A stretch of DNA of 64,000 bases, taken from assembly GCA_016125505.1 (NCBI GenBank), contig WGLP01000002.1, positions 992,001 to 1,056,000 on the forward strand, in the 5' to 3' direction. The position numbers and the translations under genes were made by a program. Below the pieces are notes generated by a model. The model ran no database searches, was not told where the DNA came from, and saw only the letters and a program-made list of their open reading frames with translations. Positions 1 to 64,000 of the stretch are shown here, in pieces. The stretch's first letter is position 1. Every line of letters begins with the position of its first letter. This stretch comes from Gammaproteobacteria bacterium (GTDB lineage: Bacteria > Pseudomonadota > Gammaproteobacteria > UBA6429 > Thiohalophilaceae).

Positions 1-208
1 CATTGTCGAGAGCCAGGCACCGTTACGTCGCGAACACGACCCGGGCAATCCGCAGGCGGATGCCAACGGGTATATCTATCTGCCCAATGTCAACGTGGTG
101 GAAGAGATGGCCAACATGATTTCCGCGTCCCGTTCATACCAGACCAATGTCGAGGTCATGAACAGCGCCAAACAAATGTTATTACGCACGATCGCCTTAG
201 GACAGTAA
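1..208 (+). CDS. flgC: Flagellar basal-body rod protein FlgC, C-terminal part
   Basis: The first 69 codons in frame, starting at base 2, are open and end with TAA at 206-208; the 5' part lies outside the window. FlgC is a proximal-rod protein joining the MS ring to the distal rod. The visible tail has the family pattern: a [11 protein letters not shown] segment, then the amphipathic helix with [20 protein letters not shown] that packs in the rod core. It lies 19 bases before flgD, as in standard flgBCDEFGHI operons, so the operon promoter is upstream of the window. Confidence 0.95.
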
Positions 209-227
209 GCGAACAGGGGTAAACGAA

Positions 228-929
228 ATGGAAGGTATCGATAAAACACTGCCGTCATATGAAAGCCTCGGCTTGGGCAAGAACAAACCGCTGGAGAAAC
301 AGAAGCGTCTGGGTCAGGAAGATTTCATGAAACTGATGATGGCGCAGATGAAACACCAGGACCCGCTCAAGCCCATGGCCAATGGTGAGTTCATCACGCA
401 AATGGCGCAGTTCAGCAACGTGCAGGGCCTGAAAGAGATCAAGGACTCCTTCAATCACCTCGCCAATGCGCTGCAATCTGCACAGGCCCTGTCCGCATCA
501 TCGATGGTCGGCCGGCAGGTCCTGATCCCGGGCAAAGTGAGCGAACTGGCCGCCGGTAGCGGCATGCGCGGTGCGGTGGACATCCCGGAAGACACCGACA
601 AGGTTACCGTCAAGATCATGAACAAGGCAGGCCAGTTGATGCAGACCATCGACCTCGGCGAACACAAGCAGGGCACAGCGCAATTCAAGTGGGACGGTGT
701 GATCAAGAAGGCCGATCCCAATGTGCAGGGCAGCAAGGATGAAGTGGCACCACCGGGCACGTACACGGTGATGGCGACGATGCTGAAGGACGGCAAGCCG
801 CAGGCCTTGAATACGTTCGTCGTGGATAAGGTGGACAGTGTGTCACTGGCCAAGGGTGGACAAGGCGTGACCTTGAACCTGAATCACTCAGGGGCAACGT
901 CATTGGCCAATGTCCGTGAAATTATCTAA
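228..929 (+). CDS. flgD: Flagellar hook assembly scaffolding protein FlgD
   Basis: 233 aa, usual length. FlgD caps the growing hook and is replaced by FlgK. The N-terminal third carries the conserved FlgD region (LGQEDFMKLMMAQMKHQDPLKP, split here by the family's QDPL motif, about residues 27-49), followed by a central FlgD Ig/tudor-like domain with the GxYxV pattern near residue 185. It has no signal peptide, since it is exported by the flagellar type III system. The start at 228 follows an AGGGG stretch. It is co-transcribed with flgC and flgE. Confidence 0.96.
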   Translation: MEGIDKTLPSYESLGLGKNKPLEKQKRLGQEDFMKLMMAQMKHQDPLKPMANGEFITQMAQFSNVQGLKEIKDSFNHLANALQSAQALSASSMVGRQVLIPGKVSELAAGSGMRGAVDIPEDTDKVTVKIMNKAGQLMQTIDLGEHKQGTAQFKWDGVIKKADPNVQGSKDEVAPPGTYTVMATMLKDGKPQALNTFVVDKVDSVSLAKGGQGVTLNLNHSGATSLANVREII

Positions 930-950
930 GCAAGGGCAGGAGGGTTAACC

Positions 951-2210
951 ATGCCATTTCGTGCAGCACTCAGTGGTATCAATGCCGCCAATGACGAGTT
1001 ACGTGTCATCGGTAATAACGTCGCGAACGCCAGTACGGTCGGCTTCAAAAAATCGCGGGCGGAATTCGCCGATGTCTACGCAGCTTCCGACGGCGGCGCA
1101 TCAAACACGATCGGTTCCGGCGTACGCCTGTCCGGCGTGACGCAGCAATTCGGTCAGGGCAATATCGGGTTTACCAACAACAAGATGGACCTGGCGATTA
1201 ACGGCCGCGGTTTCTTTGTGCTGGATAACAGCGGTACGCGCTCTTATACCCGTGCCGGTAACTTCCAGGCCGACCGCGAAGGTTATATCGCGAATCCCAG
1301 CGGTGCGCGCCTGGTGGTCAACGGCGCTGATGCCAACGGCAAGATCACTGGTGCGGTCGGTCCGTTGCAACTGGATCGTTCCAACATCAAGCCGATGGCC
1401 ACCAATCGCGTGGATGTCGGTCTGAACCTGGACAGCGCGCAGACACCGCCGCCGACAAAACCGTTCAATCCGGAGATCCCGTCTTCGTTCAACCATTCGA
1501 CTTCATTAACCGTGTACGACTCCCTCGGCGGTTCACACCTGGTGACCATGTATTACGTCAAGGACCCGGTGGCAAACAAGTGGGACATGTATACCTTGAT
1601 CGACGGCAAGGACATCAAGGGCGGCAAACAACCGCCGTATCAACCGGACAGCCTGATGTTCAACGGCGCCGGACAACTGGCCTCGATCAACGGCAAGGCG
1701 GTGCCGCCGGGTGCCATCGATTATCCGGGTTTTGATACCGGTTCCGGCGCGGCGCCATTGAAGCTGAGCATGAACCTGCTTTCCAATTCGCCGATTACGC
1801 AGTTCGGTGCGCGTTTCAACGTGAACGAATTGACGCAGAACGGTTACACCTCCGGCCGCCTGAGCGGTGTCGATATCGACGATACCGGTATCGTGCGCGC
1901 CCGTTACAGCAACGGTCAGACCAAGACCCTGGGACAGGTGGCGCTCGCTGACTTTTCCAACCCGCAAGGTCTGCGTCCCCTGGGTGATTCGTCCTGGGCC
2001 GAGAGTTATTCCTCCGGGGTACCGCTGCTGGGTACGCCAGGCTCCGGCAGTCTGGGTGTGATTCAGTCCGGCGCGCTGGAAGGTTCCAACGTGGATCTGA
2101 CCGCGGAACTGGTCAGCATGATCACCGCGCAACGTAACTTCCAGGCCAACGCGCAAGTGATCACCACGGCGGATACTGTCACCCAGACCGTCATTAACAT
2201 TCGCCGTTAA
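951..2210 (+). CDS. flgE: Flagellar hook protein FlgE
   Basis: 419 aa, normal for a hook protein of this group. It builds the flexible hook outside the outer membrane. The N-terminus (ALSGINAANDELRVIGNNVAN) and the C-terminus (LTAELVSMITAQRNFQANAQ) are the paired rod/hook coiled-coil segments of the family; the middle holds the variable D1/D2 hook domains. Strong ribosome site GGAGGG at about 939-944. It is in line with flgD (21 bases upstream) and flgF (19 bases downstream). Confidence 0.97.
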   Translation: MPFRAALSGINAANDELRVIGNNVANASTVGFKKSRAEFADVYAASDGGASNTIGSGVRLSGVTQQFGQGNIGFTNNKMDLAINGRGFFVLDNSGTRSYTRAGNFQADREGYIANPSGARLVVNGADANGKITGAVGPLQLDRSNIKPMATNRVDVGLNLDSAQTPPPTKPFNPEIPSSFNHSTSLTVYDSLGGSHLVTMYYVKDPVANKWDMYTLIDGKDIKGGKQPPYQPDSLMFNGAGQLASINGKAVPPGAIDYPGFDTGSGAAPLKLSMNLLSNSPITQFGARFNVNELTQNGYTSGRLSGVDIDDTGIVRARYSNGQTKTLGQVALADFSNPQGLRPLGDSSWAESYSSGVPLLGTPGSGSLGVIQSGALEGSNVDLTAELVSMITAQRNFQANAQVITTADTVTQTVINIRR

Positions 2211-2229
2211 CCCGAGGTAAATAACGCGT

Positions 2230-2970
2230 ATGGATAAGCTGCTGTATGTTGCCATGACCGGTGCCTCGCAGACCATGCTGGCACAGGGCGCCAATAGCAA
2301 TAACCTGGCGAATGTCAGCACACCGGGTTTTCGCGCCGACTACGCGCACTTCCGCAGCATGCCGGTGTACGGCGCCGGCTATCCCTCACGCGTGTATGCC
2401 ATGACCGAGCGTTCCGGGACGGACATGTCCAAGGGTCCGATGAACGCCACCGGCAACGAGATGGATATCGCGGTCAATGGCGAGGGCTGGATCGCAGTGC
2501 AGGCCAAGGATGGCACCGAGGCGTATACCCGCGCCGGCGATCTGCGCGTCACGCAAAACGGCTTGCTGGTGACCGGGGGCGGCAATGTCGTGCTCGGTGA
2601 TAACGGTCCTATCACGATGCCACCGGCCAGCAAGGTGCAGTTCGGTGCTGACGGTACGATCTCGATCAAACCGCTGGGCGAACAAACCACCCAGATGACG
2701 GTACTGGCCCGCATCAAGCTGGTAAACCCGCCGGAGAACCAGCTGCAAAAGGGTGAAGATGGCCTCATGCGTTTGCCGGGCGGCAAAACCGCGCCGGCGG
2801 ATGCCAACGTCAAGATCGTCTCCGGCATGCTGGAAGGCAGTAACGTGAACATCGCCGAGGCCCTGGTCAACATGATTGACCTGCAACGGCAATACGAAAT
2901 GCAAGTGCGCATCATGCGCGATGCGGAACAAAACGCAGACTCCGCCAAGCAGCTATTGCAACTGGCATAG
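2230..2970 (+). CDS. flgF: Flagellar proximal rod protein FlgF
   Basis: 246 aa. FlgF is a rod subunit in the periplasm. It has the flagellar rod N-terminal motif (NSNNLANVSTPGFRADY, residues about 24-40), a DxAVNGEGWIAVQ core and the C-terminal MIDLQRQYEMQVRIM helix. It sits between flgE and flgG as expected. Its stop codon region overlaps a candidate sigma54 site for flgG. Confidence 0.96.
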   Translation: MDKLLYVAMTGASQTMLAQGANSNNLANVSTPGFRADYAHFRSMPVYGAGYPSRVYAMTERSGTDMSKGPMNATGNEMDIAVNGEGWIAVQAKDGTEAYTRAGDLRVTQNGLLVTGGGNVVLGDNGPITMPPASKVQFGADGTISIKPLGEQTTQMTVLARIKLVNPPENQLQKGEDGLMRLPGGKTAPADANVKIVSGMLEGSNVNIAEALVNMIDLQRQYEMQVRIMRDAEQNADSAKQLLQLA

Positions 2971-2978
2971 ATTCTGCA
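2963..2978 (+). promoter_or_regulatory. Possible sigma54 promoter for flgG
   Basis: The sequence reads TGGCAT-N5-CTGCA, with GG and GC separated by exactly ten bases, as sigma54 needs. It differs from the consensus TGGCAC-N5-TTGCA at two positions. It overlaps the end of flgF and lies 34 bases before the flgG start. It is weaker than the other sigma54 sites in this window, so internal transcription of flgGHI is only suggested. Confidence 0.4.
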
Positions 2979-3011
2979 ATTTTCCGATTAACAACGAGTG
3001 GAGCATAGGCA

Positions 3012-3794
3012 ATGAATCCATTGTGGGTGAGCAAGACCGGACTGGAGGCGCAACAGACACGCCTGTCCACCATCAGTAACAACCTGGCCAACGTCAACAC
3101 CAACGGTTTCAAACGCGACCGTGTGATCTTCGAAGACCTGATGTACCAGAATGTACGCCAGGCGGGCGGTCAGACCTCACAGGATACGCAGTTGCCGTCC
3201 GGCCTGATGCTGGGTACCGGTGTGCGCACGGTCGCCACACAAAAGATGCACAGCCAGGGCAACATCATGCAGACGGGCAACAATCTGGATGTGGCGATTC
3301 AGGGCCGTGGCTTTTTCCAGATACTCAAGCCCAATGGCGATCTTGCCTATACCCGCGCCGGCGCATTCCAGATCAACAGTGATGGCCAACTGGTCACGGC
3401 CTCCGGTTATGCAGTGCAACCGCAGATCACCATTCCCGCCAATGCGCGTTCCGTCACCATCGGCACCGATGGCACGGTCAGCGCGACGATCGCCGGCAGC
3501 GCGGCAACCCAGCAGTTGGGGCAGTTGCAACTGGCGGATTTCGTCAATCCCAGTGGTCTGCAACCGGTGGGTGAGAACCTGTTTCTCGAAACCTCGGCCA
3601 GTGGCGCGCCAGTCGTCGGTGTGCCGGGACAAAACAACATGGGTTCCTTAAACCAGGGCGCGCTGGAGGCCTCTAACGTCAACGTCGTCGAGGAACTGGT
3701 GAACATGATCGAAACCCAGCGCGCTTATGAAATGAATTCCAAGGCGATCCAGACGATGGATCAGATGCTGCAATACGCTAATCAACAACTGTAA
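3012..3794 (+). CDS. flgG: Flagellar distal rod protein FlgG
   Basis: 260 aa, the highly conserved family length. FlgG forms the distal rod that passes through the P and L rings. N-terminus [20 protein letters not shown] and motif [15 protein letters not shown] are typical; the C-terminus carries [20 protein letters not shown]. The start is preceded by GTGGAG. It is in the same transcription direction as flgF and flgH. Confidence 0.97.
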
Positions 3795-3804
3795 CGTTGG
3801 TCGG

Positions 3805-4521
3805 ATGATGACAATTATGTGGAACGCCAGTCTCTATCATTACCTGACACGGATTTCTATCGTGTTCTTGATAGTGTTTTTTATTATCAGTCTCTCTGGC
3901 TGCGTCCAACGCGGTCTCGTGCGCAATGAATACGATCCCCCGCAACCGCCACCGCGCGACGAAGTAAAAATCCGTAACGGCGCGATTTTTCAGGATGGCA
4001 TGCAGGTGGGCTGGTTCGAAGACACCACGGGGCATCATGTGGGTGACATCATCACGATCAAGCTGGTGGAAAAGGCCTCCGCCAAGTCCAACTCCAATAC
4101 CAAGGCGCAAAAGAAACAAAACGTCGATATGCCATCGCCTAAAATCGCCGGCGGCGACGTCACCAGTAACGATCGCAAAGTCCTGGAGACCAAGGTCGAT
4201 GCGGGCCGCAATTTCAGCGGCAACGGTAATTCCGACATGTCGCATGAATTTTCCGCCACAATTAGCGTGAGTGTTGCGAAGGTATTACCGAATCATTACC
4301 TGGTGGTGCGCGGGCAAAAGCTGATTGTGTTAAATCAGTCCGAGGAATACATCCTGTTTTCCGGCATTGTGCGTCCGCAGGATATCGATCAAAACAATGT
4401 CGTTGAATCCGGCAAGGTCGCGAACGTGAAAGTCAGCTACGCCGGTGACGGGGTCTTGTCGTCCACCAATACCATGGGGCCGCTGGCGAAGTTTTTCCAA
4501 AGCCCGGCATATCCATATTGA
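3805..4521 (+). CDS. flgH: Flagellar L-ring lipoprotein FlgH
   Basis: 238 aa. FlgH forms the outer-membrane L ring around the rod. The N-terminus has a hydrophobic export segment (IVFLIVFFIISL) and a lipobox LSGC, so the mature protein starts at the Cys near residue 33. The family motif GDIITIKLVEKASAKSNSNT follows. Three in-frame ATGs (3805, 3808, 3817) are possible starts; any of them keeps the signal peptide. It ends one base before the reading frame continues toward flgI. Confidence 0.95.
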   Translation: MMTIMWNASLYHYLTRISIVFLIVFFIISLSGCVQRGLVRNEYDPPQPPPRDEVKIRNGAIFQDGMQVGWFEDTTGHHVGDIITIKLVEKASAKSNSNTKAQKKQNVDMPSPKIAGGDVTSNDRKVLETKVDAGRNFSGNGNSDMSHEFSATISVSVAKVLPNHYLVVRGQKLIVLNQSEEYILFSGIVRPQDIDQNNVVESGKVANVKVSYAGDGVLSSTNTMGPLAKFFQSPAYPY

Positions 4522-4551
4522 TTGCGGAATGCTTGTAGAGAGGTTATGGCC

Positions 4552-5673
4552 ATGTTGAAAGGTAAGGATTTGCGGTTTGTCTTTGTCGTCGGCCTGCTGT
4601 TCATGGCGGGGATATACTCTGGCATAGTCCGCGCGGATCGCATCAAGGATATCGCGCAGGTACAGGGGGTGCGCGACAACCAGCTGATCGGTTACGGCCT
4701 GGTGGTGGGCCTCAACGGCACTGGTGACGGCAACAGCTCACCTTATACCTTTCAGAGTATGCGCAGTCTGTTGTCACGCATGGGGGTGAATGTCCCCGCC
4801 AATGTAAACATGCAATCGAAGAATGTGGCGGCGGTGATGATCTCCGCGGACCTGCCGGCCTTTGCCAAGCCCGGCCAGACGCTGGACATTACGGTCTCCA
4901 GTATCGGTGACGCCAAGAGCCTGCGCGGCGGCAGCCTGCTGATGTCCTCCCTCAAAGGGGCGGACGGACAGATGTATGCCATCGCCCAGGGCAACGTGAT
5001 CGTCAGCGGACTGGGTGCGGAAGGCAGCGACGGTTCGAAAGTGACGATCAACGTCCCCAGTGTCGGTTTGATCCCCAATGGCGCGACTGTCGAGCGCGCG
5101 GTGGAGACCCCCTTCGGTAAAATGCACGATGTGGTGCTGAATCTGCGGCGTCCGGATTTCACGACCTCCAATCGCGTGACGCAAGCGATCAATAAACTGC
5201 TCGGACCGGGCACGGCCTATTCCATCGATGCCGGTTCGATCAATGTGCAGGCGCCACAGGACCTGGCGCAACGTGTGGCGTTTATTTCCGAACTGGAGAA
5301 TCTCAATGTCGACCCGGGCGATCCGCCGGCACGCGTCATTGTGAACTCGCGCACCGGCACCGTTGTGATTGGTCAACATGTGAAAGTATTACCTGCAGCG
5401 GTCGCCCACGGCAGCCTGACCGTCACCATCACGGAGAGCAAGGCCGTCAGCCAGCCCGGACCGTTGTCACAGGGGCAGACGGTGGTGACGCCCAAGTCCG
5501 ATATCAAGGTCGAGCAGGGTAACAATCGCATGTTCAAGCTGGATATGGGAGTGTCACTGGATGACGTGGTGCGTGCGGTCAATGAAGTAGGCGCTGCCCC
5601 CGGCGACCTGGTCTCGATTCTCGAGGCGCTGAAAGAGGCTGGCGCGTTACGGGCGGAACTCATTGTTATTTGA
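4552..5673 (+). CDS. flgI: Flagellar P-ring protein FlgI
   Basis: 373 aa from the ATG at 4552, chosen because AGAGAGG at 4537-4543 lies eight bases before it. An ATG at 4546 and a TTG at 4522 are also in frame but poorly placed. FlgI polymerises as the periplasmic P ring. A cleavable signal peptide ([16 protein letters not shown], cleavage after VRA) is followed by the diagnostic [20 protein letters not shown]. The C-terminus ([24 protein letters not shown]) is intact. A terminator follows. Confidence 0.95.
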
Positions 5674-5710
5674 TTTGCCGTGTCGAAAGCGCACGGCATA
5701 AGGCGGGATG

Positions 5711-5739
5711 AAAAGCGGCAAAGGATTGCCGCTTTTTTT
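5711..5739 (+). terminator. Rho-independent terminator after flgI
   Basis: A perfect 10-bp stem (AAAGCGGCAA / TTGCCGCTTT, 5712-5721 with 5726-5735), a 4-base loop and a run of seven Ts. A second small hairpin (GCCGTG / CACGGC) lies just before it at 5677-5697. It closes the flgB-I transcript and separates it from flgJKL. Confidence 0.9.
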
Positions 5740-5802
5740 ATGCATGCCACATAAGCGTATGTTTTATCGCCGGGAAATACCGTGCTGTTTTGTAAAATGA
5801 GC

Positions 5803-5818
5803 TGGCAAGCTAATTGCA
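5803..5818 (+). promoter_or_regulatory. Sigma54 promoter for flgJKL
   Basis: TGGCAA-GCTAA-TTGCA matches the -24/-12 consensus at all but one of the core positions with exact spacing. It lies between the flgI terminator and the flgJ start at 5855, so flgJ, flgK and flgL can form a separate unit. Dependence on FleQ or FleR is inferred from the family hierarchy. Confidence 0.8.
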
Positions 5819-5854
5819 TTTATTAATACAGATGCATAAGGAATTCATACGCGG

Positions 5855-6742
5855 ATGATGCAAGCGACCAACAGTCCCGATGTCTATACCGATTTCTCCA
5901 GCCTGACGGCCTTGCGTAAGGATGCGCGCAAGGACCCGCAGGCAACCTTGCGTAAGGTGGCGCATCAGTTTGAAAGCCTGTACATCAAGATGATGCTCAA
6001 GAGCATGCGTCAGGCCAGCCTGGGCGATCCCATCTTCGATTCTGACAATTCAAAGCTGTATCGCGATATGTTCGACAATCAGCTGGCCATGGACATGAGT
6101 GATCATGGTGGTATCGGCTTGGCGGACATGCTCGTACGTCAGTTGCAACGTTATGTCCCGGGCGATCATCACCAAGGTGATACGCATATGCCCGTACGCG
6201 CCCTGCGGTCGCCAGTTGCGCCAGTACACGCTGAGGCCTTGCCGGCGCGCTTCACGTCACAATCGCAGTTCATCGAAAAGATCTGGCCTCTGGCTGAACA
6301 AGCGGCCAAGGAACTTAACGTGCCGCCACAGGCCGTGATGGCGCAGGCCGCTCTGGAAAGCGGCTGGGGACAACATGTGAATCAGAACGCGCAGGGTGTG
6401 AGCAGTCACAACCTGTTTAACATCAAGGCGGATGCGTCCTGGAAAGGACCGAAGGTCGTGGTGGATACACTGGAATTTGAACATGGGGTGGCAAAGCGGC
6501 AAAAGGCTGCCTTCCGCGCCTATGCCTCCTATGCCGATTGTTTCCGCGATTACGTGGATTTCCTCAAGTCGAATCCGCGTTATCGCACGGCGCTGACCGA
6601 GAGCGATAGCGCAGAGGCGTTTGCACACAACTTGCATCAGGCTGGCTATGCCACGGACCCGGCATATGCGAGCAAGTTGATTGACATCATGCAACGTGAC
6701 GTGAAGGGTTCACCCCAGTCCGAATTTCTGGCGTCGTCCTGA
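5855..6742 (+). CDS. flgJ: Flagellar rod-capping protein / peptidoglycan hydrolase FlgJ
   Basis: 295 aa with both family domains. Residues about 35-100 form the rod-binding domain (FESLYIKMMLKSMRQASLGDP). Residues about 135-285 form a glucosaminidase domain that opens the murein for the rod (AQAALESGWGQHV, with the putative catalytic Glu, then YASYADCFRDYVDFL). This dual-domain form is usual in Beta- and Gammaproteobacteria. Start ATG 5855 or 5858. It has its own sigma54 promoter, followed by flgK 20 bases on. Confidence 0.95.
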   Translation: MMQATNSPDVYTDFSSLTALRKDARKDPQATLRKVAHQFESLYIKMMLKSMRQASLGDPIFDSDNSKLYRDMFDNQLAMDMSDHGGIGLADMLVRQLQRYVPGDHHQGDTHMPVRALRSPVAPVHAEALPARFTSQSQFIEKIWPLAEQAAKELNVPPQAVMAQAALESGWGQHVNQNAQGVSSHNLFNIKADASWKGPKVVVDTLEFEHGVAKRQKAAFRAYASYADCFRDYVDFLKSNPRYRTALTESDSAEAFAHNLHQAGYATDPAYASKLIDIMQRDVKGSPQSEFLASS

Positions 6743-6762
6743 AGACAAAGTAGAGGTTATTT

Positions 6763-8898
6763 GTGTCGAGTGATGTAGCAGGGATCAGTGTATCGGGTTT
6801 GTTGGCGGCACAGCGTGCCCTGTCCACGACCGGCCACAATATTGCCAATGCCTCAACCCCGGGGTATTCGCGGCAACGCGTGGTCATGGAACCGCGACAG
6901 CCGCAGATCTTCGGTAACGGTGCCGTGGGCACAGGCGTCAATGTCACCAGCATCAATCGCGTCTATAACGAGTTCCTGGTCAACGAAGTCCGCGACGCGA
7001 CATCCAAGAACAAATACCTGGATTCCACGCATCGGTTCACCAGTCAGGTGGATAATATGCTGGCGGACCCCGAGGCGGGACTGTCACCGGCCATCTCCGG
7101 CTTTTTTGATGCGGTTAACGGGGTTGCCAACGATCCATCGTCAACGGCCTCGCGTCAGGTGCTACTGAGTGCCGCGCAGAATCTTTCCGATCGCTTCGGC
7201 TTTCTCAATGATCGTTTTGAGGCCCTGCGCCAGTCCAGCAACAAAGACATCGATTCCACCGTTGGCGATATCAACGAAACCGCCAAGGCAATCGCGGATA
7301 TCAACAAGGCGATAGTGCGCGCCTCGGAGATCGCGCAGAAACCTGCCAACGACCTGCTGGATCAGCGCGATCTGCTGGTGCAAAAACTGGCGGAGAAGAT
7401 CAACGTCCATGTCACGGTGCAGGAAGACGGGCGCATGAACGTGTTTGTCGGTAACGGCCAGACCCTGGTGATCGGCGATATCGCATCGAAACTCGAGGCG
7501 GTACCCAACGAGCACGATCCCACGAAGCGGGAGATCGTCTTCGTCGGCTCCAGCGGGCGTTCGGTGATTACCCAGTTTTTGACTGGCGGTGAACTCGGTG
7601 GTATCGCCAAGTTTCGCAAGGATGTGCTCGACCCGGCGCAGAACGAACTGGGCCGGATCGCGATCGGTATCGCCACGACATTCAATCGCCAACATCACCT
7701 GGGCATGGATCTGAACAACAAACTCGGTGGTGATTTCTTTAACGAAGTCGACAAGAGTTCACCGCAGATCATGCCCAGCCTGAAAAATAAAGGCGATCTC
7801 GAACTGGGGATGACGATTACCGATTCAAACAAGCTGACGACCAGCGATTATGAGCTGACCTATTTTCAGGGAAAGTATGAATTGTTGCGCCTGGAAGACG
7901 GTAAGGTGGTTTCCAGCTTCAAGGACCTGCCACACAAGATCGATGCCGATGGTTTTGAAATTCACATAAACAAAGGCACCAAGGTCATGGACAACGATCG
8001 TTTTCTGATCCAGCCGACGCGACGCGCCGCCGACAAATTCGGTCTGGCGATTTCCTCGGTGGCGGATATCGCCGCGGCGACGCCCATTCGTGCCGAGGCG
8101 GATATCGATAATCTGGGTGATGCCAAGATCTCCGTTACTCAGATCACCAACACGGATAATCCGGCATTCAAATCCGCTGCAGGGCAATTGAGTCCGCCGT
8201 ACGTGGTGCGTTTTGTTGATGACTCACACTTTCAAATTCTGGATAACAGCGGTAAACCCGTTAAGGTGAGACTTGCTGCCGTTGCCGATGACCCGGAGAT
8301 CGATTTAAACAAGAAACCGGGGGCTACGCCTGCAGTACCAGCCAGTGACACCGGTGATCGCGCCATTCCGGCAAAACCTCCGCAGCATGAAAAAAAGGAC
8401 AAAGAGGCCAGGGCGGATCAACTCGGTATGGTGGCCGGACCTATCGCCTACGACAAGACCAACGGTGTCGAAGTCTTTCCGACGGCCGGCGGTATCGACC
8501 GCGGTTTTCAGCTCAAGATCAAGGGCGACCCGAAGGCCGGCGATATGTTCCGTATCGAATTCAACACTGACGGCACCAGCGATAATACGAATGCCGTGGC
8601 GCTGGCCAGCCTGCAATCCAAGCCGACCCTGATGGACGGCACATCGGACTATGCACAGACCTACGGTCAGCTGGTGTCACGCGTCGGTAGCAAAACGCAC
8701 GAACTCGACGTGAATCAAAAGGCGCAAAAACTTTTACTGGATCGGGCCATTGCCGAACGGGAAGAGACGTCAGGCGTCAATCTCGATGAAGAAGCGGCGG
8801 ATATGGTCAAGTATCAGAAGTTGTACCAGGCCAATGCACAGGTGATTGCGGCAATGAATCGCAGTTTTCAGGTCCTCATGGATGCGTTCAGACGGTAA
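6763..8898 (+). CDS. flgK: Flagellar hook-filament junction protein FlgK (HAP1)
   Basis: 711 aa, GTG start at 6763 after TAGAGG. FlgK is the first hook-associated protein between hook and filament. N-terminal rod/hook motif (LSTTGHNIANASTPGYSRQR) and the C-terminal VNLDEEAADMVKYQKLYQAN helix are diagnostic. It is longer than the roughly 550 aa enteric protein because of an inserted surface region at about residues 350-600, including a charged Pro/Lys-rich stretch near 525-545. It is tightly linked to flgL (7 bases). Confidence 0.95.
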   Translation: MSSDVAGISVSGLLAAQRALSTTGHNIANASTPGYSRQRVVMEPRQPQIFGNGAVGTGVNVTSINRVYNEFLVNEVRDATSKNKYLDSTHRFTSQVDNMLADPEAGLSPAISGFFDAVNGVANDPSSTASRQVLLSAAQNLSDRFGFLNDRFEALRQSSNKDIDSTVGDINETAKAIADINKAIVRASEIAQKPANDLLDQRDLLVQKLAEKINVHVTVQEDGRMNVFVGNGQTLVIGDIASKLEAVPNEHDPTKREIVFVGSSGRSVITQFLTGGELGGIAKFRKDVLDPAQNELGRIAIGIATTFNRQHHLGMDLNNKLGGDFFNEVDKSSPQIMPSLKNKGDLELGMTITDSNKLTTSDYELTYFQGKYELLRLEDGKVVSSFKDLPHKIDADGFEIHINKGTKVMDNDRFLIQPTRRAADKFGLAISSVADIAAATPIRAEADIDNLGDAKISVTQITNTDNPAFKSAAGQLSPPYVVRFVDDSHFQILDNSGKPVKVRLAAVADDPEIDLNKKPGATPAVPASDTGDRAIPAKPPQHEKKDKEARADQLGMVAGPIAYDKTNGVEVFPTAGGIDRGFQLKIKGDPKAGDMFRIEFNTDGTSDNTNAVALASLQSKPTLMDGTSDYAQTYGQLVSRVGSKTHELDVNQKAQKLLLDRAIAEREETSGVNLDEEAADMVKYQKLYQANAQVIAAMNRSFQVLMDAFRR

Positions 8899-8905
8899 TT
8901 AGCAT

Positions 8906-10126
8906 ATGCGTGTTTCCACGAATCAGACACAACAGACGGCCGTCAATGCCATGCTTGATCAGCAGGCCAAGCTGAGCAAGGTGCAGGAGCAGGTCGCGAC
9001 CGGGCGCAAGATTGCCAAACCCTCGGAAGATCCGGTGGCGGCCGCCAAGATCGTCAACCTCGATGATATCCTGAGAAAGACAGAGCAATTCAAATCCAAT
9101 ATTACCGTTGCGCGCGCCAGGCTCAATCTGGAAGAGGGCGCGCTGGCAAATTCCGTTGACATCTATCATCGTATTCGCGAACTGGCCTTGCAGGCGAATA
9201 ATGCGACCCAGACCAATGAAACCCGCAGCTACATGGCGGAAGAGGTTTCACAGCTTCTGGATGAGTTGCTGGGCCTGGCCAACAGTTCGGACAGTACGGG
9301 AGAATACCTGTTTGCCGGTAACAAGGGGCGATTCAAACCCTTCGGTCGAAATGACAAGGGCGGGTTTGATTATTATGGCGACGACGGTCAGCGTCAGATC
9401 CAGATCGGACCGAAGCGTCAGATCGCTGTCAACGATTCCGGCAGCAAGATCTTCCGCGAGATTCGGGATGGCAATGGCCATTTTGCCGCACTCGATAGTC
9501 CGCAAAACCGGGGCAGTGGTGTTATCGATCCCGGTGCGGTGACCGGCCAGTATGATCTGGGTACGTATGCAATCATTTTTGATCGCAAGCAATCAAACAA
9601 CCCGAACGAACCGCTGACGTATCATGTGATCAACGCGAAAGGTGAAACCGTGGTTCCTGCCGGCCAGGTGTTCAAGGAAGGCGATGCCATCGAATTCCGC
9701 GGCATTCATACCTCCATCGATGGTGAACCGGCACCGGGCGATTATTTCGTGATTCGTCCCAGCTTCAATCAGGATATCTTCACCACCTTGCAGGGCTTCG
9801 TGGATGCCTTGCGGGTAGGCCGTGGATCGCCGAGCGATCATGCGCAGCTCAATAATGAAATTAATCGCGTGTTGTCGGCCATGGATGTCGCACTCGGACG
9901 CACGCTTGAAGTGCGTGCCAATGTGGGTGCCCGACTCAATGCCCTGGACAGCCAGGAAGATATTAACGACTCACTCAAAATCCAGGTCAAGGAAATATTG
10001 TCGGGTGTGGAAGATCTGGATTACAGCAAGGCGGTAAGCGAGCTCAACCAGAAATTGACCAGTCTGCAGGCCTCGCAGAAGGCATTCACGCGCGTGCAGG
10101 ATATCTCCCTGTTTAATTACTTATAA
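8906..10126 (+). CDS. flgL: Flagellar hook-filament junction protein FlgL (HAP3)
   Basis: 406 aa. FlgL is the second junction protein, flagellin-like at both ends. N-terminus MRVSTNQTQQTAVNAMLDQQ and QEQVATGRKIAKPSEDPVAA are characteristic; the C-terminal helical region includes VRANVGARLNALDSQEDIND. It is the last gene of the flgJKL unit; no clear terminator follows. Confidence 0.95.
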   Translation: MRVSTNQTQQTAVNAMLDQQAKLSKVQEQVATGRKIAKPSEDPVAAAKIVNLDDILRKTEQFKSNITVARARLNLEEGALANSVDIYHRIRELALQANNATQTNETRSYMAEEVSQLLDELLGLANSSDSTGEYLFAGNKGRFKPFGRNDKGGFDYYGDDGQRQIQIGPKRQIAVNDSGSKIFREIRDGNGHFAALDSPQNRGSGVIDPGAVTGQYDLGTYAIIFDRKQSNNPNEPLTYHVINAKGETVVPAGQVFKEGDAIEFRGIHTSIDGEPAPGDYFVIRPSFNQDIFTTLQGFVDALRVGRGSPSDHAQLNNEINRVLSAMDVALGRTLEVRANVGARLNALDSQEDINDSLKIQVKEILSGVEDLDYSKAVSELNQKLTSLQASQKAFTRVQDISLFNYL

Positions 10127-10219
10127 GACTCCAGCGCTGACACGCCCTAATCGCGTTATCTTTGCCATGCAAGCGCACATGCCTCGCTTGTCATAAATGG
10201 CACGCCGGGTGTTCCGGCT

Positions 10220-10260
10220 TGGCAGTTTTGGCAAATTCAGGGATAATTTGCCCTGTGCCA
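10220..10260 (+). other. Hairpin in the leader of the orphan kinase gene
   Basis: A nested inverted repeat: inner stem GGCAAATT (10230-10237) with AATTTGCC (10245-10252), and outer stem TGGCA (10220-10224) with TGCCA (10256-10260). An alternative pairing CAGGG (10238-10242) with CCCTG (10251-10255) excludes the inner stem. There is no T-run, so it is not a classic terminator. It ends 20 bases before the kinase start codon and could affect translation or mark the 3' end of flgJKL mRNA. Confidence 0.5.
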
Positions 10261-10280
10261 CAAAATAGAATTGATGCTGA

Positions 10281-11837
10281 ATGGAACAGCCACTGACGGG
10301 CAAGCAGTTTTACAATCGCCTGCGTTACTTGATTCTGACATCCTGGGTCGTTCCGCCTGTATTCGGATTTTCTTCGCTGGTATACATCAATATGTTCACC
10401 TCGAGAGAGGTTGTGGACATCCTCAGTAGCCCAATCGAATTGCTTTACATCGTTATCTGGATTGCGCTTGCGGTCTGGTATCTGCCATATCGCCTGAAAC
10501 CGGTCAGTCTCTTCCTCGACATGCCCGCAAGGCATGATGAAAACCGGGTGCAGGATTTATTACGTTCCTTTCCCGTCTACTTCTGGGCTGCGTTTCTGTT
10601 CTACGTATTATTGGCGCCGGCCTCGGTGATTTTGAGCGCCATGGGTTATTCCGATTATGTATTCAATCCCGTTGACTGGTTACGCCTGCATTTGATGGCG
10701 CTGATTGTCTCCATTATCGTCGGCTTGCCTCTGTTTTTTCTGATACTCAATCTGTTCGGGAAGGTGGCGCCCAGATTGCAATTGAAGAAACCGCATATCA
10801 GGCTCAAGAGCAAGGTGTTTTTAATCGGTGCATTGATGCCCCTGCTGATTGACACCATGCTTGTGCAGTATTACTGGTCGCGCACCGGTTATTTTACCCG
10901 GGAGACATTCTTCGTCTGGCTGACGCTGGAGATACTGGCAATCTGCGGCAGTCTGATTTTCGTCCGCAGTATCGGTCAGTCATTGAGTCCCTTGCAGACC
11001 TTGATTGATAAGGACAGTGGCATGTCACACCTTGGGGCTGCCCTTATCCCCAAATCCACCGATGAGTTGGGTGTTATTACGTATGATTATCATCAGATGC
11101 TCGAAGAGCTCGATACCCACCGGCACGAACTGGAAGTACAGGTGGATAAGCGTACGCAGGAACTGACCACGATCAATATGGAACTCGAATCCTTTGCGTA
11201 TTCGGTCTCGCATGATTTGCGCGCCCCGTTGCGCTCGATCAACGGGTTCGCGCATATCCTGTTTGAAAACTATGCGCGTGAACTCGACGAAGAAGGGCGG
11301 GATTACCTGCAGCGGATCATGGATTCCTCGGCGCGAATGTCGCAAATCATCGATGGTCTGCTGAACCTGTCGCGCATGACCCGCACCAGTCTGAAACTGG
11401 AAAAGGTCGATCTGTCCGCGATGGTGGCCGAAATCCTGAAAACGCAAAAGGCCAATAAAAGCGAGCGTCTGATCGAAACCCGGGTGTTACCCGGCCTGAC
11501 GATCACCGCAGATAAAAATCTGATCCACATTATGCTGGAAAATCTGCTGAGTAACGCCCTGAAGTTTACCGCGTATAAGAAACATACCATCATTGAGGTC
11601 GGCATGACGGAGAAGGAGGGCGAGCCCTGGTTTTATATCAGTGACAACGGCGCCGGGTTTGAAATGCGGTTTGCCGACAAACTGTTCCAGGCGTTTCAGC
11701 GCCTGCATCCGCAGTATGAGTTCGAAGGTATTGGCATCGGTCTCGCCACCGTGAAGCGTATCGTCAATTTGCACGGCGGCAAAATCTGGGCGGAGGCGAA
11801 GCCTGACGAGGGCGCGACGTTTTATTTCAGGCTGTAA
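10281..11837 (+). CDS. Orphan membrane-bound sensor histidine kinase
   Basis: 518 aa. About six hydrophobic segments occupy residues 10-230 (for example YIVIWIALAVWYLP and LIVSIIVGLPLFFLIL). Then comes a HAMP-like linker, a coiled coil and a HisKA domain with SVSHDLRAPLRSING (phospho-acceptor His at about 311). The ATPase domain has the N box (ENLLSNALKFT), G1 (DNGAGFEM) and G2 (GIGIGLATVKRIV). The kinase core resembles phytochrome/Cph1-type kinases. No response regulator is adjacent, and the signal is unknown. It sits between flgL and flagellin but may be unrelated to motility. Confidence 0.85.
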   Translation: MEQPLTGKQFYNRLRYLILTSWVVPPVFGFSSLVYINMFTSREVVDILSSPIELLYIVIWIALAVWYLPYRLKPVSLFLDMPARHDENRVQDLLRSFPVYFWAAFLFYVLLAPASVILSAMGYSDYVFNPVDWLRLHLMALIVSIIVGLPLFFLILNLFGKVAPRLQLKKPHIRLKSKVFLIGALMPLLIDTMLVQYYWSRTGYFTRETFFVWLTLEILAICGSLIFVRSIGQSLSPLQTLIDKDSGMSHLGAALIPKSTDELGVITYDYHQMLEELDTHRHELEVQVDKRTQELTTINMELESFAYSVSHDLRAPLRSINGFAHILFENYARELDEEGRDYLQRIMDSSARMSQIIDGLLNLSRMTRTSLKLEKVDLSAMVAEILKTQKANKSERLIETRVLPGLTITADKNLIHIMLENLLSNALKFTAYKKHTIIEVGMTEKEGEPWFYISDNGAGFEMRFADKLFQAFQRLHPQYEFEGIGIGLATVKRIVNLHGGKIWAEAKPDEGATFYFRL

Positions 11838-11849
11838 TGTCCCGTTGGG

Positions 11850-12116
11850 TTACAGCTTCAGCGTCTCAAACGGTTTGCCGGCAAATAATTCAGGTTCTTG
11901 TTCGTAGATCAATTGCATCAAATGAAATCTGGCCTTGTCGCGCGAGGGGAAAGGACCGGCGATGCCATCGAATAACTCCATACCCTCGCTAATCTCCATT
12001 TCGCCGCGCGTACGCACAAACCAGCCGACCCGCCTGATATAAAAAAAGCGGTAGCGGTTGCAGCGGTATTGTTTACCGCCGCGATGAATCTGTATGTGTG
12101 ATTTAAACGCGAACAT
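11850..12116 (-). CDS. Small conserved-type protein of unknown function
   Basis: 88 aa, convergent with the kinase gene. The sequence is basic at the N-terminus, with RGGKQYRCNRYRFFYIRRVGWFVRTRGE, in pieces, followed by GPFPSRDKARFHLMQLI. The pattern 'aromatic-GWFVRTRG...GPF.S...A' resembles small DUF6316-like proteins of Gammaproteobacteria; this is from memory and weak. No signal peptide or membrane segment. The function is not known. Confidence 0.55.
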   Translation of the reverse strand: MFAFKSHIQIHRGGKQYRCNRYRFFYIRRVGWFVRTRGEMEISEGMELFDGIAGPFPSRDKARFHLMQLIYEQEPELFAGKPFETLKL

Positions 12117-12490
12117 GATCCCTGGTGCTGGCCGTTTCTAGCTGTACCCGCGCGGATGCCGGCGAACAGGACATCCTGATCGAAAGCGAAGCAGGACCCC
12201 CTTTTAGTATGGCGATATTTTGCCATTTTTATCCAGTGAATAGCGATTTTTTATCCCGGCTTGCCGGTGAGCCGCGCCCGTGTATGAATTACCCATTGTT
12301 AACAATAAGTTACCGTTGATAACACGCGGCAAAAATTTTCCGTAGAGTCTATAAAGATGTCCAGATCAGGGACGCTAGGATCCTCGGGAGCGGTGATTAC
12401 ACCCAATTTTCTGTGTGTATGTCCGCTGTGTTAGTCCTCCATCGGCTGCCACCGGAGGGGGACGGTAAGTTAAAGAGGAGCAACTGCGTC
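12117..12490. other. Non-coding region upstream of flagellin
   Basis: 374 bases without a convincing gene. It holds the perfect 12-bp palindrome ATTGTTAACAAT at 12295-12306, an AT-rich stretch, the candidate sigma28 promoter at 12352-12378 and a leader of about 105 bases ending in the fliC ribosome site GAGGAG (12474-12480). An in-frame extension of fliC back to 12413 has no ribosome site and would spoil the conserved flagellin N-terminus. Confidence 0.6.
12352..12378 (+). promoter_or_regulatory. Candidate sigma28 (FliA) promoter of fliC
   Basis: TAAA (12352-12355), 15 bases, then GACGCTAG (12371-12378). The -35 core and spacing match the sigma28 consensus TAAA-N15-GCCGATAA exactly; the -10 matches at five of eight positions. 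The position is right for a class IV flagellin promoter. fliA itself is in this window. Confidence 0.5.
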
Positions 12491-13942
12491 ATGCCTCAAA
12501 TTATCAATACCAACATTATGTCGCTCAATGCGCAGCGAAACCTGAACACCTCACAAGGTGCCTTACAGGTTTCACTGCAGCGCCTGTCTTCCGGTCTGCG
12601 TATCAACAGTGCCAAAGACGACGCCGCAGGTCTCGCGATTTCTGAGCGTTTTACTTCGCAAATTCGTGGTTTGAACCAGGCCGTGCGTAACGCCAACGAC
12701 GGTATCTCTCTGGCCCAGACTGCTGAAGGTGCGTTAGCCGAGTCGGGCAACATCCTGCAACGTATCCGTGAGCTCGCTGTGCAATCTGCCAATGCCACGA
12801 ACTCATCTTCAGACCGTCAAGCGCTGCAGGCTGAAGTAAGTCAGTTAGTGCAAGAACTGGACCGTATTTCCACGAACACGGAGTTCAACGGGCAGAAACT
12901 GCTGGATGGTACCTTCGGTACGGCCGTATTCCAGGTCGGCGCCAATGCCAACCAGACGATCCAGACCACCACGAGCAACTTCCGTACTTCCCAGTTCGGT
13001 GATCACCGTATCGAAGGCATGGCCAGCTCCGCCGCGTCCACCAACCGCTATGCGCAAGGTGACCATCTGGTGGTAGCCGGTAACCTGGGTACACGTGAAC
13101 TTGCCATTGATCCGGGTGCGAGCGCGAAGACCGTGGCTGAGAAGGTAGATGCCAAGAGCAGTGAAACCGGCGTCAAGGCGTTTGCCAAGACCGAAATCGG
13201 CATGAGCTTCTCCAAGGCAGGTGCCTATACCCTGAACGTCCAGTCTGACAACAACAAGGCTACCTCGATCTCCTTCACCCTGTCCGGGACCGAAGGCAAC
13301 GATGGTCTGTCTGCTGCTGTTACGGCATTCAACGATATCGCCTCCAAGACGGGTGTTACCGCGCGCGTGAGCCAGGACAGCAAGTCCATCGTCCTGTCCA
13401 ATGCCAGTGGTAACAACATCACCGTAAGCGATACCGTCAACCCCAATGCCGGTGACGTCATGGTCGGTGGTAATGGCCAGCAAGGTTCCGGTGTCACGCT
13501 GGCCGCAAACGGTGCCGCAGAACAAGCGGTCGTTGTTGGTCAGGTTACCTTCGATTCCGACAAGTCATTCGGTATCACGGGTATGGCCGGCGCAACCACG
13601 ATGAACGCGCAGGAAGCTTCCAAGATGCATGCCGTTCAGGATATGGATATCAGTACCGTGGATGGTGCGAACATGGCCTTGTCAATCGTCGATGCTGCCC
13701 TGAACACCGTAAACGCACAACGTGCGAAATTCGGTGCTATCCAGAGCCGCTTCGGTTCCACGATTGCCAACCTGTCAACCAACGTCGAAAACCTGAATGC
13801 AGCCCGTTCACGTATTCGTGACGCGGACTACGCCCAGGAGACAGCGGAACTTACCCGTTCGCAAATCCTGCAACAAGCCGGTGTGGCGATGTTGGCACAA
13901 GCGAACGCAGCTCCGCAGAGCGTTTTGTCATTGCTGAAATAA
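12491..13942 (+). CDS. fliC: Flagellin (filament subunit)
   Basis: 484 aa from the ATG at 12491, ten bases after GAGGAG; the product starts with the universal flagellin [18 protein letters not shown]. The conserved D0/D1 N-terminal helix region ([20 protein letters not shown]) covers residues 1-140. A variable exposed domain follows at about 175-390. The C-terminal D1/D0 region ([18 protein letters not shown] to the end, LSLLK) is complete. It is exported by the flagellar type III system with FliS as chaperone. It is the only flagellin gene in the window. Confidence 0.97.
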
Positions 13943-13948
13943 GTGAGT

Positions 13949-13974
13949 GGGAACGTTGAACATGAGACGTTCCC
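13949..13974 (+). terminator. Stem-loop after fliC
   Basis: Perfect 8-bp stem GGGAACGT (13949-13956) with ACGTTCCC (13967-13974) and a 10-base loop. There is no T-run, so it may be an attenuator or an mRNA-stabilising 3' structure rather than a full terminator. It would leave abundant fliC mRNA with less read-through into flaG, which starts 21 bases later. Confidence 0.6.
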
Positions 13975-13995
13975 GTTACCTAGAGAGGTAAAGTT

Positions 13996-14418
13996 ATGGC
14001 TAATCATTCCATAGCGACAGTCACCTCGCTGGTAAACACAACTAACAGCAATAGTGAGATCAACGTGACCCGCATCAAGGATATCGATGCGGCGAACAAA
14101 CACCATCAGGGAGATGCCCTCGCCAATATTGCCTCGGCAAAGGCGGCGGCGGCGGAGCAGGTGAAGGTCTCACGAGAAGCGTTCAATAGGGTTGTCAGCG
14201 AGTTAGAAACCTTTGTGCAGAAGGCTCAACGCAACCTGGATTTTCAGGTAGATGACAAAACCGGGCGCGTTGTCGTCAAGGTAATCGACGCAACGGATGA
14301 TTCGGTAATACGGCAAATTCCGTCCGAAGAGATGCTTGCACTGTCTCAACGGATTCAGGATTATCTCGATAAGAATCAGATGGATATGAGAGGGATGTTA
14401 CTCGAGATAAAGGCCTAG
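13996..14418 (+). CDS. flaG: FlaG family flagellar protein
   Basis: 140 aa. FlaG proteins are encoded between flagellin and fliD in polar flagellates and influence filament length. The C-terminal half has the family core (LDFQVDDKTGRVVVKVID, then IRQIPSEEMLALSQRIQDYL). The N-terminal half is variable and hydrophilic. Ribosome site AGAGAGG precedes the ATG. It is probably read from the fliC promoter past the stem-loop. Confidence 0.9.
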   Translation: MANHSIATVTSLVNTTNSNSEINVTRIKDIDAANKHHQGDALANIASAKAAAAEQVKVSREAFNRVVSELETFVQKAQRNLDFQVDDKTGRVVVKVIDATDDSVIRQIPSEEMLALSQRIQDYLDKNQMDMRGMLLEIKA

Positions 14419-14421
14419 GGA

Positions 14422-14437
14422 TGGCACCGGAATTGCT
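14422..14437 (+). promoter_or_regulatory. Sigma54 promoter of fliD
   Basis: TGGCAC-CGGAA-TTGCT matches the sigma54 -24/-12 consensus at every core position with exact spacing. It lies in the flaG-fliD gap, 66 bases before the fliD ATG. It is one of the two best sigma54 matches in the window. Confidence 0.88.
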
Positions 14438-14503
14438 TTAGTACCGGGTAGTGCCGGCCCCGGCAACGGGGCCGGACATCCAATTACCATCTGAGGTTTT
14501 GAA

Positions 14504-16528
14504 ATGCCGGGAATTTCCCCTACAGGTAGCAGCGGCAGCAATATCGACGTCAAGGGACTCGTCGATAAGCTGATTAAGGCGGAAGGCGGTCCCACCGTGG
14601 GCCGTCTTGATAAGCAGGAAGCCAAGATTCAGGCGGATATCTCCGCCATGGGCGCGTTTCGCAGCGCCTTATCCGATTTCCAGAATACCTTGGGCAAGTT
14701 GCGCAAGCCGGAAGACATGCGCAAGATGAGCGCAACGACCTCCGACAAGGACAAGATTGAGATCACGGCCAGTCCGGAAGCGCAGGAAGGCAGTTACAAT
14801 GTGGAGGCGCTGCAATTGGCCCAGGCCCAGCGCCTGACCTCCGATATCTTCGACAGCGATCTGAACCCCATCGGCAAGGGCAGCCTGACCTTTCAATTCG
14901 GCAAGATCGATCCCCAGACCGGCAAGTTTGTGCCGAATGCCAAGGCTACGGTAAAGACCATTCAAATCACGGATACCAACAATTCCTTGCGGGGCATCAA
15001 GGGTGCCATCAACGAGGCGAATTTCGGGGTGCGTGCCTCGCTCATCAACGGCGAGAAGGGGACGCGGCTGGTCCTGAGCGGCGAGAATACCGGCGAGATC
15101 AATGCCATGCGCATCGTCGTGCACGATGCGGATGGGAGTGATTTCGACCGCGGTGGCTTGTCGCGCTTGTCTTACGATCCCACCCAGCCGGGTGGCAAGG
15201 GCATTAACATGATCGAGAGTGCCAAGGCGCAGGATGCGGTGCTGCGTATCGACGGCATCGAGATCGCCAACGCCAACAATAACTTCGACAAGGCCATCGA
15301 TGGCGTCAACATTAATGTCAAGGCGGTCACGGGCGACCATCCCGTAAAGTTAAGCACCAGCTTCGATGTCGCCGGTGTGACCACGGCCATCGAAGACTTC
15401 GTCAAGACCTACAATGCGATGATCAACAACGTGCAGAACATCGCCGGTTACGATCCGAAAACCAAGACGGCCGGACCGCTGGCGGGTGATGCGGCGGTAC
15501 GCGGCATCGTGGATCAGATCCGCCGCACGATCTCTACCTCCTTCGGCGGCATCAATCCGGATTTTAACTCTCTCTCAAGCATCGGCATCTCAACCCAGAA
15601 CGACGGCACCCTGACCATCGATAGCGGCAAGCTGCGCCACGCGGTGGAAGAGGACATGGTGCAGGTCAGTAAATTATTCGCACGCGCCGGTTCCGCGACA
15701 GACCCGCTGATACGGTATGTGAAGGCAGACGATGATTCACGCATGGGCGCGTATGACGTGTATATCACGCGGCTGGCGACGCAAGGGCATTACATCGGCG
15801 GCGAGCCGGCATTCGGCCAGAGTTTTCAAATTGCGGAAGGCAAGAACCAGCTGGTGATGAAGGTCGATGGTGTGACCAGCGATGAGATCAAGCTGCCCGG
15901 CAGCAACTATACCAGCGGCCAGGAAGTGGCCGAGGCATTGCAACGCGCCATCAATAGCGACGAAACCTTCAAACGTAACAATGTCAGTGTCAGCGTGAAG
16001 TATCTCGCGGATCAGTTCGTGATCAGCTCCAAGCGCGAAGGCTCGGCATCACGGGTGGATGTGATGTCCTCCGGTGCTGATATCCGTGATCTCGGTATCG
16101 ACCCTGCCGAAGGACTGGCAGGAGAAGATGTGCATGGCACCATCGGCGGCGAACCGGCAAACGGGCATGGGCAAAACCTTACCGGACGCGGCAAGGCCGC
16201 GGGCATCGAGATCGAAGTGCTTGGCGGCAAGACCGGTGCGCGTGGCCAGGTAAGTTATTCACGCGGTGTCGCGGAACAACTCGGTGGCCTGCTCGACAAC
16301 TATCTCGGCAGTAGCGGGCTGCTGGATACCCGTAACAAGGGCTATCAACATCGTATCGAGGATATTACGCATCAGCGCGACGACTTGAATCGACGGCTGT
16401 CCGTCTCGCGGGAACGCCTGATGAAGAAATTCAGCAATCTGGATGAGACGATCAGTCGCATGCACGAGACCAGTAATTATTTAACAAACCAGTTGGCGCA
16501 TTTGCCAGGGGCGGGAAAACCAGGATAA
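14504..16528 (+). CDS. fliD: Flagellar filament cap protein FliD (HAP2)
   Basis: 674 aa. FliD caps the filament and guides flagellin folding. The N-terminal region (GSSGSNIDVKGLVDKLIKAE and LDKQEAKIQADISAMGAFRS) and the C-terminal coiled coil (ITHQRDDLNRRLSVSRERLMKKF) are typical. It is longer than the 470-aa enteric protein because of extra surface-exposed sequence in the middle, as is common in polar flagellates. Its own sigma54 promoter precedes it. Confidence 0.95.
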   Translation: MPGISPTGSSGSNIDVKGLVDKLIKAEGGPTVGRLDKQEAKIQADISAMGAFRSALSDFQNTLGKLRKPEDMRKMSATTSDKDKIEITASPEAQEGSYNVEALQLAQAQRLTSDIFDSDLNPIGKGSLTFQFGKIDPQTGKFVPNAKATVKTIQITDTNNSLRGIKGAINEANFGVRASLINGEKGTRLVLSGENTGEINAMRIVVHDADGSDFDRGGLSRLSYDPTQPGGKGINMIESAKAQDAVLRIDGIEIANANNNFDKAIDGVNINVKAVTGDHPVKLSTSFDVAGVTTAIEDFVKTYNAMINNVQNIAGYDPKTKTAGPLAGDAAVRGIVDQIRRTISTSFGGINPDFNSLSSIGISTQNDGTLTIDSGKLRHAVEEDMVQVSKLFARAGSATDPLIRYVKADDDSRMGAYDVYITRLATQGHYIGGEPAFGQSFQIAEGKNQLVMKVDGVTSDEIKLPGSNYTSGQEVAEALQRAINSDETFKRNNVSVSVKYLADQFVISSKREGSASRVDVMSSGADIRDLGIDPAEGLAGEDVHGTIGGEPANGHGQNLTGRGKAAGIEIEVLGGKTGARGQVSYSRGVAEQLGGLLDNYLGSSGLLDTRNKGYQHRIEDITHQRDDLNRRLSVSRERLMKKFSNLDETISRMHETSNYLTNQLAHLPGAGKPG

Positions 16529-16535
16529 GTAAGAG

Positions 16536-16551
16536 TGGCAGTGATTTTGCT
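16536..16551 (+). promoter_or_regulatory. Sigma54 promoter of fliS operon
   Basis: TGGCAG-TGATT-TTGCT, with one deviation from TGGCAC-N5-TTGCW and exact spacing. It lies just after the fliD stop and 35 bases before fliS. It would give the chaperone genes a promoter separate from fliD. Confidence 0.78.
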
Positions 16552-16585
16552 TAGTACACGATAAGCAGTTTCTCAGGAGTCTAGT

Positions 16586-16996
16586 ATGAATACGACAAAC
16601 TTTAATAACGCGGTGAAACAGTACAGCCAGGTGGGAGTGACCAGCGGCGTGGAGCAGGCGAGTCCTCACCGTCTGATCCAGATGCTGATGGGCGGCGCGA
16701 TCGATCGCATTGCGATTGCCAAGGGCGCGATGGAACGCAAGGATACCGCGAACAAAGGTGCGAACATCAGTTGGGCGATTTCGATCGTCGATGGTCTGCG
16801 TGCCAGCCTCGACAAGAATGCCGGCGGTGAGATCGCGCAAAACCTCGACGACCTCTACGATTATATGATTCGTCGTCTTATGCGCGCGAACATGGAGGAT
16901 AATCCGGACCTGCTGGATGAAGTGCTGTCCTTGCTGCGTTCAATCAAATCCGCCTGGGATAGCCTGCCCAAGCAATTACACGCGACCGCCGGTTAG
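16586..16996 (+). CDS. fliS: Flagellin export chaperone FliS
   Basis: 136 aa, normal size. FliS binds the flagellin C-terminus in the cytoplasm and prevents early polymerisation. Helical family motifs are present: NAVKQYSQVGV, SPHRLIQMLMGGAIDRI and LYDYMIRRLMRANMEDNPDLLDEVLSLLRSI in pieces. It starts the fliS-fliT-PilZ unit. Confidence 0.95.
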   Translation: MNTTNFNNAVKQYSQVGVTSGVEQASPHRLIQMLMGGAIDRIAIAKGAMERKDTANKGANISWAISIVDGLRASLDKNAGGEIAQNLDDLYDYMIRRLMRANMEDNPDLLDEVLSLLRSIKSAWDSLPKQLHATAG

Positions 16997-17011
16997 GGGA
17001 CAACGGACAAA

Positions 17012-17332
17012 ATGGAATTTCTCTCTTTGCAACAGGGTGCGGATAAGGTCCTACGCCTGAGTCATCGCATGCTGGAGACGGCGGAGCAGGGCGAGTGGGA
17101 CTTGCTGGGTCAGCTCGAACAGGAGCGCAGTCGTTCTCTGGACAGTCTGTTTCAGCATCCACAGATGCCGAACGCCTTGCCCACCATTGCTCACGCCTTG
17201 CAGCAGGTCATGGAACTGGACCGGCGCTGCATTGCACTCGGCCAACAGGCGCGTGACGCCATGGCCGCGGAGATCAAGCAACAATCGCAAGGGCAACACG
17301 CCGTGCGTCGTTACCTGGATTGCCAGGGCTGA
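17012..17332 (+). CDS. fliT: FliT-like flagellar chaperone
   Basis: 106 aa, predicted all-helical, 15 bases after fliS. Size, position and the pattern of helix-forming residues (LRLSHRMLETAEQGEWDLLG with a Trp-containing first helix) fit FliT-type chaperones, which bind FliD and in some bacteria regulate gene expression. Sequence similarity in this family is low, so position is the main evidence. Confidence 0.7.
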   Translation: MEFLSLQQGADKVLRLSHRMLETAEQGEWDLLGQLEQERSRSLDSLFQHPQMPNALPTIAHALQQVMELDRRCIALGQQARDAMAAEIKQQSQGQHAVRRYLDCQG

Positions 17333-17344
17333 ACGCGCCATACT

Positions 17345-17911
17345 GTGTTTGTCTCAACCAGAGACACGATGTCATCAACACAGCGAAACCGAGTTATCCC
17401 TATGCCAGGCACCATCCTGCTCGAACGCCAGTTGCCCTTGCGTTGGTCCCCTGCGGATACAGCCACGGGTCGCATACCGGCGCCGCAGCACCAGCTAATT
17501 TTTACCCTGCTCGAACATCTGGATGAACCGCTGCTGCATAAATCGGAGGGCGAACAAACCGGCGAGCTGGTACGCATCGAGACCAAACTCAACATCATCA
17601 TGCAGTTGCTGGGACAGCTGCTGCAGACCCGGGAATCGCCGCAAACCCTGCACGCGATTCGTTTTACCAGTGATACCCTGGCCTGGAAAGTGGAACAGGC
17701 GCTGCCGATCGGCAGTCTGTTGCAGGTGACGGTCTATCCGGATCAGAAGATCCCGTTGCCGGTGACATTTTTAGCGAGCGTTATCGCGGTCACTGACTTC
17801 TGGATGGAAGTGGACATGCATGGCCTGAGCGAAGAGGAACGGGCTATCTGGTCGCGTTGGGTATTCCGTCAGCACCGACGCCAGGTTGCGCAGGCGCGCG
17901 CTGCCGGCTAG
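17345..17911 (+). CDS. PilZ-like protein of the flagellar cluster
   Basis: 188 aa from a GTG at 17345; ATGs at 17369 and 17402 are also in frame, and the conserved part (ILLERQLPLRW) begins only after 17402. It resembles the PilZ-like proteins encoded after fliST in Pseudomonas: a long helix with VRIETKLNIIMQLLGQLL, a beta-barrel-like region, and the ending MHGLSEEERAIWSRWVFRQHRR. The canonical c-di-GMP motifs RxxxR and D/NxSxxG are not evident, so binding of the nucleotide is doubtful. It is the last gene of the fliS unit. Confidence 0.65.
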   Translation: MFVSTRDTMSSTQRNRVIPMPGTILLERQLPLRWSPADTATGRIPAPQHQLIFTLLEHLDEPLLHKSEGEQTGELVRIETKLNIIMQLLGQLLQTRESPQTLHAIRFTSDTLAWKVEQALPIGSLLQVTVYPDQKIPLPVTFLASVIAVTDFWMEVDMHGLSEEERAIWSRWVFRQHRRQVAQARAAG

Positions 17912-17933
17912 CTGGCAATATCGGGATAAATCT

Positions 17934-17962
17934 TTGGACTCAGACAGTTGCATACTTATATA
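17934..17962 (+). promoter_or_regulatory. Possible sigma70 promoter upstream of fleQ
   Basis: TTGGAC (17934-17939), 17 bases, TATATA (17957-17962). Match quality is moderate. A second weak candidate starts with TTGACT at 17992. Either would serve fleQ, which in related bacteria is transcribed by sigma70 rather than by sigma54. Confidence 0.35.
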
Positions 17963-17964
17963 TA
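17951..17964. repeat. Shared 14-mer CATACTTATATATA, copy 1
   Basis: An identical 14-base string occurs here and at 39971-39984; both are preceded by a CAGACA stretch. Each copy sits in an intergenic region of the motility cluster (before fleQ, and after fliA). It overlaps the possible sigma70 -10 element. It could be a common operator or simply AT-rich promoter sequence. Confidence 0.4.
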
Positions 17965-18102
17965 AGTCCATTCAGTATATCCGCCAAATTTTTGACTTTC
18001 CTGTCGTCTCTAGCTAACCTCTCATACAGTGCCTGAGGCACGCGCGCGGAGCCGGGATCGCGCAGAACATAATCCCAAGCCTTGAGTCTGCCAGGAAGAG
18101 AC

Positions 18103-19533
18103 ATGTCCATCTTTATCATTGACGACAATATTGAGCGCCGCGCACAACTTGAACTTTTACTGGGATTTATCGATTTTGACATCTATGCCACTGGAGGCTA
18201 TTCCGGCTGGCAGGAACTGGCCCAGGAAACACCGCCGGATGTCGTGATTATCGGGGAATGCAAAGACACCGAACGGGTTATCAATCTGATCCAGGCGGTA
18301 AAAGAATCCTGCGGCAACACCACGCCGGTCTTACTCCTGTCGGAGATGCGCGATAAAAGCCTGCTGGTTCCCGAACTGGCCAAGATCATCGTCAATGTGA
18401 TTGAAGTCCCCATCAAACACCGCCAGCTCGTACATGCCCTGCATCTTGCCCAGGTCTATCGTGAGTCGCAGGTCGGCAGCGGTGGTTCGGCACCGATGCT
18501 GTTCCGATCCCTGGTAGGTCACAGCCGCGCCATCGTGCAGGTGCGCAAGCTGATCGAACAGGTTGCCGATACCGACGCCAATGTCCTGATCCTCGGCGAT
18601 TCCGGCACCGGCAAGGAAGTGGTTGCCCGCAATCTGCATTACTATTCTTCACGCCGCGATCGTCCGTTCGTCCCGGTGAACTGCGGCGCGATTCCCCCGG
18701 ACCTGCTGGAAAGCGAATTGTTCGGGCACGAGAAGGGGGCCTTCACCGGCGCCATCAGTGCACGCCAGGGCCGGTTCGAACTGGCCGAGGGCGGGACGCT
18801 GTTTCTCGATGAAATCGGTGACATGCCGCTGCCGATGCAGGTCAAACTGCTGCGCGTCCTGCAGGAACGCATTTACGAACGGGTGGGCAGTAATCGCAGC
18901 CTCAAGGCGGATGTCCGCATTGTTGCCGCCACCCACCGCAATCTGGAAGATGAAATCAAGGAAGGCCGTTTCCGCGAAGACCTGTATTACCGCCTGAACG
19001 TGTTTCCCATCGAAATGCCCGCCTTGCGCGAGCGCAGTGAAGACATCGGTCTGTTGATCAAGGAATTGATCACGCGCATGGAACACGAGCAACGCGGTTC
19101 GGTTCGCCTGACCCCTGCCGCGGTGACGGCACTGACCCATTACCCCTGGCCGGGCAATGTGCGCGAGTTATCCAACCTGATGGAGCGTCTGATCATCATG
19201 TTTCCCTATGGCGTGGTCGATGTGCGCGACCTGCCGGAAAAATTCCGTGGCCATGTCGACGACGCGGATGAGGCATATGGCGGTGAGCCCTCCGGGGAAT
19301 ACAGTCTGCCGATGGACGGGGACGTCGCCAATGCCGTGCGTTTACCGCGCGAAGGCCTCGATCTGAAGGAACACCTCAACCAGCTGGAATTCTCTCTGAT
19401 CAAACAGGCGCTGGACGAGGCCGATGGCATCGTCGCCCATGCCGCCAAGCGTTTGGCGATGCGGCGGACCACCCTGGTCGAAAAAATGCGGAAGTTCGGG
19501 CTGACGCGTCAAGAACACGTGTCAGGAATTTGA
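18103..19533 (+). CDS. fleQ: Flagellar master regulator FleQ (sigma54 activator)
   Basis: 476 aa from the ATG at 18103, preceded by AGGAAGAG. An N-terminal receiver-like domain (residues 1-120) lacks an obvious phosphorylatable Asp, as in FleQ/FlrA. The AAA+ domain has Walker A GDSGTGKE, the sigma54-contact loop GAFTGA and Walker [14 protein letters not shown] Fis-type helix-turn-helix ends the protein ([20 protein letters not shown]). FleQ heads the cascade that activates fleSR, fliEFGHIJ and other sigma54 genes and, in Pseudomonas, responds to c-di-GMP and FleN. Residues for c-di-GMP binding were not checked. Confidence 0.93.
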
Positions 19534-19586
19534 CCTGCCCACAAGTCGGCTACGCTAACTCTTTGTAAAAACAAGAAAAATGTTTT

Positions 19587-19602
19587 AGGCATGCTTCTTG
19601 CT
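19587..19602 (+). promoter_or_regulatory. Sigma54 promoter of fleSR-fliEFGHIJ
   Basis: AGGCAT-GCTTC-TTGCT keeps the GG and GC at the correct ten-base spacing and the full TTGC; two peripheral bases deviate. It lies 56 bases before the fleS ATG. It also shows that an in-frame TTG at 19598 cannot be the fleS start, because that codon is part of the -12 element. Activation by FleQ follows the Pseudomonas model. Confidence 0.75.
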
Positions 19603-19657
19603 CTTTGAGAAACAGAAAAAACTCTGTTTCTCAGACGAAGAAGAGCGGTTGCAAGCC

Positions 19658-20875
19658 ATGAGTACTGACGCACAACTTTCACCCGACGCGTTACAAGACG
19701 CCTTTCGCGCCTTCAACCAGTTATCCAACCAACTGGCCACGTCTTATCAGGCCCTGGAGCAGCGGGTCACTCATCTCAATGATGAGTTGCACCGGACCCA
19801 GGATGCCCGCATTCGCGAACTCACCGAAAAAGAACGCCTGGCCAATCGCCTGTCCACCCTGTTACAGGCCTTGCCGGGTGGCGTCATCGCCCTCGACAAC
19901 AATGGCGTCGTGCAGGAACACAATCAGGCGGCCATCGATTTACTCGGCGAACCCTTGTCCGGCATCAGTTGGGCGCAAGTAATCCAGCGCGCCTTTGCCC
20001 CACGCAGCGACGACGGTCACGACGTATCGCTGGTGGACGGACGCCGCGTCAATATTTCCACCTGCCCGATGATCAACGAGCCCGGTCAGATCCTGTTGCT
20101 GACCGACGTCACGGAGATCCGTGAATTACAGGAGCGTCTGAGTCAGCAGCAACGCCTGGTGGCCATGGGGGAAATGGCCGCATCGCTGGCGCATCAAATC
20201 CGGACACCCCTGGCCTCGGCCATGCTGTATACCTCGCACCTGCGCCGGCCCGGTCTCAAGGCGGAGGATCACGATCGCTTCAGCGAGAAAGTGCGGGCCC
20301 GGCTTGCCCACCTGGAACATATCGTGAATGACATGCTGTTGTATGCACGCAGCAACAACACCGGCGAGCAACAGTCTTTTGGTGTGAATACCCTGCTGAC
20401 GGAACTGGAACACAACCTCGATGCGCACCTGTTGCAGTCCGAGTGCGACTACCGTTGGCGCGACGATAGCAATAACGCGGAACTGGTAGGCAATCAGCAA
20501 ATGCTGCTGAGTGCCCTGACCAATCTCGGGATGAATGCCTTGCAGGCCATGCAGGGCAAGGGTGAATTAATCGTGATTGCGCGGCAGAGTGATGCACGGC
20601 ATATCGATATCGTCGTGAGCGACAAGGGGCCGGGCATCGAGCAGGAAAAACTGCAGCATATTTTCGATCCGTTTTTTACCACGCGCGCCGAAGGCACCGG
20701 CCTGGGTCTGGCCGTGGTGCGCGCGATCATGCACGCCCACAAGGGCGAGATCATCGTGGATAGCGAATTGGGGAAGGGCACGACATTTATTTTGCGTCTG
20801 CCCTTATTGGTAGACACGGCGCAGCAACCGACTGAGACAGTAACGCCCGACACGCGTGTTTATCGTGTCGGCTGA
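19658..20875 (+). CDS. fleS: Two-component sensor kinase FleS
   Basis: 405 aa from the ATG at 19658. It is cytoplasmic: no membrane segment is seen. An N-terminal helical part is followed by a PAS domain (LPGGVIALDNNGVVQEHNQA, about residues 72-150), a HisKA domain with MAASLAHQIRTPLASAM (His at 179) and an ATPase domain (SDKGPGIEQEKL, GTGLGLAVVRAIM). It phosphorylates FleR, encoded next, to switch on mid-class flagellar genes. What it senses is unknown. Confidence 0.92.
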   Translation: MSTDAQLSPDALQDAFRAFNQLSNQLATSYQALEQRVTHLNDELHRTQDARIRELTEKERLANRLSTLLQALPGGVIALDNNGVVQEHNQAAIDLLGEPLSGISWAQVIQRAFAPRSDDGHDVSLVDGRRVNISTCPMINEPGQILLLTDVTEIRELQERLSQQQRLVAMGEMAASLAHQIRTPLASAMLYTSHLRRPGLKAEDHDRFSEKVRARLAHLEHIVNDMLLYARSNNTGEQQSFGVNTLLTELEHNLDAHLLQSECDYRWRDDSNNAELVGNQQMLLSALTNLGMNALQAMQGKGELIVIARQSDARHIDIVVSDKGPGIEQEKLQHIFDPFFTTRAEGTGLGLAVVRAIMHAHKGEIIVDSELGKGTTFILRLPLLVDTAQQPTETVTPDTRVYRVG

Positions 20876-20890
20876 GAGTGAGGTGAAAAC

Positions 20891-22291
20891 ATGAGTACAG
20901 CAAGTGTCATGGTAGTGGAAGACGATAACGAATTGCGCGAAGCCCTGAGCGAAACCCTGAGCCTGGCAGGTTACAAGGTGGCGACAGCCAGCGACGGACA
21001 GGAGGCCCTGGGGCAACTGGATGACATGGCATTCGATTTGATTGTGAGCGATATTCAAATGCCACACATGGACGGACACAGCCTGCTGAAAAAAGTCAAA
21101 AGCCTGCATCCTGAATTGCCGGTTATGTTGATGACGGCGTATGGCAGTATCCAGCAGGCCGTGGATGCCATGCGCGACGGCGCGGTGGATTACATGGTCA
21201 AGCCTTTCGAGGCCGAAGTGCTGGTGAACATGGTGTCGCGGTACGCCAGTCAGGCGAACAACGAGATCACCAATGCGATTGCGGCGGATGCACAGTCCAG
21301 ACAACTGTTTCAGATCGCCAAGCGCGTGGCGCAAAGCGATGCCACGGTAATGATCACCGGCGAGAGCGGTGTGGGTAAGGAAGTGCTGGCGCGTTACGTA
21401 CATCAACACTCCGCGCGTGCCGAGCAGCCTTTCGTTGCCATCAATTGCGCAGCCATCCCCGAGAACATGCTGGAAGCCACCTTGTTCGGTTATGAGAAGG
21501 GCGCCTACACCGGCGCTTATAAGGCCTGTCCCGGCAAGTTCGAGCAGGCGCAGGGCGGTACCCTGTTGCTGGATGAAATCACCGAAATGGATCTGGGCCT
21601 GCAGGCCAAGTTGTTGCGCGTATTGCAGGAACGCGAAGTGGAACGCCTGGGCGGCACCAAGACTATCGCGCTGGACGTACGGGTCATCGCCACCTCCAAT
21701 CGTGAAGTACGCAGTTATGTTGCCGCCGGCAAGTTTCGTGAAGACCTGTTCTACCGCCTCAATGTCTTTCCCTTGCACATCCTGCCATTGCGTTTGCGTC
21801 CCGCGGATATCATCCCGCTGGCGGAGCAAAAGCTGCAGCGTCTGTGCAGCCAGCAAAACCGGCGTGTCCCGCAGCTGGACGCAGGTGCGCAGGCCAAACT
21901 CCAGGGCCATGGCTGGACCGGTAACGTGCGGGAACTGGACAACGTCATGCAACGCGCCCTGATCCTGCAGCAGGGCGAGATGATTACTGAAGACGATATT
22001 CATTTTGAAATCAGCGAACAGGCGGCAGTATCCGCAATATCGCAGACACCGGCACCCGCCATGCCGTCGATGCAGGCTGCGGCAAACAGCGCCGGCGCCG
22101 ATTCTCTCAATGACGATCTGAAACAACGCGAGTGGTCGGTCATTCTCAAGGCCATCGCGACGGCCAACGGCAGTCGCAAGAAGGCAGCGGAGCGTCTCGG
22201 GATCAGTCAGCGTACCCTGCGTTACAAACTGGCGCGGATGCGTGAAGCGGGCATCAGCATTCCCGGCAAGACATCCGCGGAAGCGTTTTAA
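20891..22291 (+). CDS. fleR: Sigma54-dependent response regulator FleR
   Basis: 466 aa. Receiver domain with phospho-acceptor Asp54 (VSDIQMPHMDG), AAA+ domain with GESGVGKE and GGTLLLDEITEMD, and a C-terminal Fis-type HTH (SRKKAAERLGISQRTLRYKL). The sigma54-contact loop reads GAYTGA instead of GAFTGA. FleR with FleS activates the genes for later basal body and hook parts. fliE follows after 11 bases with a strong AGGAGGT site, so fleSR and fliE-J are probably one transcript. Confidence 0.93.
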   Translation: MSTASVMVVEDDNELREALSETLSLAGYKVATASDGQEALGQLDDMAFDLIVSDIQMPHMDGHSLLKKVKSLHPELPVMLMTAYGSIQQAVDAMRDGAVDYMVKPFEAEVLVNMVSRYASQANNEITNAIAADAQSRQLFQIAKRVAQSDATVMITGESGVGKEVLARYVHQHSARAEQPFVAINCAAIPENMLEATLFGYEKGAYTGAYKACPGKFEQAQGGTLLLDEITEMDLGLQAKLLRVLQEREVERLGGTKTIALDVRVIATSNREVRSYVAAGKFREDLFYRLNVFPLHILPLRLRPADIIPLAEQKLQRLCSQQNRRVPQLDAGAQAKLQGHGWTGNVRELDNVMQRALILQQGEMITEDDIHFEISEQAAVSAISQTPAPAMPSMQAAANSAGADSLNDDLKQREWSVILKAIATANGSRKKAAERLGISQRTLRYKLARMREAGISIPGKTSAEAF

Positions 22292-22302
22292 GGAGGTCGC
22301 AG

Positions 22303-22629
22303 ATGAATAACACGATTACACCGGATGCACTCCTGGCCCAGATGCGGGCCATGATGGAAAAGGCCCAGGGCACGCCGGCGGCGCAATCCGGCCAAAGTGT
22401 GACGCAAAACGGCTTTACCGATGTACTGAAACAGGCGGTGAGTGCCGTTAACGATCAGCAGCAACAGGCGGACAAACTGGCGACGGCCTTCCAGCAGGGC
22501 GACCCCAATGTCCAGATGTCCCAGGTGATGCTGTCAATGCAGAAGGCCAGTGTGTCGTTCCAGGCCATGGTCGAGGTCCGCAATAAACTGGTAAGCGCTT
22601 ACCAGGAAATCATGAACATGCAGGTGTGA
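22303..22629 (+). CDS. fliE: Flagellar hook-basal body protein FliE
   Basis: 108 aa. FliE links the MS ring to the rod and is needed early for export. The C-terminal half has the family pattern (FQQGDPNVQMSQVMLSMQKA then SVSFQAMVEVRNKLVSAYQ). Good ribosome site AAGGAGGT before the ATG. It is followed by fliF after 12 bases. Confidence 0.95.
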   Translation: MNNTITPDALLAQMRAMMEKAQGTPAAQSGQSVTQNGFTDVLKQAVSAVNDQQQQADKLATAFQQGDPNVQMSQVMLSMQKASVSFQAMVEVRNKLVSAYQEIMNMQV

Positions 22630-22641
22630 GGTCAGTAACGC

Positions 22642-24279
22642 ATGGCAACCGAACTCGTTAAGGCAGATCAACTCAATGCGTCCTTCCAGGGGATGACGCA
22701 ACTCCCGGTTGTGCGTCAGGTCGGCCTGCTGGTCGGGCTGGCTGCCAGTATCGCGCTTGGCGTGTACGTGGTGTTGTGGTCGCGCAGCCCGGATTACAGC
22801 GTGCTCTATCATCAGGTGTCGCCGCGCGATACCAGCGAGATCGTCAATGTCCTGCAACAGCAGAACATCGCATTCAAGGTGGATACCGACAGCGGCCTGA
22901 TCATGGTCGATTCGAAAAAGGTCCACGAGGCGCGCATGGCGCTGGCGGCGCAGGACTTGCCGCATTCCTACGGTGACGGCTTTGACCTGATCGAGAAGGA
23001 CCAGGGTTTCGGCACCAGCGATTTTATCCAGAACGCACGCTACCAGCGCGCACTGGAGAGCGAACTGGCGCGCACGATCATGTCGATCTCCGCCGTGGAT
23101 AATGCGCGTGTCCACCTGGCCTTGCCCAAGGAGTCCGCCTTCCTGGCCGACAAGCGCAAGCCCAGCGCGTCGGTCTTTATCAATCTGGCGCCGGGTCGTC
23201 GTCTGGGCGACGAACAGGTGTCCGCGATCATCCATCTGGTCGCTTCGAGCGTGCCCAATATGGAAAGCAATGAAGTCACCCTGGTCGATGACAAAGGGCA
23301 TTTATTGTCGCGGACCGATGCCGGCACCGGGATCGGCATGTCTACGCGGCAACTGGAATACAAGCACAAGGTGGAATCCCAACTGGCGAATAACATCGAA
23401 AATATCCTGCTGCCGATCGTGGGACCTAACAAGGTCCGCGCGCAGGTCGTGGCGTCCATGGATTTTACGCAACTGGAAATGACGCAGGAATCGTTTGATC
23501 CGGATTCGCCGGCGCTGCGTAGCGAACAACGGGTGGAAGAACGCAGCCAGGGTGCCGGGGCGACCGGGGGTGTGCCGGGTGCATTGAGCAATCAACCGCC
23601 GGGTGCGGCCACGGCGCCGCAACAGGCCAATGGCACGACCACAACCACTACCACCACGACGAACGGTAATCAAAAGTCACAGGTACGTTACACCATCAAT
23701 AACGAACTGGATCGCTCCATCGTGCACCGGCGCCAGAGTCCGGGTGCGATCAAGCGCCTGTCGGTCGCCGTGGTGGTGGATCACAAACTGGTGAAGAACG
23801 ACAAGGGCGAACTGGTTTCCACCGCCTATACTCAGGAAGAGTTGAATCGCTTTATCACCCTGGCCAAGGAGGCCGTGGGCTTCGATGCGATGCGGGGCGA
23901 CAGTGTGAATGTGATCAATGCGGAATTTTCGCCGCCGCCGACCATTGAGCCGGCACCGCCAGCCTCTTTCCTTGATAAACCCTGGGTCTGGGATGTGGGC
24001 AAACAGGTGCTGGGTGGATTACTTGCGGCGCTGGTGTTGTTCGGTGTGTTGCGCCCGGTCATGCGTAACCTGTCGAAGATCCCGCCGGTGAGAGAAATGG
24101 CCGCGGGCGCCGGCGGTGACGGTCTGGACGAGGACCAGGTGACGCTCACCAACGAAAAAGGACAGCGTATCCCGAAACCGAACGAATACGAATCGGATCT
24201 AGAGATGGCCAAGGCGATGGTGATTCAGGAACCCAAGCGCGTGGCACAGGTTGTTAAACAATGGGTAAGTGAAGGTTAG
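22642..24279 (+). CDS. fliF: Flagellar MS-ring protein FliF
   Basis: 545 aa. FliF forms the inner-membrane MS ring. Two membrane segments are visible: residues about 28-48 (VGLLVGLAASIALGVYVVLW) and about 455-475 (VLGGLLAALVLFGVL). Between them are the periplasmic ring-building motifs, including VDNARVHLALPKESAF. A loop at about residues 295-345 is low-complexity with a run of Thr codons. The C-terminal tail (SDLEMAKAMVIQEPKRVAQVVKQW) is the FliG-binding part. Confidence 0.95.
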   Translation: MATELVKADQLNASFQGMTQLPVVRQVGLLVGLAASIALGVYVVLWSRSPDYSVLYHQVSPRDTSEIVNVLQQQNIAFKVDTDSGLIMVDSKKVHEARMALAAQDLPHSYGDGFDLIEKDQGFGTSDFIQNARYQRALESELARTIMSISAVDNARVHLALPKESAFLADKRKPSASVFINLAPGRRLGDEQVSAIIHLVASSVPNMESNEVTLVDDKGHLLSRTDAGTGIGMSTRQLEYKHKVESQLANNIENILLPIVGPNKVRAQVVASMDFTQLEMTQESFDPDSPALRSEQRVEERSQGAGATGGVPGALSNQPPGAATAPQQANGTTTTTTTTTNGNQKSQVRYTINNELDRSIVHRRQSPGAIKRLSVAVVVDHKLVKNDKGELVSTAYTQEELNRFITLAKEAVGFDAMRGDSVNVINAEFSPPPTIEPAPPASFLDKPWVWDVGKQVLGGLLAALVLFGVLRPVMRNLSKIPPVREMAAGAGGDGLDEDQVTLTNEKGQRIPKPNEYESDLEMAKAMVIQEPKRVAQVVKQWVSEG

Positions 24280-24291
24280 TAACAGTCTTAT

Positions 24292-25314
24292 ATGGCAGCA
24301 GTCGACAATAAAAAAAGCAAACTCTCCGGTGCCGAACGCGCCGCCGTATTGTTGATGACCCTGGGTGAACAGGATGCGGCGGAAGTACTTAAGCATATGT
24401 CGCCCAAGGAAGTGCAGAAGATCGGCGAGGCCATGGCAAATATCGCCAATGTGCCCAAGGATGCCGTATCGACGGTGCTCGGTGATTTCTGCGATGCGGT
24501 GGATGAGCAAACCGAACTGGGTATCGGCAATGAAGATTACCTGCGTTCGATCCTGACCAATGCCCTGGGTGAGGACAAGGCGCGTAATATCATCGATCGG
24601 ATCCTGCTGGGTCGCCATTCGAAAGGTCTGGATGCGCTCAAGTGGATGGAGCCGCGTGCGATTGCCGATCTGATCCGGCTGGAGCACCCGCAGATCATCG
24701 CTATCGTGCTGTCCTATCTCGAACAGGATCAGGCGGCCGATGTGCTGGCGGCGCTGCCCGAAAACATGCGGGTCGATATCGTTATGCGCATCGCTTCGCT
24801 CGACGGGATTCAGCCCAGCGCCATCCATGAGCTGGATGACATGCTGGAAAAACAGTTCTCCGGTAATTCCGACAACATCAAGTCTTCCGCGGTGGGTGGT
24901 CTCAAGACCGCCGCCAATATCATGAACTTCCTGGATAGCACGCTGGAGGCGGAGATCATCGAGAAGGTCAAGGAAATCGATGACGAAATGGGCACGGGCA
25001 TTCAGGACCTCATGTTCGTCTTCGAAAATCTCATCGAGGTGGACGACCGCGGTATCCAGGCACTGTTGCGCGAGATCTCGTCGGAGACACTCATTATTGC
25101 CCTGAAGGGCGCCGACGAGGGGATCAAGGAAAAGATCTTCAAGAACATGTCGCGGCGCGCGGGTGAGATGCTGCGCGATGACCTGGAGGCACGCGGGCCG
25201 GTCAAGCTCAGCGAGGTCGAGGCCGCGCAGAAGGAAGTGCTGACCGTGGCACGACGCATGGCCGAGACCGGCGAGATCTCGCTGGGCGGCAAGGGCGGCG
25301 ACGAATATGTCTAA
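24292..25314 (+). CDS. fliG: Flagellar motor switch protein FliG
   Basis: 340 aa, standard. FliG sits on the MS ring and makes contact with the stator. The N-terminal FliF-binding part (LSGAERAAVLLMTLGEQDAAEV), the middle domain with the EHPQ motif (LIRLEHPQIIAIVLSYL) and the C-terminal torque helix (KNMSRRAGEMLRDDLEARGPV) are all intact. Its 3' end overlaps fliH by 8 bases. Confidence 0.96.
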   Translation: MAAVDNKKSKLSGAERAAVLLMTLGEQDAAEVLKHMSPKEVQKIGEAMANIANVPKDAVSTVLGDFCDAVDEQTELGIGNEDYLRSILTNALGEDKARNIIDRILLGRHSKGLDALKWMEPRAIADLIRLEHPQIIAIVLSYLEQDQAADVLAALPENMRVDIVMRIASLDGIQPSAIHELDDMLEKQFSGNSDNIKSSAVGGLKTAANIMNFLDSTLEAEIIEKVKEIDDEMGTGIQDLMFVFENLIEVDDRGIQALLREISSETLIIALKGADEGIKEKIFKNMSRRAGEMLRDDLEARGPVKLSEVEAAQKEVLTVARRMAETGEISLGGKGGDEYV

Positions 25315-25933
25315 GGTGGTCTATCCCGATCAATCCACCGATTACGAGCGCTGGGAGTTGCCCGAAGTCGATGATCCCGCGGCGAGTCACTACAGCCGTT
25401 TGTTGACGGCGGGACAGATCGAAAATATTCAGAAACAGGCCTATGAAGAAGGCTTCAAGCAGGGTCGGGATGAAGGTTATGCGGCGGGGCAGACGCTCGT
25501 CAATCAACATGCCACACGACTCAAGTCGATGCTGGACCTGCTGAGTGCGCCACTGGCGGAACTGGATGAGCAGGTGATGCAACAATTGCTCGACCTGGTC
25601 ACCACGATTGCACGCCAGGTGATTCGTCGCGAACTGCGCGCCGACCCGGGGCAGGTCATCGGTGTCGTGCGCGAATGTATCAAGGCCCTGCCTATTGCCG
25701 CGCGCAAGGTCATTATCTATCTGCACCCGGAGGACGCCGAACTGGTGCGCAATGCCTTCTCCATCGACGAAGGCACGGACCAGGCCTGGAAGATCGTGGA
25801 AGACCCGGTATTGACGCGGGGCGGTTGCCGGATCGAGGCGGAACATTCCAAGATCGATGCCAGTGTCGAACAGCAACTCAACCGGGTGATCGCCAACCTG
25901 CTTGGCGGAGAGCGTGAACGTGATAACGGCTGA
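25307..25933 (+). CDS. fliH: Flagellar export apparatus protein FliH
   Basis: 208 aa. FliH is the stator-like regulator of the FliI ATPase. The N-terminal segment contains Trp ([12 protein letters not shown]) typical for docking to FlhA; a GxxxG-rich helix ([18 protein letters not shown]) follows, then the C-terminal FliI-binding domain ([21 protein letters not shown]). It overlaps fliG and fliI, suggesting translational coupling. Confidence 0.92.
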
Positions 25934-27350
25934 TCCCAAACAGGTTCAGCAATACCGTCAACGCTGGTTGACGCGTCTGCGTGAACATCGCGGACACCTC
26001 GACGAACCCCCGGGGATCGTAGTGGAAGGCGTACTCAATCGCATGGTGGGGCTGACCCTGGAAGCGGTCGGTTGCCAGGCGGCCATCGGTGCACGTTGCG
26101 TTGTCGACAGTCCGGGCAGCGCCAGCATCGAGGCGGAAGTCGTGGGCTTTGCCGACGAACGTTTGTATCTGATGCCGACAGGCAGTTTGCATGGCATACG
26201 CCCCAATGCGCGTGTGATCCCTACCGATAAAGTTTATGAGGCGCCGGTGGGCAATGCCTTGCTGGGCCGTGTCCTCGATGGTGCCGGGCGGCCGCTGGAC
26301 GGCAAAGGTCCGCTGCGCGTACAGGAGCGTATGCCTTTATCCGGTCGTCCGATCAATCCCCTGCAGCGTCAGCCCATCGACAAACCGCTCGATGTCGGGG
26401 TACGCAGCATCAATGCCTTGTTGACCGTGGGCCGTGGCCAACGCATGGGCCTGTTCGCCGGCAGCGGCGTGGGCAAGAGTGTGTTGTTGGGCATGATGAC
26501 AAAATTTACGACCGCGGATGTGATCGTGGTCGGGCTCATCGGCGAACGTGGCCGCGAAGTGAAGGAATTCATCAATAACATCCTCGGCGAGGAAGGCATG
26601 GCGCGCTCGGTGGTGGTGGCTGTCCCCGCCGATCACACGCCGGTGATGCGTATGCACGGCGCGGCCATGGCAACCACCATTGCCGAATATTTTCGCGATC
26701 AGGGCAAGCACGTCTTGTTGTTGATGGACTCCCTGACACGCTATGCCCAGGCGCAACGCGAGATCGCCCTGGCTATCGGCGAACCGCCGGCCACCAAGGG
26801 TTATCCGCCATCGGTGTTTGCGCGCCTGCCGCAACTGGTGGAGCGTGCCGGCAATGCCGATCAGGGCGGCGGTTCGATCACCGCGTTTTATACCGTGTTG
26901 ACCGAAGGCGACGATCAGCAAGACCCGATTGCGGACGCCGCCCGCGCTATTCTCGACGGACACATTGTGTTATCGCGTGAGCTTGCGGAGTCGGGGCAAT
27001 ACCCGGCGATCGATGTCGAGGCCTCCATCAGCCGGGTGATGACGGAAATCGTCGATAAGGATCACCTGCGTCTGGTGCAGCGGTTTCGCCAGATGTATTC
27101 CCTGTATCGTCAGAACCAGGATCTCATTAACGTCGGCGCCTACACGCCCGGCACGGATAGTCGTATTGATGAATCGATACAGTTGCATCCGGCACTGCTC
27201 GCCTTCCTGAGTCAGGACATGCGGACGTCCATGAGCTGGCAGGAAAGCCGGCAGTGTCTGCAAAGTCTGTTTGCCAATCATGAGGCGGAAATCAATGCCG
27301 CGCATGCCGGGATGCATGCCATGGTTAATACGGGTGGCATGCCGTCATGA
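25920..27350 (+). CDS. fliI: Flagellum-specific ATPase FliI
   Basis: 476 aa from the GTG at 25920, chosen because GGAGAG at 25907-25912 lies seven bases upstream; GTG 25914 and TTG 25902 are alternatives. FliI energises substrate entry into the flagellar export gate. It has Walker A ([15 protein letters not shown]), the F-type ATPase-like region [13 protein letters not shown] and the signature [25 protein letters not shown]. Normal length. It overlaps fliH by 14 bases and fliJ by 4. Confidence 0.95.
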
Positions 27351-27790
27351 GTCAGAAAAAATCCGAACGCTGGCAGACCCTGCGTAAAATCGCCGATCAA
27401 TTCGAACAGCAGGCGGCGCAATCGCTCGGCCGTTCCAATGGCAATCTGCATCAGCAGCAACAGCGTCTGGAAGAGTTGTTGCAGTATCGCGAGGAATACA
27501 ACCGGCAGTTCCAGCAAACCGGTGCGCGCGGAATGGACGGTGCCACGCTGCAGTCGTTCCAGAAGTTTCTGATACAACTGGACCAGGCCATCGCGCAACA
27601 ACGGCAGACCGTGGCCGCGGCCGAACGCGATTGCGATGACAAACGCCATACCTGGCAGGACAAGCACAAGACCACCCGGATCTACGACAAGACGATCGAG
27701 CGCTTCGTCGCCCAGGAACAACACACCGAGAGTCGCAAGGAACAGCACGAATCGGATGACCGGGTGAAACGGCACTCAGCGGACGATTGA
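27347..27790 (+). CDS. fliJ: Flagellar export chaperone FliJ
   Basis: 147 aa, highly charged and predicted to be an antiparallel coiled coil through almost its full length ([16 protein letters not shown]-like heptads and [21 protein letters not shown]). FliJ couples the FliI ATPase to the export gate. The ATG overlaps the fliI stop (ATGA). It is the last gene of the fleSR-fliE-J transcript; the next gene has its own promoter. Confidence 0.93.
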
Positions 27791-27855
27791 TGTTTGCCGT
27801 GCCGACCTGGCATGGATTACGCAATATTCTCACCGAGGATGACGACCGCGATATT

Positions 27856-27871
27856 TGGCACAGCGGTTGCA
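27856..27871 (+). promoter_or_regulatory. Sigma54 promoter of fliK
   Basis: TGGCAC-AGCGG-TTGCA is a full match to the sigma54 -24/-12 consensus with exact spacing. It lies in the fliJ-fliK gap, 38 bases before the fliK ATG at 27909. A TTG at 27855 that would lengthen FliK lies inside this promoter and cannot be the start. Confidence 0.9.
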
Positions 27872-27908
27872 TTTTATGCCTAGTGAACAATTTTTCGGTG
27901 AGGATGTT

Positions 27909-29135
27909 ATGTCTGATGCATTTCCTATCTCCAACGGGGCAGCCCTGAGCCAGGCGCAACACGCGTCCAAGACAGCGCCGGGCCAGCAATCCAATGGGGC
28001 ATCTCAAGGCGCCATGTCCGCACAAGATACGGATTCCATCCAGGGAAATACGGCCTCGGCGAATGGCAAAAATAACGATAAGGACGCGCAAAACAAGCAT
28101 TTTCCCAGCGTATTCCAGGCGCTGATGCAGGATGGCGATGCTGATGCGAGTAAACAGGCCGCGGCGATGGACCCGACGCAATTGCTGGCAGCGAAAAAGG
28201 GCGATAAGACAGCCACGACGAATGACAAGGACGCCGCCGGGGATCCGGCAATGATGGCAGGGCTGCCGATGTTTGCCGCCGAGGCAGGCAAGGGTTTGCC
28301 GCAGGTGAACTGGTCCGGTTATGCCGCCGTGGCGGATAACCAGGGGGCAAGTGCCCTGGCAATGCAGGGGGATCAGAACAAGGTCCTCAGCAGTCAGATT
28401 GTCAACGGAAATGATTTACCCAATGCCGTCTTGAAGGCGCAGGAACAGGTTGCCAGCGCGCAGTTGCAACAGGGCAATACACTTTCCACCAACGGCGGTG
28501 ATGTTACCGGCATGCTGAACAAACAGAACCTGCCGGGCCTGCAACTCGTACATCAGTTCCTGGCGGATAACGCCTCCTTGTCGCAATCACACACAGTGAA
28601 TACCGCGGCGGTGAATAATTCACAACACGTGATCGGCAGCGAGTTCAGTAACCTGCTGGGGGCGGCGGGTGCACGCAGCGACAATAACAGTCTTCCCCAG
28701 ATCAGTGTGCCCGTGCAAACCCCGCAATGGGGTCAGCAACTCGGCGATCGCGTGCAATGGATGGTCGGTAATAACCTGCAACAGGCGAGTATCCATCTTA
28801 ACCCGCCGGAACTGGGTTCGCTGGATGTACACATCCAGTTGCACGGGGATCAAACCAACGTCAACTTCAGTTCGCCGCATGCGGTGGTGCGTCACGCGTT
28901 AGATGCGGCGATCCCGCGCTTGCGTGAAATGATGCATGAAACCGGTCTGACCCTGGGCGACGTCAATGTGTCGGGGCAGGCGCTGGCACAACATCAGCCG
29001 CGTGATTCACAATCGCAGCAAACCCCCCGCGGTTATCAGGGTGGAGGCGGACGTAGCGAGGAGCCGCAAGCAATTGTCGCTACCAGCAGCGTGCGTGAGC
29101 TTCGTCCCAACAGCATGCTGGATGTGTATGCCTGA
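27909..29135 (+). CDS. fliK: Flagellar hook-length control protein FliK
   Basis: 408 aa from the ATG at 27909, after GTGAGG. The N-terminal two thirds is low-complexity and rich in Gln, Ala, Asn and Asp, as expected for the exported molecular ruler. The C-terminal Flg_hook domain (about residues 270-370) has the family core (LGDRVQWMVGNNLQQASIHL, then LNPPELGSLDVHIQL), which triggers the substrate-specificity switch in FlhB. It has its own sigma54 promoter; fliL does not follow, unlike in enterics. Confidence 0.92.
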   Translation: MSDAFPISNGAALSQAQHASKTAPGQQSNGASQGAMSAQDTDSIQGNTASANGKNNDKDAQNKHFPSVFQALMQDGDADASKQAAAMDPTQLLAAKKGDKTATTNDKDAAGDPAMMAGLPMFAAEAGKGLPQVNWSGYAAVADNQGASALAMQGDQNKVLSSQIVNGNDLPNAVLKAQEQVASAQLQQGNTLSTNGGDVTGMLNKQNLPGLQLVHQFLADNASLSQSHTVNTAAVNNSQHVIGSEFSNLLGAAGARSDNNSLPQISVPVQTPQWGQQLGDRVQWMVGNNLQQASIHLNPPELGSLDVHIQLHGDQTNVNFSSPHAVVRHALDAAIPRLREMMHETGLTLGDVNVSGQALAQHQPRDSQSQQTPRGYQGGGGRSEEPQAIVATSSVRELRPNSMLDVYA

Positions 29136-29283
29136 TGGCGCAAAATATGCACTTTTGTTCCGGTAATATCCGTCCCGAGTAGTCGGTTTTAGCGCGGCTG
29201 TCGTTGCGATTGCTGAACGAAATCGATAGCAAGCTAATCGTTGATTTCACTCAAACCGCATCCGAAATAATTCAATCTCCGAT

Positions 29284-29310
29284 TCAAGCAAATAGTAAAT
29301 AGGTCGATAC
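29284..29310 (+). promoter_or_regulatory. Candidate sigma28 promoter of the chemotaxis operon
   Basis: TCAA (29284-29287), 15 bases, GTCGATAC (29303-29310): nine of twelve consensus positions with correct spacing. Transcription would start near 29317. Chemotaxis genes are class IV (FliA-dependent) in most flagellates, which supports it. The surrounding non-coding gap runs from 29136 to 29400 and shows no terminator for fliK. Confidence 0.5.
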
Positions 29311-29400
29311 AAATCACAGAAATTGTCATTAGTCGCGAGCAGTCAAAGTGGCTACGGGGCTGGTTATTTCTTGTGGAACCTGAGCGAAGGTAACGATCTT

Positions 29401-29667
29401 ATGGTTATTGATTGCGGCGGTATTCTGGATATTTCACTCGTTTCGCAATGGTATGAACAAGCGCAATCCGCGTTGCAGGCCGGCAGCCCCATACAGCTCA
29501 AGGCAGACGAATTGCAACGTGTCGATGCGGCCGGCTTACAAGCCATTCTTTGCCTTTTTCACGCCGCCCGCCAACGTGATATTCCAATTGCGTGGGAAGG
29601 TCAATCACCCGCGTTACAACAAGCTGCGACATTAACGGGTTTGAATGCGCAGTTAGGCATTGCCTGA
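29401..29667 (+). CDS. STAS-domain protein of the chemotaxis operon
   Basis: 88 aa from the ATG at 29401 (GAAGG ten bases upstream). A TTG at 29323 is in frame but would leave almost no leader after the predicted sigma28 start site. The sequence is a complete STAS fold: VIDCGGILDISLVSQWYEQA, then VDAAGLQAILCLFHAARQ. The usual phospho-Ser in D-S-S/A-G is replaced (VDAAG), so regulation by Ser phosphorylation is unlikely at that site. STAS genes are often first in chemotaxis operons with cheY-cheA; the role is unknown. Confidence 0.75.
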   Translation: MVIDCGGILDISLVSQWYEQAQSALQAGSPIQLKADELQRVDAAGLQAILCLFHAARQRDIPIAWEGQSPALQQAATLTGLNAQLGIA

Positions 29668-29704
29668 AACCGGATGTATTCATTAGACAGACAGGAGTAA
29701 CAAG

Positions 29705-30070
29705 ATGTCAGTGCGAATTTTAGCGGTGGATGATTCCGCCTCCATGCGGCAAATGGTGACATTCACACTTAAAGGCGCCGGATACGACGTGGAAGAGGCT
29801 TCCGATGGCAAACAGGCCCTGGATAAAGCCAAATCCGGTTCGTTCAACCTGGTGTTGTCAGACGTCAACATGCCGGTGATGGATGGCATCTCCCTGGTGA
29901 AAGAGCTGCGGGCACTGCCGCAATACAAATTTACTCCGATCCTCATGCTGACCACGGAAAGCACGGGCGACAAGAAACAGGAAGGTAAGGCCGCGGGCGC
30001 CACCGGCTGGATCGTCAAACCGTTTAATCCGGAACAGTTGCTGGCAACTATCAAAAAAGTCATCGGTTAG
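29705..30070 (+). CDS. cheY: Chemotaxis response regulator CheY
   Basis: 121 aa, single receiver domain. Acidic pocket (AVDDSAS), phospho-acceptor Asp53 (LVLSDVNMPVMDG), switch Thr (MLTTESTGDKK) and Lys (WIVKPFNPEQ) are present. Phosphorylated by CheA, it binds the motor switch or acts as a phosphate sink. It lies 22 bases before cheA. Confidence 0.93.
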   Translation: MSVRILAVDDSASMRQMVTFTLKGAGYDVEEASDGKQALDKAKSGSFNLVLSDVNMPVMDGISLVKELRALPQYKFTPILMLTTESTGDKKQEGKAAGATGWIVKPFNPEQLLATIKKVIG

Positions 30071-30091
30071 GCAAAAAAGGATACATATTCG

Positions 30092-32149
30092 ATGTCGATC
30101 GATATGTCACAGTTTCTCCAGACTTTCTACGAAGAAAGTTTTGAAGGTCTGGGTATTATGGAAGCGGAACTCCTGAACCTGGATGTCGGTGCTGCCGACG
30201 CGGAAACCATCAACACGATTTTCCGGGCGGCGCATTCGATAAAGGGTGGCAGCGGCACCTTCGGCCTGACTGCCGTGGCCGAGTTCACGCACATCATGGA
30301 AACCCTGCTGGATGAAATGCGCGATGGTCGCCGCCAGGTAACCCAGGAAGCGGTCAATATCCTGCTGAGTTCGGTTGATGTGCTGCGCGAAATGTTGATT
30401 GCCCTGCGTGATGATCATGACCTCGACGTCGACAGTATTGCCAGCGCGCAGCAGGAACTTAGCGCCTTATTGGCCGGTGGCAAGGAAGGCGGCCAGTCAG
30501 CGGCGGCTGGTGCGACCAATGCATCGGGACAAACCGGTGCCGGCGCCTGGGATATTACATTCAAACCGCATCTGCATCTGTTCCAGAGCGGCAATGACCC
30601 CGTACGCATGCTGCGGGAGTTGAACGAACTCGGTGACATGCAGGTCGTGGTCGATACGACACAGTTGCCGGAAGCCGACGCGTTTGTCCCGGAGAACAGC
30701 TACCTGAGCTGGCAGATCCGCCTCAACGGCGATATCAATGAGGCGCAAATCCGCGAGATTTTCGAATGGGTGGAAGACGAGTGCGATCTCGAGATTCGGC
30801 CCGTTGCCAATGAGCACGCCGCGACGGTTGCGGACGAGGGTACCAAGGCGGCAGTCACTGAGGCAGCGCTACCGGATGAACGCCGCCGTGGTGTCGATCG
30901 CCGCAAGGGTGGCGGCGCCGGCGTGGAGACGGCATCGATTCGGGTGTCCATCGACAAGGTGGATGAGTTGATCAATACCGTCGGTGAGCTGGTGATTACG
31001 CAGTCCATGCTCAGTCAATTTGCCGACGCAGAAGAACTCACCATGGCCCATATCGAGAAATTGCGCAGCGGCCTGGCGCAACTCGAACGTAATACCCGCG
31101 AGTTGCAGGAATCGGTCATGCGCATACGCATGTTGCCGATCAGTTTTGCCTTCCAGCGCTTCCCGCGCCTGGTGCACGACCTCAGCAGCAAGCTGGGCAA
31201 GAAGATTGAACTGAAATTATCCGGAGAACAGACCGAACTGGATAAGACCGTCATGGAAAAGATCGGCGATCCATTAGTGCATCTCGTTCGCAACTCAATA
31301 GATCACGGTATCGAAAAACCCGATGCGCGGCGTGCCGCAGGCAAGGCCGAGGTCGGCCTGGTACACCTGAATGCCTATCATCAGGGCGGCAATATCGTCA
31401 TCGAAATCAAGGATGACGGCGCGGGCCTGAACCGGGAAAAGATCCAGGCCAAGGCCCGGCAACGCGAATTGATCGGTGCGGATGAGGTGCTCACCGATGA
31501 GCAGATCTTCGACCTGATATTCCAGCCGGGATTTTCCACGGCGGAACAGGTGAGCGATGTCTCCGGGCGCGGCGTCGGTATGGACGTGGTGCGCAAGAAT
31601 ATCCGTTCCCTTGGCGGCAGCGTGGAAGTCAAATCGCGTCAGGGCGAGGGTTCCACCTTCACTATTCGCCTGCCATTGACACTTGCCATTCTCGACGGTC
31701 AGTTAATCCAGATCGGTCATGAAACCTACATCATCCCGCTGGTTTCGATCGTGGAATCGATCCAGGTGAAAACCGATCGGGTCAACGTCGTGGCCGGGCG
31801 CGGCGAGATCTATCAGTTGCGCAACGAATATATTCCCATCGTGCGCCTGTATCACGTGTTCGGCGTCAAGCCCAAGGTGACGAACCTGAAAGAAGGTCTG
31901 CTGGTCGTGGTGGAAGCGGACGGGCAAAAGCTTGCCTTGTTTGTCGATGAACTGCATGGCCAGCAACAGGTTGTTATCAAAAGCCTGGAAAGCAACTTCC
32001 GTAAAGTCGAGGGCCTGTCCGGGGCAACCATCCTGGGTGATGGCACGGTTGCACTGATTCTCGATATCAGTGGACTTGCCAGTCTGCATCGCAAGCAGGT
32101 CCCGGTACCTGATTTGAAAGTCATTAATAGCGGCACAGCGGCAGCTTAA
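30092..32149 (+). CDS. cheA: Chemotaxis histidine kinase CheA
   Basis: 685 aa with all kinase parts. HPt domain with phospho-acceptor His48 (FRAAHSIKGGSGTFG); a second alpha/beta domain at about 150-255 in the P2 position; dimerisation (SIRVSIDKVDELINTVGELV); ATPase with N box HLVRNSIDHGIEKP, G1 DDGAGL and G2 GRGVGMDVVRKNI; and the C-terminal CheW-like regulatory domain. It passes phosphate to CheY and CheB, both encoded in this operon. Confidence 0.95.
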   Translation: MSIDMSQFLQTFYEESFEGLGIMEAELLNLDVGAADAETINTIFRAAHSIKGGSGTFGLTAVAEFTHIMETLLDEMRDGRRQVTQEAVNILLSSVDVLREMLIALRDDHDLDVDSIASAQQELSALLAGGKEGGQSAAAGATNASGQTGAGAWDITFKPHLHLFQSGNDPVRMLRELNELGDMQVVVDTTQLPEADAFVPENSYLSWQIRLNGDINEAQIREIFEWVEDECDLEIRPVANEHAATVADEGTKAAVTEAALPDERRRGVDRRKGGGAGVETASIRVSIDKVDELINTVGELVITQSMLSQFADAEELTMAHIEKLRSGLAQLERNTRELQESVMRIRMLPISFAFQRFPRLVHDLSSKLGKKIELKLSGEQTELDKTVMEKIGDPLVHLVRNSIDHGIEKPDARRAAGKAEVGLVHLNAYHQGGNIVIEIKDDGAGLNREKIQAKARQRELIGADEVLTDEQIFDLIFQPGFSTAEQVSDVSGRGVGMDVVRKNIRSLGGSVEVKSRQGEGSTFTIRLPLTLAILDGQLIQIGHETYIIPLVSIVESIQVKTDRVNVVAGRGEIYQLRNEYIPIVRLYHVFGVKPKVTNLKEGLLVVVEADGQKLALFVDELHGQQQVVIKSLESNFRKVEGLSGATILGDGTVALILDISGLASLHRKQVPVPDLKVINSGTAAA

Positions 32150-32159
32150 GGAGACATCT

Positions 32160-32684
32160 ATGTCAGACATAGCAACAATGATCGACGGCGCGGATTTGAT
32201 GGGCGCCGGCGATGGCGCGCAACAATATCTGACTTTCCTGCTCGCAGGCGAAGAATACGGTGTGGATATTCTGCGGGTCCAGGAGATTAAGGGCTGGGAT
32301 AGCGTGACTCCGATTCCCAATACGCCAAAATATATCCTTGGCGTAATCAACCTGCGCGGCACCATCGTACCGATCATTGATTTGCGTCTGCGTTTCAGTC
32401 TTGAGCAGCTTGAATACGGCCCGACCACGGTCGTGATTATGCTCAAGGTCATGTCTGAGTCAAAACAAAGCCGCACGATGGGCATCGTCGTCGACGGCGT
32501 ATCCGATGTTTACAACATGCCGGACGATCAAATCAAGCCATCGCCGGATTTCGGTACGGCGGTCGAAACCGATTTCGTCAAAGGCCTGGCGACCGTCAAT
32601 GAAAAGATGGTCATTATCCTCGATATCGATCATATGCTGAATTCGCGTGATCTGAAGATCGTTACCAGCGGTACAGGCAATTAG
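32160..32684 (+). CDS. cheW: Chemotaxis coupling protein CheW
   Basis: 174 aa. It couples receptors to CheA. The CheW fold is evident: YLTFLLAGEEYGVDILRVQE, INLRGTIVPIIDLRLRF and the receptor/CheA contact region. It is slightly longer than enteric CheW because of an N-terminal extension of about 20 residues. It lies 10 bases after cheA, with GGAGA before the ATG. Confidence 0.94.
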   Translation: MSDIATMIDGADLMGAGDGAQQYLTFLLAGEEYGVDILRVQEIKGWDSVTPIPNTPKYILGVINLRGTIVPIIDLRLRFSLEQLEYGPTTVVIMLKVMSESKQSRTMGIVVDGVSDVYNMPDDQIKPSPDFGTAVETDFVKGLATVNEKMVIILDIDHMLNSRDLKIVTSGTGN

Positions 32685-32690
32685 GGAATC

Positions 32691-33452
32691 ATGCGCATGT
32701 TAGCGGTCATCAATCAGAAAGGCGGCGTCGGCAAGACCACGACGACGTTGAATCTGGCGCATGCCGTGGCGCAGCGTGGTAAGCGGGTATTGTGTATCGA
32801 TCTCGATCCGCAGGCGCATTTGACCGCCGGTTTCGGCCAGTTACGCAAGGCGCAACATGGGGTTGCCGATCTCCTGCTGGGAGAGATGGCATTTACGGAC
32901 GTTGTCGTGCAGGCTCGCGCAAATCTGGACTTGATTCCGGCCGGCGAGCGCCTGGGTGAACTGGAACACCTTAACCAGGGTGGCGCCAAGCGCGGCTGGT
33001 TACTGCGGGACGCCATCAGTGAGTACATTGATGACTATGACTTTGTATTTGTGGATTGCCCACCCTCATCCGGCATTCTCGGTATGAATGCCTTACTGGC
33101 TACCCGGGAGGTGTTGATCCCGGTGTCAGGCGATTTTTTTGCACTGCAGGGCCTGTCACGACTAATGGGTATCTTTCAGCACATCGAAGGCGTGCTGAAA
33201 ACCCGGACGGAGAAGTGGGTGGTGCTGACGCGCTATCAGGAACGGCGCCGGCTCGCGCGCGATGTCCGCGACAAGATCCTCGGGTATTTCCCCAAACATG
33301 TCTATCGTACGCCGATACGCGAGACTGTTGCGCTGGCGGAGAGTCCGGGCTTCGGTAAAACGATTTTCGAATATCAGGGAAAGGGTAATGGCGCCATGGA
33401 TTATATGAATCTGGCGGAAGATGTCCTGCTAGGCAAGGTGATGCACGCATGA
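32691..33452 (+). CDS. ParA-family partitioning ATPase of the chemotaxis operon
   Basis: 253 aa. Deviant Walker A KGGVGKTT with signature Lys (residues 10-17), switch I region DLDPQAHLT, and Walker B FVFVDCPPSSG. Orphan ParA-like proteins in chemotaxis operons position receptor arrays: ParC in Vibrio (polar arrays) and PpfA in Rhodobacter (cytoplasmic clusters). Here the neighbour is a soluble receptor, so the PpfA-like role is more likely. There is no parB in the window. It lies 6 bases after cheW, and its stop overlaps a small ORF. Confidence 0.9.
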   Translation: MRMLAVINQKGGVGKTTTTLNLAHAVAQRGKRVLCIDLDPQAHLTAGFGQLRKAQHGVADLLLGEMAFTDVVVQARANLDLIPAGERLGELEHLNQGGAKRGWLLRDAISEYIDDYDFVFVDCPPSSGILGMNALLATREVLIPVSGDFFALQGLSRLMGIFQHIEGVLKTRTEKWVVLTRYQERRRLARDVRDKILGYFPKHVYRTPIRETVALAESPGFGKTIFEYQGKGNGAMDYMNLAEDVLLGKVMHA

Positions 33453-33547
33453 ACGCAACAAGTGAAAAAGAGAATTTTCTAACCTCCAGGGAAATCCTGA
33501 ATATCCTGCTCGAGGCCATGGCGGGTTATTCCTGGTCCATGGGGTAA
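33449..33547 (+). CDS. Possible 32-aa small protein between parA and mcp
   Basis: ATG at 33449 overlaps the parA stop (ATGA) and is preceded by AAGGTG at about 33434-33439, nine bases upstream. The predicted peptide starts MNATSEKENFLTSREI and ends in LLEAMAGYSWSMG; the middle could form an amphipathic helix. The stop falls ten bases before the mcp start, so it fills the gap exactly. No family is recognised. It could be a real small protein or a device that couples translation of parA to mcp. Confidence 0.5.
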   Translation: MNATSEKENFLTSREILNILLEAMAGYSWSMG

Positions 33548-33556
33548 AGGTGAAAT

Positions 33557-36517
33557 ATGACGAATAAAAAACCGAGCAAACTGGGCTTCGACCCATTGGC
33601 CTGGATGGAGGATGAATCTCCGTCACCTGATACGAAATCATCCGCCCGTAAGACAGCGGGCAAGGAGTCAGCAATGTCACGTAATTCGACAAGTCAGAAA
33701 TCGGCGCAAACAAAATCGTCTGCGCATCCGCTCGGGCTGAATGTCGCCGCACTGGAAGACAGTTTCAATCTGTTACTGCCGCAAATCGATCAGGTGGTGG
33801 GGAAATTCTATGACGAGCTTTTTTCCCGCTATCCGGGTGTAGTGCCGCTGTTTAAAAACACGGATAAGCGCAAGCAGTCACAGAAATTGAAAGCGGCGCT
33901 TGGCCTGGTCATGAAAAATCTGAATAACGTCGACACGCTGGCCAAGGCGTTAACCGAGATGGGAAGACGTCATCAGAATTATGGTGCGATTGAAGCGCAT
34001 TACGGTGCGGTGGCGGACACGTTGCTGGACGTCATGCAGGAATTCGCGGGCGAGGCATGGACTCAGGAGGTGCACGATGCCTGGAGCCATGCGCTGGGTA
34101 CAATTGCAGAAGTTATGTTAAAGGCATACGAGAAATCGGAGGGTAATACCATGGCGGTGAGCAAACAGGCTGTTTCGGAAATGGTTGGTGATGATGAAAT
34201 AATGGGGAGTCTGGATGTACTCAAGGATATGCTGGAGCATGCGCCGATTAATATCATGATCGCCGATGCCGATGAAAATATCGTTTTTGTCAATCAGAAA
34301 GCCAAGGATGTACTCACCGAGCTGGAACCGGAACTGCAAAAATACCTGAAAGGTTTCCGTGTGGCGGATGTCCTGGGTGGCAGCATTCACCGCTATCACA
34401 AGGACCCGTCCATCATCAAAAATATTCTTCATGCGCTGCGCCCTGGCGACAAGCGTAACGGTGAGATCAAGCCGGGTCCCTTTGTGTTCGAACATGAAAC
34501 CCGCGTTCTGGCCAACAAGGCGGGCGAGCGTATCGGCTATATAGTGCAATGGCATGATGTGACCGAGCGCCGCAACAAGGAAGAAGACACCTTCCGCCTG
34601 CAGCGCGCGATCGATTCCGCCCAGACCGCGATCATGATGATCGATCGTGATCTTGTCATTACTTACGCCAACGAATCGACCAAGGAACTGCTCAAGGAGC
34701 ATGAGCCGACTTTGCGCGGCCTCTACCCGGGTTTCCGCGCGGATGCGCTGATTGGGTCCTGTATCGACATGTTTCACGCCAATCCGGCGCATCAGCGCAA
34801 GTTGCTGGGCGATCAGCGCAATCTGCCGTATGAAACGGATATCCATGTCGGTCCGCTGACCTTCCATATTCGTGTCGGCGCCATGCATGACCTCGAAGGC
34901 AAGTACATCGGAAACACGCTGGAATGGGCTGACGTTACCGAACTGCGCAAGAAAGAAATGGAGGTCTCCCGTCTGATGTCCGCCGTCGAAGGCGCGCAGA
35001 CCAACCTGATGCTGTGCGACGATGATTTGAACATTACCTTTGTTAACCCGGCGGTGGTGAATATGCTGGCGCGGCGCCAGAGCGAACTGCGAAAAACCTG
35101 GCCGAGTCTCGATGCGCATAATCTGGTCGGCACCAACATCGATATCTTCCACAAGAATCCGGCGCATCAACGCGCCTTGTTGAAAGATGCCAGCCGACTC
35201 CCCGCCAAGGCGGAGATTAAGGTCGGCGACCTCGAATTCGAGGTCAACGCAACCATGATCAAGGGACCCAAGGGCGAATACATGGGTAACATGGTTGAAT
35301 GGAAAGACATTACCGAGCAGAAGGACGCCGAACGCCAGATCCAGAACCTGATCGATTCCGCCGCGATGGGTCAACTCAATACCCGTATCGATGCCGCGAC
35401 GTATGAGGGCTTCATGAAGACCTTGAGCAACGGCATCAATTCGCTGATGGATGCAGTGGTGACACCGATCCGCGAAACCAAGCGAGTCATGAATGGCCTC
35501 GCCGAAGGTGACCTGACGGAAACCATCGATACCCAGTTCCAGGGGGAATTCGGTGAACTGGCAGAGTCCATCAACAGCAGTATTGCGAACCTGTTCAAGA
35601 TGGTTCAGGAGATTCGCGGTTCCTGCGCCAGCATTTCTTCTGCCGCCAGCGAGATCGCACAGGGTAATACCGACCTGAGCCAACGCACGGAAGAGCAGGC
35701 ATCCTCACTGGAAGAGACAGCCTCGAGCATGGAAGAGATGACGGGGACGGTGAAGCAGAACGCCGATAATGCCCGTCAGGCCAATCAACTGGCGTCTGCC
35801 GCACGTGAACAGGCAGAACGCGGTGGCGACGTGGTGAAACGTGCCGTGGGTGCGATGTCTGAAATCAACAACAGCAGCAAGAAGATCGCCGATATCATCG
35901 GCGTCATCGACGAGATTGCCTTCCAGACCAACCTTCTGGCACTGAACGCGGCGGTAGAAGCGGCACGTGCCGGTGAACAGGGCCGCGGCTTTGCCGTGGT
36001 GGCCGGTGAAGTGCGCAACCTGGCGCAACGCAGCGCCGGCGCCGCGAAGGAGATCAAATCGCTGATCAAGGATTCTGTCGATAAGGTGGATGAAGGATCC
36101 AAGCTGGTGGACGAGTCCGGCGATACGCTGGAAGAGATCGTGAATGCGGTGAAGAAGGTGAGTGACATCATCGCCGAGATCGCCGCTGCCGGTCAGGAAC
36201 AATCCTCCGGTATCGAGCAGGTGAACAAGGCCGTGATGCAGATGGACGAGATGACCCAGCAGAATGCGGCGTTGGTGGAAGAGGCCGCGTCTGCCAGTGA
36301 GTCCATGGAAGAGCAGGCCAAGAACCTGCAAGAGCTGGTGTCATTCTTCGACATTGGCGAAGAGGAAGCGGCAAGCGTTACCAAGTCCCGGAAACCGAAT
36401 AAACCGGTCGCAGCGGCACCGGCACCGCGCCGTCCCGCCACAAGCGCGCGTCAACCGGCGCCTTCACGCAAACCGGCGGCGCCGAGTCAGGAAGACAGTG
36501 AGTGGGATGAATTCTAA
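33557..36517 (+). CDS. Soluble globin-PAS chemoreceptor (methyl-accepting protein)
   Basis: 986 aa with no membrane segment. A basic N-terminus ([20 protein letters not shown]) leads to a haemoglobin-like globin domain at about 60-190, with [16 protein letters not shown] and a probable haem-ligand His139 ([15 protein letters not shown]). Three similar PAS domains follow at about 218-335, 345-460 and 465-590, then a HAMP-like region ([15 protein letters not shown]), the signalling domain with the tip [20 protein letters not shown], and a Pro/Ala-rich tail ending EWDEF. Probably an oxygen or redox sensor coupled through CheW to CheA. An internal ATG (33674) with AAGGAG could yield a shorter form. 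Confidence 0.93.
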
Positions 36518-36534
36518 AAAGTGAGCGACGATGT

Positions 36535-37374
36535 ATGGCATCAGTCTATGAACGTGAATTTACCTTTACGCCTAAAGACTTTGAATATATCCGCGACATG
36601 GTCGGAGAACGCACAGGGATTGTGCTCTCCGAACATAAAGTCGATATGGTCTATGGCCGGCTGGCGCGCCGGTTGCGCCAGCTCAAAATTAGCAACTTCA
36701 GGGACTATCTAGCCCTTCTCACCCAGGATGACGATCAGGAATTGGTGGAATTCACCAATGCGCTGACAACCAATCTGACCTCGTTCTTCCGGGAACCGCA
36801 TCATTTCGAATTCCTGCAACAAAAAGGCATTCCCGAGCTGCTCAAGCGACGGCCGAATAAACGGCTGCGCGTCTGGTCGGCCGGTTGTTCCACCGGTGAA
36901 GAACCTTACACGATAGCAATAACCCTGCAGGAAAGCGTGCCGTTGATCCGTAACTGGGATATAAAAATTCTGGCGACGGATCTCGATTCCAACGTGGTCA
37001 GGCATGCCAAAGAGGGCGTGTACAATCAGGAGCGAGTTAACGGAATCAGCAAGGAGCGGCTGTCGCGCTGGTTTAACAAGGGCCATGGCGGCAACCAGGG
37101 GAAGGTCCGTGTCTCATCCGATTTACACAGACTCGTCACTTTTAAACAGCTGAACCTGATGCACGAGTGGCCGATGAAGGGGCCGTTTGATGTGATCTTT
37201 TGCCGTAACGTGGTGATCTATTTCAACAAGGATACCCAGCGCACCTTGTTCGAACGTTATGCCGATATTCTGGCTGACGATGGCTACCTGATCGTGGGAC
37301 ATTCCGAATCGCTGCATAAAGTGACTGACCGCTTTGAATTACTCGGCAAGACAATCTATCGAAAGGCTAAGTGA
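36535..37374 (+). CDS. cheR: Chemotaxis protein methyltransferase CheR
   Basis: 279 aa. It methylates glutamates on chemoreceptors using S-adenosylmethionine. The N-terminal helical domain (IRDMVGERTGIVLSEHKVDM) is followed by the SAM-binding domain (RVWSAGCSTGEEPYTIAI) and the motif FDVIFCRNVVIYF. It follows the receptor gene, whose C-terminal xWxxF tail is a potential CheR tether. Its stop overlaps the cheD start. Confidence 0.95.
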   Translation: MASVYEREFTFTPKDFEYIRDMVGERTGIVLSEHKVDMVYGRLARRLRQLKISNFRDYLALLTQDDDQELVEFTNALTTNLTSFFREPHHFEFLQQKGIPELLKRRPNKRLRVWSAGCSTGEEPYTIAITLQESVPLIRNWDIKILATDLDSNVVRHAKEGVYNQERVNGISKERLSRWFNKGHGGNQGKVRVSSDLHRLVTFKQLNLMHEWPMKGPFDVIFCRNVVIYFNKDTQRTLFERYADILADDGYLIVGHSESLHKVTDRFELLGKTIYRKAK

Positions 37375-38033
37375 TGGTGCGACTGATACGGCAACAGGGA
37401 TTACCGACACCGCCACGCGCATTGCGCGGGTTTGCGGAGATCAACCGTTTCTGGGATCGGCAACGTGAATGCTATGCTGCGAAGATTCTGCCCGGTGAAT
37501 ACTATGTCACCACTAACGATGAAATCATCGTGACGGTACTGGGTTCCTGTGTCTCTGCCTGTATCCGTGACCCCATCATGCGTATCGGCGGTATGAATCA
37601 TTTCATGTTGCCCGCCAGTAAGCAGGAGTACAAGGTCCTGCGCGCGACTTCCGACAACGAGGCAACGCGCTATGGCAATTTTGCCATGGAAAAACTGATT
37701 AACGACATTCTGAAAAATGGCGGACGCCGGGAACATCTCGAAATCAAGCTGTTTGGCGGCGGCAAGGTCATCAAGCACATGACCGAGGCGGATATCGGCA
37801 ACCGCAATATCGCCTTCGTGCAAGACTATTTGCAGACGGAAGGATTTAAGGTCGTGGCCGAAGACCTGGGGGACATCTATCCGCGCAAGGTGGTGTACTA
37901 CCCGATGACCGGCCGGGTACAGGTGAAAAAGCTCCGCAGTATGCATAACGATACGATTCTCCAGCGCGAATCCGGCTATCAGAAACAATTGGAACAACAA
38001 CCGGTGGCGGGTGATATCGAATTGTTTGACTAG
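37374..38033 (+). CDS. cheD: Chemoreceptor glutamine deamidase CheD
   Basis: 219 aa from the ATG at 37374, overlapping the cheR stop; GTG 37371 is also possible. It deamidates Gln residues in receptors to create methylation sites. The catalytic Cys and His lie in [14 protein letters not shown] and [10 protein letters not shown]; the family motif [12 protein letters not shown] follows. A C-terminal extension of about 40 residues goes beyond the short Bacillus enzyme, as is common in Proteobacteria. Confidence 0.93.
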
Positions 38034-38046
38034 GAAGCAGGCTGTT

Positions 38047-39126
38047 ATGGATAAAACCAAGGTATTAATCGTCGATGATTCGGCGCTGGTGCGTCAGATG
38101 CTGACCGAGATGATTAGCCAGGACCCGCAACTGGAAGTTGTGGGGGTCGCGCAGGACCCCTATGTGGCGCGCGAAAAGATCAAGAAACTTAATCCCGATG
38201 TGTTGACGCTGGATGTCGAGATGCCGCACATGGACGGCATTACGTTTTTGCGCAATGTCATGCGCCTGCGGCCGATGCCGGTGGTCATGGTGTCCACGCT
38301 TACCGAGCAGGGTGCGGATGTCACCCTGGAGGCACTGGAGATCGGGGCCGTGGATTTTGTCACCAAACCCAAGGTCGATATCGCCGGCAAGCTGCAGGAT
38401 TACGCTGACGAATTGATTCAGAAAATCAAAGTGGCGGCGACGGCGCGAGTGCGCAGCCGCGCCGATCAATTACTCGGTAAGGCACCGGACCCCAAATTGT
38501 CGGCGGATGCGGTGTTGCAGAAGGCCGGGCACAAGCAAACCACGACGCTCAGGACCACAGACAGGATCATTGCCATTGGTGCCTCCACCGGGGGGACCGA
38601 GGCCATCCGCGAGGTGCTGGAGCACATGCCGGCGGATTCCCCGGGGATTGTCATTACCCAGCACATTCCGCCGAAATTCAGTACGTCTTTTGCGATGCGC
38701 ATGAATTCCATTTCCGCCATGACCGTCTACGAGGCGGAGGATGGGATGCAGATCGTGCCGGGGCATGCCTATATCGCCCCCGGTGACCGGCATCTGATCG
38801 TGGAGCGCAGTGGGGCCCGCTACTACTGTCGGCTCAATGACGGTCCGCCGGTAAACCGACACCGCCCCAGTGTCGATGTCCTGTTCCGGTCCGTTGCCCA
38901 AAGCGTCGGCCCGAATGCCATTGGGGTGATTTTGACCGGCATGGGGGATGACGGGGCGCGTGGGATGCTGGAGATGAAACAGGCCGGCGCGCCCACCGTG
39001 GCCCAGGATGAGGCCAGTAGCGTGGTCTGGGGCATGCCGGGGGAGGCCGTCAAACTGGGGGCGGCCGATGGGCAGCTTCCCCTGGGCAAGATTGCCGGCA
39101 AGCTGATCAGCCTCGCACGCAGCTAG
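38047..39126 (+). CDS. cheB: Chemotaxis methylesterase/deamidase CheB
   Basis: 359 aa from the ATG at 38047, eight bases after AGGAAG; an in-frame ATA-type extension upstream has no support. Receiver domain with Asp56 ([12 protein letters not shown]) and a C-terminal esterase domain with the catalytic triad motifs [11 protein letters not shown] (Ser), ITQHIPPKF (His) and [11 protein letters not shown] (Asp). It removes receptor methyl groups when phosphorylated by CheA. Confidence 0.95.
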
Positions 39127-39179
39127 GATCGAAATTTGCATCTGTATCCTGACATGACGAATTTTTCACACGGCCAGCT

Positions 39180-39932
39180 ATGACAAACAAGGTCAATCCA
39201 TATAGCGAAAATCAGGGACTCATGCTGGATGAGATGGTCGAGCAGCATGCCGGCCTTGTACAGCGGATTGCCTATCATCTTTCTGCACGTTTACCCGCCA
39301 GCGTGCTCGTTGATGACTTGATCCAGGCCGGTCTGATTGGCCTGATGGATGCCGTGAGTCATTACGACCCGACGCAAGGCGCCACGTTTGAAACCTATGC
39401 CGCGATTCGTATCCGTGGCGCCATGCTCGACGAATTACGCCGCAATGACTGGGCGCCAAAATCCGTCCATCGCAAATCCCGCGACATGATGTCGGCTGTC
39501 CACAGAATCGAGTCACGGACCAATCGGGATGCCCGTCCCCAGGAAATCGCCGAGGAGATGGGCATCAGTCTGGAGGAATACCACGAACTGGTACTGGAAA
39601 CGAATACCTGTCGGGTGTTGAATTTTGCCGATATGGAATACGAAGACCAGGACTTCACGGATACCGTGGCCGACACCCGCAGCAGCGGTCCCCTGGGCGG
39701 CATCCAGAAGGAAGAATTTCGCCGCTATCTTGCCGATGCCATCCGCAACTTGCCGGAACGCGAGCAACTGATTGTCAGCCTGTATTACGACGAAGAACTC
39801 AACCTCAAAGAAATCGGATGTGTCCTGGGGGTGAGTGAGTCCCGCGTCAGTCAATTATTGAGTCAGGCGCACATGCGCATGCGTGCCACGCTGGCGGAAT
39901 TTATCGAACCCGAATTACACGAAGCGGGTTGA
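39180..39932 (+). CDS. fliA: Flagellar sigma factor FliA (sigma28)
   Basis: 250 aa. It directs RNA polymerase to late flagellar and chemotaxis genes. Region 2 (LVDDLIQAGLIGLMDAVSHY, TFETYAAIRIRGAMLDELR), region 3 (RPQEIAEEMGISLEEY) and region 4 (LKEIGCVLGVSESRVSQLLS) are all present. It is placed directly after cheB, not after flhF-fleN as in Pseudomonas. A poor ribosome site precedes the ATG. Three or four sigma28-like promoters are seen in this window. Confidence 0.96.
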   Translation: MTNKVNPYSENQGLMLDEMVEQHAGLVQRIAYHLSARLPASVLVDDLIQAGLIGLMDAVSHYDPTQGATFETYAAIRIRGAMLDELRRNDWAPKSVHRKSRDMMSAVHRIESRTNRDARPQEIAEEMGISLEEYHELVLETNTCRVLNFADMEYEDQDFTDTVADTRSSGPLGGIQKEEFRRYLADAIRNLPEREQLIVSLYYDEELNLKEIGCVLGVSESRVSQLLSQAHMRMRATLAEFIEPELHEAG

Positions 39933-39970
39933 ATTTGCGCAGACGCGCCGGCACGGTATGCCAGACAAGA

Positions 39971-39984
39971 CATACTTATATATA
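39971..39984. repeat. Shared 14-mer CATACTTATATATA, copy 2
   Basis: Identical to the copy at 17951-17964 and again preceded by CAGACA. It lies in the 264-base gap between fliA and the membrane-protein gene. The same gap also contains a perfect 10-bp palindrome CGTTATAACG at 40057-40066 and a candidate sigma28 promoter. Confidence 0.4.
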
Positions 39985-40078
39985 GGCCTCATATCGCGCA
40001 CGCAGGCTTGTGCTTAAAACAGACGGCACCATGCAGTGTTCGTCAAGTGTTCAGTTCGTTATAACGTATTGTTTCAAG

Positions 40079-40104
40079 TAATAAATATTATTCACCGCCG
40101 ATGA
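40079..40104 (+). promoter_or_regulatory. Candidate sigma28 promoter of the membrane-VWA gene pair
   Basis: TAAT (40079-40082), 14 bases, GCCGATGA (40097-40104). The -10 matches the sigma28 consensus at seven of eight positions; the spacer is one base short. It lies directly downstream of fliA. A chance match is possible; such matches are expected about once or twice per strand in a window of this size. Confidence 0.4.
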
Positions 40105-40196
40105 TCTGTGAACCACTCGAGGGTTGCGATTGCATTCGCACTCTACTATTACTTTGAACTGGCAGGCGGCGGGGAACCGACTTTAGGAGGTCAATT

Positions 40197-41648
40197 ATGA
40201 ATCTTGGTGAGATGTTGATGATTGTTCCCAACCCAGTTCTGTCCGGCATCATCTGGCTCATTCTTCTGGTGCTGATCATGTACTTCGCGCGTTCACCCGC
40301 GCACTTCGCTATCCGTTCCTTCAGCCGGGTCATTCACAATGCCATGCGCCTGTCAGCGCGTGCGGTCATGCGTGCGGAAACCCGCCTCAATGAACGCAAT
40401 CGTGAAGTGATCCTGGCGCAGGGCCGAGAAGCGGCGGAGCGAATTATCGAACGTGAATTCGATCGCATCGACGCCACGGTGCGCCGTGACCTGGCCGAGT
40501 ATCCTGCGCTGCACCGCGTGCTCAGCGAAGAGATCACCGTTATCGACGAAGATTATAAAAACAGTACCGAAGTCCCGCCGGAACCGCCGGCGTGGGTCAA
40601 GGCGGTGGACGCCGTGGCCAAGATCCCCGGCAAGGACCCCATGGTGGCGAGTATCCTCGAAGACATTCACGGCTCCATGATCAAGGCCAATACCCAGGCT
40701 ATCGAGGAATACCGCAAGGCGAGCCATAAACGGCATGAACACCTGAAAAACATGATGCCGCACTGGCGCAAGGTGAAGTCGGTGCTGGGGCAGGTGGACA
40801 AGAGCGTGAACAGTTTGCTGACGCGCTCACAGACCATCGATCGTCATATGGAAGAGTACGAAGGCATCATCAAGAAATCGGATCGTGCCGTGCGGATGTT
40901 GTCGTCGTCCTCGCTGACGCAATTTTTCGTGTCGGCGTTTGTACTCGCCATCGCCGTCGGCGGTGCCTTGATCAACTTTAACCTGATTGCCCGGCCCATG
41001 GCCGAGATGGTGGGTGGCACCAGCCACATCATGGGTTTTCCCATTAACAACATCGCGGCGATGGTCATCATCCTGGTCGAACTTGCCATGGGCCTGTTCC
41101 TGATGGAGACATTGCGGATTACCCGGTTGTTCCCTGTGATCGGCGCACTGAACGACAAGACCCGTATCCGCCTGGTCTGGACCTTCTTTTCGATATTGCT
41201 GTTTCTGGCGTTTGTCGAGGCCGGGCTTGCCTTTATGCGTGAGCTGTTGATGCAGGATGCCGCTGCTACGCGGGCGGCACTGCGTGGTGATTCGAATACC
41301 GAGGTTATCAGCAACTCCGGTCTGTGGATCACGACCGCGGCGCAAATGGGCATGGGCTTTGTCCTGCCGTTTGCGCTGATGTTTGTTGCCATACCGCTGG
41401 AAACCTTTGTGCATTCCCTGCGTACGGTGCTGGGTATTGTCGGGGTCAGTCTGTTGCGGGTCTGTGCCTGGTCGTTGCGCCTTATCGGCAATGTGGTGCG
41501 TTTCGTTTCCAATGCGATGATCCAGTTGTATGACCTGATAATATTTGCTCCGCTGTGGGTTGAGCGCATGATCAAAAACAAAACCGAAGCCGTCAAGCAG
41601 GAAGAAGATGCGGCAAGCTCGGTGTATCTGGAAGGGAAAAAGATCTGA
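40197..41648 (+). CDS. Multi-pass membrane protein with long coiled coil, unknown function
   Basis: 483 aa, ATG after a strong AGGAGGT. Membrane segment 1 is at about residues 14-32; a long charged helical region follows (45-235, with AVMRAETRLNERNREVI and repeated heptads), then four or five further membrane segments (from about 240: FFVSAFVLAIAVGGALI; later MVIILVELAMGLFLME; FFSILLFLAFVEAGLAFM). The C-terminus is basic and cytoplasmic-looking. No family is recognised. The stop overlaps the start of a lipoprotein gene, so the two products probably work together. Possibly in the FliA regulon. Confidence 0.8.
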   Translation: MNLGEMLMIVPNPVLSGIIWLILLVLIMYFARSPAHFAIRSFSRVIHNAMRLSARAVMRAETRLNERNREVILAQGREAAERIIEREFDRIDATVRRDLAEYPALHRVLSEEITVIDEDYKNSTEVPPEPPAWVKAVDAVAKIPGKDPMVASILEDIHGSMIKANTQAIEEYRKASHKRHEHLKNMMPHWRKVKSVLGQVDKSVNSLLTRSQTIDRHMEEYEGIIKKSDRAVRMLSSSSLTQFFVSAFVLAIAVGGALINFNLIARPMAEMVGGTSHIMGFPINNIAAMVIILVELAMGLFLMETLRITRLFPVIGALNDKTRIRLVWTFFSILLFLAFVEAGLAFMRELLMQDAAATRAALRGDSNTEVISNSGLWITTAAQMGMGFVLPFALMFVAIPLETFVHSLRTVLGIVGVSLLRVCAWSLRLIGNVVRFVSNAMIQLYDLIIFAPLWVERMIKNKTEAVKQEEDAASSVYLEGKKI

Positions 41649-42295
41649 TGAAAAAGTTTGGTGTTCTACTCGTACTGGCGGTGGTCTGGTTGACCGCCTG
41701 TTCCAGGGATAACGGACCATACAACACCGGCGTGTATATGTTGCTGGATACCTCGGGTACGTACACCAATGAACTTGCGCAGGCACAGAAGATTATTAAC
41801 TTCATTCTGGCCAGGCTCAATCCGGGCGATGCCTTTGCCGTGGCGCAGGTCAACAGTGCCAGTTTTTCCGAGAAGGATATCATTCGCAAGCAGACCTTTG
41901 ATGATCGCCCAAGTATGGCCAACGAGCAGAAGCGTCGGTATCAGGAAGAAATTACCAAGTTCATCAAAGGCGTCAAACCCAGTTCGTATACCGATATTAC
42001 CGGTGGGTTGTTACAGGCTATCGAGTATCTCAATGAAGCGAATACAGGGCGCAAGATTGTTCTGATCTTTTCTGATCTAAAGGAAGAGTTGCGTCCCGGG
42101 TATGTACGCAATATTCCACTGCAGCTCAAGGGCTTTCAGGTGATTGCCGTGAATGTGACCAAGCTGCATTCGGATAATGTGGATCCGCGCGAATACATGA
42201 AGCGATTGCAGGAGTGGCAAAGCAAGGTTGTCGCCGGGGGCGGCAGCTGGAAAGTGATTAATGATCTGGAACGGCTGGATCCGATCTTCGAATAA
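41648..42295 (+). CDS. VWA-like lipoprotein
   Basis: 215 aa, start overlaps the upstream stop (ATGA). Signal peptide with lipobox LTAC (Cys18; Ser at +2, so outer-membrane sorting is expected). A VWA-like fold follows: VYMLLDTSGTY (metal-binding D34-x-S36-x-T38), a TDITGG segment for the third metal contact, and IVLIFSDLKEE for the fourth. The first MIDAS motif is DxSxT rather than DxSxS, which may still bind metal. Partner of the membrane protein encoded before it. Confidence 0.8.
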   Translation: MKKFGVLLVLAVVWLTACSRDNGPYNTGVYMLLDTSGTYTNELAQAQKIINFILARLNPGDAFAVAQVNSASFSEKDIIRKQTFDDRPSMANEQKRRYQEEITKFIKGVKPSSYTDITGGLLQAIEYLNEANTGRKIVLIFSDLKEELRPGYVRNIPLQLKGFQVIAVNVTKLHSDNVDPREYMKRLQEWQSKVVAGGGSWKVINDLERLDPIFE

Positions 42296-42321
42296 GGTTC
42301 CGAGACCAATACATTCCTCTT

Positions 42322-42349
42322 AGGGGGCGTATCTGTCAAGCCCTTTTTT
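42322..42349 (+). terminator. Rho-independent terminator after the VWA gene
   Basis: AGGGGGC (42322-42328) pairs with GCCCTTT (42340-42346), including two G-T pairs, and is followed by a run of Ts to 42349. It closes the two-gene unit. Confidence 0.65.
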
Positions 42350-42431
42350 ATAAGCCTTAATGTGAACATGCATCTGCGGTATGTCAAGGCTGGCAATTTC
42401 ACGATGGTCATGGAAAAATGAGTCGGCATAG

Positions 42432-42458
42432 TTAAGACATTTACGTGACAGCCGATAC
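42432..42458 (+). promoter_or_regulatory. Candidate sigma28 promoter of the DUF1249 gene
   Basis: TTAA (42432-42435), 15 bases, GCCGATAC (42451-42458): ten of twelve consensus positions with exact spacing. The predicted start near 42466 leaves a short leader that still includes the AGGAA ribosome site (42470-42474). Of the sigma28 candidates here it is the best sequence match, although the gene is not known to be flagellar. Confidence 0.5.
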
Positions 42459-42486
42459 AGTTTGTAAGCAGGAACGTTGACCTTAC

Positions 42487-42930
42487 ATGACACATTCAAT
42501 CGTAAAAGCCAGACGTTATAACCCTATGTGGTATTTTGAGCGCAACTATACTGCGCTGATTGAAATGCTGTGTCTGAGCCAGGTGTTGGAGCAGGGCAGG
42601 GTGGAATTTGAACTTGCCGGAAACCGGATCGAATTCGTTGTACTGGAACGCAGCCCGTATACCTTGCTGGTGAAGATCCGGCAAACGTTCATGCGAGGTG
42701 AGCAGTCTCCGCTCCTGGGTGAGCTGGAATTCAAAGTGCGGCTTTATCTGGATGCCAAACTGGCGGAGGTCGTCAGTTATCAGGGCCAGCAACCACGCGA
42801 GGCGCGCTATCCTTTTCCCAACAAGCATATGTTTCATCCGGACGAAAAACGTCAGACGAATCTGATTTTATACGACTGGCTTTCAAATTGTTCTCGACTA
42901 AACTTCATGGAGTCAGTCGCGTTCAATTAA
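42487..42930 (+). CDS. DUF1249 family protein (YqiB-like)
   Basis: 147 aa. The sequence follows E. coli YqiB/DUF1249: a YFERNYTALIEMLC region, a central beta-rich part (VVLERSPYTLLVKIRQTF) and the closing YPFPNKHMFHPDEKRQTNLILYDWL in pieces. The function of the family is unknown. In E. coli it is next to cpdA; not here. The candidate sigma28 promoter upstream is unexpected. Confidence 0.85.
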   Translation: MTHSIVKARRYNPMWYFERNYTALIEMLCLSQVLEQGRVEFELAGNRIEFVVLERSPYTLLVKIRQTFMRGEQSPLLGELEFKVRLYLDAKLAEVVSYQGQQPREARYPFPNKHMFHPDEKRQTNLILYDWLSNCSRLNFMESVAFN

Positions 42931-42970
42931 CACAACTAATACAACTATATTCCACTTTTCTTTCTAATCA

Positions 42971-43627
42971 ATGAGTTATATCCGAGTCACCGGTCCCAGG
43001 CAGAGATTGCAGCGTTCGCTGGCCATTGTCGTCTTGAGTTTGATGATGGCGGGTAATGCCTTTGCCGATCGTGCTCAGGCACTGCAGGCGCAGGCACAGG
43101 GTGATTTTGCCAACGCCGCCAGGCTGTGGCTGCAACTGGCCAATGATGGCGATCCAGTTGCCCAATTCAATCTTGCCCTCTTGTATGAAAACGGAACCGG
43201 GGTTACTGCAGACACGAATCTCTATAAATACTGGCTGTCCATGGCGGCGCGTAAAGGTCTTGCCGAGGCCTACGCAGACGTGAATGCACAGGCTATACAG
43301 CCGACGGACAATCCAGCGGCGGTGACGATTGTCATGGGGCCCCAACAGTGGGTTGCAGTGCAGAATCCGGATTACTACACCCTGCAACTCGCCAGTAGTA
43401 CCAACAAAACCCTGATTGAAAAATATTACGAAGAAAATGAATTGACCGGCAAAGCCGGTTACTATCGATCACGGCGGTCTGGCGAGGATTGGTATGCCCT
43501 CGTGTATGGCGCCTATCCCTCGGTGCAGGATGCCAAGGCGGCCATAGACAATCTGCCGGAGGATTTGAAAAAGTGGTCACCCTGGGTCCGCAATATCAAA
43601 TCCATACACAAGATTATGGTTCGATAG
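42971..43627 (+). CDS. Exported Sel1-repeat / SPOR-domain protein
   Basis: 218 aa. N-terminal signal peptide (SLAIVVLSLMMAGNAFA), then a Sel1/TPR-like unit (LANDGDPVAQFNLALLYENG) at about 45-100, and a C-terminal SPOR domain (YYTLQLASSTNKTLIEKYY, then WYALVYGAYPSVQDAKAAI). SPOR domains bind stem-peptide-free peptidoglycan at division sites, so the protein is probably periplasmic and cell-wall associated. Confidence 0.82.
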   Translation: MSYIRVTGPRQRLQRSLAIVVLSLMMAGNAFADRAQALQAQAQGDFANAARLWLQLANDGDPVAQFNLALLYENGTGVTADTNLYKYWLSMAARKGLAEAYADVNAQAIQPTDNPAAVTIVMGPQQWVAVQNPDYYTLQLASSTNKTLIEKYYEENELTGKAGYYRSRRSGEDWYALVYGAYPSVQDAKAAIDNLPEDLKKWSPWVRNIKSIHKIMVR

Positions 43628-43668
43628 TCGCTCGAAGCAGGGTTAGCCGAGCAGGTTGAACTTGCAGA

Positions 43669-44058
43669 TTAGAGCTGAGATAACCGGGTCTTGATTTCAT
43701 CACGTAACCCATCCACCCATTGATGATAAACGGATGAAATGGATTTTCCGTCATATTGCATGTTATCGCTGTCGAGATATGTAATATTGAAGCTTGCGGT
43801 GTCAAAGGTAATATCGACTTTGGCCATACGCCCGCTATGGCGGCGTGTCGCAATGATGTGGCCTGCGCCCGCGATGGCGGGTTTCCAACCTTTAAACGCA
43901 CTCGCGGTGATGATGGTGCGCGTTACGCTGTCGAGCGTGGCGTTTTGAGATGCCGTGGAGAAAGGCGATTGTACGTCCAGCATATTACCGCCGCCGCAGC
44001 CGCCTGCAAATAGCGCAAACGCACACAACAATGAAACAGGGATAACATGCTTGACCAT
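43669..44058 (-). CDS. Small lipoprotein of unknown function
   Basis: 129 aa from the ATG at 44056-44058, which has GGAG six bases upstream; an ATG four codons earlier is less likely. Signal peptide with lipobox FAGGC. After the Cys comes a Gly-rich linker and a small domain (TIITASAFKGWKPAIAGAG, then KVDITFDTASFNITYLDSDN). No family is recognised with confidence. Convergent with the SPOR-domain gene. Confidence 0.7.
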   Translation of the reverse strand: MVKHVIPVSLLCAFALFAGGCGGGNMLDVQSPFSTASQNATLDSVTRTIITASAFKGWKPAIAGAGHIIATRRHSGRMAKVDITFDTASFNITYLDSDNMQYDGKSISSVYHQWVDGLRDEIKTRLSQL

Positions 44059-44224
44059 ACCGGACTCCATGGGCTTAATGTAATAAATTTACTTCGATTA
44101 TCCGGATAACTATAGTTCATCTAAATAAAGTGAGTCCAGTAGGCTGGGGTATTGTCTGGCATGGACGTGTGCAAAGTGTGACCCGGCGCTAATAACGAGA
44201 CAGGATGACAGCAGGATCATAGGC

Positions 44225-45463
44225 GTGACGAGCGACGAGAATCAGATAGAAATTGTACAGCGCCTGTTGCAGTTGGGAGATTTAAAATCCCTTGGAAACA
44301 TTGCGTTGCTGGAAATCGCAAAAACGGCGCAATTGATCGCGTTGGCAAAGGGCAAGTCACTCCTGGCGGACGAGCAACTCAGCTATCATCTCTATCTCAT
44401 CTCGGGTGAAATCGAGCTCGGTGCCAATGGCAAGATTATGCAGACATTCGATGCTGGCAGCGAACGCGCACGCCTGCCGTTGTTTCGTGTGCATACGCAT
44501 GGCCTGACCGCTAAGGCCTTATCGCCGGTTCGGCTGTTGTCCCTGGATGAATCCATCGTCAATCGGTATGTGGCAACCATCAAACCACGGGAAGGCAGTG
44601 GTATCACCGTTGAGGATTACCACGAAGGTGAACAGGAAGCGAGTATCATTGGCGAGATACGCCATATCTTTCATCATAACGAAGTGGATTTACCCAGCCT
44701 GCCGGAAATCGCCCTGCGGATAAATCGTGCGATCAACAATCCCAAACTCACTATTCAGAATCTGGTGACGGAGATTCAGGCTGACCCGCTGATTGCGGCC
44801 CGTGTCGTGCAGGTGGCGAATAGTGCCCTGTATGCGAATACGACCCGGGTCGATAATCTTCAGACCGCGGTTTCCCGCATTGGCATCAGGATTGTGCAAA
44901 CCATCGTCATGAGCGTTGTCCTGCGTAACCTGTTTAAACCAAAATCACCACTTATACACAAGCGTGCATTAAAATATTACGCACACAGTATTCGGGTCGG
45001 TGCAATCAGCTTCGTGCTTGCCCGTCATTTGCGCGGGTTCAATCAGGATGAGGCATTTCTGTCAGGGCTCTTGCATGATATCGGGACGGTACCCCTGTTG
45101 ATCATGGCGGATGGGCGCGCGGATTTATCGGAGAATCCGCAACTCCTGGAGGCGGTCATACACAATCTGACGGGGATGGCGGGTGGCATTTTGCTGCGGC
45201 AATGGGGTTTTTCCCCCGCATTGCAGACAGTTGCAACCGAGGCCCAGGAATGGCAACGGCAACGGGAGACGGCGGACTATTGCGACCTGGTTCAGGTGGC
45301 GCAGTTGCATTGCCATCTGGTGGGAGGCCAGAAGCAGGATGCTCCACCCATGAATGAGCTTCCCGCGTTTAAACGCCTGTCACTGGAATCGGTCGATCCG
45401 GTCGGGCTGATACACGAGGCGCGCGAGGAAATACAGGAAGTCGTATCGGCGTTGACGCATTAA
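44225..45463 (+). CDS. HDOD-domain signalling protein
   Basis: 412 aa, GTG start at 44225. Residues 1-125 look like a cyclic-nucleotide-binding-type beta barrel (GEIELGANGKIMQTFDAGSE). Residues about 150-400 form an HDOD domain (LPSLPEIALRINRAINNP, VVQVANSALYANTTRV, LSGLLHDIGTVPLLIM). HDOD proteins regulate motility and c-di-GMP signalling in several Gammaproteobacteria, but the metal-binding HD residues are usually degenerate. The gap before it, 44071-44224, shows nothing notable. Confidence 0.85.
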   Translation: MTSDENQIEIVQRLLQLGDLKSLGNIALLEIAKTAQLIALAKGKSLLADEQLSYHLYLISGEIELGANGKIMQTFDAGSERARLPLFRVHTHGLTAKALSPVRLLSLDESIVNRYVATIKPREGSGITVEDYHEGEQEASIIGEIRHIFHHNEVDLPSLPEIALRINRAINNPKLTIQNLVTEIQADPLIAARVVQVANSALYANTTRVDNLQTAVSRIGIRIVQTIVMSVVLRNLFKPKSPLIHKRALKYYAHSIRVGAISFVLARHLRGFNQDEAFLSGLLHDIGTVPLLIMADGRADLSENPQLLEAVIHNLTGMAGGILLRQWGFSPALQTVATEAQEWQRQRETADYCDLVQVAQLHCHLVGGQKQDAPPMNELPAFKRLSLESVDPVGLIHEAREEIQEVVSALTH

Positions 45464-45501
45464 AACGGGAATGACTAATAGATAACTGACGAAGGTGTGT
45501 T

Positions 45502-46383
45502 ATGAGCCAATATCAAGCAGGCATTTTATTGCCGATACCGAAACAGGCAAGATACATGATGTTTACGATCCAGGAGGCGGATATGCTGCATGCCTGTCTG
45601 GCGGATCTGGCGGCGGCTGCGGATGGCAGCGAACTCGTTGTTGGGATCGGGCAGTCCCTGATCAGTGCGCTGGACTGCGAGATACCCGGCATGCGCGTCT
45701 TTCCGTCACTGGCGAATCTGGGGATAGAAATTCCCTCGACATCGGCGGCGCTGTGGTGCTGGTTACGGGGCAATGATCGTGGAGAGTTATATCACCGCGC
45801 GAAAGATATCGAGGAGATGCTGGCGCCGGCCTTGCGTCTGACCGATGTCGTTGATGCATTTGAATACCGTGATGCACGCGATTTGAGCGGTTACGAAGAT
45901 GGTACCGAAAATCCCAAGGGCGATGAGGCGATCGATGCCGTGTTTGTAAGCGGACAGGGCGCGGGGATGGACGGTTCCAGTTTCGTTGCCGTGCAACAAT
46001 GGTTGCACGATCTGGAATATTTGCGAGGAATGTCGGACAGCGAACGAGATGATATTGTGGGCCGACACATTGCTGACAACGAGGAATTCGACGAGGCACC
46101 GGAGTCCGCGCATGTAAAACGTACTGCACAGGAAAGCTATGAACCACCGGCATTTGTCGTACGGCGATCCATGCCGTGAGTGGAGAGCACCGACGCCGGA
46201 CTGGTGTTTGTCGCGTTTGCGAAATCGTTTAATCCTTTCGAAGCGATTCTGCACCGCATGATTGGCATGGAAGACAATATCACCGACGCGCTGTTTACCT
46301 TCACGCGGCCGATTACCGGCGCCTATTACTGGTGTCCGCCCGTGAAGTCCGGCAGGCTGGATTTAAGCAAGCTGGGTCTTTGA
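45502..46383 (+). pseudogene. Dyp-type peroxidase interrupted by an in-frame TGA
   Basis: Codons 1-225 (45502-46176) encode most of a Dyp-type haem peroxidase (YfeX-like), with the GxxDG catalytic motif GYEDGTENP (Asp133) and the proximal haem His204 (AHVKRTAQESYEPPAF). TGA at 46177-46179 follows VVRRSMP. The same frame then continues without a break for 67 codons with the family C-terminus (VFVAFAKSFNPFEAILHRM, TGAYYWCPPV) to a TGA at 46381-46383. Family members have Trp after RRSMP, so TGG to TGA is the simplest reading. Likely inactive, unless the TGA is read through or is an assembly error. Confidence 0.82.
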
Positions 46384-46399
46384 ACGTGATCGTCTGTGG

Positions 46400-47134
46400 T
46401 TAGCGTCGGCGACGGCCGGAGCCGCCACTATCGTATTTGACACTGATGTCACGCAGCGCCTCGCCGGCATGCGCCAGGCGATCGGCGGCATTGGACAGGT
46501 GGCGGTATACCTCGCGGCGCTTGATGCGGCTGACGACAAAGTCCAGGCAGTCACGTACCGATGGCGTCTCTCGCCCTTCGTTCAACTTCAGATATTCTTC
46601 ACCCTGAAACATGGTCTGCAGGGCATCGCGATAGAGATCTTCCACGCGTCGTTCAGCACCGCGGGTTTGTACGGTATGGGCAACATCCTCGGCCTGACCG
46701 GCGCGAAAGCGCGCCAGTCCCAGCGCCAGGCTCGCGACACCCTCGGTCAGTTCTTCCGTCATGCGCCGCATCCAGTCGTCGGTTTCCACCTGCAGGACCT
46801 CCACCTCGCGTACGGTGTTTTTAAGATAATCAAGAATATGATCGATGGTCGTCGCCAGCGTATAGATGTCTTCGCGGTCAATGGGCGTGATAAAGCTGCG
46901 CAGTAATTGATTGAGTGTGTTATCGCGCAGGGCATGACCCTGTTCCACCAAGGCATGAACATTAGTTGCCAGTTCAGGATCGCCCGCACGTAAATAATCA
47001 TCCAGCGCCGCGACGGTAGCGCGCAGATTATCGGTTTGTGTCTCCAACATGCCGTAGAAGTCCGGCATGGGCGGCACAGCGAGGTGCCACAAGCGCAGCC
47101 ACCAGGGAGTTGGCCGTGTTGTCTGTGTCATCAT
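46400..47134 (-). CDS. DUF47 (PhoU-like) phosphate-transport accessory protein
   Basis: 244 aa, all-helical. The DUF47/TIGR00153 pattern is present (MPDFYGMLETQTDNLRATVA, then FITPIDREDIYTLATTIDHILD). Such proteins are encoded with low-affinity Pit transporters and are thought to control them. It overlaps the pit gene by 4 bases, supporting one transcript. The C-terminus ends in a run of Arg residues. Confidence 0.88.
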   Translation of the reverse strand: MMTQTTRPTPWWLRLWHLAVPPMPDFYGMLETQTDNLRATVAALDDYLRAGDPELATNVHALVEQGHALRDNTLNQLLRSFITPIDREDIYTLATTIDHILDYLKNTVREVEVLQVETDDWMRRMTEELTEGVASLALGLARFRAGQAEDVAHTVQTRGAERRVEDLYRDALQTMFQGEEYLKLNEGRETPSVRDCLDFVVSRIKRREVYRHLSNAADRLAHAGEALRDISVKYDSGGSGRRRR

Positions 47135-48165
47135 AGAAACCTCGCGAGCAACGTGTGCGTCACGGCGGCCAGGACTGCGGAGGCTGGCAGCGTAACAAAC
47201 CAGGTGAACAGAATTTCTGCCGCCTTACCCCAGCGTACGGCGCGTGGACGTTCAGCGGCGCCAATGCCCATGATGCTGGTGCTCACCACATGTGTGGTGG
47301 AGACCGGCCCACCGATTGCCGCCGCCGCAGAGATGACAGCGGCAGACGCTAACTGACTGTCGAAGGCATGGAGAGGGCGCAAGCGGTAAATGCCGAAACC
47401 GACGGTGCGAATGATCCGCCAACCGCCCGACAGGGTGCCGAGCGTAATCGATGTCGCGCATAGCAGAATGACCCACAGCGGTATAGCGAAGTGAGGCAGT
47501 ACACCGCTCACCACCAGGACCAGGGTGATCACCGCCATGGTCTTTTGCGCATCATTCGCACCGTGCGAAAATGCCAGCCATGCCGCCCCCAGCCATTGCA
47601 GGTGACGCAACGATTGATTGACCCCCGGGTGAGCACGGCGAAGGACAACACGCATCACGCGATGCAATAACCAGCCGGCGACAAAACCCAGGAGCGGTGA
47701 GAACAACAGGGTAGCCAGGATCTTCATCACACCGCTCCAGTGTCCTTGAGTGATCAGGGCCTGCCAACCCCACACGACATGATCGGCGCCGGCGGCAACC
47801 ATGACCGCACCGCTCAGACCACCGACCAGGGCATGGGTAGACGAAGAGGGCAAGCCGCGCGACCAGGCGATCAGATTGATCAGGATAGCGCTGAGGGCGC
47901 CTGACAGTAAGACACTGATAGCGCTGGTCGCAGGTAAATCGTTCAGGATCACAAACCCACCTACAGTGTCTGCCACTGCCGTTCCGGCGATCACCGGACC
48001 CAGAAATGTAAAGAGTGCTACCAGCATGATGGCCTGGGCGGGTGTCATGGCACGGCAGGCGATCACGGAGGCGACCATGTTGGCGGTGTCATTGAAACCG
48101 TTGGTAAAGTCGAACATTACCAACAAGGTGATACAACCGATGATCAGCAACCAGGGCAGGCTCAT
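47131..48165 (-). CDS. pit: Inorganic phosphate transporter, Pit family
   Basis: 344 aa, about ten membrane segments. It has both PiT signature motifs: FDFTNGFNDTANMVASVI near the N-terminus and FSHGANDAQKTMAVITL in the second half, plus SRGLPSSSTHALVGGL. It imports phosphate, often as a metal complex, driven by protons or sodium. Paired with the DUF47 gene downstream. Confidence 0.92.
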   Translation of the reverse strand: MSLPWLLIIGCITLLVMFDFTNGFNDTANMVASVIACRAMTPAQAIMLVALFTFLGPVIAGTAVADTVGGFVILNDLPATSAISVLLSGALSAILINLIAWSRGLPSSSTHALVGGLSGAVMVAAGADHVVWGWQALITQGHWSGVMKILATLLFSPLLGFVAGWLLHRVMRVVLRRAHPGVNQSLRHLQWLGAAWLAFSHGANDAQKTMAVITLVLVVSGVLPHFAIPLWVILLCATSITLGTLSGGWRIIRTVGFGIYRLRPLHAFDSQLASAAVISAAAAIGGPVSTTHVVSTSIMGIGAAERPRAVRWGKAAEILFTWFVTLPASAVLAAVTHTLLARFL

Positions 48166-48170
48166 GCGGT

Positions 48171-49556
48171 TTACAACACAAACTGCTGACCCAGCGCCGG
48201 CATCTCCACTTGCGTACCGGTCAGTTTCGCTGCGAAATGGGCCATGACCTCCTGATCGCCATGGACCAGGAATGTCCGTGCCGGGGTCCCAATGTGTTGA
48301 TGCCAGGCAAGCAACTCGGCCTGATCGGCGTGCGCGGAAAAACCATTTATGGTATGAATCTTTGCCCGCACCGGGATCTCTTCACCGAAGATGCGTACCT
48401 GTTTGGCGCCGTCGACAATCTTTCGTGCCAGTGTCCCAATTGCGGCAAAGCCGACAAAGACAACGCTGGATTCTTCGCGCCACAGGTTATGGCGCAGGTG
48501 ATGACGTACCCGCCCGCCGGTACACATGCCGGAGCCGGCCAGAATCACCGCGCCACTGACATGATTCAAGGCAATCGACTCTGCGGTCTCGCGGGTAAAA
48601 TGCAGGCCGGGCAAATGAAAGGGGTCGCGACCTTTACGGAACAGCTCCGCAACATCGGATTCATAACATTCCGGGTGCCGCTCAAAGATCTCCGTGGCGG
48701 AAATGGCCATGGGGGAGTCGAGAAAGATCTGGATGGATTCGGGGATACGGTTTTGCGCAATGCCTTCGCGTAAAAAGTATAAAAGTTCCTGGGCACGTTC
48801 CAGGGCAAAGGTAGGCACGATGACATTACCGCCGTGTTTCAGACTCCCGTTGATGGCGTCGTATAATTCTTCCACGGAGGGTGCCAGCGCCTTGTGTAAT
48901 CGATCGCCGTAAGTCGTTTCCATGACGACGACATCCGGGTGTTTGCTGGTCACGGGATCGCGCAGCAGTGGCCGGCCGGCATTGCCCAGATCTCCGGAGA
49001 ACAACACGCTGCGTCGCTGCTTGTCTTCTTCCAGTTCCAGGAAAATACTCGCTGAACCGAGAATATGACCGGCATCGACAAAGGTTGCGCGAATACCCGG
49101 CGACAGTTCGATAGGCTGATTGTATTTTGCGGTGCGACCGAAATGCTCCGTACTGTTTAAGGCATCCAGGACGGAGTAGAGAGGTGTCGTGGCATGACGC
49201 TGGCCGTGACGGGCATGTTTGCGCGCCTGATAGCGCGCCTCTTCCTCTTGTAGATGTGCCGAGTCCAGCATGACCAGACGTGCCAGTTCGCGCGAAGCGG
49301 CGGTGGTGATGATCTCTCCCTTGAAGCCGCGTTTGCTCAACAGGGGAATGCGTCCGCAATGATCGAGATGCGCGTGAGTCAGCAGCAGGTAATCAATACT
49401 TGATGGATCAAATCCATAGTCCTCGGCATTTTCCTCGTCCAGCTCACGGCCGCCCTGATACATGCCACAATCAATGAGGATACGCTTGCCCGCACACTCG
49501 ACGAGATGACAGGAGCCGGTCACGTTACGGTCAGCGCCGTGAAAAGATATTTTCAT
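48171..49556 (-). CDS. Metallo-beta-lactamase / beta-CASP RNA-processing hydrolase
   Basis: 461 aa. Metal-binding motif LTHAHLDHCGRIPLL (HxHxDH), beta-CASP motifs (PTFALERAQELLYFLRE; LAGSGMCTGGRVRHHL) and the final NGFSAHADQAELLAWH. This is the YSH1/CPSF-73-like family of RNA nucleases found in bacteria next to various housekeeping genes. The substrate is unknown. It lies 5 bases upstream of pit on the same strand, so the two may be co-transcribed. Confidence 0.9.
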   Translation of the reverse strand: MKISFHGADRNVTGSCHLVECAGKRILIDCGMYQGGRELDEENAEDYGFDPSSIDYLLLTHAHLDHCGRIPLLSKRGFKGEIITTAASRELARLVMLDSAHLQEEEARYQARKHARHGQRHATTPLYSVLDALNSTEHFGRTAKYNQPIELSPGIRATFVDAGHILGSASIFLELEEDKQRRSVLFSGDLGNAGRPLLRDPVTSKHPDVVVMETTYGDRLHKALAPSVEELYDAINGSLKHGGNVIVPTFALERAQELLYFLREGIAQNRIPESIQIFLDSPMAISATEIFERHPECYESDVAELFRKGRDPFHLPGLHFTRETAESIALNHVSGAVILAGSGMCTGGRVRHHLRHNLWREESSVVFVGFAAIGTLARKIVDGAKQVRIFGEEIPVRAKIHTINGFSAHADQAELLAWHQHIGTPARTFLVHGDQEVMAHFAAKLTGTQVEMPALGQQFVL

Positions 49557-49632
49557 TTGCTCACCTGCGTTTTGCGTTGTTGTGGAATATCACATGCTAA
49601 TTTATTTCAGCGAGGTGATGAGCTGACCCAGA

Positions 49633-50592
49633 TCAAGCCAGGAAAGGTGTTTCGTTGGCCTCGTACCATTGCAGGATACCTTGCCAGATCTCCTCGGCGG
49701 TTTCGGCATACCAGAACAATTCACGATCCTCTTCATCGATCGTACCTTCCGCCACCAGGAAATCCACGTTAAATGCCTGACGCCAATACTTCTCACCGAC
49801 AAGAATGACGGGGACAGGTTTGATCTTGCGTGTCTGGATCAGTGTCAATGTCTCGAACAGTTCGTCAAAGGTGCCGTAGCCGCCGGGAAACGCCACCAGG
49901 GCGCGCGTGCGCAACAGGAAATGCAGTTTGCGCAGGGCAAAGTAGTGAAAGCGAAAACACAGGTCAGGTGTGATATAGGGATTGGGATATTGCTCGTGCG
50001 GCAGGCTGATATTGAGGCCGATGGATTTGCTGCCGGCATCGAAGGCGCCGCGGTTGGCCGCCTCCATCATGCCGGGGCCACCACCGGTCATGATGACCAA
50101 TTGCCCGTCGTGCTGTGTCCTGGCGGCTTCGCTGACCAGCCGGCCGAATTGGCGGGCAACCTCGTAATAGCGGCTCTTTTCCAGCAGGCGTTCGGCGATA
50201 CGGAGATGTCGCTGTATTGCGGCATCCTCCGGCGAAGCGCTCAGCTGTGCACGCAGGCCTTCGACTTTTGACAGCGCGGTGGCCGGTTCATGGATGCGCG
50301 TGCTGCCAAAGACCACGATGGTATGTTCAATACCATACTGTTGCATCAGAAACTCCGGTTTCTGGTAGTCGATCTGCAGGCGCACGCCGCGGGTCTCGTC
50401 CTGATTGAGAAAGTCGATGTCTTCATCGCCCTGCAGGTAACTGGGGCTGTTCATGATCGCGCGCACCCGTGCCGGCGCATCGCGATCCTCTTCACTGGGT
50501 TTGGGCTGGCACCAGGGGAGAGGTTCGCGGCGGTGATCGGGATGAGGCGGGGACGGGACGGATGGTTTATCGGTGTTTGTGTGCTTTTTCAC
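49633..50592 (-). CDS. LOG family protein (nucleotide 5'-monophosphate nucleosidase-like)
   Basis: 319 aa. It has the LOG/TIGR00730 signatures: GGGPGMMEAANRGAFDAG and the catalytic motif PGGYGTFDELFE. The family cleaves nucleoside monophosphates (cytokinin-activating in plants, purine turnover in bacteria). An N-terminal extension of about 85 residues is Pro- and charge-rich. The 76-base gap to the hydrolase gene downstream shows nothing else. Confidence 0.87.
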   Translation of the reverse strand: MKKHTNTDKPSVPSPPHPDHRREPLPWCQPKPSEEDRDAPARVRAIMNSPSYLQGDEDIDFLNQDETRGVRLQIDYQKPEFLMQQYGIEHTIVVFGSTRIHEPATALSKVEGLRAQLSASPEDAAIQRHLRIAERLLEKSRYYEVARQFGRLVSEAARTQHDGQLVIMTGGGPGMMEAANRGAFDAGSKSIGLNISLPHEQYPNPYITPDLCFRFHYFALRKLHFLLRTRALVAFPGGYGTFDELFETLTLIQTRKIKPVPVILVGEKYWRQAFNVDFLVAEGTIDEEDRELFWYAETAEEIWQGILQWYEANETPFLA

Positions 50593-50691
50593 AGCAATAT
50601 CCTTGGATTATTAAAATCAGTGATTTGTGCAATTTACTATAGCCAGGGGAAATGAAATAGTGATTCGCGGCCAGGCTGTGCGGTGTCGTGA

Positions 50692-50727
50692 AAATAAAAA
50701 GCCCGAGTGAAAATCACTCGGGCTTTT
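50692..50727 (-). terminator. Terminator of ssrA
   Basis: GCCCGAGTGA (50701-50710), AAA, TCACTCGGGC (50714-50723): a perfect 10-bp stem. On the minus strand the stem is followed by a T-rich run (the A-rich bases 50692-50700). It works for ssrA; a T-run on the other side suggests it could act in both directions. Confidence 0.9.
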
Positions 50728-50732
50728 ATTGT

Positions 50733-51093
50733 TGGTGGAGGCGGCGGGAATCGAACCCGCGTCCGCAAGCTCTCCGCCTTTGGTACTACATGCTTATCCT
50801 GTTATTAATTTTAGCTGGCTGCTGCCCAACAGGCAGGGATCACAGACAGCGATTCCGTAAGGTTTTAACGAATCCGCCCCGGACGTGCTTCATCGCGATC
50901 CTGTATGGGATGACCCCGGTTGACTGAGCGTACAGGCACACATCAGGCCGAGGGCTTTAAAGCTGGTTTTTAAGCAGCTAAAGCGTAGTTGTCGTCGTTG
51001 GCAACTAAAAGTTTGCAGCTGGATTTACGAGGTCCTCTGCGCCTCGGCATGCACCTCCGGTTTTGTAACCCACGTCGAAACCATGTCGCCCCC
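50733..51093 (-). ncRNA. ssrA: Transfer-messenger RNA (tmRNA)
   Basis: 361 bases. Read on the minus strand, the 5' end starts GGGGGCGACATGG and the 3' end is GTTCGATTCCCGCCGCC followed by TCCACCA, giving the tRNA-like acceptor and T arm. The tag reading frame lies at 50970-51002 and encodes ANDDNYALAA followed by TAA. tmRNA frees stalled ribosomes and marks the unfinished protein for proteolysis, together with SmpB encoded just upstream. Confidence 0.97.
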
Positions 51094-51099
51094 GAAAGT

Positions 51100-51106
51100 A
51101 TCTATA
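51100..51106 (-). promoter_or_regulatory. ssrA: -10 element of the ssrA promoter
   Basis: On the minus strand the bases read TATAGAT, ending seven bases before the tmRNA 5' end at 51093. No good -35 box is seen at the standard distance; TTGAAA lies further upstream. It lies in the short gap between smpB and ssrA. Confidence 0.6.
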
Positions 51107-51144
51107 AGGTATAGGCATTGGCTGGGCTTTTCAACAGGGCAGGC

Positions 51145-51624
51145 TCAGGCGGATTTCATAATCCGTTGTTTCTGGCGTTGCCAGTCGCGATCTTTTTCGC
51201 TGGCGCGCTTGTCATGCAGCTGTTTGCCCTTGGCCAGGGCGATCTCCAGTTTGGCGCGGCCCTTTTTCCAATACATCGCGGTGGGCACCAGGGTATACCC
51301 CTTGCGCTCCACGGCACCAATCAATTTGGCCAATTCCTGACGGTTGAGCAGCAATTTACGCGTGCGCTGGGGGTCAGGTTTGATATGGGTGGAGGCGGTT
51401 TGTAATGGTGTAATCAAGGCGCCGAACAAATAGGCCTCGCCACTCTTTAATAAGACGTAACTATCACGGATCTGGACCCGACCGGCGCGCAGGCTTTTGA
51501 CCTCCCAGCCTTCCAGGACCAGGCCCGCCTCGAAACGCTCTTCCAGTTGATAGTCGTGTCGCGATTTTTTGTTGAGGGCGATGGTGCTGGATTCGCCGCC
51601 GGATTTTTTCTTGTCTTTAGCCAT
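51145..51624 (-). CDS. smpB: SsrA-binding protein SmpB
   Basis: 159 aa from the ATG at 51622-51624; an extension upstream to 51789 is not family-like. Motifs [38 protein letters not shown] and the basic C-terminal tail ([14 protein letters not shown]) are present. SmpB delivers tmRNA to the ribosome. It is next to ssrA and divergent from the transporter gene. Confidence 0.96.
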
Positions 51625-51752
51625 CCGGCGATTATATCCGAGCTGTGCGGGCGATGGCATGAGGGTTGCGCCATACAGGTGAAAGACTTGACTTGAGTCA
51701 GGAGGCCATTTCACAGAAAATCGACCCACAACGACAATACAAGGGAATCGCG

Positions 51753-53129
51753 ATGTCAGCAAAAGAATCCATCCATGGGTCCTGGTCATCCGGCTGGGCC
51801 TTTATGTTGGCGGCTACGGGTTCCGCCGTCGGATTGGGTAATATCTGGAAGTTTCCCTACATCACCGGACAGAATGGTGGTGCGGCATTCGTGATGGTTT
51901 ATCTGCTTTGCGTCCTTCTGATTGGCATCCCGGTCATGATTGCCGAGATTACCCTGGGTCGTCGCGGTCGCCAGAGTCCCATGAATACCATGTACACCTT
52001 GGCGATCGAATCCGGTCACAGTCCGCTGTGGAAATATTTGGGCTTCATGGGGGTGTTCGCCGGTTTCATCATTTTGTCCTACTACAGTGTGATTGCCGGT
52101 TGGGCTGTCTATTACATGATTTTGTCCAGCATGTCGGAATTCACCGGTATTACTGCGGCCGGGGCGAACGCCAAGTTTGGAAATTTCACCCAGGACCCGG
52201 TCTATTTATTGTTTTTTCATACCATATTTATGTTGATGACCATGTACGTGGTTTCGCTGGGGGTGCGCAGCGGTCTGGAGAAGGCCACCAAGTTTATGAT
52301 GCCGGCCTTGTTTGTCATCCTGCTGATTCTGGATGGCTACGCCATGAATACCAACAGCTTTGATAAAGGCGTGGGTTTTCTGTTTCAGCCTGATTTTTCC
52401 AAATTGACTTGGAGCGTCGTCCTGACGGCCATGGGACATGCTTTTTTTACTCTGAGTCTGGGCATGGGCGCGATCATGGTGTATGGGTCTTATATGCCCA
52501 AACGCGCGTCGATAGCTAAGGCCAGCTTCGTGATCGCGATTGCCGATGTCTTGGTAGCACTGCTGGCCGGCATAGCGATTTTCCCCGTCGTCTTTGCGAA
52601 TGGACTGGAACCCTCGAGCGGCCCCGGTTTGCTGTTTATCACGTTGCCCCTGGCGTTCGGGCACATGCCGTGGGGCGCCTTGTTTGGCACCCTGTTTTTT
52701 ATCCTTGTGACTTTCGCCGCGTGGACCTCGTCCATCTCCCTGCTGGAACCGGCGGTGACCTGGCTGGTGGAAAACCACCGTTTCAAGCGGATCAAGGCGA
52801 CATTTGTCGCCGGTCTGATCATTTGGGTTCTGGGTATTTTTACGGTGTTCTCCTTCAATAAGTGGGCGTTTAAATTTACCCTGATAGGCAAGACGTATGA
52901 GAACGGCTTTTTCAACATCTTTGATATCCTGACGGCCAATATCATGCTGCCGCTGGGGGGGATGCTGATTGCTATATTTGCCGGCTGGTACATGAGTCAG
53001 CAGGCCTCGCGTGATGAGCTTGAGGTGAAAGAATGGATGTACATGACCTGGCGTTTCCTGGTGCGCTATATCAGTCCGTTTGCGATACTTATTGTTTTCC
53101 TGAACGTGATCGGCGTGATTAAACTGTAG
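51753..53129 (+). CDS. Sodium-dependent transporter, NSS (SNF) family
   Basis: 458 aa from the ATG at 51753, after AAGGGA; an upstream in-frame extension is not conserved in type. About eleven to twelve membrane segments with LeuT-type fold. Segment 1 holds the sodium/substrate-site motif [15 protein letters not shown], and segment 2 [17 protein letters not shown]. Bacterial members take up amino acids or related solutes with sodium. The substrate cannot be told from sequence alone. Confidence 0.9.
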
Positions 53130-53139
53130 TAGCCCTATT

Positions 53140-53571
53140 TTGAAAAAGATCCATAAGACAGCCCTGGTGCCGTATCAGGCCGCACAGATGTATGCATTGG
53201 TCGATGATATCGATGCCTATGACGACTTTTTGCCGTGGTGCAGTAAAAGCACCGTGCTTAAACGGGACACCAGCAGTGTCGACGCCAGTCTGGAGATTAA
53301 GTACAGTAAACTGCATAAATCGTTTACGACGCGAAATCTGAATACGCCATACACATCGATCGAAATGCAATTGCTGGATGGCCCCTTTAAGCATTTGCAC
53401 GGCAGGTGGTTGTTCACGCCGTTGGGGCAGGACGGTACCAAGGTCGAATTGGTGCTGGAGTTCGAGTTTACCAATAAACTGATGGATATGACCGTGGGGC
53501 CCGTATTCAGTCACATCGCGAATTCCCTGGTGGATGCCTTTACCAAACGCGCAAGAGAAGTGTATGCCTGA
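53140..53571 (+). CDS. ratA: RatA-like START/coenzyme Q-binding protein
   Basis: 143 aa, TTG start. SRPBCC-fold protein with the family start (HKTALVPYQAAQMYALVDDI, then FLPWC) and KLMDMTVGPVFSHIANSLVDAF near the end. E. coli RatA was described as a ribosome-association toxin; the wider family is the COQ10-like ubiquinone-binding group, so the role may be in quinone function. It overlaps rnfH, as in many Gammaproteobacteria. Confidence 0.88.
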   Translation: MKKIHKTALVPYQAAQMYALVDDIDAYDDFLPWCSKSTVLKRDTSSVDASLEIKYSKLHKSFTTRNLNTPYTSIEMQLLDGPFKHLHGRWLFTPLGQDGTKVELVLEFEFTNKLMDMTVGPVFSHIANSLVDAFTKRAREVYA

Positions 53572-53884
53572 TCAGAAAAATATTACCGTTGAAGTTGCGT
53601 ATGCCACACCCGCAAGACAATTGATCGTGCCGTTACAAGTGAAACCGGGGACGACCTTGTTGGAGGCCGTCAAGTTATCAGGTATACCCGAGCAATTCCC
53701 CGAACTCGATCTGACCCAGGCGAAGTTCGGCATCTTCAGCAAAATCAGTCCGCCGGAGGCCGTGCTCCGCGAGAAAGACAGGGTGGAGATCTACCGGGAA
53801 TTGATTGCGGATCCGAAAGAGTCGCGCCGCAAGCGTGCGCAGAAGAAACAGACGCAGGAAAAAACCGCCGACGACAGCGCCTGA
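53564..53884 (+). CDS. rnfH: RnfH/RatB family ubiquitin-fold protein
   Basis: 106 aa from the ATG at 53564, overlapping the ratA stop by 8 bases. UPF0125 family: ITVEVAYATPARQLIVPL, then ALREKDRVEIYRELIADPK near the end, with a beta-grasp fold. The C-terminus is rich in Lys and Arg. It meets bamE tail to tail with no gap. Confidence 0.88.
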   Translation: MPDQKNITVEVAYATPARQLIVPLQVKPGTTLLEAVKLSGIPEQFPELDLTQAKFGIFSKISPPEAVLREKDRVEIYRELIADPKESRRKRAQKKQTQEKTADDSA

Positions 53885-54214
53885 TCAGTTCAGGGGCTTT
53901 TTCTGAAGAGCGGATTTGTCGATGCGCTGCAGGCTGTCTTTATCGAAATACAGCGTCACGCGCTGTATGGTCGTGGGACCGCCTTCGCCGGGCTTGATGG
54001 TATGAATATAGTCCCAGCGGTTTTTGTGGAAGGGATCTTCCAGTAGCGGCGTACCCATCACGTAAATGACCTGACGCCTGCTCATCCCCGGTTTTAATTT
54101 ATCGATTTGCTCCAGATCCAGGATATTGCCTTGCTGGATCGTCGGTCGATAGATCGAACAGCCGCCGCTCAGGCTCAGCCACACAATCAGGACGGGAATG
54201 AGAATGTTTCGCAT
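53885..54214 (-). CDS. bamE: Outer-membrane assembly lipoprotein BamE
   Basis: 109 aa. BamE (SmpA/OmlA) is a small subunit of the Bam complex that inserts outer-membrane proteins. Signal peptide with lipobox SGGC, then the family motifs GNILDLEQIDKLKPGMSRRQ and VIYVMGTPLLEDPFHKNRWDY. Divergent from fur, with a 73-base gap between the start codons. Confidence 0.94.
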   Translation of the reverse strand: MRNILIPVLIVWLSLSGGCSIYRPTIQQGNILDLEQIDKLKPGMSRRQVIYVMGTPLLEDPFHKNRWDYIHTIKPGEGGPTTIQRVTLYFDKDSLQRIDKSALQKKPLN

Positions 54215-54287
54215 GATAGAACTTTTTCAAGGTATAATTTCGGCCTGATCATACCCCAAAGCCCATATCAATACAGCAGGAGTCGTG

Positions 54288-54707
54288 ATGGAAAGCCAGG
54301 AACTTAAAAACGCCGGACTCAAAGCGACCCTGCCACGCATCAAAATCCTGCATTTTCTCGAGCAAAGCAAGATTCGGCACATGAGCGCGGAAGACGTGTA
54401 CAAGGCGCTGCTGGAGAGTGGTGAGGAGGTCGGACTGGCCACTGTCTATCGCGTCCTGACCCAGTTCGAGCAGGCAGGGCTGGTGACGCGGCACCACTTC
54501 GAGAGCGGTCAGTCCGTGTTTGAACTGAACGAAGGCAAACACCACGATCATATCCTGTGTATCAAGTGCGGCAAGGTAGACGAATTCGTCGACAAGATCA
54601 TCGAGGAACGTCAGCAGCTGATCGCAAAAGAGAAGGGTTACGAAATGACGGACCACTCATTGTATATCTATGGCATCTGCAAGGAGTGCCAGAAGAAAGC
54701 GAAATAA
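54288..54707 (+). CDS. fur: Ferric uptake regulator Fur
   Basis: 139 aa from the ATG at 54288 (CAGGAG five bases upstream; GTG 54285 is an alternative). N-terminal winged helix (LKATLPRIKILHFLEQSK, then EVGLATVYRVLTQFEQAGLV) and metal sites HHDHILCIKCGKVDEF and CKECQKK. It represses iron-uptake genes with iron as cofactor. A TATAAT box at 54233-54238 lies in the gap to bamE and fits the fur direction. No clear Fur box was found there. Confidence 0.95.
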   Translation: MESQELKNAGLKATLPRIKILHFLEQSKIRHMSAEDVYKALLESGEEVGLATVYRVLTQFEQAGLVTRHHFESGQSVFELNEGKHHDHILCIKCGKVDEFVDKIIEERQQLIAKEKGYEMTDHSLYIYGICKECQKKAK

Positions 54708-54714
54708 GGCCTTG

Positions 54715-56388
54715 TCAGATTTGCGCGCGCTCGATCATCTCCCTGGCATGTGACAGAGTTTGATCGGTAATTTCAATCCCGCCCAGCATGCGCGCCACTT
54801 CGTCGATACGTTGATTGTTGTCCAGCTGTTTGATCTCGGTAACGGTGGTGTCCTTGCCGGTTTGTTTGCTGACTTGCAGGTGATGATGTCCCAGGGCGGC
54901 GACCTGCGGCAGATGGGTGACGCACACGACCTGACGATGCTGGCCAAGGGCACGTAGTTGCAGACCAACGATCTCGGCGACGCGTCCGCCGATGCCCACA
55001 TCCACCTCGTCGAAAATCAGCGTGGGGATACGCGCGGCCTGCGCGGTGATCACCTGGATAGCAAGACTGATCCGCGATAGCTCGCCACCGGAGGCAACCT
55101 TGATCAGGGGCTTGAGTGGCTGTCCGGGATTGGCGCTGACCAGGAACTCGGTTTGTTCGCAACCCTGCGCGTTCCAGCGCGATTCAGGCAGTGCCTCCAG
55201 CTGCACATCGAACTTGCCGCCTTGCAGACTCAGACCCTGCATGGCATCGCTGATTTTTTCCGACAGCAGTTTGGCAGTCTTCTTGCGACTTTGCGTCAGT
55301 TTGCCCGCGGATTTGGTGAAGGCGTCTTTCGCCTGTTGAATCTGCTTCTGCAAACCGTCGAGTTTGATGTCTGCCTGTTCCAGGTCGTCGCGCTCCTGTT
55401 GCAGTCTCGGTAACAGCTGCACCAGTTCTTCGGCATCGACGCGGTGTTTGCGTGACAGTGTATGCATGGCATTAATGCGTTGTTCCACTTCCTGCAGGCG
55501 CGCCGGGTCGAGTTCCAGATTATCGGCGTAGTGACGCAATTCGCTGACGGTTTCCTGCACCTGGATAATGGCGTTATTGAGTAACTCGGCGATGGCTTGC
55601 AATTGTCCGTCGACCCGCGCGAGGTCGCTGATATCGCCATGACTTTGGTTCAGGGCATGCTGTACGGCACTCTCATCGTTTTCTTCCAGGATCCCTAACA
55701 CTTGTTGCGCCGTATGTAATAAGTGCGAGGCATTCGCCAGGCGTTTGTGTTCCGCTTCCAGTTCACTGGCTTCGCCCGGCTGCAGATCGAGGGATGCGAG
55801 TTCCTGGACCTGGTAACGCAGTAGCTCAAGGCGACTGTCGCGATCCTGATTGGCGCTGCTCAGACGCTGCCACTGTTCCTGCAGCGCGAGCCAGTGTTGG
55901 TAGTTGTCTGCAACCGCTTGCAACAGGGGCTTGTGATCCGCGTAGTCGTCGAGCAAGCGGCGCTGAATGTCGCGTTGCAGCAGCGACTGGTGTTCGTGTT
56001 GGCCGTGGAGATCCACCAGCATTTCACCCAGTTCGCGAAGTTGCAGCACGGTAGCGGGGATGCCATTGATGAAGGCCCTGGAGGGACCATTGCGACTAAT
56101 CGTCCTTCGGATAATGCATTCGTCTTCGCTTTGCATTTCGTGTTCCGCCAGCCAGCGATTCGCTTCAGGACAATCATGCAGCGAGAACGTCACGCTGATT
56201 TCCGCCTTGTCATTGCCGTGACGAATCACCGAGGTATCGGCGCGGTCACCCAGGGCGAGATTCAGGGCATCGAGCAGGATGGATTTGCCGGCGCCGGTTT
56301 CCCCGGTCAGCACGGTCAGGCCGGATTCGAATTCGATATCCAGTTGTTCGACAATTGCAAAGTTCCAGATGTGAATATGGGCAAGCAT
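54715..56388 (-). CDS. recN: DNA repair ATPase RecN
   Basis: 557 aa from the ATG at 56386-56388 (product starts MLAHIHIWNFAIVEQL). SMC-like: Walker A GLTVLTGETGAGKS near residue 35, a long central coiled coil, and at the end Walker B (LIFDEVDVGIGG). It acts in double-strand-break repair and is often SOS-regulated; no LexA box was identified. It converges with fur, 8 bases apart, and lies 2 bases after nadK. Confidence 0.95.
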   Translation of the reverse strand: MLAHIHIWNFAIVEQLDIEFESGLTVLTGETGAGKSILLDALNLALGDRADTSVIRHGNDKAEISVTFSLHDCPEANRWLAEHEMQSEDECIIRRTISRNGPSRAFINGIPATVLQLRELGEMLVDLHGQHEHQSLLQRDIQRRLLDDYADHKPLLQAVADNYQHWLALQEQWQRLSSANQDRDSRLELLRYQVQELASLDLQPGEASELEAEHKRLANASHLLHTAQQVLGILEENDESAVQHALNQSHGDISDLARVDGQLQAIAELLNNAIIQVQETVSELRHYADNLELDPARLQEVEQRINAMHTLSRKHRVDAEELVQLLPRLQQERDDLEQADIKLDGLQKQIQQAKDAFTKSAGKLTQSRKKTAKLLSEKISDAMQGLSLQGGKFDVQLEALPESRWNAQGCEQTEFLVSANPGQPLKPLIKVASGGELSRISLAIQVITAQAARIPTLIFDEVDVGIGGRVAEIVGLQLRALGQHRQVVCVTHLPQVAALGHHHLQVSKQTGKDTTVTEIKQLDNNQRIDEVARMLGGIEITDQTLSHAREMIERAQI

Positions 56389-56390
56389 AG

Positions 56391-57272
56391 TCAAGAATGT
56401 TCGCCCCAACGCAGTTTGGTGCGCAGGACCTGGAAATGATTATATTCCGGCGGGTGAATCAGGCGTACCCGTTTCGGATGGCGTTTGACCCGGATCACAT
56501 CGCCCGGTTGTATCGCCATGCTGATTTGGCCGTCACAGGAGACCTGTGAGTGCGGGCAGGAGGAATCCTGAACGCGCATCTCCACTTCGCAATTGCCGTC
56601 AAAGACATAGGGCCGGTAGTTCATGCTGTGCGGACAGATCGGCACGATCACCATGGCATCCATGTCCGGGTCCATGATGGGGCCACCGCCGGAAAGGGCG
56701 TAGGCGGTCGAGCCGGTGGGCGTGGCGATGATAAGGCCATCGGAACGCATACTATTTAAAAGCCGCTCGTCGATGTAGGTATCGACTTCGATCATGCGCG
56801 CCACTTCCCACTTGTGTACGACCACATCATTAAAGGCGTGATTGACGCGTAATGGTCCGCGCGCATTACCGATGCTGACGATCAGCATGATGCGTTGTTC
56901 TTCCAGGTAGTTGCCCGAAAAGATTTCTTCCAGGCGGGCATGCATTTGATCCGGGGAAATGTCCACCAGGAATCCCAGACGACCGAGGTTGATCCCGAGC
57001 AGGGGGACATCGTGGTCGATCAGGGAACGGGCGGTGTGTAGCAGGGTGCCGTCACCGCCGATGGAGATCACCAGATCGCAGGTCTCGCCGAGATGCGCGC
57101 TATCGCAGGTCGGGAAATTGTGGTGAATCAGTAAATTGGCGGCAGTCCGGCGTTCGATACTGATTTTGCAACCGAAACTCACCATCAGCTCGGCGAGGCG
57201 CAACAAGGTATCGGCTACCCGTGGGTCGCCCTGCTTGGCTATGAGTCCGACGTGCTTGAATTTGCTTTTCAT
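56391..57272 (-). CDS. nadK: NAD kinase
   Basis: 293 aa from the ATG at 57270-57272. NAD kinase makes NADP from NAD and ATP (or polyphosphate). Family motifs are present: VISIGGDGTLLHTARSL, GINLGRLGFLVDIS and ATPTGSTAYALSGGGPI. It is divergent from hrcA, the common arrangement next to grpE and recN in Gammaproteobacteria. Confidence 0.95.
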   Translation of the reverse strand: MKSKFKHVGLIAKQGDPRVADTLLRLAELMVSFGCKISIERRTAANLLIHHNFPTCDSAHLGETCDLVISIGGDGTLLHTARSLIDHDVPLLGINLGRLGFLVDISPDQMHARLEEIFSGNYLEEQRIMLIVSIGNARGPLRVNHAFNDVVVHKWEVARMIEVDTYIDERLLNSMRSDGLIIATPTGSTAYALSGGGPIMDPDMDAMVIVPICPHSMNYRPYVFDGNCEVEMRVQDSSCPHSQVSCDGQISMAIQPGDVIRVKRHPKRVRLIHPPEYNHFQVLRTKLRWGEHS

Positions 57273-57377
57273 TGTTCTGAATTCCACTTGCGGGCAACGT
57301 TAGCACAACCGCGACCGCCGATGCCATGAATCCCATCTCTTGACGGACCAAATCCCGGCTTGCTAGTTTCTTTTCTA

Positions 57378-57404
57378 TTAGCACTCTACATTTGTGAGTG
57401 CCAA
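57378..57404 (+). promoter_or_regulatory. CIRCE operator (HrcA binding site)
   Basis: TTAGCACTC (57378-57386), nine bases, GAGTGCCAA (57396-57404): one mismatch to the canonical TTAGCACTC-N9-GAGTGCTAA. It lies directly before hrcA, so it regulates hrcA itself. No CIRCE is seen before grpE, dnaK or dnaJ. Confidence 0.95.
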
Positions 57405-57409
57405 GCCCA

Positions 57410-57415
57410 TATAAT
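57410..57415 (+). promoter_or_regulatory. hrcA: -10 element of the hrcA promoter
   Basis: A perfect TATAAT. The -35 position at the usual 17-base distance falls inside the CIRCE spacer (TACATT, weak), so HrcA bound to CIRCE would block RNA polymerase. The expected start site, about 57422, lies practically at the ATG (57423). Confidence 0.75.
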
Positions 57416-57422
57416 GTAAAAC

Positions 57423-58478
57423 ATGAGCAAAGCCGGGAAACCACAATCGGGCAATCTGTCTGCCGACCGGGCGCAAGTACTGTTGAAGTACCTGGTCGAG
57501 CGCTATATCCGTGACGGACAACCGGTAGGGTCGCGTACCCTGGCCAAGGATTCCGGCCTTGACCTGTCACCGGCCACCATCCGCAATGTGATGGCGGACC
57601 TGGAAGACATGGGCCTGATCCGGTCGCCGCATACCTCCGCGGGCAGGGTGCCGACCGCCAAGGGCTATCGCATCTTTGTCGACAGTCTGCTCACGATCAA
57701 ACCCATGCGTAGCCAGGATGTGGAAAACATCCGGCAAAAGCTCACGATCTCCGGCAACACAGACAATCTCATCAGCCAGGCCTCGGATATGCTCTCCCGT
57801 ATTACCCAACTGGCCGGCGTGGTGACATTACCGCGGCGCGAGCGCGTGCGCCTGCAACACATCGAATTCCTGCCCTTATCAACGCGCCGGGTGCTGGTCA
57901 TCCTGGTGGTCAACGGGCAGGAGGTGCAGAACCGCGTCATCGATACCGAGCGCGAATATTCAGCGAGCGAACTGCAACAGGCCGCGAATTATCTGAACTG
58001 TGAGTGCGCCGGTCTGGAGTTGCAGGATGTGCGCTCACGCCTGTTGGCCAGCATGCAGCAGGCGCGTGACGCCATGCACCACCTGATGCAGGAATCCATG
58101 CGCATCGCGGACCAGATTCTGGACCAGCGCCGTGACGAGGATTATGTATTGGCGGGGCAAACCAACCTGATGAACTATGCCGAGATGTGCGACATCGACA
58201 AGCTGCGGCACCTGTTCCACGCGTTTAACACCAAGCGCGACATCCTGCATATCCTGGATCAATCCATTCACGCCGAGGGCATGCAGATCTTCATTGGCGA
58301 AGAGTCCGGCTACCAAGTGCTGGATGAGTGCTCGCTGGTGATGGCGCCATACAAGGTCGATAACGAAGTGATTGGTGTGCTGGGTGTCATCGGCCCCACA
58401 CGCATGGCCTACGATCGGGTTATTCCTATCGTCGATGTCACGGCAAAAGTCCTCAGCGCCGCCTTGAGACAGGACTGA
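57423..58478 (+). CDS. hrcA: Heat-inducible transcription repressor HrcA
   Basis: 351 aa. Winged-helix DNA-binding domain (QVLLKYLVERYIRDGQPVGS, SPATIRNVMADLEDMGLI) then a GAF-like regulatory domain to the end (YDRVIPIVDVTAKVLSAAL). It represses heat-shock genes by binding CIRCE and depends on GroEL in other bacteria. No ribosome site precedes the ATG, which lies 8 bases after the -10 box, hinting at a leaderless mRNA. Confidence 0.94.
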   Translation: MSKAGKPQSGNLSADRAQVLLKYLVERYIRDGQPVGSRTLAKDSGLDLSPATIRNVMADLEDMGLIRSPHTSAGRVPTAKGYRIFVDSLLTIKPMRSQDVENIRQKLTISGNTDNLISQASDMLSRITQLAGVVTLPRRERVRLQHIEFLPLSTRRVLVILVVNGQEVQNRVIDTEREYSASELQQAANYLNCECAGLELQDVRSRLLASMQQARDAMHHLMQESMRIADQILDQRRDEDYVLAGQTNLMNYAEMCDIDKLRHLFHAFNTKRDILHILDQSIHAEGMQIFIGEESGYQVLDECSLVMAPYKVDNEVIGVLGVIGPTRMAYDRVIPIVDVTAKVLSAALRQD

Positions 58479-58548
58479 ATCAACACCATATACTCACAGA
58501 TTTTTACGCGCCCCGGCGCGCAGACAGAACATTCAAGCGGAGAAAGTA

Positions 58549-59115
58549 ATGAGCGAACAAGAAACTCACTCAGGTGAAATGACGGAAACCGACGGCTCGA
58601 ATGAAGATACCGTGGAGATGGAGGTCGACAAGCAGACTCAGGACGAACTGGGCCAATTGCTGCACCAGGCGGAAGCCAAGGCGCAGGAAAACTGGGACAA
58701 GCTGCTGCGGGTCCAGGCCGAAATGGAAAACGTCCGTCGCCGCGCCGAACGCGATATCGAAAATGCCCACAAATATGCCCTGGAAAAATTCGCGGCAGCG
58801 CTATTGCCGGTAAAAGACAGCCTGGAGCTGGGCACAGTGGCCGCCCAGGATAATGCGGCGGATATTGCCAAGTTGCGTGAAGGCACCGAGCTTACGCTGA
58901 AGATGCTGGGGGATGCCCTGGCCAAATTCGGTATCAGCGTGGTGGACCCGCTGGATCAACCTTTCAACCCGGAATTCCATCAGGCCATGTCCATGGTGCC
59001 GGCGCCGGACAAGGCGCCTAACACGGTGGTCGCCGTGATGCAGAAGGGTTATATGCTCAATGATCGCTTGCTGCGTCCGGCGATGGTCGTCGTTGCCAAA
59101 GATTCGGAAAATTAA
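58549..59115 (+). CDS. grpE: Nucleotide exchange factor GrpE
   Basis: 188 aa. It releases ADP from DnaK. An acidic N-terminal region and a long coiled coil (WDKLLRVQAEMENVRRRAER) precede the C-terminal beta domain (LRPAMVVVAKDSEN). Ribosome site GGAGAAAG before the ATG. It lies 70 bases after hrcA; no sigma32 motif was recognised in that gap. Confidence 0.95.
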   Translation: MSEQETHSGEMTETDGSNEDTVEMEVDKQTQDELGQLLHQAEAKAQENWDKLLRVQAEMENVRRRAERDIENAHKYALEKFAAALLPVKDSLELGTVAAQDNAADIAKLREGTELTLKMLGDALAKFGISVVDPLDQPFNPEFHQAMSMVPAPDKAPNTVVAVMQKGYMLNDRLLRPAMVVVAKDSEN

Positions 59116-59138
59116 GCGAAAAGTCGGGCAAAAAAGGG

Positions 59139-59166
59139 CTTGAACCACTCAAAACAGCCCCTAAAT
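59139..59166 (+). promoter_or_regulatory. Sigma32 (heat-shock) promoter of dnaK
   Basis: CTTGAA (59139-59144), 13 bases, CCCCTAAAT (59158-59166). The -35 is a perfect sigma32 match, and the -10 keeps the CCCC core and the T/A-rich tail. It lies in the grpE-dnaK gap, 58 bases before the dnaK ATG. So dnaK can be switched on by RpoH apart from the HrcA-controlled gene upstream. Confidence 0.8.
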
Positions 59167-59223
59167 ACGTAGTCAGGTAAATATTAGGTTTATTGCTAAC
59201 CATCAGAATTTGGAGAGACAGAA

Positions 59224-61146
59224 ATGGGAAAGATAATCGGCATTGACCTTGGCACCACCAACTCCTGTGTGGCCGTGATGGAAGGCGGCAAACCCAAGGT
59301 TATCGAAAATTCAGAAGGCGATCGCACCACCCCCTCGATCGTCGCGTTCACCAAGGACAACGAAGTTGTGGTCGGCCAATCCGCCAAGCGTCAGGCCGTG
59401 ACCAATCCCAAGAACACCCTGTACGCCGTGAAGCGTCTGATCGGACGTAAATTCACCGATGCCGAAGTCCAGAAAGACATCAAGATGGTGCCCTACAGCA
59501 TCATCAAGGCCGACAACGGCGATGCGTGGGTCGATATCGACGGCAAGAAGATGGCGCCGCCGGAGATCTCCGCGCGCGTCCTGCAAAAGATGAAAAAGAC
59601 CGCCGAGGATTATCTCGGTGAAGAAGTGACCGAGGCCGTGATCACGGTGCCGGCCTACTTCAATGACTCACAACGCCAGGCCACCAAGGACGCGGGCAAG
59701 ATCGCGGGCCTGGAAGTCAAACGGATCATCAACGAGCCGACCGCTGCCGCGCTGGCCTTCGGCCTCGACAAGAAAGAAGGCGATCGCAAGATCGCGGTCT
59801 ACGACCTCGGTGGCGGTACCTTCGATATCTCCATCATCGAGATTGCCGAGATCGACAAGGAACACCAGATCGAGGTGCTGTCCACCAACGGCGACACCTT
59901 CCTCGGGGGTGAAGACTTCGACCTGCGCCTGATCGATTATCTCGTCGAGCAGTTCAAGAAAGACCAAGGCATGGATCTGAAAGGCGATCCGTTGGCCATG
60001 CAGCGCCTGAAAGAAGCGGCGGAAAAGGCCAAGATCGAACTGTCTTCCAGCCAGCAGACCGATGTGAACCTGCCGTACATCACGGCCGACGCCTCCGGCC
60101 CGAAGCACCTGAACATCAAGGTGACTCGCGCCAAGCTGGAGTCGCTGGTGGACGAACTGATTGCGCGTTCCATCGAACCCTGCAAGATCGCGCTCAAGGA
60201 CGCCGGCTTATCTGCTTCAGAAGTCGATGACGTGATCCTGGTCGGCGGTCAGACCCGCATGCCCAAGGTGCAGGAAGCCGTGAAGAATTTCTTCGGCAAG
60301 GAGCCGCGTAAGGACGTCAATCCGGACGAGGCCGTGGCCGTGGGTGCTGCCATCCAGGGCGGTGTGCTCGGTGGCGAGGTCAAGGACGTGCTGCTGCTCG
60401 ACGTGACCCCGCTGTCTCTGGGGATCGAGACCCTGGGCGGCGTCATGACCAAGTTGATCGACAAGAACACCACGATCCCGACCAAGGCCTCGCAGGTGTT
60501 TTCGACGGCTGACGACAATCAGAGTGCCGTGACCGTTCACGTCCTGCAGGGTGAACGCGAGCGTGCCGATGCGAACAAATCCCTGGGTCGCTTCGACCTC
60601 AGCGATATCCCGCCGGCGCCGCGTGGTATGCCTCAGATCGAGGTCACCTTTGATATCGATGCCAACGGTATCCTGCACGTGTCCGCCAAGGACAAGGCGA
60701 CCGGCAAGGAAAACAAGATCGTTATCAAGGCCTCCAGCGGTCTGTCCGACGCGGAGATCGAGAACATGGTCAAGGATGCCGAGGCCCATGCCGCGGAAGA
60801 CAAGAAATTCCACGAACTGGTCAACGTGCGCAACCAGGCCGAAAACCTGATTCACGCTTCCAAGAAGTCCATGGAAGAATTGGGTGGCAAGCTGGAAGGC
60901 GGCGAACGCGCCAGCATCGAAGCGGCCATCAATGACCTGGAAGCCGTGCTGAAGGGCGACGACAAGGACGCTATCGAGGCCAAGACCAAGGCCCTGAGCG
61001 AGGCCTCTGCCAAGATGGCCGAACGCCTGTACGCGCAAAAAGGCCAGGAGGGCGGGGCACAGCCTGGCGCCCAGGCAGGTGGCGCCGGCGCCAAGGACGA
61101 CGTGGTCGACGCCGAGTTCGAGGAAGTGGACGAAGGGAAGAAGTAA
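59224..61146 (+). CDS. dnaK: Molecular chaperone DnaK (Hsp70)
   Basis: 640 aa, standard length. The nucleotide-binding domain starts [20 protein letters not shown] and has [17 protein letters not shown] and [16 protein letters not shown]. The substrate-binding domain and the conserved acidic C-terminus ([16 protein letters not shown]) are complete. A good ribosome site (GGAGAGA) precedes the ATG. Confidence 0.98.
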
Positions 61147-61168
61147 CCTTCTCAAGGTTCGGACGCAG

Positions 61169-61197
61169 ACAGGCGCGAGATACCTCGCGCCTGTTTC
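61169..61197 (+). terminator. Stem-loop terminator after dnaK
   Basis: 11-bp perfect stem ACAGGCGCGAG (61169-61179) with CTCGCGCCTGT (61184-61194), ATAC loop, then TTT. The T-run is short, so termination may be partial. Confidence 0.75.
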
Positions 61198-61198
61198 G

Positions 61199-61373
61199 TG
61201 ACCCCATCTCAAAATTGCTGCACTTGCTGATGCTGGTTTACCCTCCAAGTTATTTAATTGTGGGGTACGATGAAAAATGAACTCAAAATGCTCATTTACT
61301 CCGTGTAAACTCCGCTTTTTCGTTCATTTTTGCCTTGCCTCACCTGCGCTCGCGACATTTTGAGATGGGGTCA
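61199..61373. mobile_element. MITE-like element with 17-bp terminal inverted repeats
   Basis: The ends TGACCCCATCTCAAAAT (61199-61215) and ATTTTGAGATGGGGTCA (61357-61373) are perfect inverted copies enclosing 141 bases with no gene. Inside is a second perfect inverted pair, AAAAATGAAC (61273-61282) and GTTCATTTTT (61322-61331). It is AT-rich compared with its surroundings. No target duplication is obvious. It separates dnaK from dnaJ, which gives an unusually long 268-base gap. A second copy was not found in this window. Confidence 0.6.
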
Positions 61374-61414
61374 TGATTCTTTAAAAACCAACTTGTGGAC
61401 CACATAACACGAAT

Positions 61415-62560
61415 ATGTCCAAACGCGATTATTACGAAATTCTGGGGGTCGAAAAGAACGCCAGCGAGGCCGAGATCAAGAAGGCCTTCAAGCGGCTGGC
61501 GATGAAATATCACCCGGACCGTAACCCCGACAACAAGGAAGCCGAAGAGAAATTCAAGGAGGCCAAGGAGGCCTATGACATCCTGGGCGATGCCCAGAAA
61601 CGTTCGGCCTACGACCAATTCGGCCATGCCGGGGTTGACCCGTCAGCCGGTATGGGCGGCGCCGGTGGCTTTGGTGGTGGCGCCAGTTTCTCCGATATCT
61701 TTGGGGATGTCTTTGGTGACATCTTCGGCGGGGGCCGTGCCCGGGGTGCCGGGGGTTCGCGGGCCTTCCGTGGCGATGACCTGCAATACAATCTCGAGCT
61801 CAGCCTGGAGGATGCCGTGCGCGGTACCCAGGTGGATGTCCGTATCCCGACCCATGTGGCCTGTGATGAATGCGGTGGGAGCGGCGCCAAGAAGGGCTCG
61901 ACGCCCAGCACCTGCCCTACCTGCGGTGGCATTGGCCAGGTGCGTATGCAACAAGGCTTTTTCTCCCTGCAACAGACCTGTCCACGCTGTCATGGCAGCG
62001 GCAAGATTATCAATGACCCCTGTGGCAAGTGTCATGGCCAGGGCCGGGTCCAGAAGCACAAGACCCTGTCGGTCAAAATCCCGGCCGGGGTCGACACCGG
62101 CGACCGAATCCGCCTGAGTGGTGAAGGCGAGGCGGGCGAGCATGGCGGACCGCCGGGCGACCTTTACGTGCAAATCAGCGTGAAGTCACACCCGATCTTC
62201 GAACGCGATGGTGCCGATCTGTATTGCGAGGTCCCGATCAACATGGTGACCGCGGCCTTAGGCGGCGAAATGGAAGTCCCGACCCTGGATGGACGGGTCA
62301 AGCTCAAGATCCCGGCAGAGACCCAGAGCGGCAAGCAATTCCGCCTGCGCGGTAAAGGGGTGCGTTCCGTCCGCGGGAGTCACACCGGTGACCTGTTATG
62401 CAAGGTCCTGGTCGAGACCCCGGTCAATCTGACCAAGCGCCAGAAGGAGCTCCTCGAAGAGCTTAACCAATCCCTGCAAGCGGACAGCGTGCAGCACAGC
62501 CCGCGGTCCTCCAGCTGGCTGGACGGGGTGAAAAAGTTCTTTGAAGACATGAAGTTTTGA
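61415..62560 (+). CDS. dnaJ: Chaperone protein DnaJ (Hsp40)
   Basis: 381 aa. J domain with the HPD motif ([18 protein letters not shown]), a Gly/Phe-rich region ([20 protein letters not shown]), four CxxCxGxG zinc motifs ([32 protein letters not shown]) and the C-terminal substrate domain. It stimulates the DnaK ATPase. It has a weak ribosome site and no clear promoter, with the inverted-repeat element upstream. Confidence 0.97.
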
Positions 62561-62617
62561 TGGCAACTGCCGTTAAATACTTACTATTCCATACTAAATA
62601 TCCGTGGAAACTGGGCC

Positions 62618-64000
62618 ATGGGCTTACTGGACGATCTCAAACAGCAAGCACAAAAACAACAAGGTGCGACCGGCGGCGAGACACAGCCTGGCGGGACCGA
62701 GGAGTTTTATCGTGACCACGTCAAGTCACGGATGGTCGCGACCTTCAATTTCTTCAACGATCTGATTAACCAGCTCAACTCCATGAATCTGGAGACCCGG
62801 GCAGATTATCCTTTTCGGCCCGACGGCAAGTCAGTGACACTCCTGCAGCAGGGTTACAAGGTTTTCAGTGACGAGATACCCAACCCTCGACAAATCACAC
62901 TGGCGTGTTTTGGTGGGTTGGTAAATCCCGTGGTGTATGAGGTGCAGGGCCGGAGTGCTGTCCTGGCGCAGAGTGAATTACTCGATCGTTACAATTTTAA
63001 ATACGAAAAGCGGGAGCAAAAAGACGCTCGACAAATGGTGACCGGTGCAAAATTCAGACTGGTTGGACCCCTGCAGCTCAAGATCAGTTTGCAATACGAT
63101 GAAAGCAGACAGGTTATCAAACTGCTCGTCTCGAATTTTTCCGGGGCGGGTACCAGTCAGTATCATTTGCGACCTGAACAATTGGATGAGGCCTTCCGGG
63201 ATCTCCTGGGCAGATATCTCCTGCGTAAGGTAGACAGCCTGTTCAGGGAAGAGATATCCGAAGAAGACAGAAAGAAGATACGCGACAGGATGATTGTGGA
63301 GGCGCGAATTCGCGAGCAGGAATTGCTGGAAGCGGAAGCGCGCCGCAATGCGGAGAAAGCGGCGGAAAAAGAAAGGACGGCCAAAGAACAAATCAAGCGT
63401 GCTGTTAATACCCAGAAAGAACAGCTGAAGCGCGTGATGAATTCGCAAGTCGCCAAGGGCAAGGAAAGCCTCAAAGGTATGTTTGATAAGCTGAAGAAAC
63501 AGGTGCAGGCATCGGAGCAGACACCGTCAGTGCAGCCAACACTGTCACCGGCAAGTGCACCGCCAACAAAACCTGCACAAGCGCCTCAACAGGTGACTGC
63601 AAAGACAGTGATGCCAGCGCAAACGAATACCCCGACAACGGTGACAACGCCCGTCACTGCAGGCGTAGCCGCACAAGCCAGAGAGCCAGCGGCGCCGTTA
63701 AAAACAGCAACGCCTAAGAAGCCGACGCAACCGCCAAAAGTGTATAACGCACCACCGAACAATCCATTTTTAAAGCCTGAACCGCCAGAAGAACCACCAC
63801 TGGATACGACTGAACGGGATGCGATGTTAGCAGCAGAAACGCCAGCACCAGCAAAACCTGCGATAGAAAACCCAGCAACAGCAGAGCCATCGGCTACGAA
63901 ATCAGAGCTTGAGCTGGTTCCTCTGACCGAGACCCCGGCTCGCGCGGATATAGCACCGGCACCGGAACCGGATACAACGGAACGGGATGCGCAGTCACCG
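62618..64000 (+). CDS. Unknown protein, cytoplasmic-type, runs off the window end
   Basis: Starts with ATG at 62618 and stays open for 461 codons to the window edge. The N-terminal 210 residues look globular (FYRDHVKSRMVATFNFFNDL, then SVTLLQQGYKVFSDEIPNPR; later SEEDRKKIRDRMIVEARIREQE). A Lys/Glu-rich coiled coil spans about 215-290. After that it is low-complexity, rich in Pro, Thr, Ala and Glu, with a repeated DTTERDA unit (near 63806 and 63969). No signal peptide, no recognised family. It takes the place where dapB or carA often follow dnaJ. Confidence 0.75.
   Translation, partial: MGLLDDLKQQAQKQQGATGGETQPGGTEEFYRDHVKSRMVATFNFFNDLINQLNSMNLETRADYPFRPDGKSVTLLQQGYKVFSDEIPNPRQITLACFGGLVNPVVYEVQGRSAVLAQSELLDRYNFKYEKREQKDARQMVTGAKFRLVGPLQLKISLQYDESRQVIKLLVSNFSGAGTSQYHLRPEQLDEAFRDLLGRYLLRKVDSLFREEISEEDRKKIRDRMIVEARIREQELLEAEARRNAEKAAEKERTAKEQIKRAVNTQKEQLKRVMNSQVAKGKESLKGMFDKLKKQVQASEQTPSVQPTLSPASAPPTKPAQAPQQVTAKTVMPAQTNTPTTVTTPVTAGVAAQAREPAAPLKTATPKKPTQPPKVYNAPPNNPFLKPEPPEEPPLDTTERDAMLAAETPAPAKPAIENPATAEPSATKSELELVPLTETPARADIAPAPEPDTTERDAQSP

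Follow-up and report, generated by a model that had tools for sequence, protein, structure and literature searches.

CglB, a gliding adhesin of Myxococcus, carries a VWA domain with a MIDAS (PMC13104615), and Bd0875, a predation adhesin of Bdellovibrio, has a lipobox and a MIDAS of the form D-x-S-x-S that is required for function (PMC11003981). LiaFSR, a three-component envelope stress system of Bacillus, shows that kinases of the intramembrane type can have an accessory membrane protein as partner (PMC3543457). A further system with a VWA protein as target is the proteobacterial dedicated (marine) sortase system (TIGR03784/03785/03787/03788). The gene pair analysed here encodes a membrane protein (MP) and a VWA lipoprotein (LP) and resembles each of these systems in part; no description of it was found in the open-licence literature. 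LP shares with CglB and Bd0875 the envelope-exposed VWA domain. In contrast to both, it is a bare VWA domain of 215 aa with neither a cap nor a small beta domain, has an obligate partner in MP and shows no tie to motility or predation genes.

The pair is located on contig C2 of genome G000, within the stretch of 64,000 nucleotides that was analysed as a whole (the window); the family of this genome includes Thiohalophilus. A preliminary description of the DNA had proposed a membrane protein and a VWA lipoprotein at this place, and indeed both reading frames are present and conserved far beyond chance (Table 1). They share a single base (TGATG, base 41648) and not four, as had been stated; an overlap of four bases does occur in some relatives (L035). 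A terminator shared by the two genes had also been suggested. A hairpin with a U-run does follow LP; it is of unremarkable stability (z = -0.8) and does not appear among the terminators listed by the scan. The Rfam scan of the region gave no match.

Table 1 Features of the window in and around the MP-LP pair
Feature	Position	Strand	Basis or remark
Second FliA-family sigma factor, neighbour outside the module	39180..39932	+	passes FliA family cut-off
sigma28-like TAAT-N14-GCCGATGA	40079..40104	+	noted in the preliminary description; weak
TCTGTGAACCACTCG element, pair-associated, in the window's family	40105..40119	+	conserved in 18 loci
MP, 483-aa inner-membrane protein	40197..41648	+	ORF, profile searches, AF2, hydropathy
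LP, 215-aa VWA lipoprotein	41648..42295	+	ORF, profile search, AF2, MIDAS alignment
Possible weak intrinsic terminator after LP	42322..42350	+	7-bp stem, 11-nt loop, U-run
DUF1249 (YqiB-like) gene	42487..42930	+	frequent downstream neighbour, window's family only
Sel1/SPOR-domain protein	42971..43627	+	frequent downstream neighbour, window's family only

LP passes the cut-off of the Pfam family VWA_2 (PF13519; 30.4 vs 27 bits, 6.4e-7), and its AF2 model is a confident VWA fold (pLDDT 89) with 91 matches in the PDB at E<=0.001 (best 8e-7), the top ones being mostly VWA-type or VWA-containing proteins. The MIDAS is intact (D34-x-S36-x-T38, T115 and D143) and highly conserved among the aligned rows of 117 LPs, with D34 in 117/117, S36 in 115/117, T38 in 112/117, T or S at position 115 in 114/115 and D143 in 114/114. 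The lipobox cysteine C18 is invariant in an alignment of 29 members. A strict lipobox pattern is present in 99 of the 117 LPs, and the exceptions displayed also have the cysteine. The residue following this cysteine (+2) is a serine in the window and in 60 of the 99 strict-lipobox LPs, and an aspartate in four of the 99. By the Lol rule, which was derived from E. coli, a serine at +2 directs a lipoprotein to the outer membrane, and LP is probably located in the outer membrane, facing the periplasm. The VWA-like outer-membrane lipoprotein of the preliminary description is thus confirmed in its fold, metal site and lipobox, and its location is predicted from the serine.

Searches of Pfam and NCBIfam gave no match to MP above cut-off, and those of PADLOC and PHROGs weak matches alone; for the 29 aligned members of its family, matches are scattered and weak and fall mainly on coiled-coil families. 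The earlier statement that no family is recognised therefore holds for MP in these HMM searches. By hydropathy averaged over the family and the positive-inside rule, MP is predicted to have an N-terminus outside and five transmembrane (TM) helices (approximately residues 13-31, 243-261, 285-303, 329-347 and 387-405), beside which a hydrophobic or amphipathic C-terminal segment is found at 411-429; seven membrane segments, as first proposed, are not predicted. The predicted periplasmic loops lie at approximately residues 262-284 and 348-386. The coiled coil, formerly given as ~190 residues and as either cytoplasmic or periplasmic, was recovered as a helical domain, but of ~210 residues (32-242) and cytoplasmic by charge. 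The AlphaFold2 model of MP is nearly all-helical (pLDDT 82, pTM 0.54). A Foldseek comparison with the PDB, of a kind that coiled coils weaken, found nothing at E<=0.001 (best E 0.13), and the matches obtained, mainly to coiled coils and TTYH with a TM-score of ~0.15, were dismissed as noise. A phage origin was rejected, as there was neither a PHROG nor a viral fold match for MP, and so was a defence system, because the sole PADLOC match is weak and falls on the coiled coil.

Three acidic residues of MP (E295, E304 and E341) are invariant and located within or near the predicted TM helices. Together with the canonical MIDAS of LP and the adhesin function of the VWA proteins CglB (PMC13104615) and Bd0875 (PMC11003981), they would fit a surface-exposed MIDAS adhesin, for which MP serves as inner-membrane anchor or energising partner in the manner of a small focal-adhesion or stator-type complex. 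Such an arrangement appears improbable, since LP is a minimal VWA domain without additional ligand or surface domains, genes for a translocon or for glycans are not recurrent nearby, and the PDB, which covers stator proteins, gave no fold match for MP. Searches of Pfam, NCBIfam and the PDB (E<=0.001) likewise gave no match of MP to the ion-driven stators MotA, TolQ or ExbB, although this is a weak test for a coiled-coil protein.

Both genes have a wide distribution. LP is encoded directly downstream of MP for 117 of 132 distinct MPs. Seven of the remaining 15 stop at a contig edge, and eight come from divergent lineages without a recognisable LP, two of which still possess an overlapping lipoprotein whose MIDAS is unrecognisable. 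Divergent second-copy or relative modules in which the overlap of MP and lipoprotein was kept and the MIDAS was lost are found at L150:9499-10143, L151:7198-7833 and L146:2853-3470. MP was detected in 39 and LP in 38 of 58 relatives, and within the class of the window MP is present in 52 of 370 genomes (~14% of the sample). One pattern-limited scan of a genome collection yielded 515 MP loci, some of them labelled Alphaproteobacteria and Mariprofundaceae; the taxon labels of MAGs may be wrong, and contamination may affect some. MP and LP thus form a unit whose two genes are nearly always passed on jointly in a wide range of proteobacteria. Despite the occurrence of the pair in hundreds of their genomes, MP is without a family name or a fold match. 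Genome G047 contains two copies of the pair (L025/L030 and L031), which belong to different clades of the MP tree. Apart from LP, no neighbour is conserved throughout the loci compared, and besides LP, the kinase and regulator described below (two-component system, TCS), fliA, che, DUF1249 and Sel1-SPOR genes, no neighbour recurs beyond local synteny.

The preliminary description located the pair right behind fliA and derived from this a motility or envelope role under sigma28 control. The upstream neighbour does belong to the FliA family, but it is a second paralogue, 53% identical to the canonical FliA of the same genome (G000:C22:149201-149896; L166:8684-9424). The latter is encoded in the cluster flhB-flhA-flhF-fleN-fliA-cheY-cheZ-cheA-cheB-motCD (genes read from the sequences). 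Genome G000 encodes two sigma factors of the FliA family and contains two sets of chemotaxis genes, but the FliG_C search finds a single FliG; the second FliA is common to most genomes of the family. A role of the pair as a sigma28 (FliA)-controlled accessory of motility or chemotaxis would agree with the adjacency of fliA in 30 of 80 loci from genome contigs, with the sigma28-like site in the window (p = 0.04) and with the occurrence of FliG in 40 of 52 genomes with MP against 169 of 318 without (Fisher p = 0.0014, a value that ignores phylogeny). A weak correlation of MP with flagella therefore remains. However, the adjacency is mainly confined to the family of the window and patchy on the MP tree, where it needs at least seven changes. 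Moreover, 12 of the 52 genomes with MP have no FliG, and at least ten near-complete ones among those re-tested (G001, G047, G055, G109, G175, G200, G222, G246, G310 and G378) have no FliG, FlhA or flagellin; G055, G109 and G310 among them are single contigs. The MP of G222 is of the divergent type without a recognised LP, and the two copies of the pair in G047 coexist with no FliA-grade sigma factor. Genome G018 has kept MP without FlhA and flagellin.

The putative promoter gave a similar picture. The -10-like GCCGATGA is present at 40097-40104 with TAAT 14 nt upstream, as had been noted, but it is weak (p = 0.04 by shuffling) and missing in the closest relatives (L002-L005), whose MPs are 75-79% identical, as well as in most other loci; a comparable site precedes approximately six of 24 fliA-adjacent loci. 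At the same stringency, the window contains 13 sigma28-like sites against one to four in shuffled sequences. Several of the 13 are located inside genes, including two overlapping ones within MP on the opposite strand. Neither a conserved sigma28 promoter nor a restriction to flagellate genomes, as would be expected for a member of a FliA regulon, was found. On the basis of flagellar markers, tree, promoter conservation and paralogue context, the link to motility and FliA was rejected as a general explanation, and a role as FliA-dependent accessory is very unlikely for the pair; the flagellar genes beside it are a misleading clue. In L197, L198 and L199 (G001, G055 and G018), a FliA of the canonical type, 53-56% identical to that of the window, is encoded in genomes without FlhA and flagellin, which also have no FliG where tested; FliA needs another job there. 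The FliA of G055 adjoins a FleN/ParA-like ATPase.

In divergent members of the family, inspection of the neighbourhoods revealed that the pair is accompanied by genes for a histidine kinase and a response regulator. The regulator (E<=1e-60) occurs in 12 of the 370 genomes of the class, all 12 with MP (Fisher 1.8e-11, ignoring phylogeny and with a query taken from a pair-linked locus), and the kinase (1e-50) in 11 genomes, all with MP. The regulator adjoins the pair in ten of the 12 genomes and is 1.8 kb off in G292 and ~7 kb off in G079. The TCS-linked MPs form one clade of the MP tree with a support of 100 and members in at least nine families. All 12 kinases of this clade contain an H-box and two TM helices separated by 12-21 residues and hence belong to the intramembrane-sensing type; the regulators combine a receiver, conserved in the region of its Asp, with an OmpR/PhoB-like winged helix.

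The intergenic regions between regulator and MP contain GTGAAAA/TTTTCAC in 9/9 cases (shuffle maximum 5) as part of the direct repeat TTCAC-N6-TTCAC. Its period of 11 bp is that expected for a regulator of the OmpR/PhoB type, which may bind there. With a score of at least 11/13, the box is present in all 12 TCS loci at -65 to -122 from MP and in the same orientation toward it, including the three loci (L162, L163 and L164) whose regulator gene does not diverge from MP. Among 169 upstream regions of non-TCS loci, near-duplicates included, just two reach such a score, both on the opposite strand. Across the 12 TCS genomes the exact box occurs 14 times, eight of them at the pair, and the reversed pattern three times. 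A perfect box away from the pair (L201, G271:C109:14975-14990) is located near a small gene (1480-2067) for a possible secreted protein; it may mark a second target, although a clear one was not recognised.

With the LiaFSR system the TCS loci share an intramembrane-type kinase, a putative accessory membrane protein and a regulator predicted to induce a membrane module, and the kinases of the clade match the LiaFSR type in having two TM helices with a short loop between them, here of 12-21 residues. The differences are accessory proteins unrelated to those of LiaFSR, an OmpR/PhoB-like regulator, a Gram-negative host and the involvement of a lipoprotein. The sortase system is similar in that TIGR03787 weakly matches the regulator, TIGR03785 the kinase and TIGR03788, its VWA target, LP. 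These scores are far under the cut-offs (38.6 vs 335.7, 30.5 vs 612.2 and 18 vs 551.7 bits, respectively), LP is a lipoprotein and no feature of a sortase substrate was seen in it; membership of TCS and LP in that system was rejected.

Regulator, kinase and box were all missing from the lineage of the window in searches for the two proteins and in box scoring, and the clearest functional evidence therefore comes from relatives. As the pair is inherited jointly, also in genomes without flagella, and has its own sensor and regulator in one large branch, it probably represents a system of the cell envelope that has not been described before, rather than a set of motility genes. This agrees with the undescribed two-part envelope system of the preliminary description, which the conserved pair, an MP without family and a MIDAS-VWA lipoprotein support. 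The best explanation overall, which we hold to be evenly balanced between right and wrong, is a single envelope module that is induced by the TCS in one clade. In such a module, LP would bind an envelope ligand through the metal site of its MIDAS, and contact with the short periplasmic loops of MP would couple this binding across the periplasm to the cytoplasm. The coupled proteins may sense or stabilise the envelope, with MP relaying or resisting envelope strain. In one clade, the intramembrane-type kinase and the OmpR/PhoB-like regulator would induce the module via the TTCAC-N6-TTCAC repeats before MP; in the lineage of the window, where the dedicated regulator is missing, control would be different.

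The box makes the pair an output of the TCS, from which a role as sensor does not follow. Nevertheless, the kinase is almost devoid of a periplasmic domain, having 12-21 residues between its TM helices, is strictly tied to the pair and is of a type that an accessory membrane protein can serve, as in LiaFSR (PMC3543457). MP, informed by LP, might thus control the kinase as LiaF controls LiaS, and the box would provide feedback. We consider a sensor arm of this kind rather unlikely, since 40 of the 52 genomes with MP have the pair without this TCS, which requires a use independent of it, and since the box makes the pair at least an output. Returning to the TCS-induced envelope module, a wider reading, tentative and a little short of even, regards the pair as a widespread undescribed proteobacterial system in which a lipoprotein with a MIDAS-type VWA domain and an MP of new fold, with five helices and a coiled coil, span the periplasm; in one ancient clade the two would form a four-gene stress circuit with their own intramembrane kinase and an OmpR/PhoB-like regulator acting on TTCAC-N6-TTCAC, and other clades, including that of the window, would have been rewired to other control. 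With such a module, the known systems that sense or stabilise the envelope would gain one based on a MIDAS metal site. Kinase, regulator and box offer a directly testable entry, with one promoter, one regulator and one stimulus screen.

In the family of the window, the TCTGTGAACCACTCG element (also written TCTGTGAACC or TnTGTGAACCnnTnGGC) is kept upstream of the pair in otherwise unalignable sequence, also in L037, where fliA is not adjacent. No regulon of TnTGTGAACCnnTnGGC became apparent, as the exact pattern is found just sporadically elsewhere than at the pair. The core of the element equals the TTCACAGA half-site of the TCS clade in reverse complement, perhaps by chance. Further downstream in the window (43669-44070, minus strand), a small gene opposite the Sel1-SPOR gene encodes a lipoprotein-like product that belongs to no recognised family; counterparts with 31-35% identity occur in L034 and L040.
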